From positions 1 to 25,202 of the IMG/VR virus record IMGVR_UViG_3300038619_000063: a stretch of DNA of 25,202 nt; one strand, 5' to 3'. This document shows positions 1 through 25,202 of this stretch, one piece after another. The notes under the pieces are model-generated. The model was not told where the DNA came from, did not search any database, and saw nothing but the letters and a program-made list of their open reading frames with translations. The stretch comes from a virus. A program made the position numbers and the translations under genes. How positions within the stretch are numbered: the stretch's first letter is position 1; every line of letters starts with the position of its first letter.

Positions 1-704
1 AAGACGAGTCCTGTGATTGCACCCGTCATGTAGTTGATTGTGGCGTTTCCTGGCACTGTAGGCTTATTAGAGGCATACTGGCGATAATAGGTCCATCCAT
101 ACTCCTGATCGCCGCTATTGGATGTCTGGAATATCTGAATCAAATTCCCTTGGCCATCGTCGGTCACGTTCTGCGTGTATCCTACTCCATTCGCGCCGAT
201 GACGTTTGCAGTGATAAGAATGTTTTGCACCCTGCTCTGAGGAAAAAATAGATTGCGATTTGTTTGAGGGCCTGGATCGTTATTAACACTGGCTATGAAA
301 GGAAATGCCGTCGTATTGCCACTATATGGGCCTGTGGTTCCATTACCTGACGTGAAGTTGGTGTAGTCTTGCCAATTGAAATTAGCTGCATAAAACGTCC
401 AAGGATCATTAAATAGCTTGATCTCTCTTTTGGCACAGAAACATGGCTGATTAACCGTGATGTAAAGTTCGCTATTGAAAGGATAGACATCTTGCCCGAC
501 ATTCGTCTGGAAAGTGTAGACATCCTTGAGCTTTAAAGATCTGAACTTGGCAGGCAAATCATAGGCATAGAAGCTATGCATTTGTTCAATGATGTAGGTA
601 TCCGTCGCCTGAAAAGAATTGCTAGAGCCCGTAAGTCTACGAGTTTTAGCGATTGCATCCGCTAGGGTTGGATAAAGAGGGTATGTTGGTACATAGGTAC
701 TCAT
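1..704 (-). CDS. Virion structural protein, partial (C-terminus outside window)
   Basis: An open frame runs from an ATG at 704 to the window edge without a stop, about 234 codons. The start overlaps the stop of the upstream gene as ATGA, which implies translational coupling. The N-terminus is helical (YPTLADAIAKTRRLTG, then an IIEQMHSFYAYDLP-like stretch). It then becomes rich in N, G, T, Y and F, as in beta-rich virion proteins. The gene lies last in the capsid series, after the coat gene, where head-tail joining or tail accessory proteins usually sit. I do not recognise the family. The location and composition support a structural role, but the exact function is inference. The 76-codon frame on the same strand within 293-523 is a shadow of this gene. 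Confidence 0.8.
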   Translation of the reverse strand, partial: MSTYVPTYPLYPTLADAIAKTRRLTGSSNSFQATDTYIIEQMHSFYAYDLPAKFRSLKLKDVYTFQTNVGQDVYPFNSELYITVNQPCFCAKREIKLFNDPWTFYAANFNWQDYTNFTSGNGTTGPYSGNTTAFPFIASVNNDPGPQTNRNLFFPQSRVQNILITANVIGANGVGYTQNVTDDGQGNLIQIFQTSNSGDQEYGWTYYRQYASNKPTVPGNATINYMTGAITGLV

Positions 705-1081
705 TCTACTGGCTCGTTGTCAAATGCGTCTTCTAACGTGACCGTGGTGGTTCCTTGTATGATCCCAGAGCCGGCCGGCACTGCGACGCAAGGTACTTGT
801 GGGTCTTCCATTGATATAAACGGATAAAAATTCGTCGTGTCTACTGCTATTGTTACGGTCGTTGGAGTGATTGAAATTATTTGGGCTTTTTGATTGTTTA
901 GCTGAATCATCCCATTGGAAGGAGGAACTCTAAAGCTTATCCATTCAGCCACAGTAAAATTGTGATCTTCCTCGAAGGTAACAACAGCAGGAGATGCCTG
1001 TGTTATATTCTCGATATATTGCAGGTTAGGAATGAAATTCGCTCCATAGGGAGGTCCGTAATTGGAATTAGGGACGCTCAA
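701..1081 (-). CDS. Small virion protein with FCCH-like beta domain
   Basis: 126 residues. About residues 24-122 form one beta-rich domain. It starts with an ITQASPAVVTF motif, has a central GMIQLNN motif, then an AVDTTNFYPF strand and ends with VPAGSG and DAFDN. The pattern ITxAxPAVVT...GMxQLN...DTTxF is what I associate with phage proteins annotated as ubiquitin-activating-E1 FCCH-domain-like. That is a fold label, and no ubiquitin chemistry is implied. The C-terminal part of the 362-residue protein at 1490-2578 carries the same motifs in the same order, so the two are paralogous. The gene overlaps its neighbours by 4 bp on both sides (ATGA). A capsid decoration or head-tail accessory role is inference from position. 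Confidence 0.8.
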   Translation of the reverse strand: MSVPNSNYGPPYGANFIPNLQYIENITQASPAVVTFEEDHNFTVAEWISFRVPPSNGMIQLNNQKAQIISITPTTVTIAVDTTNFYPFISMEDPQVPCVAVPAGSGIIQGTTTVTLEDAFDNEPVE

Positions 1082-1440
1082 AGCACATCCATCGGGGTAA
1101 ACCGAACTCTCGATACTACTTCATAGCTACGAGGTGCCTTTTTTCCATCGGCGCTCAGTTCCATGTTATATCGACGGATTTTCCTTTTGGTGTTGTTTAA
1201 ATGCTTGATGATTCCCATAGGCAAATCGCAAATCTCTCCGTGGATCATCTTAATCATTTGGATTGGCTCGCCTGGATATTTTCTATAGGCAAACTCTAGC
1301 CATCCACCTTGTGCATCGAGGAATTCGAACATGCCTTTTCGCATCTTTTCGTCTTCTCTGCGCATCTTTTTGACAAGTTCATCTCTCTCAGCTTGAGGTA
1401 ATGTATTCTTAATTTTTTTGTTTAATTCTCTGACTTCCAT
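1078..1440 (-). CDS. Conserved-looking phage protein of unknown function
   Basis: 120 residues, strongly charged. The N-terminal third is a lysine/arginine/glutamate helix (about residues 1-36). A more globular part with GGWLEFAYRKYPGEPIQM follows, and the end is basic. There are no membrane segments or cysteine motifs. AAAGGAATTACA precedes the ATG, giving a good ribosome-binding site. The stop overlaps the next start by ATGA. It sits between two genes with FCCH-like domains in the virion block, so a structural or assembly role is likely but unproven. I do not recognise the family. Confidence 0.75.
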   Translation of the reverse strand: MEVRELNKKIKNTLPQAERDELVKKMRREDEKMRKGMFEFLDAQGGWLEFAYRKYPGEPIQMIKMIHGEICDLPMGIIKHLNNTKRKIRRYNMELSADGKKAPRSYEVVSRVRFTPMDVL

Positions 1441-1459
1441 TGTAATTCCTTTAGTTAAA

Positions 1460-1483
1460 GGAGGGGGATTTTATCCCCCCTCC
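1460..1483 (-). terminator. GC-rich intercistronic hairpin
   Basis: GGAGGGGGAT pairs with ATCCCCCCTCC (one bulged C) around a 3-base loop, just after the stop of the 362-residue gene and upstream of the ribosome-binding site of the 120-residue gene. No T-run follows on either strand. It may be a partial terminator, or an mRNA-stability element that sets the level of the upstream coat and accessory genes relative to downstream ones. Confidence 0.55.
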
Positions 1484-1489
1484 AGGTGG

Positions 1490-2578
1490 TTATGCGTTAG
1501 TGATTCCATTGTTGAAATCAGCTTTGAACGCAAACACTTGCATGTTGGCGTTTGCTACCCCTACGGCAGACAAACCGATGTTCATTACGAACTGCGATTT
1601 GTTGTCGAAGGCATCAACCAGGTTTGTGCCTGGAGGCGATGCAGGGATCGTTGCACTTCCGTTAAGAGGTACAACACCTGAACCAGCAGGCATACACACA
1701 GCGGGTGAAGCGCCACCTGCGAAAGCCGCAGATGTTGGGAATTGGAATGCAGTAAATCCGGTCGTATCTACGTCGATTGTGATCGAAGAGACAGTTGCGG
1801 AGTTAGTTACACTCAAAATCCTAGCTCCACCAGAAGGATTGCTTGAGAATGGTCCACTTCCCGACTTAGCTGTTAAATTGCTCAGCTGAGTCATGCCGTA
1901 AGGCGTTGGGATTTGGAAGTCTACAATTTGTCCTGGTGTGTATGAGTTCTGTCTGAAGAAATACACCACTGCTTGAGTCGCTTGCGTAATGTAAGCTACT
2001 GGCAATGTGTTTGGCAGGAATTGGCTTGGATACACTTTTTGGTAATATCCAGTCGTTCCGTTCGCTACCGTCAGACCAGCACTCGCAGCTGAAGCAGCGA
2101 AGCCAAGCGTAATGCTTACTCCGGCAGATACAGCTGTTACCTGGTAAAGATTAGATCCACTGATTTGTTGAGCCCCAGTGACGTTGATTAGACGTACTAA
2201 GTCGCCGACGTTGATACCAGTTGTGGTACCTGTCGAAACAACAAATGTAGATCCATTGACGGCCGTAATCGCAACTTTTGTGAAAGTTGGAGCATGGGTT
2301 TGGTCAATGAAAGTAAATCCACCAGATGTGCCTTGAGAAGCATAAGTGGTGACGCCCGAACCTGTAGAACTTGGTTGCCCAAGAGCCAGATAAGAGCCAG
2401 CAGCCATCGAACTAAACCATTCGGAATAGATCGGATTGGCAGCTGTTGATTGTGCGCCCCAATTGGTCGTATCCTTGACGAAAACCCAATCAGGTTTATC
2501 TGTCATAGGGATATTCTGAGCAATTGGAGTTGCTGGGTTGGTGTAAGTCCAAGACCCAATAAAAGAAAATGGTTGCAT
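1490..2578 (-). CDS. Virion protein with FCCH-like domains
   Basis: 362 residues, very rich in A, G, S, T and V with few charges, typical of beta-sandwich virion proteins. Around residues 100-165 a small-barrel region appears (VAITAVNGSTFVVSTG... INVGDLVRLINVTG). Around 195-345 a second domain repeats the motifs of the 126-residue protein at 701-1081: ITQATQAVVYF, PYGMTQLSN, IDVDTTGFTAF, MPAGSG and LVDAFDN. The start lies just downstream of the coat gene; AAGGAGGT a few bases upstream is a near-perfect ribosome-binding site. The position directly after the coat gene suggests a decoration or head-completion protein. The fold is inferred from motif pattern, and the exact role is unknown. Confidence 0.8.
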   Translation of the reverse strand: MQPFSFIGSWTYTNPATPIAQNIPMTDKPDWVFVKDTTNWGAQSTAANPIYSEWFSSMAAGSYLALGQPSSTGSGVTTYASQGTSGGFTFIDQTHAPTFTKVAITAVNGSTFVVSTGTTTGINVGDLVRLINVTGAQQISGSNLYQVTAVSAGVSITLGFAASAASAGLTVANGTTGYYQKVYPSQFLPNTLPVAYITQATQAVVYFFRQNSYTPGQIVDFQIPTPYGMTQLSNLTAKSGSGPFSSNPSGGARILSVTNSATVSSITIDVDTTGFTAFQFPTSAAFAGGASPAVCMPAGSGVVPLNGSATIPASPPGTNLVDAFDNKSQFVMNIGLSAVGVANANMQVFAFKADFNNGITNA

Positions 2579-2589
2579 TGTGACCTCCT

Positions 2590-3543
2590 TTAAATACCTG
2601 TTGAGCGTAAGTTTTGAATCCAGAGGTCATTGGTGATGCATTGCCCTTGGTAGAACGAGCAACCAGCAGTATGTCGTAACATACATGGGTCGTTGTTATA
2701 ACCAGGAGGCAGATAGATAAAGCGAGCTTTACCACCTGCTTGCCACACAACTTTGTAAGCTTCTTTAGCTGCTACGAAGCAGTTAGCAATGTCATTTCCA
2801 AGCAATGAAGCATTGGGAGAGACAGAACCTTGCTCTGAAGCAAAGAATCTCACGTTATTTGCTCCGCCGATCTCAACGCTTAGCGTTTGTGAGATATTCG
2901 GATATTGGAATTTCTTGATAAATCCACTCATATTATAGAGCACTGGAATCATGCGAGTTGTTAACATACAACCGTATGCATCGCCGATTGGTGTGGTACC
3001 AAATTTCAAATCAGCTTCTACGATGTTCGTGATGTACTCGCCGCTGTTGTTTTGCAGCACGGTAAATACGTCATCGACATCGGAAATATTCATCTCAGTA
3101 GGAATATCGCCGTTAGATCCGCCAGTGCAGTTGATAATAGAAGCAGAGCTTTCTAAGTTATCTCTCTGTAGCGCATCTTGGGTCTCACGGAGGGACTGTC
3201 CAAGTCGAGCTGCGGCAGAATTTAATACGGGATCTTCGTTAGTGATTGTGACCTGACGAGTCAATACGATATAAGTCGCATAGACACGTACACGGCAGTC
3301 CACATCAACTCTGTTAAGTTGTTGTGGTGGTGGGTTGTTTTGGCCATCGTCGAGAGGCACTTCAAACAGGTCAAGCCTGTCGTAACGTGACTGACGGTCG
3401 ATGAAGCCTTGATTGTCTGGCAATTCCACTGGTGTAGCAAACAACTGGTGAATTAAGTTGTGCTCTGGAGTTGACAGCAATTTTGCGTTGTACCGCTGTT
3501 GTATTTGCGGTGGCAACGATGCAATTGATACTGATCCTGACAT
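2590..3543 (-). CDS. Major capsid protein, N4-gp56-like
   Basis: 317 residues. The sequence has the features of the N4-gp56 family of HK97-fold coat proteins. There is an early LFATPVELPDNQG segment, then RQSRYDRLDLFEVPLDDG, followed by a domain with RVYATYIVLTRQVTITNEDPV. A long helix follows (AAARLGQSLRETQDALQRDNL). The end is aromatic and cysteine-containing. The length suits the family. The gene follows a coiled-coil scaffold-like gene by 17 bp, the usual scaffold-coat order. It should be the most highly expressed gene here. The family assignment is from recognised sequence pattern, and no other gene in the window competes for the coat role. Confidence 0.85.
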   Translation of the reverse strand: MSGSVSIASLPPQIQQRYNAKLLSTPEHNLIHQLFATPVELPDNQGFIDRQSRYDRLDLFEVPLDDGQNNPPPQQLNRVDVDCRVRVYATYIVLTRQVTITNEDPVLNSAAARLGQSLRETQDALQRDNLESSASIINCTGGSNGDIPTEMNISDVDDVFTVLQNNSGEYITNIVEADLKFGTTPIGDAYGCMLTTRMIPVLYNMSGFIKKFQYPNISQTLSVEIGGANNVRFFASEQGSVSPNASLLGNDIANCFVAAKEAYKVVWQAGGKARFIYLPPGYNNDPCMLRHTAGCSFYQGQCITNDLWIQNLRSTGI

Positions 3544-3560
3544 TTTTTATGTTCCTTGAC

Positions 3561-4325
3561 CTACTGGGTCATTTCAGGAACCGAACTGGCAAGTGCTGCA
3601 TATCCATGCATTTCACGGTAGAGGTCTTTCTTCATAGCATCAGTGAGTTTGAAAGCTTGGGCAATTGGCCGCTTATCGAATGCCATCGGAGACGTTACCG
3701 CCTTCTCTGACTTTTCAATAGCCTTGTCTAATTCCTTCTCTCTCCTACTCTCTTTTGCTGATTGTGTCAGCCCCATCGCTTTGATGTATTTGTAGCTTTG
3801 TACGCCGATTTTATAAGGATCTTTTGATTCCGCAATCGCCGCCGCCAATTCAGGTTCTTTTTCTTCAAGCATTGATAAAGTTTCGGGATTGACGACCTCG
3901 TTGAAATCTGAATATTGACGACTTAAGCGATCCATGAATTGATCTTGATCTCGCTTTTCAAGGGCTTTTTTAACCTCTTGTTTGACGAGATCCTCAGCGT
4001 TTTTGAGCACTTTCTGAGAATTCTTCTCAGCCAGTTTTTTCACCTTACCTAGGGGAATGAACTCTTCATCGCCGATTTTATCAAACTCATCGAGCTCTTG
4101 ACGCACAGGCTGCTGACTGGCAAGCTGGGCTTGCATTATCTGCATCTGATTATCTCGTAATTGTTTCAGCTCTCTTTCGAGTTCGGCATTCTTAAGACGC
4201 ATCGCCTTCAAGTGCTGGTTTGTCACTGGCTCTTGAACTTGACTTGCCTCTTTCACTTCATTGACTTGGGTTTCGACCGGAGGTGCTACCTCTTGTATTT
4301 CGCTATTTTGGTTTTGCTCAGTCAT
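3561..4325 (-). CDS. Scaffolding protein, probable
   Basis: 254 residues, almost entirely predicted helix and highly charged (E, K, Q, D). A low-complexity acidic N-terminus (1-40) leads into a coiled coil (about 40-75). A second long helix follows (about 95-135), and the C-terminal region holds the basic and hydrophobic segment expected to bind coat. No cysteines and no hydrophobic core segments are visible. AGAGAGGAAATTC precedes the ATG, a strong ribosome-binding site. Position immediately before the coat gene and composition are the standard signs of a procapsid scaffold. Sequence similarity among scaffolds is low, so the call rests on context. Confidence 0.75.
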   Translation of the reverse strand: MTEQNQNSEIQEVAPPVETQVNEVKEASQVQEPVTNQHLKAMRLKNAELERELKQLRDNQMQIMQAQLASQQPVRQELDEFDKIGDEEFIPLGKVKKLAEKNSQKVLKNAEDLVKQEVKKALEKRDQDQFMDRLSRQYSDFNEVVNPETLSMLEEKEPELAAAIAESKDPYKIGVQSYKYIKAMGLTQSAKESRREKELDKAIEKSEKAVTSPMAFDKRPIAQAFKLTDAMKKDLYREMHGYAALASSVPEMTQ

Positions 4326-4409
4326 GAATTTCCTCTCTGTTGGTGGTCGGCTATGCCCACACTGTTACGCCGCAACGGTAGGCTACTCCGTCTTATTTGC
4401 GCCTTATTG

Positions 4410-4438
4410 TTGACTTTGTTTAATAAAAATAATATATG
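4410..4438 (+). promoter_or_regulatory. Sigma70-type promoter for the 4458 gene
   Basis: TTGACT (4410-4415), a 17-bp spacer, then TATATG (4433-4438) match the vegetative consensus with ideal spacing. The first plus-strand start codon is 20 bp further on. It lies in the divergent gap between the minus-strand scaffold gene and the plus-strand pair. Confidence 0.6.
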
Positions 4439-4457
4439 TCAAATAAAAGTGACGTAT

Positions 4458-4781
4458 ATGAAATGTGATAGTTGTAAAAAGGAACTGGTAGTTACTGACT
4501 TTATAAATAATCAGAAATATTGTTATCACTGCATGTATCGGATTAAGCTAAAGAAAACAGGTGGAAAGCGAATAAGGAAGAGCCACTTCTGCCGAACATG
4601 TGGCAAGGAAGTTGTCCGAAAAGAAAACTTCAAAAAAAGGCAAAGAACCGTTTTTTGCTCTATCGAATGCGCAGGTATGGGTCATAAAAAACAGGTTAAC
4701 AATCACTGGACTAGAAAAATTCGAACAGAAACTTCCTGCAAAGGAAAAGGGACAAGAACATGGACCATCAATCGCATATAG
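4458..4781 (+). CDS. Small zinc-finger protein
   Basis: 107 residues, chosen from the ATG at 4458 just after a good promoter. An in-frame opening extends upstream to 4161 but runs antisense through the scaffold gene and has no support. Cysteine pairs: CDSC (3-6), CYHC (22-25), CRTC (45-48) and CSIEC (about 67-71), so two treble-clef or ribbon zinc sites are likely. The remainder is very basic (KKTGGKRIRK, RKENFKKRQR), suggesting nucleic-acid binding. Its end overlaps the next gene's start by 22 bp. The family is not recognised. The ribosome-binding site is weak. Confidence 0.65.
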   Translation: MKCDSCKKELVVTDFINNQKYCYHCMYRIKLKKTGGKRIRKSHFCRTCGKEVVRKENFKKRQRTVFCSIECAGMGHKKQVNNHWTRKIRTETSCKGKGTRTWTINRI

Positions 4782-5311
4782 ACCCTACACGTAAAACTGT
4801 CGGTGCTATTTATAGGGATGCTCAAATAAGTGGCGAGAAAGGCGTTATCATTGGCGATGTAAATCACGAAATTAAGAAAGACTTAGTAAAAGACATAAAC
4901 GAAGCCATAGAACAGGGTGAAAAAGAGATGAATGGCAAGCCATTTTATCTTGCCATCTACGAAAAATATGACCTAATGCTTAAGCGCGGGCTCGTTCGAA
5001 TCCGTAAAATCACAAAATATCGTCCCTATCCCGAACAAGACAGCATGGTTTTCCATGTCTACCCGGGCGGAACGGTTTATTTTTGCTGGGAACTGCCTCA
5101 TAGAAGCCACATGATGAATGTCATGATGAATCCCGATCTTTATGATGCTGACTATATTCAAATGCTTAAGCGATGGGAAAATATCCAGCTGGAATATTTC
5201 GGCTTTAAAAAGGACGATGAAGGCAATTGGGTCGAAAACGAATATTTTAGAGGCGACTATCTACTCGGATCTCCAAAAGTAGAGAAAAAGCCGAAGATTC
5301 TACTTGCTTAG
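4760..5311 (+). CDS. Conserved-looking phage protein of unknown function
   Basis: 183 residues. The centre is a compact domain with GKPFYLAIYEKYDLMLKRG, then YRPYPEQDSMVFHVYPGG and VYFCWELPHRSHMMNVMMNP. The last of these, an aromatic strand followed by a helix and a D-x-YDADYI segment, is the sort of pattern seen in small phage proteins of unknown role. The start ATG follows AAGGAAAAGGGACAAGAAC, a usable ribosome-binding site. It is co-transcribed with the zinc-finger gene upstream. Its 3' end overlaps by 12 bp with the convergent gene at 5300-5587. No catalytic motif is evident. Confidence 0.75.
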   Translation: MDHQSHIDPTRKTVGAIYRDAQISGEKGVIIGDVNHEIKKDLVKDINEAIEQGEKEMNGKPFYLAIYEKYDLMLKRGLVRIRKITKYRPYPEQDSMVFHVYPGGTVYFCWELPHRSHMMNVMMNPDLYDADYIQMLKRWENIQLEYFGFKKDDEGNWVENEYFRGDYLLGSPKVEKKPKILLA

Positions 5312-5587
5312 CCAGCTTCCCCAGCGTTGCATGTATGAATATATTTCATGGATCTGATCTAATCCAAGCTCGGCGCATAAGGCCGCATCTCTAATGACGG
5401 CCTCATGTTCTTCTCTTCCTCGGATGTTAACCCATTTTACTTGAGGTAATTCACTCGAGGGATTTTTTCTAACGAGATTTAAATGGGTGTTATGTTCTTT
5501 AAACTTGCAAGGGCAGCCTGGAGTACACACGTTTTCAAGAGTATATTGCGCATCAATCTTCTGGTAACCTGTATTCCTCGCCATCAT
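5300..5587 (-). CDS. Unknown protein downstream of partition genes
   Basis: 95 residues from the ATG at 5587 (a TTG immediately before and a second ATG at 5584 are alternatives). It contains a CTPGCPC cluster near residues 21-27 and a following His (EHNTH), a possible metal site. A helical C-terminal half follows, with GREEHEAVIRDAALCAELGLDQIHEIYSYM. The start lies inside the end of the RHH gene (35-bp overlap), so it belongs to the ParA-RHH transcript. Function unknown. By position it could be a third partition or maintenance component, but this is inference. Confidence 0.7.
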   Translation of the reverse strand: MMARNTGYQKIDAQYTLENVCTPGCPCKFKEHNTHLNLVRKNPSSELPQVKWVNIRGREEHEAVIRDAALCAELGLDQIHEIYSYMQRWGSWLSK

Positions 5588-5807
5588 CAATTACTTCTCT
5601 CAACTTTCCGTATAGTGCTTCTATAATCCATTGCGTTCTATTTACCCATGGTTTTTTTCTTTTCAAGAAGGCATCCAATTCCATTAAAATGCTCATTGGT
5701 ATTCTTATTAAAACCGTCTTGAATTCCATCTCTTTAATTGCCTTAACTTCAGCCCCTTTGTCAATAAATCTTTCTGTTTCTTTGTTTATTTTTTTCTTGA
5801 CTACCAT
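5553..5807 (-). CDS. Ribbon-helix-helix DNA-binding protein, ParA partner
   Basis: 84 residues. A basic N-terminal tail (KKKINKETERF) precedes a ribbon strand FKTVLIRIP (about 29-37), a helix MSILMELDAFLKRK and a second helix beginning NRTQWIIEALYGKL. This is a classic MetJ/Arc layout. Small RHH proteins with unstructured basic tails (ParG, omega, CopG-like) are the DNA-binding partners of ParF-type ATPases. It lies 36 bp downstream of the ParA gene. A 16-bp sequence upstream of its start recurs upstream of parA, a likely operator. Its acidic C-terminus is also typical of small repressors. The partition role is inferred from the pairing. Confidence 0.75.
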   Translation of the reverse strand: MVVKKKINKETERFIDKGAEVKAIKEMEFKTVLIRIPMSILMELDAFLKRKKPWVNRTQWIIEALYGKLREVIDDGEEYRLPED

Positions 5808-5820
5808 ATATCTCCTATAT
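5805..5820 (-). promoter_or_regulatory. 16-bp repeat over the RHH gene start, candidate operator (copy 1)
   Basis: CATATATCTCCTATAT here is identical to 6477-6492. It contains the ribosome-binding site (AGGAGAT on the minus strand) and start codon. It is also a near-palindrome, ATATA-5 nt-TATAT. Conservation beyond the ribosome-binding core suggests binding by the RHH protein, or at least matched translation signals. Confidence 0.45.
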
Positions 5821-5843
5821 TTTTGGTATATTAATTATGTATA

Positions 5844-6479
5844 TCAGCTATATACAGCCATGTAGAGATCTAGCATCTCTAAACATGCTTTTTTATCTGG
5901 ATGAAGCATTTCATGAACTCCGAGTCCTTCGGCAGCTGCATTTCTAAATGCCTTGCGGTTTCCAATAGTACAATCAAACGTCTCAATCTCGGTGAATTCT
6001 TTTAAGATTTCTTTTGCCTCTTGATTATCCTTTCCTGAAGCATCTGCTTGAGTAATGACTGCACAAATCTTTAGTTTTGAATTAAGACATTCCGACAAAA
6101 TTCCCTTGATAGGAACAAGTGTCCAGATGTCTATCGAACTTGGTTTAAAAGGAAGAATTAACTTATCTGCGACAGATAAGGCCGAACGCTGGGATGTTGT
6201 ATCTCTTCCACCTGTATCCACGATGATATCATCAAAGTCTTCTTGAAGGCGTTGAAGATTTGAATAAATAGCCTTTCCTGACATGCATACAGTCGAAAAG
6301 GTTCCCTTTAAAAGATCAGGTTCGCAAGTATCCCTTTGCTGCGACCAATCCCATGCACTTTTTTGCTCGTCTGCATCTACCAGTAAGATTTTCCTACCCA
6401 TAGTACGAAGAACGGCCAGATTGGTCGCTATCGTTGTTTTTCCGCTACCACCCTTGATACCACCGACTACAATAATCAT
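5844..6479 (-). CDS. parA: ParA/ParF-type partition ATPase
   Basis: 211 residues, about the length of ParF (Ib) ATPases. It starts directly with the deviant Walker A motif GGIKGGSGKTT (about 6-16), including the signature lysine. LLVDADEQKSAWDW (about 32-45) is the ParA A' region, and DDIIVDTGGRD (about 83-93) is Walker B. No N-terminal HTH domain is present, so autoregulation would fall to the RHH partner encoded 36 bp downstream. Such ATPases position plasmids or phage-plasmids on the nucleoid. MinD-like functions are an alternative, but no C-terminal amphipathic helix is evident. AGGAGAT gives a strong ribosome-binding site. Confidence 0.88.
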   Translation of the reverse strand: MIIVVGGIKGGSGKTTIATNLAVLRTMGRKILLVDADEQKSAWDWSQQRDTCEPDLLKGTFSTVCMSGKAIYSNLQRLQEDFDDIIVDTGGRDTTSQRSALSVADKLILPFKPSSIDIWTLVPIKGILSECLNSKLKICAVITQADASGKDNQEAKEILKEFTEIETFDCTIGNRKAFRNAAAEGLGVHEMLHPDKKACLEMLDLYMAVYS

Positions 6480-6492
6480 ATATCTCCTATAT
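6477..6492 (-). promoter_or_regulatory. 16-bp repeat over the parA start, candidate operator (copy 2)
   Basis: Exact copy of 5805-5820, again overlapping the ribosome-binding site and start codon. Further TATAT-rich words flank both copies (5824-5855 and 6499-6506). This upstream region of the partition operon is where RHH regulators and centromere-like sites usually lie. Confidence 0.45.
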
Positions 6493-6569
6493 GGTTGTTA
6501 TATATTGAAGATACAACATACATAGAGCGTGAATATCAGGGCAAGTATATTTTTGTAAAAGATAACCTC

Positions 6570-6598
6570 TTGATATCAACAGAAAAAAACGCTAAAAT
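6570..6598 (+). promoter_or_regulatory. Sigma70-type promoter for the 6618 gene
   Basis: TTGATA (6570-6575), a 17-bp spacer and TAAAAT (6593-6598) closely match the consensus. The start codon of the downstream gene is 20 bp beyond, with AAAGGAGAGATC between. A strong promoter for a single short gene. Confidence 0.6.
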
Positions 6599-6617
6599 AG
6601 ATGCGAAAGGAGAGATC

Positions 6618-6812
6618 ATGGAACAAAATTTAGGATTAATTATTGCAATTGTAACAAGTGCAGTAGGAATTTTAGGAACGATTTTGGGTGTAGTAATTCC
6701 CCTACATCTTCAAACATTAAATACATTAAAAGCTATTCAAGAAGAAATGAAAGACTTTCACGGTCGGCTTTGTGCTATTGAAGAAAGAAATAAAACTAAA
6801 ATCATTGGATAA
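6618..6812 (+). CDS. Small single-pass membrane protein
   Basis: 64 residues. The start at 6618 is chosen because AAAGGAGAGATC lies just before it. The longer in-frame opening from 6495 covers the promoter. Residues about 6-28 are one hydrophobic helix (LGLIIAIVTSAVGILGTILG core), followed by an amphipathic charged helix (about 34-60) of coiled-coil type. It stands alone between its own promoter and a large hairpin, a small cassette of the type used for prophage-expressed membrane proteins. It could be a holin-like or superinfection-exclusion protein. Nothing in the sequence decides between these. Confidence 0.7.
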   Translation: MEQNLGLIIAIVTSAVGILGTILGVVIPLHLQTLNTLKAIQEEMKDFHGRLCAIEERNKTKIIG

Positions 6813-6828
6813 ATTAAATAAAGACACA

Positions 6829-6879
6829 TCATAAAATGGGGCCGATATCTCACAGGTATCCGCGCCCCTCGTTTATGAT
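6829..6879 (+). terminator. Long stem-loop after the small membrane gene
   Basis: ATCATAAA (6829-6836) pairs perfectly with TTTATGAT (6872-6879), with an inner GGG/CCC pairing and imperfect GATA/TATC pairing near the loop. TTT follows the stem. It sits 16 bp after the stop of the plus-strand gene and between convergent transcripts. Terminator function is likely. The interior structure is larger than a simple terminator needs. Confidence 0.5.
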
Positions 6880-6905
6880 TTTCAGGCACAAACGACTAAA
6901 ATAAA

Positions 6906-6954
6906 GAGTGGTGCGGGTTGTATCGCCAATCACAGCCGTTTTAAGGGACCACTC
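6906..6954 (-). terminator. Minus-strand stem-loop terminator after the 6966 gene
   Basis: On the minus strand GAGTGGT (from 6954) pairs with ACCACTC (to 6906). TTTATTTT follows immediately. The stem starts 11 bp after the stop of the 59-residue gene. The loop is long (35 nt) with possible CGG/CCG inner pairing. Position and T-run support a terminator for the portal transcript. Confidence 0.5.
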
Positions 6955-6965
6955 ATAGAACTAAA

Positions 6966-7145
6966 TTACTGCTTAGGCGTATGCAGCGTCAAGGTCATTT
7001 TTTCCTGACGCATCACATTGTTTTCGATATCACGCATGGTATGCTCAGGTTCTCGATAGAACTTCTGTGTATATTGCTCATCCATACGAATCGGGCCTTT
7101 TTGCACTTCTACAGCGTAAGGCTTAGAACTTTCTCGTTTAGACAT
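6966..7145 (-). CDS. Small charged protein of unknown function
   Basis: 59 residues, beginning MSKRESSKPYAVEV and ending LTLHTPKQ. It is polar throughout, mixed helix and coil, with no cysteine or membrane segment. TAGGAGACAGCA precedes the ATG, an excellent ribosome-binding site, which makes expression likely despite the short length. It follows the 65-residue gene by 13 bp and closes the portal transcript before a terminator-like hairpin. No function can be assigned. Confidence 0.7.
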   Translation of the reverse strand: MSKRESSKPYAVEVQKGPIRMDEQYTQKFYREPEHTMRDIENNVMRQEKMTLTLHTPKQ

Positions 7146-7158
7146 TGCTGTCTCCTAC

Positions 7159-7356
7159 TTAAGAGTATCTGCCTTGATAAGCCTGTTTATTCACATCTTT
7201 GGCCATACCAGCTTGGCGTTTGTCTTGTCTTTCAACATACTCAGTAGTCTTGCTGAAACCACGCTCAGCAAAATCTTTCTCAGGCTTTTGGTAGCTTTCA
7301 ACAGTAGGCTTCATATCGCCTTGTGTGTAGCCATGTTTTGCCATTTTCTCTTTCAT
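7159..7356 (-). CDS. Small basic protein of unknown function
   Basis: 65 residues, rich in K, Q, E, Y and G and apparently disordered: MAKHGYTQGDMKP, then EKDFAERGF and DVNKQAYQGRYS. AAAAGGGGTG precedes the start. An internal ATG four codons in (MAKHGY) is an alternative. It lies between portal and the 59-residue gene on one transcript. Short disordered basic proteins next to portal genes are often virion or assembly accessories, but nothing here proves that. Confidence 0.65.
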   Translation of the reverse strand: MKEKMAKHGYTQGDMKPTVESYQKPEKDFAERGFSKTTEYVERQDKRQAGMAKDVNKQAYQGRYS

Positions 7357-7398
7357 AAAAACACCCCTTTTAAATGCGTTTATTCACTATTTGCATTG

Positions 7399-9351
7399 TT
7401 ATGCAACATTTTGTTTACCTGCAACAGTTTCTTTTTCAGGATTAGCGGCAGGGCTTAAAGCTTGAAGAATTTCAACCTGCTGCATCAAATGTTCTAGATC
7501 CATGCCTTTTAGTTCTTTTAGGGCTTTAACCACATTCAGAAGGCTTGCAGTATCTTCTTGGTGAGCTCGGCGTAGTTTATCTTGAGCCACAGCCCCATCG
7601 GTCTGGATTTTAGCGACGCGCTCTTTAGCGAGCCCTTCTTGGCTATGCGCATAGGCGACTTTCGTCATGTTGTCGATCTGGATTTGCTGCATTTGAAGCT
7701 CTTCCATCTTCTGCTGCTGTTCCTGCATCGCTTTCTGCTTAGCCATGACTTTCTCAACGATGCGGTCCTTGTTTTGCAGGGTCATGCACTCTAATACTTC
7801 ATCGGGAGGAATCAGATCAGGATATAGTTGCTGGGCATGAAGAATCTGAGCCAACTCTAATTGCTGCTGTGTCTCTGTAAGGGCGGCCTGAACCACTTTA
7901 CAGCCATATTTGAAGAATATCTTGCTGTCAAATTCAGCGGTAGGTTCCTCACCAATAACCTGTCTTACTTTGCCATAGGTCCACATGTTTTGGATAAATT
8001 CTATTTCAAGTTCACCACATAGCCTTTGCGACTCATCAGCCTGGTCAAATAGTCTTTGCAGGTTCCTAGCCGTTGCAGCCTGGCGCATCATGGTTATAAT
8101 GCCTGCCTTATCGTCGATATCCATGCCCATGGCGTTAGGGTCGATCCCAGCGATGTTAAAGAAGATACCCTTGAGCATCTCTTCCATTTGCAGCATAACA
8201 GGCGAGGGAGGCACAATAGGCATTGCCTCTACATCAGTCATTTCGAAGTCTGGGTCAATTGAAAGAACCCGCCCATGACCAGAATTAAGCGCATCGTCTG
8301 GAGTAACGAGAGCGCCCTTTTTGACCTTCAATCCTTGCTGCTGAGCATCAAGAATTTCGAGGTTGGATACCTTGAGACGGTTTAGAAGGTATTGACAATC
8401 CCTCAGCATGGTCATGGGTGAGTTGAACTTGTACGCGTAGTACGGGGTATCTGCGGTAAAGAACGCGAGCATCGGCACAACGGGGTATTTATCCATACCG
8501 TAGGGGTTGGGTTCATCGACGATCACTCTATCGTTTAGAATGATGCTTCTACGGACCGTAGGCACTTGTTTTTTGATAGTGGACAGCTTTCCCTTGAAAG
8601 CCATCATGATCTCTTTAAGCTGCTCTGGGGTTCCTTTGAACTCTTGGCACTCTTCTGTCTTCTTGTCGATCAGAAAGGTAGCTTCGCGGTTTGTCAGATA
8701 CCAATATTCATCAAAGGCAATCAGATTAGGGAATTGGATTTGATAGACCTCGGGCATGTAATAGAACTTGTCATCGCGATAGGTCCCCTTAGGAAGAGAA
8801 AGGATTTCATCGCCGAATTGTGGATACATGAGAGCAGCTTCCTGAGCATCAAAGAAAGTGCGGACCCACCAGAACCTTGCGTCGCTCATATCGTGCTTAC
8901 GGAAATAAGGATCAAAGAGGCACGACTTCATATCGACATAGCGCCATTTCGGATCTGGAGATATTGGATCTTTTGTCGAATCGCCATAAAGATACATGAA
9001 TCCAAGACCTTGGATAATTGCCCCTAGCTGGAATGCATCGCTGAATGTTTGATGAAACCCTTCTTTATGATTGTGATAGAGGCACTTTGTGAGCTGATCT
9101 GCCGTTTTTTGCATTCCATTACGAACAGGTATTGAAGCAAGACTTTTTCTTGTCTGTCTTTGCTGGCCACTTATGGCTTCGCTGATAGGATTCATGATGT
9201 TGAAGTTCCATATCTTACGTCGATATGTTGCAACACCCGGGAAGATTAGTCCCCATACCTCTTGATCATTAATGGTGAATCGTTGATTTAGATCTGCCTG
9301 ATACCACTGTGTTTGAAGGATGTTAATGCTATCAGAATAGTTTTTCTCCAT
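7399..9351 (-). CDS. Portal protein, P22-like
   Basis: 650 residues, close to P22-type portals (about 700). The N-terminal half has aromatic and charged segments typical of the clip and wing: a WRYVDMKSCLFDPYF segment and DARFWWVRTFFDAQEAA. A central part with PVVPMLAFF, then SPMTMLRDCQYLLNRLKVSN and GIDPNAMGMDIDDKAG, is typical of the stem and crown region of this family. The last 150 residues are a glutamine-rich coiled coil (QQQKMEELQMQQIQID), as in P22 gp1, whose C-terminus forms a barrel. Twelve subunits would form the DNA channel and bind the terminase at 15229-16737. The ribosome-binding site is weak. Confidence 0.85.
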   Translation of the reverse strand: MEKNYSDSINILQTQWYQADLNQRFTINDQEVWGLIFPGVATYRRKIWNFNIMNPISEAISGQQRQTRKSLASIPVRNGMQKTADQLTKCLYHNHKEGFHQTFSDAFQLGAIIQGLGFMYLYGDSTKDPISPDPKWRYVDMKSCLFDPYFRKHDMSDARFWWVRTFFDAQEAALMYPQFGDEILSLPKGTYRDDKFYYMPEVYQIQFPNLIAFDEYWYLTNREATFLIDKKTEECQEFKGTPEQLKEIMMAFKGKLSTIKKQVPTVRRSIILNDRVIVDEPNPYGMDKYPVVPMLAFFTADTPYYAYKFNSPMTMLRDCQYLLNRLKVSNLEILDAQQQGLKVKKGALVTPDDALNSGHGRVLSIDPDFEMTDVEAMPIVPPSPVMLQMEEMLKGIFFNIAGIDPNAMGMDIDDKAGIITMMRQAATARNLQRLFDQADESQRLCGELEIEFIQNMWTYGKVRQVIGEEPTAEFDSKIFFKYGCKVVQAALTETQQQLELAQILHAQQLYPDLIPPDEVLECMTLQNKDRIVEKVMAKQKAMQEQQQKMEELQMQQIQIDNMTKVAYAHSQEGLAKERVAKIQTDGAVAQDKLRRAHQEDTASLLNVVKALKELKGMDLEHLMQQVEILQALSPAANPEKETVAGKQNVA

Positions 9352-9485
9352 GCTCTGACGCAGCGATACGTTTAAAGAGTCTTCCGGCCAAAAAATTGGA
9401 TCGTTGTTGCGGATAAGCCACCTCTACCATAGATATTTATTAACTTTATGCTGTAGGATAAAATTTATTATAGGCAAGGAACTAA

Positions 9486-9749
9486 ATGACTGAAAAATCG
9501 CAGATCCCACAAGATGATTTAATGGATGTCATGGAAATGACACAGAAAATAGAAAAATACATAACGAGGGTTCTTCGGGATCAAGATCCTCAACTAGCCT
9601 TTTCAGCCCTGATAAGCGCCAGCATTAATTGCCTATTTGCTCAATGCAAAACCTTTGAGGAAGTTGTGTTCTACAGGAATCTTTTTATAGAAATCTTAGA
9701 TAGATCAATACGCATGATGAAGATTAATAAGCCTGAGAAGCCTAATTAA
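9486..9749 (+). CDS. Small helical protein of unknown function
   Basis: 87 residues, all predicted helix: an acidic N-terminus (DDLMDVMEMTQKIEKYI), a hydrophobic middle (FSALISASINCLFAQC), and ITRVLRDQDPQ between them. GGCAAGGAACTAA supplies a good ribosome-binding site. It is a lone plus-strand gene between minus-strand blocks, and its stop shares TTAA with the convergent gene's stop. The 134 bp upstream are AT-rich and could hold its promoter, though I cannot place one with confidence. Function unknown. Confidence 0.65.
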   Translation: MTEKSQIPQDDLMDVMEMTQKIEKYITRVLRDQDPQLAFSALISASINCLFAQCKTFEEVVFYRNLFIEILDRSIRMMKINKPEKPN

Positions 9750-10051
9750 TCTTTCTGCTTTCTTTCAGCGATTGCAGCTCTAGCCACTGTAACGCAGCCC
9801 TTGAACTCATTTATCATGGCATTTAATTTATCGACATTTTTCATGTAATCTTCGAACTTATTGAGAGTTTTTTCAGCTAACATAATCCTTTCTGACCTAT
9901 CCTGCCCACTCAAAAGGACATTTAGCTTATCGTGAATCCGATTGATCGTGTTAAATTCATCGTCAGAAGAAAAAATTTCCTCTAATATATTAAGTCGATA
10001 ATTCAGTAATTTCAATTCTTCTGTAATTTCCGATATATCACTCGACGACAT
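9746..10051 (-). CDS. Coiled-coil protein of unknown function
   Basis: 101 residues, nearly all helix with heptad-like leucine/isoleucine spacing (ITEELKLLNYRLNILEEIF, then LNKFEDYMKNVDKLNAMI). The C-terminus is basic (IAERKQKD). The start overlaps the upstream gene's end by 14 bp, so it belongs to the minus-strand accessory operon. Its stop meets that of the convergent 9486 gene. No recognised domain. Confidence 0.65.
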   Translation of the reverse strand: MSSSDISEITEELKLLNYRLNILEEIFSSDDEFNTINRIHDKLNVLLSGQDRSERIMLAEKTLNKFEDYMKNVDKLNAMINEFKGCVTVARAAIAERKQKD

Positions 10052-10352
10052 CAGATGACCATACGCCTAAGATATGTTCCAAGGCTTTCTTCGCGGCTGC
10101 ATCATCTTCCAAGTCCACAAAAGTCGATGTATTGTAGAATTGGAATGTGATCCTTTTACCTTCCGCGAACATGCTCGTGACATGCTCAAGATTGATAGAG
10201 ATGTCCTTTTCACCTTGAAAGCGAAATATGTCTCTTTTTTTTCTAAAAGTGGGCGTAGGTTTAAGTTCTGGCAATTTGGGTTTTTCATTCATTTCACACT
10301 GTTCTAACATTTTTCCTAGACATAACAATTGTCGCATCTTACTAAATACCAT
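10038..10352 (-). CDS. Unknown small phage protein
   Basis: 104 residues. The ATG at 10352 is chosen because GAGAGGATCAAA lies directly before it. ATGs at 10310 and 10292 are alternatives giving 90 or 84 residues. Residues 20-50 are basic and proline-containing. The C-terminal part is a compact alpha/beta unit with ISINLEHVTSMFAEGKRITF and a repeating strand YNTSTFVDLEDD, then a helix. This strand-loop-strand-helix layout resembles small phage proteins of unknown role. It overlaps both neighbours (37 and 14 bp). Confidence 0.65.
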   Translation of the reverse strand: MVFSKMRQLLCLGKMLEQCEMNEKPKLPELKPTPTFRKKRDIFRFQGEKDISINLEHVTSMFAEGKRITFQFYNTSTFVDLEDDAAAKKALEHILGVWSSDVVE

Positions 10353-10690
10353 TTTGATCCTCTCATTTTTCCTGGATTACCACATAGTTCACAAATCTCA
10401 GCTGATAAGGATTCGGCCTCTTCAATCAAATCCCACATCTCATCTGTTTCGCAACACATATAAAAACGCAATGTGCCATACTTTTCTTTTACTTGTACAG
10501 CAAACATTTCAATATTTTGATTTTCTTCCCCTTCGACTATAGGATACTTTTCAGCGTATTCCTCTAGAAGATTCTCGATTTTAATGGATAGGTCTTGAAT
10601 AAGTTCAAACCATCCATCGGCGCACTCAAATATAATGTCTTTTTTGTATAACCTTGGACATCTCTGGCGAAGCACATCCCACTTGTTCAT
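10316..10690 (-). CDS. Conserved phage protein with C-terminal zinc ribbon
   Basis: 124 residues. I recognise the pattern of a widespread unnamed phage protein: DGWFELIQDL near residue 26, then VQVKEKYGTLRFY near 66, an AESLSAEICELCGNPGKMR segment near 92 and a final WYLVRCDNC. The two pairs CELC (97-100) and CDNC (near the end) should bind one zinc. The family's function is unknown to me. The gene overlaps the next upstream gene by 4 bp (ATGA), so it is translationally coupled to another cysteine-rich protein. Confidence 0.8.
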   Translation of the reverse strand: MNKWDVLRQRCPRLYKKDIIFECADGWFELIQDLSIKIENLLEEYAEKYPIVEGEENQNIEMFAVQVKEKYGTLRFYMCCETDEMWDLIEEAESLSAEICELCGNPGKMRGSKWYLVRCDNCYV

Positions 10691-10884
10691 ACTTGCTTGT
10701 GTATGGAGTCCAATACTGAATCTAAGGGATTATCATACCAATTTCTCTGATAAGCTTCATAATCCGATATACTCATGCCACTTTTAGTTTCATATATAGG
10801 ACATTCGCATTTACGCCTACACTTCTTGCAGAAGCCATAAATCATGAAATACTTGGGATCGCATTGGTCGCAATATGATGTCAT
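10687..10884 (-). CDS. Small cysteine-rich zinc-binding protein
   Basis: 65 residues. The first 30 hold CDQC, CKKC and KCEC, three cysteine pairs consistent with one or two zinc sites. The rest (SGMSISDYEAYQRNWYD...) is a polar helix. Coupled by ATGA overlaps to the genes on both sides, so three consecutive genes encode cysteine-pair proteins. Function unknown. Confidence 0.7.
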   Translation of the reverse strand: MTSYCDQCDPKYFMIYGFCKKCRRKCECPIYETKSGMSISDYEAYQRNWYDNPLDSVLDSIHKQV

Positions 10885-11036
10885 TTGATCTCCACATTTT
10901 TTATGAGATTATTGAAATACTCTGAAACGGCATTTAGAGAACAGTTCCTGCAAATGGTAATGCATTGTCCTTGTCCTGTAGGTATATTCTGAAGTGCATT
11001 CTTGCATTCTTCGCAAAGGGTTTCATTTTCCATCAT
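10881..11036 (-). CDS. Small zinc-ribbon protein
   Basis: 51 residues, too short for most gene callers: MMENETLCEEC, a 17-residue spacer with one further cysteine, then CRNC and a helical end (NAVSEYFNNLIKNVEIK). Two CxxC pairs give a typical zinc knuckle. TAGGAAGC lies before the first of two adjacent ATGs. Its stop overlaps the next start by ATGA, which supports real translation. Function unknown. Confidence 0.7.
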   Translation of the reverse strand: MMENETLCEECKNALQNIPTGQGQCITICRNCSLNAVSEYFNNLIKNVEIK

Positions 11037-11108
11037 GCTTCCTAGTCTACTCTTGAGTCTCTAAATACACGAGACAGGTAATAAAAAACAAATAGTAGAA
11101 TAAAAAGC

Positions 11109-11951
11109 TCATCCGGCTCTGGACAGAGTAGGAAAGTAACTATCCCACCATCCCTTTGGCGCTGCTTTGGGTTGCTCCTGGACTTTGCTCTCAGCTGGCT
11201 GCTGCACAGGCTGTACGGGCTGCTCTTGGATATCAATGAAATTAAGATAGATGGGAGGCACAACTTTTTCTGTGTGATATGATACACTATTTCCCTTGCA
11301 AATAGCGTCGGCTTTCTCTTTCGTTGACTCGCCGAATTTCATGCCAATTGAAAAAGCGCAACCTTTATCGCTATTTCTAATATATGGAGAAATACCGAAC
11401 TCGAATTTGTTTTTGTGTGTATATGAAGCGGCGATGTTCAATCCCCATTTTTGAATCTCATGCTCATAGAAGGGATATAGACCAAATTTCACTTCATTTA
11501 TCGGATAGATATTGATTCCGAATTCGGATACTGGCGATATAAAATAGGATGCTAAACGGCTTGTTTTATCGGATGTGGTCGGTAAATAGACATTGTAGAA
11601 CACTTGAGTTTTTCCAAAGATAACTTCTACGCCAGGGCTAAGTTGATGCAGCATGATTGCCTCTTGCGATGTCATCGTGTAATAAAAGTTCGTGCCGATG
11701 GTGTATTCGCCCATGTTTCTACGAAACCCAAAGCCAATATCATTCTGAAGATATTTATATGCCATGGTATGCGTCAATTGGAATATGACTTTGTCGAGAT
11801 CCGAAGGGTCAAAGTGCGATTGATGATCTAGCTTGACATAGGACGATTCCCAATCGTAGGACTTAACTCCTGCGCTGAATTGCTGGAAGGATTCGTAGGA
11901 TGCAATCGGCAGAGTTAACGCTATTAGAGCACTGATTAGAGGCAGTTTCAT
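11109..11951 (-). CDS. Outer-membrane beta-barrel protein, inverse-autotransporter-like
   Basis: 280 residues from the ATG at 11951, chosen because CAGGAGATTCCC precedes it and a signal peptide follows (MKLPLISALIALTLPIAS, hydrophobic core 3-18). Residues about 25-215 alternate in beta-strand fashion. The order NDIGFGFRRNMGEY, then IGTNFYYTM, LSPGVEVIFGKTQVFYNVYLP and FGLYPFYEHEIQKWG matches the barrel of intimin/invasin-type inverse autotransporters. Those proteins carry Ig-like passengers after the barrel. Here only about 60 residues follow, rich in P and Q (EQPVQPVQQP), ending GWWDSYFPTLSRAG. It is a likely lysogenic-conversion or superinfection-blocking surface protein. The fold is strongly suggested, the role is inferred. 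Confidence 0.75.
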   Translation of the reverse strand: MKLPLISALIALTLPIASYESFQQFSAGVKSYDWESSYVKLDHQSHFDPSDLDKVIFQLTHTMAYKYLQNDIGFGFRRNMGEYTIGTNFYYTMTSQEAIMLHQLSPGVEVIFGKTQVFYNVYLPTTSDKTSRLASYFISPVSEFGINIYPINEVKFGLYPFYEHEIQKWGLNIAASYTHKNKFEFGISPYIRNSDKGCAFSIGMKFGESTKEKADAICKGNSVSYHTEKVVPPIYLNFIDIQEQPVQPVQQPAESKVQEQPKAAPKGWWDSYFPTLSRAG

Positions 11952-12017
11952 GGGAATCTCCTGTTTTTGTTGAGTTCTTAGACTCCCCATAACAGGTAAA
12001 TTTAATTAATTACAATA

Positions 12018-12251
12018 CTACTCTTCCATCCCATATTCACCCCACGGCAACACGACATAGTGAGTCACATGCAAAGCAGGCTTGTAATAATTAGTTGGAT
12101 CATGCTCTCGAAAACTTTTGGAACTTGCGCTGTAATGCGCGACATGACATTCATATGAAGCAACTGAACAAGTTGTCCAGCACAAGCAATCAATTTCTGG
12201 TAGTCCGTGTTTTTTAACGCTTAACCAATCAGGGTTATTTTTTATCATCAT
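12018..12251 (-). CDS. DUF551-type protein
   Basis: 77 residues. WLSVKKHGLPEIDCLCW at the N-terminus and VTHYVVLPWGEY at the C-terminus match the ends of the DUF551 family (W-x-S-V-x-x-x-LP ... VTHW-x-x-LP). The middle has several cysteines and histidines. TAAGGAGGT lies so close to the first ATG that the second ATG (12248) may be the true start. DUF551 proteins are common in phages and have no known function. A second member lies at 13040-13273. Confidence 0.75.
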   Translation of the reverse strand: MMIKNNPDWLSVKKHGLPEIDCLCWTTCSVASYECHVAHYSASSKSFREHDPTNYYKPALHVTHYVVLPWGEYGMEE

Positions 12252-12435
12252 ACCTCCTTAGATCAAATGGATTGTAAAGCTCGACAACTTCGCCTGTGTG
12301 AGGGTCTTTATAAATTAAGTCTGCTTCTAATGCACAACGTAAATTCTGGCAATTTGGACACAACCAACTTTTTCCGTTTTCTAAAGGCACAGCTTCCAAA
12401 AAACCACATTTTAAACATCGCATATGTAAGGCCAT
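12235..12435 (-). CDS. Small zinc-ribbon protein
   Basis: 66 residues with CLKC (8-11) and CPNC (26-29), a single zinc ribbon of the rubredoxin/TFIIS type. A charged tail (YNPFDLRRYDDKK) follows. The 3' end overlaps the DUF551 gene by 17 bp. A short adapter or nucleic-acid-binding function is typical of such proteins but cannot be specified. Confidence 0.7.
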   Translation of the reverse strand: MALHMRCLKCGFLEAVPLENGKSWLCPNCQNLRCALEADLIYKDPHTGEVVELYNPFDLRRYDDKK

Positions 12436-12440
12436 ATTAA

Positions 12441-12644
12441 TTACTCATCTGCGTTGTTAATCCACTTCTTTTTGCTAAAGATATAAAGCCTTCGGCCTGA
12501 TTCGGCGGCCGCTGCTTTGAGTTCTTCATGCTTTTCGCCCCAATAACGGTCTTTATTCATCTTAAGCTTTCGTTCTTTGTTTTTTTTATAGTAGTCTCGG
12601 AAATATTGAAGCCTTCTTTCAGTATTTTTATTTAATGTTTGCAT
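12441..12644 (-). CDS. Small basic helical protein
   Basis: 67 residues, rich in K, R, N and Y: TERRLQYFRDYYKKNKERK, then MNKDRYWGEKHEELKAAAAE. The repeated RDYYKKNKERK-type words resemble the basic repeats of HNH-nuclease N-termini (compare the gene at 14192-14674), which suggests nucleic-acid binding. Start overlaps the upstream gene's end by 13 bp. No catalytic motif present. Confidence 0.6.
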   Translation of the reverse strand: MQTLNKNTERRLQYFRDYYKKNKERKLKMNKDRYWGEKHEELKAAAAESGRRLYIFSKKKWINNADE

Positions 12645-12856
12645 ACATTACATTTCCATTTCTTATCCTCTTGATTGTATGTGCATTCTTTAGATTCAAA
12701 ACCACAATAATCGCATACGATGTATGTTATCATCCATGTTTCATTACCTCTCATTTCAGTACGCACTTTCAGTGTAGGTCTTTTTGATAAACGAAATATA
12801 GAAGTAGACTTTTCAAATCCAAACAGTGACATGAAAAAGTCGATGATTTTAAACAT
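12632..12856 (-). CDS. Small zinc-ribbon protein with hydrophobic N-terminus
   Basis: 74 residues. The first 14 residues are hydrophobic (MFKIIDFFMSLFGF), possibly an amphipathic membrane-binding helix. A basic stretch follows, then CDYC (about 49-52) and CNVC near the end, forming one zinc ribbon. It overlaps the upstream gene by one base and the downstream gene by 13. Unknown function. Confidence 0.65.
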   Translation of the reverse strand: MFKIIDFFMSLFGFEKSTSIFRLSKRPTLKVRTEMRGNETWMITYIVCDYCGFESKECTYNQEDKKWKCNVCKH

Positions 12857-13059
12857 TATTCCTTAGTGAGCAGCTTTATGATCAGAGCCATTTGATTTTC
12901 GAGATTTGAATGCCGACTCAGATGTTCTAGCAAATCAACTCTAATCTCTTTTATGGCATCGAAAATAGTCTCTGCATTTTCTCCGTCACGCTCAAACAGA
13001 TCAGTAAGACGCTCGATTCTGTTTGCTAGTCTATATAATTCATTTTGCGGTGATGTCAT
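12856..13059 (-). CDS. Small helical protein
   Basis: 67 residues, wholly helical with leucine/isoleucine heptads (LYRLANRIERLTDLFERD, then TIFDAIKEIRVDLLEHLS). It is a candidate dimeric coiled coil. AAAGGAGCAAC before the ATG is a strong ribosome-binding site. It overlaps the DUF551 gene upstream by 20 bp. No recognised family. Confidence 0.65.
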   Translation of the reverse strand: MTSPQNELYRLANRIERLTDLFERDGENAETIFDAIKEIRVDLLEHLSRHSNLENQMALIIKLLTKE

Positions 13060-13273
13060 GTTGCTCCTTTATTGGTAGGTTAGGTAATGTCATCCAATGC
13101 GTAACTTCGAATCCATAATGATATTCAACATCACAGCAATCACATGAAATTTTCCATATAAATTCTTCGTAATGTTGATATCTAGTAGCCACATATATAC
13201 TTTGTCCATCAGAGACAAGAACAGGGCAACCAAATTCTGGTAATCCGTCTTTAACGCTGATCCATTCGTTCAT
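13040..13273 (-). CDS. DUF551-type protein
   Basis: 77 residues. MNEWISVKDGLPEFGCPVLV and VTHWMTLPNLP are the textbook ends of the DUF551 family, closer to the usual pattern than the copy at 12018-12251. A CDCCDVEYHYG patch in the middle could bind metal. GGGGATAAC precedes the ATG. The start overlaps the methyltransferase stop by ATGA, so the two are translationally coupled. Confidence 0.85.
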   Translation of the reverse strand: MNEWISVKDGLPEFGCPVLVSDGQSIYVATRYQHYEEFIWKISCDCCDVEYHYGFEVTHWMTLPNLPIKEQHDITAK

Positions 13274-14190
13274 GTTATCCCCATTAAGATTTTAAACGCT
13301 TCTTTCGCTTGCATAGGTACCACTGCATTGCCCAATCCTCTAAGACGGTCCACTCTTTGGGGTACCCCATCAGCCACTCGACCCACGTCGGGTTCAATTT
13401 CCCAGAACCGGCTGCATCCTGGAGTGTGAAATGATGGCCATTCCGCTTGTCCGGGTTCTTGTAGGCTCCCCGGGCATTCGCATCGGGCGTAGGCCACATC
13501 ACAACTTGCTCCAACGTCGGACTGTATCCCGGGCTCGAGTATCCTCCTGTCTTGTTTGCTCTCGGAGTCGGCCACATCTGAGGATAAGCCACCTGTTCGT
13601 TGAGTCTGCCGGCAGTCTTTCGATAAGATGTCCCTCCTCGTCTCATTACATAATCCAGAGCTTCGCCCTCCCTCACTGGAAGATGATCCATAGTGCTTGG
13701 CGTGAGCCAATAGGAACCAACGATCTCTTTTATGCCTCGCTCCAACGCTTGCAGCGGATATAACACACCATCGACAATCATACCCCATTTCGGTAATCGC
13801 TTGAACCACGGTGCTTCCTCCTCTAACAAGGATAGCTGGGACGTTTTCAAGGAATATGAACTTGGGGAGGATTTCTTTGGCCAAGCGATGGATCTCCCAA
13901 AATAAGCCGCTTCGCTCGCCAGCCAAGCCTTTTCCATGTCCTGCAACGCTGATATCCTGGCAGGGAAAGCCCCCCACGATAATATCAACTGTTCCTCGAA
14001 ACCCTCTTGCGTCGAGCGTTCTAACATCATCCCATATAGGGGCCGATCTAAGTGATAATTTAGACATTTGTGAGAGGAGTATTCCTTGACAATACTTGTC
14101 GATCTCACAGTAGGCGATAGGTCGCATCCAATCGCTAAGGGCAATGCTGAGTCCTCCGATTCCTGAAAAGAGGTCGAGTCCGTTGAGCAT
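13270..14190 (-). CDS. dcm: DNA (cytosine-5) methyltransferase
   Basis: 306 residues from the ATG at 14190, one base after the HNH stop (TAACATG). A GTG at 14205 would add five residues. All core motifs are present: DLFSGIGG (6-13, AdoMet), GGFPCQDIS (73-81, catalytic Cys77), ENV (115-117), RHKRDRWF (152-159) and GLGNAVVP (about 285-292). The enzyme should methylate cytosine C5 in a short site set by the low-complexity region between about 165 and 260. No partner restriction enzyme is obvious, so it is probably a protective orphan. The gene looks GC-richer than its neighbours and is overlaid by a second frame (13284-14207). Confidence 0.92.
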   Translation of the reverse strand: MLNGLDLFSGIGGLSIALSDWMRPIAYCEIDKYCQGILLSQMSKLSLRSAPIWDDVRTLDARGFRGTVDIIVGGFPCQDISVAGHGKGLAGERSGLFWEIHRLAKEILPKFIFLENVPAILVRGGSTVVQAITEMGYDCRWCVISAASVGARHKRDRWFLLAHAKHYGSSSSEGGRSSGLCNETRRDILSKDCRQTQRTGGLSSDVADSESKQDRRILEPGIQSDVGASCDVAYARCECPGSLQEPGQAEWPSFHTPGCSRFWEIEPDVGRVADGVPQRVDRLRGLGNAVVPMQAKEAFKILMGIT

Positions 14191-14207
14191 GTTAAGTATA
14201 TCCACAT
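13284..14207 (-). CDS. Overprinted phage protein inside the methyltransferase gene
   Basis: 307 residues in another frame of the same strand, covering nearly the whole methyltransferase. It is not a random frame. It has SLKTSQLSLLEEEAPWF...LPKWGMIVDG (about 119-147), WLTPSTMD (about 167), MWPTPRANKTGG (211), MWPTPDANARG (237) and LNPTWVEWLMGYPKEWT (271-287). I know this series (SxKTSQ...P.xGM..G...WPTP...LNPxWVEWLMGxPxGW) as a phage protein family found with or fused to Dcm-like enzymes. Its own function is unknown. Its ATG at 14207 overlaps the HNH end and has no clear ribosome-binding site, so translation would depend on coupling. Confidence 0.6.
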   Translation of the reverse strand: MWIYLTCSTDSTSFQESEDSALPLAIGCDLSPTVRSTSIVKEYSSHKCLNYHLDRPLYGMMLERSTQEGFEEQLILSWGAFPARISALQDMEKAWLASEAAYFGRSIAWPKKSSPSSYSLKTSQLSLLEEEAPWFKRLPKWGMIVDGVLYPLQALERGIKEIVGSYWLTPSTMDHLPVREGEALDYVMRRGGTSYRKTAGRLNEQVAYPQMWPTPRANKTGGYSSPGYSPTLEQVVMWPTPDANARGAYKNPDKRNGHHFTLQDAAGSGKLNPTWVEWLMGYPKEWTVLEDWAMQWYLCKRKKRLKS

Positions 14208-14674
14208 AATTTTAAGTTTTTTACCAATGTTTCAAGTTCATATAATGAAGCGTTATTTTTTAAGATGTTTGCTCGAGAAGAAATCACCCAAACATTATCT
14301 TTTGTATATCCCTTTTTATTATCTTTACGATCGAGGGAAGGAGAGTTGTGACGTATCCCAAATTCTTCACACGAAAGCTTAAGCTGAAGAAGTGGGCAAA
14401 TCTCTGGTATTTGAATATCTTCAATTGTAATAGCAAAATCCAAAGATTTTTTTTTCGCTCTTAACTTTGCAGCTTGCCACATTGAGTATTTTCTTCCCTT
14501 TTCTGTTTTGTACCACAAGTCACGATATTTCTTTCGTGTGCTTTTCCCCTTGTTGGAAAAACGATATTCATCTGATATTTTCTTATAGGAATCCGAAGTA
14601 TGATATTTCTTTCTAGTGGCTTTCCCATTTTCAGATGCATTGTATTTTTTTGATGATTCTATTGACCAATTCAT
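14192..14674 (-). CDS. HNH endonuclease with N-terminal basic repeats
   Basis: 160 residues. The C-terminal half fits a compact HNH-type fold: ICPLLQLKL (about 92-100), then a NSPSLDRKDNKKGYTKDNVWVIS segment (about 110-132) and SRANILKNNASLYELE. This is the DRxxNxxGYxxxN layout of phage HNH nucleases. The N-terminus carries three related words, ENGKATRKKY, NKGKSTRKKY and EKGRKYSMW, probably DNA-contacting repeats. Only one base separates its stop from the methyltransferase ATG. It may be a free-standing homing nuclease or act with the methyltransferase. The usual Cys pairs are absent, so only one metal site is likely. Confidence 0.75.
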   Translation of the reverse strand: MNWSIESSKKYNASENGKATRKKYHTSDSYKKISDEYRFSNKGKSTRKKYRDLWYKTEKGRKYSMWQAAKLRAKKKSLDFAITIEDIQIPEICPLLQLKLSCEEFGIRHNSPSLDRKDNKKGYTKDNVWVISSRANILKNNASLYELETLVKNLKLCGYT

Positions 14675-14715
14675 TTCATAAATATATCACGAATTGATAA
14701 ATAGATCCAGCCCAT

Positions 14716-14916
14716 TCAACATACCTCTCCACCCATACATAGCCATTTTGTTACTATTTTCTCAACACTAAATGGAGCCTGAAATATATCAATCCATGAT
14801 ATCTCAGACTCAGGATACATGCAGGGAATTTGCACTTGAATACGCTTCTCCATTCGTCTAATATTTCTTATGCTTTTATGTTTCTCATGAATAAGCTTCA
14901 TCAATTCTTCGTTCAT
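14716..14916 (-). CDS. Small hypothetical protein beside the tRNA
   Basis: 66 residues from the ATG at 14916, which follows the tRNA's last base by two nucleotides. A longer in-frame opening runs back through the tRNA gene and is rejected. The N-terminus is a basic helix (EELMKLIHEKHKSIRNIRRM); the rest is mixed with two cysteines near the end. The GGGGC of the tRNA acceptor is the only ribosome-binding-like sequence. Low confidence that it is translated. Confidence 0.45.
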   Translation of the reverse strand: MNEELMKLIHEKHKSIRNIRRMEKRIQVQIPCMYPESEISWIDIFQAPFSVEKIVTKWLCMGGEVC

Positions 14917-14918
14917 AT

Positions 14919-14989
14919 CTGCCCCGTAAAGATTCGAACTCCAACTGCCAGAGCCAAATTCTGGCGTGCTACCATTACACCACAAGGCA
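14919..14989 (-). tRNA. tRNA-Gln (anticodon UUG)
   Basis: The 71-nt minus-strand RNA folds as a full cloverleaf. Acceptor TGCCTTG pairs with CGGGGCA (two G-U pairs). The D arm is GTG...CAC with the GG of the loop in TAATGGTAG. The anticodon stem is CCAGA/TCTGG around ATTTGGC, giving anticodon TTG. The T arm is TGGAG-TTCGAAT-CTTTA. Discriminator base is G, as expected for glutamine. CCA is not encoded. It reads CAA and CAG; the phage's portal and scaffold genes are glutamine-rich. Confidence 0.93.
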
Positions 14990-14990
14990 A

Positions 14991-15239
14991 TTAACATTTA
15001 GCATTTTCTTCTTTTGCGATATCCTGAAGCAATGCACCGATGCAGATATCCCATTCTTTAAATGGTTTTGTAAAAGAATGCGAAGGGATACTTAAAAAAT
15101 AGGATTGCAATTTATTTTTATGCTTGGTCGAAATATACCTATATTCCCCATCAAATCGATCTTTAAGAAAACATTCTCTCCATGTGATTACTTCTTTATG
15201 CAATCTCTCAATTGTGGTTTCAAGTTCTTTAGTATCCAT
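14991..15239 (-). CDS. Small protein of unknown function downstream of terminase
   Basis: 82 residues, mostly helical and charged (TKELETTIERLHKEVITWREC, then LQSYFLSIPSHSFTKPF). The start lies within the last codons of the large terminase gene (11-bp overlap), so it should be translated by coupling. No conserved motif is evident. It lies directly before the tRNA on the same strand. Confidence 0.6.
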   Translation of the reverse strand: MDTKELETTIERLHKEVITWRECFLKDRFDGEYRYISTKHKNKLQSYFLSIPSHSFTKPFKEWDICIGALLQDIAKEENAKC

Positions 15240-16737
15240 AATATTTATTTACCGCCTTTAAGTCATCAGTTACGCTGCTATTGTCTTTACGCTCTAATGC
15301 TTTCAAGCCTACTGCCAGGTACCTGAAAGCATCTGCGGCATGGCTATGTTCGTCATGTAACGGTGTGTTTTTATAGCATCCGAGCCTGTCATCCCAAACC
15401 TTTTTATAAGCCTCGAGGTGTCTAAAAGCCTTCGACGTTTTTTCTTCATCGAATACACACCTAGATAACATGCTTCGTACTGTTTGTATGCCCTCCAGCT
15501 TGTCACATTCTTTGATGTCCAATACCACAAACTTTCCCTCGAGGAGCGGCGTAACATGGTCAAGATACTGCGTCTTAGCTCCAATGTCCCTCTTTCGCGC
15601 ATCATGAGGCATGATATGACGTCCGAAGCGGTATTTTTGTCTATTAAGCCAATCGCAATAGTGCGCGGCTCCCTCGTCCCAATTTTCATAGTAGTTGATG
15701 ATTGAAACATTTCCGCCCCTTCCTACTTGAAAACAAAATATAGAAGTAAAATCGTCCAGACCAATATCCCAAGCAGTATGCACAGGTAGCGCATCATCGT
15801 AAGGCACGCGACAAACAGCACCACTAGCCCGAAGCTTAGATAGCTGCATACCGTAGTAAAGACCCTCATTAGCGCTCTCAAATGCTTCCTTAGCTGTCGA
15901 GGGATATTCCTGCTTCATTGCATCCCCCAATGTCTTTTGTTTCATGTGATACCAGCGGCGCTGTTCTTCGTCAAGCTTTCTTTGACGCTCAACTTCAATT
16001 CGATCAAGATACTCATTCGTTTCTTTAGTCACGATGATCTCGGGTGAGGTTTCTCTGTAACCAGGTTCTTCATACCAAGGGAAGAAAAAAAATCGTTGCT
16101 GCATTGGTGAAAGTCTTTCGGCATTGGCAAGCGCTTCAGCGTCTCTAGCGAATTCATAGAAGTATCCTTCTCGTCCTTCGGCTGTAGATTCGATAGCAAT
16201 GATCTGATCACTGCTAACCGTATTAAGAGAGCCTGTAACGATCTCCTTTGCCACGTCAGGCGACTTGCTACAGATTTTACCAAACTCTGATACAAGCAGT
16301 CTTTGATAGGTTCCTGATCTGAATCCCGTTGAGACTCTATAACTTGATCCATTAGTGAAAGCAAGTTCCCCGCTGCGGTCGTTAGTTGCGCTATTAAATG
16401 TTCTTGTCCATGCTGGCATTCGGTCGTATGCATATTTAACCTTTTGTTTGAATATTTGTTCTGCATCCTCTTTGCGATGTGCTATGATTCCAGCTTGTGT
16501 GTTGGAAAGCCAGAAGCAATCATCTAAATAACTGATTGTGAAATAAGTTGTAATGCCTAATTGTCGTGCTTTGAGAATAAGCATCTGATGCCACTCTCTA
16601 TCATAGAGCTGTTTCTGTGCCCAATTGAGATTGAATAAGACCTCTTCCCCGGACTTGTTTGTTATGTAATAGAGATGCGTTAATCGCCACAGCTTATCGT
16701 TGAGCTCATCTTGCGTAGGGATGTATTCAGAGGCCAT
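15229..16737 (-). CDS. terL: Terminase large subunit
   Basis: 502 residues, normal length. The ATPase domain shows a Walker A-like KARQLGITT (56-64), Walker B LLVSEFGKI (147-155, catalytic Glu151) and the coupling motif IESTAEG (about 182-188). The nuclease domain has TAWDIGLDD (Asp324, Asp328/329) and HDEHSHAADAFRYLA with Asp469, the three acidic metal-binding positions of this RNase H-like fold. The enzyme packages DNA through the portal (7399-9351) and cuts the concatemer. It starts inside the end of the upstream zinc-ribbon gene (11-bp overlap). Confidence 0.93.
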   Translation of the reverse strand: MASEYIPTQDELNDKLWRLTHLYYITNKSGEEVLFNLNWAQKQLYDREWHQMLILKARQLGITTYFTISYLDDCFWLSNTQAGIIAHRKEDAEQIFKQKVKYAYDRMPAWTRTFNSATNDRSGELAFTNGSSYRVSTGFRSGTYQRLLVSEFGKICSKSPDVAKEIVTGSLNTVSSDQIIAIESTAEGREGYFYEFARDAEALANAERLSPMQQRFFFFPWYEEPGYRETSPEIIVTKETNEYLDRIEVERQRKLDEEQRRWYHMKQKTLGDAMKQEYPSTAKEAFESANEGLYYGMQLSKLRASGAVCRVPYDDALPVHTAWDIGLDDFTSIFCFQVGRGGNVSIINYYENWDEGAAHYCDWLNRQKYRFGRHIMPHDARKRDIGAKTQYLDHVTPLLEGKFVVLDIKECDKLEGIQTVRSMLSRCVFDEEKTSKAFRHLEAYKKVWDDRLGCYKNTPLHDEHSHAADAFRYLAVGLKALERKDNSSVTDDLKAVNKYYGY

Positions 16738-16972
16738 CTGTTAACTTAAAATAAGCATCTCTCACTGGGGATGATTGACACCAAGGTTTTCTATCGTGAA
16801 AGCATTGCTCGCATTGGCCAGTACGATAATCTGTTAAGATACAAGGTAACTCTGTACCGCAACTTGGGCAATGCGTCATGGGAGTAGGCTTATTGGCTTC
16901 TTCTTCCACTTGCTTCATAACATTATCAATGTCTGCTTGTGTTATAGGTCTGCAAGGCGTTTCTTCGTACAT
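16727..16972 (-). CDS. Small zinc-ribbon protein in packaging operon
   Basis: 81 residues. A helical N-terminus (ITQADIDNVMKQVEEEA) precedes CPSC (35-38) and CEQC (54-57), one zinc ribbon, then a histidine and a further cysteine. It sits between the probable small terminase and the large terminase, overlapping its neighbours by 1 and 11 bp. A packaging-related DNA-binding role is possible; nothing in the sequence fixes it. Confidence 0.7.
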   Translation of the reverse strand: MYEETPCRPITQADIDNVMKQVEEEANKPTPMTHCPSCGTELPCILTDYRTGQCEQCFHDRKPWCQSSPVRDAYFKLTDGL

Positions 16973-17172
16973 TAAGCCGCTTTCTTAAGCTTCTTACGTG
17001 TCTTAGGCTTGGATTTCTTTTTGGGTATGACTTTGCCCATGGGAATCATCTTATGCTCATACGGCCATTTCATAGATGGGACGTTCTTAATATCAATTCT
17101 AGAGCCACCCTCGCCATTCTTGAATGAGAATATCTCACGTAAGACCGATTGAATCCATTGAGCTATATTCAT
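16972..17172 (-). CDS. Small basic protein in packaging operon
   Basis: 66 residues. The N-terminus is a short amphipathic helix (IAQWIQSVLREIFSF). The last 20 residues are almost all lysine/arginine (KKKSKPKTRKKLKK), typical of a DNA- or RNA-contacting tail. Overlaps the upstream gene by 4 bp (ATGA). Unknown family. Confidence 0.6.
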   Translation of the reverse strand: MNIAQWIQSVLREIFSFKNGEGGSRIDIKNVPSMKWPYEHKMIPMGKVIPKKKSKPKTRKKLKKAA

Positions 17173-17597
17173 TTTAAAGCCCTCTTATTACGCTGCACTT
17201 CGTCTAGAACTTTTTGCCTTTCTTGCTCGATGGCTCTTGCTTCCCCTTTAAGGCTGGCAGCTTTCCGAAGCTCGTTAGCGTCTGCGTCTGCGTCTTCACC
17301 TTCCCTGAGGTCGCCGAAGTAGATCCTTTGCCACCTTTGAGAGATGGAATCGCGTACGTTGCTTTTTTTATCGACATATTTTAATCCTACAATCTTTAAC
17401 GCTTGTTCATAATAGGGAAAGAACTCAGCTTTCTGAATAAAGTTCTTCCATTCATTATAAGTATAACCTTTCTCTATAGTATACCATTCAGATAGATGCA
17501 AGATGGTTTTTTGATTCGCCTTGACATAAGCAATCATTTCTTTACCTAAAGCAATCATTTCTTTCTCTGAAAAAGAAAACTCTCTCGGTCTAACCAT
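17169..17597 (-). CDS. terS: Terminase small subunit, probable
   Basis: 142 residues. The N-terminal 80 residues look like a helical DNA-binding domain: SFSEKEMIALGKEMIAYVK, then LHLSEWYTIEKGYTYNEWKNF and a helix EQALKIVGLKY. A long acidic coiled coil follows (about 95-140, EGEDADADANELRKAA...). This helix-turn-helix plus oligomerisation layout is that of small terminases. The location, two genes before the large terminase on the same transcript, fits. GGAGATACTATA precedes the ATG. Small terminases diverge strongly, so this rests on context and layout. Confidence 0.65.
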   Translation of the reverse strand: MVRPREFSFSEKEMIALGKEMIAYVKANQKTILHLSEWYTIEKGYTYNEWKNFIQKAEFFPYYEQALKIVGLKYVDKKSNVRDSISQRWQRIYFGDLREGEDADADANELRKAASLKGEARAIEQERQKVLDEVQRNKRALK

Positions 17598-17782
17598 TAT
17601 AGTATCTCCATGTGAATTTTTACTTGAACTGACTCGGGTTCTCCTTGAAAGTTTTGTTTAGCTTCTGCAATACAATCGAGGATTATTTTATCTCTCTCTG
17701 ATATCAAATAGCTCTCATAAATAATGAAATCCTGTTTATAAGTTCTATCAGAGTCTTTTAATATTACCGTAAGTTCACTCAT
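17597..17782 (-). CDS. First small gene of packaging operon
   Basis: 61 residues, mixed alpha/beta and acidic (MSELTVILKDSDRTYKQ, then RDKIILDCIAEAKQNF and QVKIHMEIL). It overlaps the small terminase start by one base. The 183 bp upstream, up to the plus-strand gene at 17966, are AT-rich and must hold divergent promoters. TTGACT lies 29-34 bp upstream of its start codon but with a poor -10 at 17-bp spacing. Function unknown. Confidence 0.6.
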   Translation of the reverse strand: MSELTVILKDSDRTYKQDFIIYESYLISERDKIILDCIAEAKQNFQGEPESVQVKIHMEIL

Positions 17783-17896
17783 ATTTTCAAGCTATGCAAT
17801 AAAAAAGTTTCTAGTCAAGCGATGTGGTAAAGTATATACAAATTCATTTAATTATTTTCCCTTGTGTAAATGTTACATGTTGTGTCATATTGTTCA

Positions 17897-17964
17897 ATAG
17901 AATGACAAAGAAGTCATCGAAAGGAGACAAATAGAATGACAAAGAAGTCATCGAAAGGAGACAA
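17897..17964 (+). repeat. Perfect 34-bp tandem duplication over the leader of the 17966 gene
   Basis: 17897-17930 and 17931-17964 are identical. Each unit contains an ATG, ten sense codons (MTKKSSKGDK) and AAAGGAGAC. In copy 1 the short frame ends at TAG. In copy 2 it reads straight into the next gene. Only copy 2's AAAGGAGAC is correctly spaced for the ATG at 17966. Confidence 0.9.
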
Positions 17965-17965
17965 A

Positions 17966-18124
17966 ATGTTCATATTCGTAAACCCTAAGACAAACAAGCT
18001 AGAATTTTCACTGAGATTTAAGACATTGAAAGAAGCACTAGAAAAAAGAAATTTATGGGGTTATGATTCGTCTAACCTATGGATTAAACTTGAGGCAGAC
18101 TGGAAAAGATCTCAACGAGCTTAA
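17966..18124 (+). CDS. Small protein, first gene of plus-strand early cluster
   Basis: 52 residues from the ATG at 17966, which has AAAGGAGACAAA just upstream. An in-frame start at 17936 would add MTKKSSKGDK but is encoded by the duplicated leader. The protein has a strand-turn-strand FIFVNPKTNKLEFSLRF, a helix TLKEALEKRNLWG and an aromatic, basic end (LWIKLEADWKRSQRA). Unknown family. Flanked downstream by a long hairpin. Confidence 0.65.
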   Translation: MFIFVNPKTNKLEFSLRFKTLKEALEKRNLWGYDSSNLWIKLEADWKRSQRA

Positions 18125-18170
18125 CCTCTCACCCTCCCTTTGAATCTCAAGGGGAGTTATGAGAAGTTAA
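18121..18170 (+). other. Extended intercistronic stem-loop
   Basis: TTAACCTCTCA (18121-18131) pairs with TGAGAAGTTAA (18160-18170) with one mismatch, and inside it CTCCCTTTGA (18134-18143) pairs with TCAAGGGGAG (18147-18156) with one G-U pair and a 3-nt loop. About 20 pairs in all, starting at the stop codon of the upstream gene. No T-run follows, so it looks like an mRNA-stability or processing element rather than a terminator. Confidence 0.65.
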
Positions 18171-18189
18171 ACCAAAAAGGAAAATAACA

Positions 18190-18375
18190 ATGAAAGATAA
18201 AATTGAATATTTATTAAAAGTTACCACTGAAAGTATCAATCGACTTGATAGGCAAAAAGCGAAGTATAAAGAGAAAGGCGATAATGAGAATTATCAATGG
18301 CACGATGGCTATGCGAGCGCTCTAAGAGGTATGGAAGATGAATTTAAATATTTATTAAAGATTACAAATTTTTAA
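18190..18375 (+). CDS. Small helical protein, early cluster
   Basis: 61 residues, helical and charged throughout. Near-repeats KIEYLLKVTTES and FKYLLKITNF lie at its two ends around a central YQWHDGYASALRGMED. AAAAAGGAAAATAACA supplies the ribosome-binding site. It lies between two intercistronic hairpins. Function unknown. Confidence 0.65.
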   Translation: MKDKIEYLLKVTTESINRLDRQKAKYKEKGDNENYQWHDGYASALRGMEDEFKYLLKITNF

Positions 18376-18384
18376 GCCTCCCTG

Positions 18385-18405
18385 GGCGTAGGTATATCCT
18401 GCGCC
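18385..18405 (+). other. Intercistronic hairpin
   Basis: GGCGTAGG and CCTGCGCC pair over 8 bp (one T-G) with a TATAT loop, just after the 61-residue gene's stop. No T-run follows. Same style as the stem at 18121-18170 and the one at 22421-22441. Confidence 0.55.
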
Positions 18406-18438
18406 TTGATGAGTTTTAAACACACAAGGAGATGTAAA

Positions 18439-18654
18439 ATGAAACAACATTATAGATACGCAGTTCATAGCCATTCAACATCAAGCCAAACCTGTACTTA
18501 TTATGGTACAGAACGAGGCTTGCTTTTAAAGTGTCGTCGATTTATTGTAGGGCATGGAATAAATGGTTACTATGCTATTATCGCCAATGAATATGGCCGC
18601 AGAGCGAATTATTATTATGAACAACCAATAAACAAGCCTTTAGAATGGGAGTAA
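18439..18654 (+). CDS. Small basic protein, early cluster
   Basis: 71 residues from the ATG at 18439, which follows AAGGAGATGTAAA. An in-frame ATG at 18406 lies in the hairpin region and is less likely. Basic and aromatic: QHYRYAVHSHSTSSQTC, then GLLLKCRRFIVGHG and GRRANYYYEQP. Possibly a small beta fold. No family recognised. Confidence 0.65.
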   Translation: MKQHYRYAVHSHSTSSQTCTYYGTERGLLLKCRRFIVGHGINGYYAIIANEYGRRANYYYEQPINKPLEWE

Positions 18655-18658
18655 AACA

Positions 18659-18835
18659 ATGAAACCTTATAGTCCTGGAGAGGTATGCTTAGAAATAATG
18701 AATTTGTGTGTGGAATCAAATTTAACCTTTGAGCAAGCTCAACAAGAACTTTTACATTGTTTAGAAACTATGAAAAGTGCTGAAAAAGCTGCCAAGAAAT
18801 TTAAATCAGCATCTTGCTTATTCGATCTTAGCTAA
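18659..18835 (+). CDS. Small helical protein, early cluster
   Basis: 58 residues, starting 5 bp after the previous stop: MKPYSPGEVCLEIMN, a helix TFEQAQQELLHCLETM and a lysine/alanine helix (KSAEKAAKKFKSA). Too short for many gene callers, but spacing and composition match its neighbours. The preceding gene's end offers a GGGAGTAAAAC ribosome-binding site. Its end overlaps the convergent co-chaperonin gene by 18 bp. Confidence 0.6.
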   Translation: MKPYSPGEVCLEIMNLCVESNLTFEQAQQELLHCLETMKSAEKAAKKFKSASCLFDLS

Positions 18836-19213
18836 AATACTCCCCTCGTCGATTACGAGGAATTTCTCACCCTCATAGTCGATTTCTATTCCGTAATGCT
18901 TTTCCAAGTAGATAACATCCCCGACTTTTACTTTAGTTACTTCATCGCCTACAGAAATGACAGTGAATTGCGTCGGCTTTGAGTTGGTGATAATGAGCGT
19001 ACCGTGTTTGACTTCGAGCGGCTTGATTATGATTCTTTTTCCTACTGGAGTGAGCATTCTATTTTCCTTTTTAGTTTGTAATTCTTTCGTTTTCAAATAA
19101 TTTAAAACAAGTGAAGCCCAATGTGCTGAAATAATGGGTTGTTCTTGTGGGGCTTTTCCAAAAATCTTTTCAATTTCATCCCAATCAATAAGTGATTTCA
19201 ATTCTAATTCCAT
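18818..19213 (-). CDS. GroES-like co-chaperonin with N-terminal extension
   Basis: 131 residues. Residues 53-131 are a Cpn10 fold: LTPVGKRIIIKPLEVKHG (GroES starts IRPLHDRVIVKRLE), VISVGDEVTKVKVGDVIYLEK and the C-terminal EGEKFLVIDEGSILAKIE (GroES ends VLIMSESDILAIVE). The segment matching the GroES mobile loop is shortened. Residues 1-52 are an unrelated helical extension. AAAAGGAAAATAGA stands before the internal ATG at 19057, so a separate 79-residue GroES-like product may be made. By analogy with T4 gp31 it may adapt host GroEL for coat folding. The operon overlaps RusA by 29 bp. Confidence 0.75.
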   Translation of the reverse strand: MELELKSLIDWDEIEKIFGKAPQEQPIISAHWASLVLNYLKTKELQTKKENRMLTPVGKRIIIKPLEVKHGTLIITNSKPTQFTVISVGDEVTKVKVGDVIYLEKHYGIEIDYEGEKFLVIDEGSILAKIE

Positions 19214-19703
19214 ATTCTTTGCTTTTAACCTGATCGCATGATATTTTTATACGCTTATCGCTATCGGCTTTGCCGGCCACATAGTTGCCTGTGATTATGG
19301 CGCAAATGGCGTCAACGATATATTTGAAACTCGATGGCAAATTGTCGAATTCATCAAGTTCATTTGGGGCAAAGCGCGTAAGATAGACCCTGCATGGCAA
19401 TTTGACATGATGACATAATGGCTTCAGAGCGAGAGCCACAGCACGTTGTTGTGCTTTGTGCCGCTTATGCTTAACCGTCCAGTGTTCAAAGCAATTGGCT
19501 TCGCTTTTCGTCTTAATCGGTAGGTAAATAAAGACGTTTCCCTCGAAAACCGCCGATTTCATGCTTATTAAGGCTGTGGATCGAGTCTTTTTTCTAACAG
19601 GTACTAGGGCATTACTCGACCCGTTTCGTGCGATTCTAGACCCCTTAGAAAGCGTAATAGGGCCATTCTTTTTAAGCGATGCCAAACTAAAATGGGACTT
19701 CAT
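19185..19703 (-). CDS. rusA: RusA-like Holliday junction resolvase
   Basis: 172 residues from the ATG at 19703, which overlaps the SSB-like gene's last codons. An ATG at 19790 or one at 19563 (125 residues, nearer RusA's 120) are alternatives. The C-terminal domain shows NVFIYLPIKTKSEANCFEHW, a basic patch KHKRHKAQQRA, and the acidic set LDEFDNLPSSFKYIVDAI and ADSDKRI, the metal-binding aspartates of RusA-type enzymes. It would cut branched DNA produced by the RecT/YqaJ system before packaging. The first 48 residues are basic and low in structure. Confidence 0.75.
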   Translation of the reverse strand: MKSHFSLASLKKNGPITLSKGSRIARNGSSNALVPVRKKTRSTALISMKSAVFEGNVFIYLPIKTKSEANCFEHWTVKHKRHKAQQRAVALALKPLCHHVKLPCRVYLTRFAPNELDEFDNLPSSFKYIVDAICAIITGNYVAGKADSDKRIKISCDQVKSKEYGIRIEITY

Positions 19704-20028
19704 CGTTTTTTTGGTCAACGCTCTCTCCCTTCGGTTCAGATTTTGCGAAAAGCGATTTGGTGCGGCCGACTTCCCAGCTTCGATTGTCAAGAAAGTGTTT
19801 GATATCCTCTGCCAAGAAATTGCTATCCTGCGAGTATGCTTTCAAATATTTCTTTTCACTCTGGCTTTTTACGGCGACTGATATCACATCCCAAAACATG
19901 CCGCCATTCTTCATTTTTTTGCGTATGTACGTCACACGGTGCGAATTGTCTATGCAAATCACAACTGCCTCTGCGATGTAATCATCCTCGGGGAATGCTT
20001 CATGGCTTACAAAATCGAATGTACTCAT
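19687..20028 (-). CDS. SSB-like protein with acidic C-terminal tip
   Basis: 113 residues. The core has alternating strands (AEAVVICIDNSHRVTYIRKKM, then FWDVISVAVK). The C-terminus after about 95 is a polar linker ending NDEVPF, the acidic-plus-Phe tip (compare DDIPF) by which bacterial SSB recruits partners. GCAGGAGAAAAAA precedes the ATG. It lies between the initiator and RusA genes, where phages often place their SSB. An OB-fold is plausible but not proven from sequence alone. RusA's start overlaps its end. Confidence 0.65.
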   Translation of the reverse strand: MSTFDFVSHEAFPEDDYIAEAVVICIDNSHRVTYIRKKMKNGGMFWDVISVAVKSQSEKKYLKAYSQDSNFLAEDIKHFLDNRSWEVGRTKSLFAKSEPKGESVDQKNDEVPF

Positions 20029-20051
20029 TTTTTTCTCCTGCTTTTTTGTGT

Positions 20052-20999
20052 TTAATCGGTCGCGTGCTTAAGTTCAACAATTTTATTTTTTTCTCGCATG
20101 TTTTTCGTTCTGATAAAATCCTCGCATCTCTGCTGAAATTGCCCATCGCTAAAAGCTACAAAAAAAGGTTCAAGATAAGAATATGAAGGCTCAAATAAAA
20201 TTCCCCGTTGATCTTTCTTTTTGTCATGGTAGAAATAACATCTCCATCCCCGGCCATTTTCATGTTCGGGAAATTCCTTGCAAAATTGTTCTGCAAGTTT
20301 CTGAGTGTTTTCTTCAGGTTTTTTTGTTTCCTGTGAGTCTTTTTTCACCTGGTTGAATACCCAGCCCCCTTCCTTCATCGTGTGAAAATCAGATTTGTAA
20401 ACTTTCCCTGTGCTGCCTTTGAACGAATCGAGCTTATCCATCATGAGATTTAGAAAATCTGATCCATGCTTTGCAAGCAATGAGTCATGTTCGACTTGAG
20501 TCAGTTCAACGAATTCCCTAAATTTAATTTTTGACAAAGAAGGGGTATGGGGTTGTTCTTCTTTCTTATCATTCTTTTTCTTTCTTATTCCTTCTTGTTT
20601 GTTGTCGTTCAGTTGTCGTTCAGTTGTCGTTCGGTCGTCGTTTCGGTTGTCGTTTGTTTCTGAATTTATGTCATAAACCGTTGAGCTTATTAACTCTACG
20701 ATGGTGGATTCAGTTGTCGTTCCAGTCGTCGACTTTTGACGTGTTCTGTTCGTTTCAATAATTTTTATATGATTTCTTGAAATGAGCATTTTTTTGGCGG
20801 CTCGATATTCCCCTTCCGTTAAGCCGTATTTATATGAAGCCTTTAAATGACATTGACCAACCATCAATCCATCGGGTCCTCCGTTAGATCGACGAGCTGT
20901 ATTGGCGATTTGAGAAAGCAGATAAAATGCATTGGGCTTATGTTGCATTAGCCAGAATGCTTCATCGGAAGGAATGAACTTTAGAAATCTTTCTGACAT
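20052..20999 (-). CDS. Phage replication initiator with internal origin
   Basis: 315 residues from the ATG at 20999, chosen because GGAG lies 6 bp upstream; a start at 21011 would lie inside the hairpin. N-terminus (about 1-100) resembles winged-helix replication proteins (SDEAFWLMQHKPNAFYLLSQIA, then GLTEGEYRAAKKMLISRN). The middle is a T/N/D/K-rich linker coded by 11-bp DNA repeats. Residues about 160-220 (FREFVELTQVEHDSLLAKHG, then LMMDKLDSFKGSTGKVYKSDFHT) match the C-terminal module of DnaD-like and phage replisome-organiser proteins. Organisation parallels lambda O: initiator gene carrying its own iterons. Confidence 0.75.
   Translation of the reverse strand: MSERFLKFIPSDEAFWLMQHKPNAFYLLSQIANTARRSNGGPDGLMVGQCHLKASYKYGLTEGEYRAAKKMLISRNHIKIIETNRTRQKSTTGTTTESTIVELISSTVYDINSETNDNRNDDRTTTERQLNDNKQEGIRKKKNDKKEEQPHTPSLSKIKFREFVELTQVEHDSLLAKHGSDFLNLMMDKLDSFKGSTGKVYKSDFHTMKEGGWVFNQVKKDSQETKKPEENTQKLAEQFCKEFPEHENGRGWRCYFYHDKKKDQRGILFEPSYSYLEPFFVAFSDGQFQQRCEDFIRTKNMREKNKIVELKHATD
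20601..20722. repeat. 11-bp iterons inside the initiator gene, candidate origin
   Basis: GTTGTCGTTC occurs at 20601-20610, 20612-20621, 20623-20632 and 20713-20722. GTTGTCGTTT lies at 20646-20655 and the variant GTCGTCGTTTC at 20634-20644. Spacing is 11 bp, about one helical turn and not a multiple of three. Next to the array, 20553-20600 is an AT- and pyrimidine-rich stretch that could open. Confidence 0.65.
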
Positions 21000-21181
21000 G
21001 ATACTCCACAAAAAGCTTGCATTTTTTTTGCATGGAGTATTAAGATAGTGGCATAATCAATCGCACCATCAGCGCGTCTCCAAGACTCGCGGAACACGCC
21101 CCGACTAGTAATCGGGGCATTTTCATTTATGAATCTAGCACACTGCTGGGTTGTAAAGCAATAATCTTCTTTACGCTTCAT
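20981..21181 (-). CDS. Small protein upstream of the initiator, uncertain
   Basis: 66 residues. The start overlaps the preceding stop (ATGAAGCGTAA), and the end overlaps the initiator start. The text CFTTQQCARFINENAP and RESWRRADGAIDYATI could be a small helix-turn-helix, but no family is recognised. A perfect GCCCCGA/TCGGGGC stem (21098-21118) lies inside it. It may be an mRNA leader with structure rather than a gene, so confidence is moderate. Confidence 0.5.
   Translation of the reverse strand: MKRKEDYCFTTQQCARFINENAPITSRGVFRESWRRADGAIDYATILILHAKKMQAFCGVSCQKDF
21001..21040 (-). promoter_or_regulatory. Hairpin enclosing the initiator ribosome-binding site
   Basis: On the minus strand ATACTCCA (21040-21033) pairs perfectly with TGGAGTAT (21008-21001), 8 bp, with a 24-nt loop. 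The second arm contains the GGAG ribosome-binding site, which lies 6 bp before the ATG at 20999. Translation of the initiator should be low until the stem is opened, for example by ribosomes of the upstream frame. Confidence 0.6.
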
Positions 21182-21449
21182 TTACAAGCGGCCCGAATAC
21201 ATCTATCTCATATTTATCATCATTTTCCTCGAAGTGAATGAGATTCAGAAGCATTAAGGGAGCAAGCAAATTTCTGAACATCGTTGGCGATATCAGATAT
21301 TGCTTTCGGATCTCTCTTTTTCTAATGATATGGCTCAAAAAATCGTCTTTATTTTCCCAGATTTGTAGGTAAAGAAGGGCTGATTTTGGGCAGACCTTTA
21401 AGACACGCATAAAGTTCTTTAACGGTGGAAAATCTCTATAATCTTGCAT
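21171..21449 (-). CDS. Small winged-helix-like protein in replication operon
   Basis: 92 residues from the ATG at 21449 (TTGAGGATT precedes it; a TTG three codons upstream is an alternative). Helix-rich N-terminus with NFMRVLKVCPKSALLYLQIWENK, then IRKREIRKQYLISPTMFRNLLAPLMLLNLIHFEE and a strand KYEIDVFGP. Layout (helices, then a wing-like strand pair) suits a replication or transcription regulator and resembles the N-terminus of the initiator encoded two genes on. Confidence 0.65.
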   Translation of the reverse strand: MQDYRDFPPLKNFMRVLKVCPKSALLYLQIWENKDDFLSHIIRKREIRKQYLISPTMFRNLLAPLMLLNLIHFEENDDKYEIDVFGPLVNEA

Positions 21450-21479
21450 AATCCTCAATATGTTGTTGATTTTTTAATT

Positions 21480-21520
21480 GAGGAAAACTTACGATCATCG
21501 CTGAAACGATAATTTTCCTC
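21480..21520. repeat. Inverted repeat upstream of the replication operon
   Basis: GAGGAAAA (21480-21487) and TTTTCCTC (21513-21520) are perfectly complementary, with ATCG (21497-21500) and CGAT (21507-21510) forming an inner stem. It lies 31 bp upstream of the start at 21449, in a 199-bp gene-free stretch. Possible operator or attenuator. Confidence 0.5.
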
Positions 21521-21596
21521 GGTTTAGTTGACAGTTGGCTCTGGTTACCTCTTTCGAGTTAAATTGGCGTTTTGATGATATTCTCTAGTGTTAGAG

Positions 21597-21620
21597 TGCG
21601 GCTAATTGGCGTTGGCCGCA
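21597..21620 (-). terminator. Stem-loop downstream of the HTH regulator
   Basis: TGCGGC (21597-21602) and GCCGCA (21615-21620) pair around a 12-nt loop, 28 bp after the regulator's stop on the minus strand. A T-rich run (TTCGTTTTCAT) follows on the plus strand, while the minus side continues CTCTAACAC. AATTGGCGTT occurs in the loop (21604) and again at 21562. It could terminate in either direction or be part of the operon's operator. Confidence 0.45.
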
Positions 21621-21648
21621 TTCGTTTTCATAATATTTCCTAAAATTA

Positions 21649-21864
21649 TTAGCTATGTATTTTTTCATCTATCCAGTCATACATGGTTATCGCTCCTTTC
21701 GTATATAGCTCTATTTGGTATGCCAGCTTGAGGCTAGGCATGTGTTCCTTTTTAAGTATATCGTGAAGCGTCGAGGTGCTGATACCCAGCTTCTCTGCTA
21801 CTCCGCGCTGCTTCTTGTCATTGCTCTTCATCCATACCGCAAACTTATTCACATTTTTCCTCAT
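21649..21864 (-). CDS. Cro/C1-type helix-turn-helix regulator
   Basis: 71 residues. QRGVAEKLGISTSTLHDILKKEHMPSLKLAYQIE (about 19-52) is a clear Cro/C1 HTH: a helix, a turn at GIS and a recognition helix STLHDIL. There is no C-terminal autoprotease domain, so it is Cro-like or a short repressor. It sits at the divergence between the minus-strand replication operon and the plus-strand recombination operon. Repeated words in the 167-bp gap (21865-22031) are candidate operators. AAGGAAAATAAATTAA precedes the ATG. Confidence 0.85.
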   Translation of the reverse strand: MRKNVNKFAVWMKSNDKKQRGVAEKLGISTSTLHDILKKEHMPSLKLAYQIELYTKGAITMYDWIDEKIHS

Positions 21865-21880
21865 TTAATTTATTTTCCTT

Positions 21881-21919
21881 GCAAGAATATTCAGAATTCC
21901 GATACATTCGCAAGAATAT
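21881..21919. promoter_or_regulatory. Candidate operator repeats between regulator and plus-strand operon
   Basis: GCAAGAATAT occurs at 21881-21890 and 21910-21919 (29 bp apart). Further along, TGACGT occurs at 21971 and 21998, the second inside the palindrome ATGACGTCAT (21997-22006). All lie in the divergent promoter gap. I cannot place a convincing -10/-35 pair, so this is only a regulatory-region call. Confidence 0.4.
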
Positions 21920-22031
21920 CAAATTTAGGTGTTTAACGCAACTTGTTTGATATGGTAAGATAAAAATCATTGACGTATATTGAACAGTATGAAACAATGA
22001 CGTCATGTATAACACAAAAGGAGACTAGAGT

Positions 22032-22220
22032 ATGAAAAAGAATATCATCCAAGAAGCGATCGCCAATATCGCTTCTACATCAGACGCCTTAGAAAAGTTC
22101 AGCAATGACCCAAATAGTCGTTGCAGCCCGATGGCCGCCAACTTGCTTGAGCGCATGGCTTGGGAGCTTCATAAGCAAGCCAACGATCTGCAAGAGATCA
22201 ACTACCACTATGTGTCGTAG
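22032..22220 (+). CDS. Small protein, first gene of recombination operon
   Basis: 62 residues, helical (MKKNIIQEAIANIASTSDALEKF, then AANLLERMAWELHKQANDLQ). AAAGGAGACTAGAGT precedes the ATG, a strong ribosome-binding site. It is the first gene expressed rightward from the regulator, a position often held by anti-repressors or host-takeover proteins. No family recognised. Confidence 0.7.
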   Translation: MKKNIIQEAIANIASTSDALEKFSNDPNSRCSPMAANLLERMAWELHKQANDLQEINYHYVS

Positions 22221-22222
22221 AT

Positions 22223-22411
22223 ATGAGCACAATATATTGGAACCAATGGCCTCGCTTCGAGCTCATGTCGATGCAAGGCGTAGAATTAGATATCTATCGC
22301 TATGATGATCGTTATGATTGTCAAAATGATAGGATACCCGAAGGTGAGCCCGATGGCTGCTGTACGGGATGTATGCAATGCTTGGGTCTTTCTTTGAGAG
22401 AGTTCAAGTAA
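22223..22411 (+). CDS. Small protein with C-terminal cysteine cluster
   Basis: 62 residues. A tryptophan- and acid-rich N-terminus (YWNQWPRFELM, then DIYRYDDRYD) is followed by DGCCTGCMQC, four cysteines of zinc-binding type. It starts 3 bp after the previous stop without its own ribosome-binding site, so translation is likely coupled. Unknown family. Confidence 0.6.
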   Translation: MSTIYWNQWPRFELMSMQGVELDIYRYDDRYDCQNDRIPEGEPDGCCTGCMQCLGLSLREFK

Positions 22412-22420
22412 GGCAAGGAG

Positions 22421-22441
22421 CGGGGGAGATAGACTCCCCCG
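22421..22441 (+). other. Perfect GC-rich intercistronic hairpin
   Basis: CGGGGGAG (22421-22428) and CTCCCCCG (22434-22441) pair without mismatch around ATAGA, 10 bp after the 62-residue gene's stop and 69 bp before the RecT start. No T-run follows. It may be a leaky terminator or stability stem lowering expression of recT relative to the first genes. Confidence 0.6.
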
Positions 22442-22509
22442 TGATGAACAAAAAACTTAACCATTACAACGCCAATATCATCGAAACAAGAATTTAAAGG
22501 AAGGAAATT

Positions 22510-23280
22510 ATGGCTAATGAAGTAACAAAAAAAGAAGATTTTTCGGCTATCGAGCTGGTTGTCATGCAAGGAGATCTCTCTAAGCTGACTGCCGAACAAA
22601 GGCTGAAATACTATAACAGTGTGTGCGAAAGTGCTGGGTTAAATCCCCTGACGAATCCTTTTGCCTACATACAGCTCAATGGTAAATTGACTCTGTACGC
22701 TAAAAAGGATTGCACCGAGCAGCTCAGAAAAATAAACGGTGTTTCAATCGAGGGACTCGATGATAAGATCATCGACGATCTCTACATTGTAAAAGCCCGG
22801 GCAAAAGATAAGACTGGACGGCTAGATGAATCTACGGGTGCCGTAGTCATCGGTGGCTTAAAGGGTGAGCAACGCGCCAATGCCATTATGAAAGCCGAAA
22901 CTAAGGCTAAAAGAAGGGTAACATTGAGCATCTGCGGCATGGGCTGGGTTGATGAATCAGAGATTGATTCAATACCGAATGCAAAGCCTATTCCTGTGGA
23001 TCTCAAGACAGGTGAAATTATTGAGGCTGTAAAGCAAGAAGCTAAAACAGAAGTTGAAGGACTCATAGGAAAGGAGGAACTCTTAGCAATGACGAATCTA
23101 TTAAAGAATCTTGACGAGGAATGCAATAAATCCTTTCTTGCTTCGATAAAAACGATATTCAACGCGACAAGTCTTCAGGAAATCCCTAAGTCTGGTTTCG
23201 AGAAGTGCATGACTTCTATTAACAATAAAATTAAGTACCTGAACGACAAAAATAAAGAACACATGGAGATCGCTGTATGA
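22510..23280 (+). CDS. recT: RecT-like single-strand annealing protein
   Basis: 256 residues. VVMQGDLSKLTAEQRLKYYNS (about 13-33), AGLNPLTNPFAYI, LTLYAKKDCTEQLR (about 63-76), LKGEQRANAIMKAETKAKRR and LSICGMGWVDESEI are the run of motifs I know from phage annealing proteins of the RecT/Redbeta type. The C-terminal third is a charged helical extension. It anneals complementary ssDNA ends exposed by the YqaJ exonuclease encoded one gene downstream. AAAGGAAGGAAATT supplies the ribosome-binding site. An alternative single-strand-annealing family of similar role is possible. Confidence 0.82.
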   Translation: MANEVTKKEDFSAIELVVMQGDLSKLTAEQRLKYYNSVCESAGLNPLTNPFAYIQLNGKLTLYAKKDCTEQLRKINGVSIEGLDDKIIDDLYIVKARAKDKTGRLDESTGAVVIGGLKGEQRANAIMKAETKAKRRVTLSICGMGWVDESEIDSIPNAKPIPVDLKTGEIIEAVKQEAKTEVEGLIGKEELLAMTNLLKNLDEECNKSFLASIKTIFNATSLQEIPKSGFEKCMTSINNKIKYLNDKNKEHMEIAV

Positions 23281-23492
23281 AAAGAGAAAATTTAATTAAA
23301 ATACTTTGCCACTTGACAACATCATGTGAGGAATTTGAGACAGAGTTATCTTCTTTCGTCTATGAATTTTGTGAAAGGAAATACGAAGGACAAGTCAAAA
23401 GAATTAATGGTAGATTCATGAACTTTGAAATAAAAGATGCAGGACAAGCCACAAACGAAAAAAATAAAGAAAAATTGGAAGTGTCAGTATGA
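23277..23492 (+). CDS. Small protein between annealing protein and exonuclease
   Basis: 71 residues, overlapping both neighbours by 4 bp (ATGA at both ends), so firmly in the recombination operon. Helical, with three cysteines (CHLTTSC, then EFCER) and a very charged C-terminus. No recognised domain. Might be a regulator or ssDNA partner of the pair; inference from position only. Confidence 0.7.
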   Translation: MKRENLIKILCHLTTSCEEFETELSSFVYEFCERKYEGQVKRINGRFMNFEIKDAGQATNEKNKEKLEVSV

Positions 23493-24358
23493 AAATAATT
23501 AACGTAGAACAAGGTTCACCTGAATGGCTCGCCTGGAGAAAGACAGTCATTACCGCAACGGAAGCATGTATCCTTTTGGGAAACAATCCTTGGAAGGACA
23601 CCCCCTATAAATGCTGGCAAAGAAAGCTGGGATTGTTGGAAGAAAAGAAATCCAACGATGCTATGGAAAGAGGTAAAAGACTTGAACCTTTCATTAGAGA
23701 AAGGTTCATAAAGAAACAGGGCATCAATATGACTCCCACTGTGGTTGAGAGCTCAGAGTATAGTTTTCTAGGGGCATCATTGGATGGACTTTCCGATTGT
23801 GGCAAGTATATCCAAGAGATTAAAACTGGTAAGGAGAGTCTTTATCAAGCTGCGCTAGAGGGAATTATTCCCATGTACTACATGAACCAAGTGCAGCAAC
23901 AATTGCTTGTGACGGGAGCCGAGAAATGCTTCTATACCGTGGGAAGTGAAGACGTGGAAAAGGATGTTACCATAGAAGTTTATCCTGATCCAGACTTTGA
24001 AAAAGCTTTCATTCCTGAAGCCCGAGCGTTCTGGAAATGCGTTGCATTCAGTGAGCCTCCAGCTTTGCAAGATGCAGACTACAAAGACATGTCTGGTGAA
24101 TCTAATTGGAATTTCCATTCATCGGAATACCGAAAGGTCGATGAAATGATTAAGGAACTGGAAAAGGTCAAGGAAACCCATAGAAAAGAGCTCATAAAGA
24201 TCTGTGGAGATCAAAGCAGCTTGGGAAACGGTGTTAAGGTGATGAAGACAAACGTACGCGGCCGTGTGGACTATGAAGCGATTCCTGAACTAAAAGTGAT
24301 CGACATAGATAAATACCGTAAAGCTTCTACTACTACGTGGAAGATTCTCGTTGCGTAA
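23489..24358 (+). CDS. YqaJ-type viral exonuclease
   Basis: 289 residues. EQGSPEWLAWRKTVITATEA (about 7-26), MERGKRLEPFIRERF (about 59-73), SFLGASLDGLSD (about 91-102) and the active-site IQEIKTGKE (about 107-115) are the hallmarks of the YqaJ/lambda-exonuclease PD-(D/E)xK fold. Asp98, Glu109 and Lys111 are the probable catalytic set. It digests one strand of dsDNA ends, giving RecT a substrate. Length is normal. A helix-rich C-terminal end follows (EMIKELEKVKETHRKEL). The operon ends at the hairpin at 24364. Confidence 0.88.
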   Translation: MKIINVEQGSPEWLAWRKTVITATEACILLGNNPWKDTPYKCWQRKLGLLEEKKSNDAMERGKRLEPFIRERFIKKQGINMTPTVVESSEYSFLGASLDGLSDCGKYIQEIKTGKESLYQAALEGIIPMYYMNQVQQQLLVTGAEKCFYTVGSEDVEKDVTIEVYPDPDFEKAFIPEARAFWKCVAFSEPPALQDADYKDMSGESNWNFHSSEYRKVDEMIKELEKVKETHRKELIKICGDQSSLGNGVKVMKTNVRGRVDYEAIPELKVIDIDKYRKASTTTWKILVA

Positions 24359-24363
24359 GCAAC

Positions 24364-24407
24364 TATAGTCCCTATATAGCGTGTATATATGCTATATAGG
24401 GATTATA
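24364..24407. terminator. Bidirectional hairpin between convergent operons
   Basis: TCCCTATATAGC (24369-24380) and GCTATATAGGGA (24391-24402) pair perfectly, and the stem extends to 17 bp with one G-T through TATAG/TTATA. It lies 6 bp after the exonuclease stop and 4 bp before the stop of the minus-strand gene cluster. It is AT-rich, so it is weak as a classical terminator but well placed for both directions. Confidence 0.65.
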
Positions 24408-24410
24408 TAT

Positions 24411-24506
24411 TTACTTGCAGCCTTTTTTCTTCATCATCTCAGATTTTTTGCCTTTCATGGGCATCTCTTTAGACATCTTTTCTTTTTTCATTGGTTTCTT
24501 TTTCAT
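24411..24506 (-). CDS. Lysine- and methionine-rich micro-protein
   Basis: 31 residues: MKKKPMKKEKMSKEMPM then KGKKSEMMKKKGCK. About 40% lysine and a quarter methionine. Below the length most gene callers accept. AAAGGAAAAAA precedes the start, and its ATG overlaps the upstream stop as ATGA, so it is plausibly coupled to the 48-residue protein. Such peptides occur in phage small-gene clusters; the role is unknown. Confidence 0.6.
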   Translation of the reverse strand: MKKKPMKKEKMSKEMPMKGKKSEMMKKKGCK

Positions 24507-24649
24507 TTTTTTCCTTTGCGTGGGATTTTTGCCCCACTTTTTCTTTCGACATTCAAGGCTATCGCTATCGCCTGCTTTTTTGGTTTGCCAGCTTTTTCTT
24601 CGACCTTAATGTTGTGGCCGATATTTTTCTTACCCTTAAGGAGTGGCAT
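24503..24649 (-). CDS. Small basic phage protein, DUF6496-like
   Basis: 48 residues. MPLLKGKK, then VEEKAGKPKKQAIAIALN and RKSGAKIPRKGKK match a small basic family widely seen in phages and plasmid-like elements (MPLKKGKS...GRPQKQAVAIAL...RKSGAK). The motif KPKKQAIAIAL is the diagnostic part. Function unknown; it overlaps its neighbours (4 and 14 bp), showing a tight operon. No cysteines or membrane segments. Confidence 0.75.
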   Translation of the reverse strand: MPLLKGKKNIGHNIKVEEKAGKPKKQAIAIALNVERKSGAKIPRKGKK

Positions 24650-24857
24650 CTAAAACCTCGAAAGATGTTGGAGCGGCAACTTCTTTATGGCTTCGGAGTA
24701 TGTCGCAGATGATCTCTATAGCGAGATTCTTTGCATCGATGTCTCGCATATATTGGACATTGACGATATTGACGAGATTGGAGACTTGTTGTAAAATTCC
24801 TGCCACATGTGTGTAACCGAGTCCTTCACGAAATTGTTCTTTTAACTTATCAAGCAT
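24636..24857 (-). CDS. Small helical protein, first gene of minus-strand cluster
   Basis: 73 residues from the ATG at 24857 (AAAGGAAAACCC precedes it; a start ten codons further up lies in a leader hairpin). Helical: MLDKLKEQFREGLGY, then LQQVSNLVNIVNVQY and KNLAIEIICDILRSH. Ends FEVLDATP. No family recognised. The short protein, strong ribosome-binding site and tight overlap with the 48-residue gene support translation. Confidence 0.65.
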   Translation of the reverse strand: MLDKLKEQFREGLGYTHVAGILQQVSNLVNIVNVQYMRDIDAKNLAIEIICDILRSHKEVAAPTSFEVLDATP

Positions 24858-24879
24858 GGGTTTTCCTTTTGTTGGGTAT

Positions 24880-24899
24880 AGCCTCATGTGTGTGAGGCT
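24880..24899 (-). promoter_or_regulatory. Leader hairpin upstream of the 24857 gene
   Basis: AGCCTCA and TGAGGCT pair over 7 bp around TGTGTG, 22 bp before the start codon on the minus strand. The upstream 100 bp (to 25001) are AT-rich and hold divergent promoters. I cannot define their boxes with confidence. Confidence 0.4.
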
Positions 24900-25001
24900 G
24901 TATCTAATATCCGTTTATATAAAAAAAACTTTTTTGGAAATGTTTTTTTGTTTATTGTTTGGAATGGACAAAATCACCGATAGAGTTTGGAAGGAAAAAA
25001 T

Positions 25002-25112
25002 ATGAAAATCTTAATCTGGACATTCGTAATATTCTTCACAGTTGCATGGGTCGCCATGAAGGTTGAGGATAAATACTTTCCAATCGACACAACCTTCTAT
25101 GTTGAGGCTTGA
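25002..25112 (+). CDS. Tiny membrane protein
   Basis: 36 residues: MKILIWTFVIFFTVAWVAM is one membrane-spanning segment, followed by a short polar tail (KVEDKYFPIDTTFYVEA). AAGGAAAAAAT precedes the ATG at 25002, a strong ribosome-binding site. It could be a spanin-like, holin-like or exclusion protein. The short length and single helix do not decide. It lies at the right edge, next to a convergent partial gene. Confidence 0.6.
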   Translation: MKILIWTFVIFFTVAWVAMKVEDKYFPIDTTFYVEA

Positions 25113-25202
25113 TTATCGGCAGTCCTGAGAGTTCCCAGTATCTACGTCATTGCTGGTTTCTTTGTTATCGCTAGATGATGAATTATCTACTGGCGAAATG
25201 AT
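25113..25202 (-). CDS. C-terminal end of a gene entering from outside, tentative
   Basis: The minus frame is open from the window edge to a TAA at 25113-25115, 29 codons. Its residues are serine-, asparagine- and aspartate-rich (DNSSSSDNKETSNDVD), a typical disordered protein tail. It would be convergent with the 36-residue gene and abut its stop. The open stretch is short, so this is only a candidate. Confidence 0.35.
   Translation of the reverse strand: MISPVDNSSSSDNKETSNDVDTGNSQDCR

Follow-up and report, generated by a model that had tools for sequence, protein, structure and literature searches.

The window, which is the whole 25,202-nucleotide stretch analysed here, is a 25.2-kb IMG/VR virus record (IMGVR_UViG_3300038619_000063) with P22-like portal, terminase, and head genes. 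Two long open reading frames were found at one methyltransferase locus on its minus strand, as the original prediction had stated, and about 900 bp are common to both. The m5C methyltransferase frame, termed alpha, occupies positions 13270..14190 (-) and encodes 306 residues from the ATG at 14190, with motifs I-VIII and X. An alternative GTG start (14205..13270, -) would give 311 residues, and the ATG at 14190 is the more likely start. The second protein, termed beta, runs from the ATG at 14207 to 13284 (-) and is a putative recognition/motif IX subunit of 307 residues. Beta is in the +1 frame relative to alpha. Therefore, the second codon position of beta is the wobble base of alpha. In the alpha frame, all on the minus strand, are motif I LDLFSGIGG (14152..14178), motif IV GGFPCQDIS with the catalytic cysteine (13948..13974), motif VI LENVP (13837..13851), motif VIII RHKRDR (13720..13737), and motif X LGNAVV (13318..13335). 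GGFPCQ of motif IV is invariant in A3. The +1 reading of the motif VI stretch is part of the beta segment SLKTSQLSL (13827-13853). Beta then carries, also on the minus strand, module 1 (WLTPSTMDHLPVREGEALDY...VAYPQM, 13575..13709), module 2 (WPTPRANKTGGYSSPGYSPTLEQVVM, 13497..13574), module 3 (WPTPDANARGAYKNPDKRNGHHFTLQDAAGSG, 13401..13496), and a motif IX-like segment, KLNPTWVEWLMGYPKEW (13350..13400), to be compared with RKLHPRECARVMGYPDSY of M.HhaI. All of the beta motifs quoted in the original prediction were located in the second frame. Its statement that the methyltransferase frame keeps every catalytic motif did not hold, because alpha has motifs I, IV, VI, VIII, and X while the motif IX-like segment and the recognition region are in the other frame.

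Alpha is a C5-cytosine DNA methyltransferase by its SAM-binding motif I, the PCQ of motif IV, the ENV of motif VI, and the RxR of motif VIII. It matches PF00145 (7.3e-38) at residues 8-175 only. In the AF2 model, the pLDDT is about 95 for residues 1-165 and is high again (about 95) for residues 290-306 at the motif X end. Residues 174-241 have a pLDDT below 50 and are without secondary structure. With this model, Foldseek retrieved M.HaeIII and M.HhaI (the latter at E 5.6e-15), the aligned part being the catalytic half, about 168 columns. A monomeric enzyme has its target-recognition domain (TRD) and motif IX in one chain. In alpha, the Pfam match stops before such a region, the following residues are disordered, and frame 0 is not conserved there. 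The part of alpha between motifs VIII and X is thus a stop-free disordered linker replacing the recognition domain. Since motif X lies in alpha in the window and in most relatives, alpha has to remain open across the recognition region, which serves it as a linker.

Raw similarity in the +1 frame was rejected as proof of a second protein because alpha homology alone raises both alternative frames. Therefore, synonymous shuffles, which preserve the protein and its codon usage, were used instead, together with control genes and codon-position counts. For the alpha gene of the window, 12.4 stops are expected on average in the +1 frame, and two were observed. Both are at the far 3' end, one being the stop of beta itself and the other lying beyond it. 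Related viral loci were retrieved by the methyltransferase alone (80 loci) or by the second frame (12 loci), and a relative of beta is encoded in every one of them. Stops were counted in the core of 87 related viral genes, taken to begin at codon 66 and to end 32 codons short of the terminus. The +1 frame contained 4 stops against 361 expected, and the +2 frame of the same genes contained 886 against 880. The 317 flanking ORFs of the same loci served as a control and gave 3465 stops against 3452 expected, an observed/expected ratio of 1.00. Over motifs IV-VIII, the +1 stops were 4 against 194, 5 against 173, and 2 against 213 expected in three viral sets. Bacterial genome contigs gave 68 genes with 0 stops against 131, and 56 genes of streptococcal prophages, chosen by the methyltransferase alone, gave 0 against 218. 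Sets picked by beta are biased to an open beta frame, so more weight was given to those picked by the methyltransferase, which do not share this bias. No depletion of +1 stops was found in E. coli dcm, two restriction-modification methyltransferases, and two plasmid methyltransferases; four of these genes together have 15 stops against 15.3 expected. Openness of the +1 frame is therefore not a property of the C5 fold. The beta frame is selected for and is not accidental, and the two frames would be a dual-coding pair. Two observations had been named in advance as arguing against double coding. Neither was seen, since the second frame stays open in the homologues and sites synonymous in the methyltransferase frame show reduced substitution. 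The same two-frame arrangement is present in hundreds of phage and prophage genes, of which the annotation usually shows one frame.

Substitution counts by codon position indicated that the dominant frame switches along the gene. The alpha frame is dominant over motifs I-VIII and X, and the beta frame in the target-recognition stretch. In the family of the window, frame 0 prevails at codons 65-150 and again in the 28 codons at the end, which contain motif X. In the middle region, the +1 frame is better conserved, with an identity of 0.48 against 0.38 for frame 0 in the closer pairs. Within beta, codons 65-110 exhibit only openness with no +1-specific residue conservation, and residue-level conservation is present at codons 110-150. 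The recognition-region modules were compared in 624 pairs of equal length. Their identity is 0.75 in the +1 frame, 0.38 in frame 0, and 0.40 in the +2 frame, and the differences fall on +1 codon positions 1, 2, and 3 in proportions of.23,.18, and.54. A gene translated in the +1 frame would ordinarily show this pattern. The module region of 181 genes has 13 stops in frame 0 against 663 expected, and 892 in the third frame against 856. The reciprocal stop depletion indicates that each frame is held open across the domain of the other. Therefore, the proposal that both frames are under selection over about 900 bp stands for each frame, though not as equal strength throughout, since the dominance is segmental.

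No convincing match to beta was found in Pfam, NCBIfam, or the PDB. Alone, it gave a poor AF2 model (pLDDT 59, pTM 0.28), and a Foldseek search with this low-confidence model returned no fold match. Beta of the window does match phrog_1008 (1.8e-18), and this family matched all of the 25 beta proteins tested, at best with 1.6e-74. An extension of the phrog_1008 match over motif X in alpha was dropped as not significant (E 0.39). The homologues of beta that were found all sit with a methyltransferase gene. In 161 of 168 loci the overlap is clear and in the same register, and no standalone beta gene was found among the 168. The beta proteins carry one to six (W/F/L)PTP modules, three of them in the window, and recurrent module types were found on very different backbones. 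For example, the loci L035 and L238 have the module WPTPTVCGNYNRKGASATSGDGLATAVRM in identical form, and upstream of it their frame-0 backbones share 18%. Such a distribution is what an exchange of recognition cassettes would look like, and a link of the modules to DNA specificity may be suspected from the sequences.

The beta segment KLNPTWVEWLMGYP resembles RKLHPRECARVMGYP of M.HhaI. In a profile comparison with KLTPRECWRLQGFP, it aligned in register, weakly, over 14 columns with 43% identity (P 0.028). By profile comparison, the match to motif IX is suggestive, and the case rests on the order of modules, IX, and X and on frame continuity. Ten of the 13 frame-0 stops in the module region fall in two loci, L119 and L256. 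There, frame 0 stops after motif VIII without a motif X, which is instead reached by the +1 frame (NRAKRLKAIGNGQVP, ERVNRLKCLGNAVVP) once it has passed the LNPxWVEWLMG segment. Four further loci of this kind were found (L367, L393, L400, and L418), in which alpha has motifs I-VIII and beta has the modules, then IX, then X. The overlap of beta with alpha, in the +1 frame, still amounts to 326-527 nt in all six of these relatives. The probable role of beta is that of a subunit that supplies recognition and motif IX to an m5C methyltransferase made of two polypeptides.

Beta seems to be more than a carrier of these elements. In streptococcal prophage methyltransferases, the recognition repeats and motif IX are in frame 0. 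These genes also keep a +1 ORF over codons 56-190, with 9 stops against 457, and the +1 frame is better conserved than frame 0 at codons 160-188. Since this ORF is open despite a TRD and motif IX in frame 0, the N-terminal extension of beta has a value beyond carrying them. The idea that beta exists solely for this purpose is weakened by the streptococcal class. In loci L270-L349, the selected +1 ORF at methyltransferase codons 56-190 ends in ...SDILEEKVPDQFFLS..., which by eye is like the in-frame AQLLDPMVEAKYILTP of E. coli Dcm. As a separate observation, an insertion of about 400-500 nt lies between the motif I and motif IV regions of the methyltransferase gene in L004 (~3282-3695) and L013 (~3195-3692), and it may be of a homing type.

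The context of the start codons supports translation of both predicted products. Among full-length loci of the MSW type, most have the alpha NTG 4 nt upstream of the beta ATG, with one Shine-Dalgarno-like stretch (such as GTGAATGAGTTGG) in front of both. The distance between these two codons is usually 7 nt in the type that is closer to the window. In some loci, only the beta ATG occupies the position behind the Shine-Dalgarno-like stretch, and AAGGAG/AAAGGAG precedes an internal beta ATG in L367 and L400. In the window itself, the beta ATG at 14207 is 17 nt upstream of the alpha ATG, inside the 3' end of an endonuclease ORF, and no strong Shine-Dalgarno sequence was found for it. This upstream ORF (14192..14674, -) is endonuclease VII/HNH-like (phrog_3322 1.2e-32, phrog_1035 7.7e-16). 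Its TAA (14194-14192) ends 1 nt before the alpha ATG (TAACATG), a junction which suggests coupled translation of the endonuclease ORF and alpha. The ORF, which also overlaps the methyltransferase start, probably encodes a free-standing homing-type endonuclease. Just upstream of it lies a tRNA-Gln (anticodon ttg, 14918-14990, -), which is overlapped by an ORF called at 14716-14997 that may be mis-started.

The GC content of the locus is 0.51-0.53, against 0.34-0.38 in its surroundings. The original prediction had noted this difference correctly, and its explanation by transfer as a unit was not borne out, because the GC peak is general to the architecture. The gene is richer in GC than its flanks in 76 of 87 loci, and the gene-minus-flank difference is 0.138 where the flanks have less than 36% GC and 0.010 where they have more than 50%. 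Avoiding AT-rich stop codons in two frames would raise GC, so transfer need not be invoked. Two other ORFs of the window deserve mention. A 293-residue ORF at 11109-11990 (-) weakly resembles an inverse autotransporter beta-domain (E 0.0035, under the Pfam cut-off), which is unusual for a phage. A match to a ParA-like partition protein (phrog_164, 2.3e-37) at 5844-6479 (-) in this P22-like contig could mean a plasmid-like lysogenic state.

Two-polypeptide m5C methyltransferases as such are already known, with M.EcoHK31I and M.AquI as examples. The beta polypeptide of M.EcoHK31I is encoded within alpha in another reading frame. According to PMC3404938, which cites Lee et al. 1995, M.EcoHK31I has motifs I-VIII and X on the large polypeptide and motif IX on a smaller second one, and its predicted TRD is placed there on the large polypeptide. 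The large subunit of M.AquI has motifs I-VIII, and its small subunit has the distal variable region and motifs IX-X (PMC3404938). Alpha of the window likewise carries motifs I-VIII and X on the large chain. In contrast to M.EcoHK31I, the recognition region is here conserved in the beta frame and disordered in alpha. Also, M.EcoHK31I is a restriction-modification enzyme for YGGCCR, whereas the locus of the window belongs to a phage and has three modules and nearly coinciding start codons. Judging from its sequence, the locus would work like the M.EcoHK31I type, as a variant with the recognition region in beta. The six relatives described above resemble M.AquI, with I-VIII on alpha and IX-X on beta. 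They differ from it in that their beta overlaps alpha in the +1 frame, and the window differs from it by having motif X in alpha.

Existing annotation mostly gives one frame. The family phrog_1008 is named 'DNA methyltransferase', and the second frame is not recognised there as a partner subunit. Only alpha is annotated in phage S9-5. The beta frame is annotated as hypothetical in Vibrio phage NVP1236O_59 and in phPA-G XAI65183.1, and both frames are annotated without comment in Paenibacillus larvae phage Tadhana (TADHANA_54 and TADHANA_55). In the ShiLan element (PMC11855218), too, a phage methylase gene has a further protein encoded out of its frame. However, this protein is an inserted HNH homing endonuclease of scattered occurrence, whereas beta is an integral and conserved part of the locus. 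No published account of a phage-wide alpha/beta overlap was found in the open-access literature. New here are its spread across phages, the recognition-like WPTP modules that the overlapping frame carries in interchangeable form, and the near coincidence of the start codons.

The selection for openness of both frames, the regional frame dominance, and the entry of the beta frame into motif X in relatives were computed directly. On this basis, we propose that one stretch of DNA yields a two-subunit DNA cytosine-C5 methyltransferase with a catalytic alpha and a beta for recognition and motif IX, with a probability of roughly 0.87. Alpha, read in frame 0, would fold as the catalytic large domain, to which motifs I-VIII and X belong. 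The stretch that joins VIII to X would be no more than an unstructured linker, since that DNA is used to encode beta. In the +1 frame, beta would start a few nucleotides from alpha, its N-terminal extension overlapping the catalytic motifs, and would contribute the motif IX segment in addition to three recognition-like WPTP modules. If both proteins are made and bind each other, they may assemble into one enzyme whose modules read the DNA and which marks phage DNA, probably against host restriction.

Could the open +1 frame be a by-product of methyltransferase conservation, codon bias, or nucleotide constraint, with no second protein at all? Part of the raw +1 similarity does follow from alpha homology and constrained third positions, and the +2 frame also exceeds the shuffle null. 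However, the shuffles hold protein and codon usage constant, the control genes show no deviation, and the restriction-modification and chromosomal C5 methyltransferases keep their stops. The depletion is specific to the +1 frame, and the substitutions in the modules concentrate at the +1 wobble position. The probability of such a by-product is close to negligible. Programmed frameshifting into the +1 frame would give an alpha-beta fusion instead of a separate beta, and it is attractive in that the +1 frame has the parts missing from alpha. A shift near motif VIII, however, would not need the +1 frame to be open from as early as codon 1 or about codon 56, nor a beta ATG of its own near the alpha start or, in L367 and L400, internally behind a Shine-Dalgarno sequence. 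Frameshifting is very improbable for these reasons.

A real beta might also have a role apart from methylation, for example in antirestriction or regulation, and not be an enzyme subunit. This agrees with the N-terminal extension being open even where frame 0 owns the TRD and motif IX, and with the lack of a characterised protein or fold matching beta. It is unlikely, because the beta frame enters motif X in six relatives whose alpha ends after motif VIII, alpha is without an ordered recognition domain, and all of the beta homologues found accompany a methyltransferase gene. Of the two roles originally suggested for beta, a partner of the methylase is the best supported, and nothing was found in support of a separate antirestriction factor.

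The two-subunit enzyme may be the rule among phages. We tentatively suggest, at somewhat less than even odds, that most phage m5C methyltransferases have two subunits with the specificity subunit overprinted in the +1 frame, that the WPTP modules are interchangeable cassettes shuffled by phages, and that the N-terminal extension is a separate overprinted domain with its own conserved function. If the two-subunit reading is true, a large share of the phage cytosine methyltransferases annotated as one protein are two. Expressing the annotated frame alone, or assigning specificity from it, would then fail or mislead. The alpha/beta overlap is an unusually long and widespread same-strand overlap among DNA phages. 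Its natural replicates number in the hundreds, modules recur among them, and motif X lies in alpha in some and in beta in others, so that the constraints of overprinting and dual coding would become directly testable in standard laboratory phages and E. coli.

Follow-up and report, generated by a model that had tools for sequence, protein, structure and literature searches.

The 25,202-nucleotide stretch of viral DNA analysed here (the window) contains an initiator gene whose linker-coding DNA carries a tandem array of 11-bp direct repeats. The array is under selection as DNA, occupies the same place in related genes, and varies from gene to gene in unit bases that covary with recognition-helix residues of the protein encoded by the same gene. 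The repeats are very probably iterons bound by the phage's own initiator, which together with an adjoining A-rich element would constitute a replication origin nested between the DNA coding for the winged helix-turn-helix (wHTH) domain and that coding for the C-terminal domain. Covariation of recognition-helix residues with unit bases ties the repeats to the protein of the same gene.

Initiator gene and predicted protein

The first-pass annotation had taken the gene for an initiator, and this is borne out by a match to the PHROG 'replisome organizer' profile PHROG_13246 (E 3.3e-15) and by a predicted wHTH domain. The profile match covers residues 145-227 only, and the same profile also matches 4/22 members of alignment A2; no Pfam family, RepA_N included, matched the window protein at E<=0.01. 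In an AlphaFold2 model (22 aligned relatives), the wHTH domain extends over approximately residues 6-111 and is followed by the C-terminal part, residues 62-63 open the recognition helix, and residues 115-154, which include the array-encoded stretch, have pLDDT <50 and are predicted to be disordered (Table 1). A fold search with VIA-align retrieved generic wHTH proteins up to Z 7.5, while the initiator domains 4pql, 4pt7 and 5kbj, of which we take 4pql and 5kbj to be RepA_N-type, scored Z 6.4-7.2, tied with MarR-type regulators and other wHTH proteins. 4PT7 is named in connection with RepA_N-type initiators in PMC7145576. Foldseek used by itself produced no hit at E<=0.001, and sequence profile searches of the PDB gave no relevant relative.

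Table 1. Features of the initiator gene, in window coordinates
Feature	Position	Strand	Basis
Initiator gene, 315 aa, start ATG at 20999	20052..20999	minus	ORF translation; PHROG_13246 match
N-terminal wHTH, residues 1-112, conserved wing motif VYDIN at end	20664..20999	minus	AlphaFold2 model, alignment
Recognition helix, residues 62-74 (residues 62 and 63 = 20811-20816)	20778..20816	minus	AlphaFold2 model; unit-base covariation
Further unit (20713-20722) and weaker one (core 20725-20730)	20713..20730	minus	wing-coding DNA
Tandem array, five 11-bp units	20601-20611, 20612-20622, 20623-20633, 20634-20644, 20646-20656	minus	repeat search, synonymous null
A-rich element AAACAAGAAGGAATAAGAAAGA, 21/22 to family consensus, candidate unwinding element	20579..20600	minus	alignment of relatives; part of 20553-20600
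C-terminal part matching PHROG_13246, residues 145-227	20319..20567	minus	profile match

No helicase or helicase loader gene was recognised in the window. Other features there include a region (22510-24358) in which an ORF for a RecE/YqaJ-type exonuclease (Pfam E 5.3e-27) comes after a 256-aa ORF, whose product, judged just from its position and by eye, could be a RecT-like partner; a ParA-like ATPase ORF beside a small ORF (5553-5807 and 5844-6479), judged by eye to be perhaps a partition system; and a perfect 34-bp tandem duplication (17896-17965), which duplicates the start region of a small plus-strand ORF.

Relatives and sample

Viral relatives were collected by profile searches of uncultivated viral contigs, which gave 34 loci at first and then more, and a genome profile search added five loci, among them some in Verrucomicrobia and Chlorobiota assemblies and in two Photobacterium genomes. 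No relatives were found by a single-protein search of viral contigs, a first scan of genome contigs, or plasmid searches. Among 50,697 phage records searched by tblastn, the sole convincing relative was gene NVP1177O_71 of Vibrio phage 1.177.O._10N.286.45.E10.

Removal of near-duplicates (L028, L029, L037, L060, L068 and L070; L006 is the same contig as L014) left 48 distinct genes, the window gene included, of which 47 were analysed, with L049 excluded for its missing linker array. Repeat contigs were left out (L043-L047, L053, L055-L057, L065, L071-L085, L087, L088, L090, L096-L098, L100-L105, L107-L116, L118-L124, L127 and L128; L104 repeats L092, and L094 and L095 equal L093). The N-domains of the compared genes have a median pairwise identity of 45%, and an 11-bp array follows the wing in 47/48 distinct genes. 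In the exception, L049 (3001-4014), the linker lacks a tandem array and iteron-like repeats seemingly lie in an enlarged wing loop. In L048 (74-1066), the wing and array module is seemingly doubled within one gene, a second wing end (TYDIN) being followed by a second array.

The 11-bp array

Exact copies of GTTGTCGTTC start at 20601, 20612, 20623 and 20713; the copy at 20646 has one mismatch and that at 20634 has two. Six units in the linker, mostly spaced by 11 bp, had been described in the first-pass annotation; there are indeed six, and three of the four tandem steps are of 11 bp (11, 11, 11, 12), but the sixth begins 67 bp past the fifth, outside the linker and in wing-coding DNA, leaving five tandem units. 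The units are 11-bp direct repeats without dyad. Allowing <=2 mismatches, GTTGTCGTTC has 31 matches in the window against 16.4 expected, a count reached in 1/100 shuffles, and no second GTTGTCGTTC-type cluster was found in the 25.2-kb window, a record that may be a fragment.

On the coding strand, anchored at the array end, the last four units read GAAACGACGAC, CGAACGACAAC, TGAACGACAAC and TGAACGACAAC, in codon phases 1, 0, 2 and 1. The repeats had been said to encode differing residues, and the three phases do give NDN, RTTTER and RQLNDN. The phase-0 unit of the window has CGA where a leading TGA would be a stop codon; because an open gene has to avoid a stop, this illustrates the compromise between the two uses of the DNA and does not constitute independent proof of it.

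Selection on the repeat as DNA

The lag-11 identity of each linker was compared with a synonymous null of 1000 recodings per linker, their codons sampled in proportion to the codon usage of the gene concerned. The window array has 30/37 bases matching at lag 11, where its synonymous recodings average 18.9 (p=0.001, the floor of 1000 draws), and lag-11 identity exceeds that of synonymous recoding at p<=0.01 in 42/47 genes, the others being L019, L024, L027, L051 and L069. Averaged over the 47 genes, z reaches 4.19 at lag 11, and no other lag between 7 and 16 exceeds 1.72. Among 591 stretches of 48 nt from 19 window ORFs, that of the array alone was flagged (z>3 or >=25 matches). The units also change in concert, being largely alike within a gene and different between genes (e.g. 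CGAGCAACGAC, CGAGCGACGAC, CGAAGGGCGAC, CGACCAACCAC and TGAACGACAAC).

Adjoining the array's end in the coding direction is the A-rich element, with the family consensus AAACAAGAAAGAATAAGAAAGA. It matches this consensus at >=20/22 positions in 15 distinct genes, in 11 of which it is read in frame 0 (KQERIRK) and in four in frame 1 (QTRKNKK). The frame-1 genes (L009, L011, L014 and L019) match at 21-22/22, and their frame differs because they have one 11-bp unit fewer; here the DNA is kept while the encoded peptide changes. The synonymous null, this change of frame and the concerted change of all copies uphold the earlier proposal that selection acts on the repeat as DNA. Related genes with the same protein linker and no repeated DNA, which would speak for the contrary, were sought, and the opposite was found, the DNA period being significant in 42/47 genes.

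The A-rich element is part of a stretch (20553-20600) earlier noted as AT-rich. At 75% AT against 59% for the window, it falls among the 3.5% of 48-bp windows that melt most readily, but at 7th of 900 start positions in the gene it does not come first. GC skew was considered as evidence of an origin and set aside: its minimum (21909) lies on a plateau (-317, vs -310 at 20600) and coincides with a switch in gene direction, and it therefore neither supports nor refutes an origin at the array.

Covariation of the recognition helix and the repeat unit

The register of the units was fixed by the element downstream of the array, and was set or corrected by hand in 11/47 genes (L026, L027, L031, L035, L041, L048, L050, L051, L054, L058 and L069). 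Gln-63 is accompanied by AA at unit bases 6-7 in 28/28 genes, Lys-63 by GG in 5/5, and Arg-63 by GA in 8/9 before correction; in the remaining gene, L058, the register was off by a single base, and with this one correction the Gln/Arg/Lys-63 rule (AA/GA/GG) covers 42/42 genes. L058 counts as a misfit in the association analysis and, with its register corrected, as a fit in the tree analysis below. Gly-63 occurs with GA in all three genes that have it (the window, L014 and L066), while Met-63 with AA and Ser-63 with CG are represented by one gene each among the 47. Arg-62 occurs with C at unit base 9 in 7/7 genes, and the remaining 40 have G or A at that base (C in 0/40); the residue-62 rule is one-sided, as Glu-62 goes with either G or A.

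When 99 variable columns are compared by corrected mutual information, residue 63 leads for each of unit bases 5, 6 and 7 (base 6: 0.83, vs 0.21 for the next), and residue 62 leads for unit base 9. The pairing of residue 64 with unit base 4 ranks second by this measure, but the association is not clean and no claim is made for it. Shared ancestry was addressed using a tree of the N-domain without the helix columns (92 branches), on which changes were placed by parsimony. Bases 6-7 change on 12/92 branches, and all 12 are among the 14 branches with a residue-63 change (hypergeometric p 2.5e-13, with branches treated as equal). Arg-62 and C at base 9 show 6/6 shared changes on the same tree, while all residue-62 states taken together are weakly associated with base 9 (4 shared changes, p 0.03). 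In the 36 genes anchored automatically, residue 63 is still first for bases 5-7, with 9/9 changes shared and a co-change p of 8.5e-10 vs 1.1e-3 for the next best column, and residues 69 and 62 are about tied for base 9 (0.53 and 0.51, respectively). Within the closely related pair L030/L031, whose N-domains are 91% identical, residue 63 is Arg/Gln and the units are CAAGCGACAGA/CAAACAACAAA; residue 62 differs too.

A prediction was also made, the rule being recorded before two further scans that yielded ten new distinct contigs, which were scored by eye. The residue-63 rule held in 8/8 (Gln in L086, L099, L106, L117 and L126; Lys in L089 and L091; Arg in L125) and the residue-62 rule in 10/10 (Arg with C in L086, L092, L093, L099 and L106; non-C in L089, L091, L117, L125 and L126), with the register of L093 resting on the end of the A-run and the array of L125 being irregular. 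Outside the prior prediction, L092 has Ser-63 with CG, like L050, and L093 has His-63 with AA.

The putative sites in the wing-coding DNA seem to follow the same pattern. A gene's own unit core (bases 6-10) is found in the wing DNA of 44/47 genes: AACGA is present there in 16/16 AACGA-class genes and in 0/6 AACCA-class genes, which carry AACCA instead (6/6), and GGCGA is present in 5/5 GGCGA-class genes. The cores are only 5-mers, and non-own cores are also seen in wings, e.g. AACGA in 4/7 GACGA-class genes. Part of the wing peptide (Ser-Thr-Thr vs Arg-Ala-Thr) thus seems to owe its sequence to the binding sites.

In protein-DNA recognition, Gln usually prefers A, Arg and Lys prefer G, and Arg may contact the G opposite a C. 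We infer that residue 63 reads bases 6-7 and that residue 62 reads the opposite strand at base 9; the Gly-63/GA pairing of the window itself cannot be a side-chain contact. It is likely, judging from these sequence comparisons, that the genes represent a largely undescribed initiator family with a short recognition code operating by direct contact, in which AA, GA and GG at bases 6-7 are specified by Gln, Arg and Lys, respectively, at residue 63 (and CG perhaps by Ser) and C at base 9 by Arg at residue 62, and in which all sites, wing copies included, are rewritten in step with the protein, one gene being both lock and key, read in three frames at its 11-bp step.

Origin function and alternative explanations

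Several alternative accounts of the array and of its covariation with the protein were weighed. A DNA repeat could be a by-product of peptide and codon usage, were the linker selected as a hydrophilic, disordered spacer. Such a protein-level origin of the repeat accords with the hydrophilic linker and its predicted disorder (residues 115-154, pLDDT <50), but has very little probability in view of the lag-11 identity above synonymous recodings in 42/47 genes, the retention of the A-rich element despite its altered frame, and the unit bases that track helix residues. Hardly more credible is slippage duplication of 11-bp units without selection: near-identical units within a gene are what recent duplicates would look like, yet adding or losing one such unit displaces the reading frame, the period and place of the array are kept over N-domains of 45% median identity, the unit bases follow protein residues, and the prediction on new contigs succeeded. 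The association of residues with bases might instead reflect common ancestry or modular exchange and not direct base reading, as residues and units are both common to related phages, and the C-terminal domains differ among close relatives, implying that modules move. The 12/12 base changes on branches with a residue-63 change in the helix-free tree, the lead of residue 63 over other columns in the 36-gene subset (p 8.5e-10 vs 1.1e-3), and the joint difference of L030 and L031 in residues 62-63 and unit despite 91% identical N-domains make this explanation rather unlikely, though it is the most serious of those considered.

Iterons also control copy number in plasmids. The array might accordingly bind the initiator chiefly for regulation, either as an operator or for copy control (autorepression, handcuffing), while the origin lies elsewhere, and the covariation would by itself speak for binding specificity, not for origin function. 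This possibility is given a low probability, because the array lies deep in the gene, away from its promoter, and adjoins a conserved A-rich element, as in the origins of lambda and SPP1 (PMC5043065, PMC6316719), and because the window holds no second cluster, though the record may be a fragment. For the nested array itself, we infer origin function. In the proposed mechanism, one initiator monomer would bind per 11 bp (approximately one helical turn, with a unit lacking dyad), along one face of the DNA, the bound initiator would strain and open the A-rich element, and the C-terminal domain would bring in the helicase or helicase loader. Carried by a single gene, site and reader would travel together and switch specificity together. 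The C-terminal domain (window 20052-20560; also L014 and L016) varies among close relatives while the wHTH remains linked to the array, a pattern that would fit modular exchange of the wHTH-origin unit.

Comparison with known initiators

The first-pass annotation had likened the arrangement to lambda O/ori. The layout is indeed shared: in lambda, too, the initiator gene contains the iterons and an AT-rich stretch, which lie between the parts for a DNA-binding domain and a C-terminal domain that a linker connects (PMC5043065, PMC6022878; record annotation). The likeness does not extend to the iterons, which in lambda are four inverted repeats of 18-19 bp (~19 bp), set at 20-24-bp steps and bound by dimers (PMC5043065), in contrast to the five 11-bp direct repeats and wing copies described here. 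In the same lag test, lambda O gave no lag-11 signal, and at its known steps z rose just modestly, to 2.8 at lag 20 and 2.7 at lag 23, which indicates limited sensitivity of the test where iterons are sparse. The window protein matched no Pfam family at E<=0.01 and no O-like PHROG; among its relatives, O-like PHROG matches were obtained for the Vibrio gene (phrog_678) and for 2/22 members of alignment A2 (phrog_345). The 11-bp format is not general to O-like initiators, since no strong linker lag-11 signal was found in L130 and L132-L135, O-like initiators with a C-terminal part resembling that of the Vibrio gene, or in FP_Brigit (L008); L130 shows a weak lag-11 signal near its N-terminus (z 3.2, 53% identity). 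No array accompanies the short wHTH ORF of Dulem virus 31.

The RepA_N initiator gene rep of pSK41 is similar in that its wHTH N-terminal domain binds four boxes located centrally in its own gene, with an origin-coded dispensable linker and a host-specific C-terminal domain (PMC5703833). It differs in its semi-palindromic boxes, as opposed to 11-bp tandem units, and the window protein has no Pfam RepA_N (PF06970) match. The replisome organizer gp38 (gene 38) of SPP1, compared by description only, binds direct repeats in its own gene beside an AT-rich unwinding element at oriL (PMC6316719); SPP1 also has a second origin outside the gene, whereas the window has no second cluster. In the RepA of the V. 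cholerae PLE satellite, the DNA-binding domain covaries with the origin and the two function only when matched, but this concerns two modules at the domain level and a non-coding origin with ~30-bp semi-palindromes (PMC8263062), whereas the present family offers residue-to-base covariation over 47 genes and a candidate origin inside the gene. The convincing relative among the phage records, NVP1177O_71 of the Vibrio phage, has a homologous N-terminal domain and an 11-bp array (CGACAGGCAAG), is annotated 'hypothetical protein', and is directly followed by a DnaB-like helicase gene.

Within a further group of papers (PMC6669507, PMC7924643, PMC3349717, PMC3985674, PMC7466680), a lambda-like origin is proposed for Francisella phage KIRK ORF43 and six iterons are described in lambdoid Stx-phage O genes, and nothing in these papers was found to be contrary to a nested origin. 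No papers on 11-bp arrays or on a residue-base code in phage initiators were found in the literature searched, which was mostly outside subscription journals. Out-of-frame GAACGACAACC-type 11-bp arrays were also observed in L003 (~1400-1440) and L005 (~9480-9530), in proteins without the motifs of this wHTH family, which suggests that nested 11-bp arrays may also occur in other initiator families; the sequence common to the two proves nothing, as both loci were found by that pattern. On the best reading of these comparisons, an iteron origin nested in the initiator gene is a known layout, and it is the 11-bp direct-repeat format and the apparent recognition code that set this one apart.

Implications

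Within the literature surveyed, a change of partner between initiator and origin has so far been shown just for whole domains (PMC8263062). The present family supplies natural pairs by the dozen, which single out two residues and their matching bases over about a dozen inferred switches, and this makes initiator-origin coevolution testable with natural proteins and oligonucleotides. The code should allow prediction of origins from protein sequence in uncultivated phages, and suggests the existence of natural sets of non-cross-reacting replicons.
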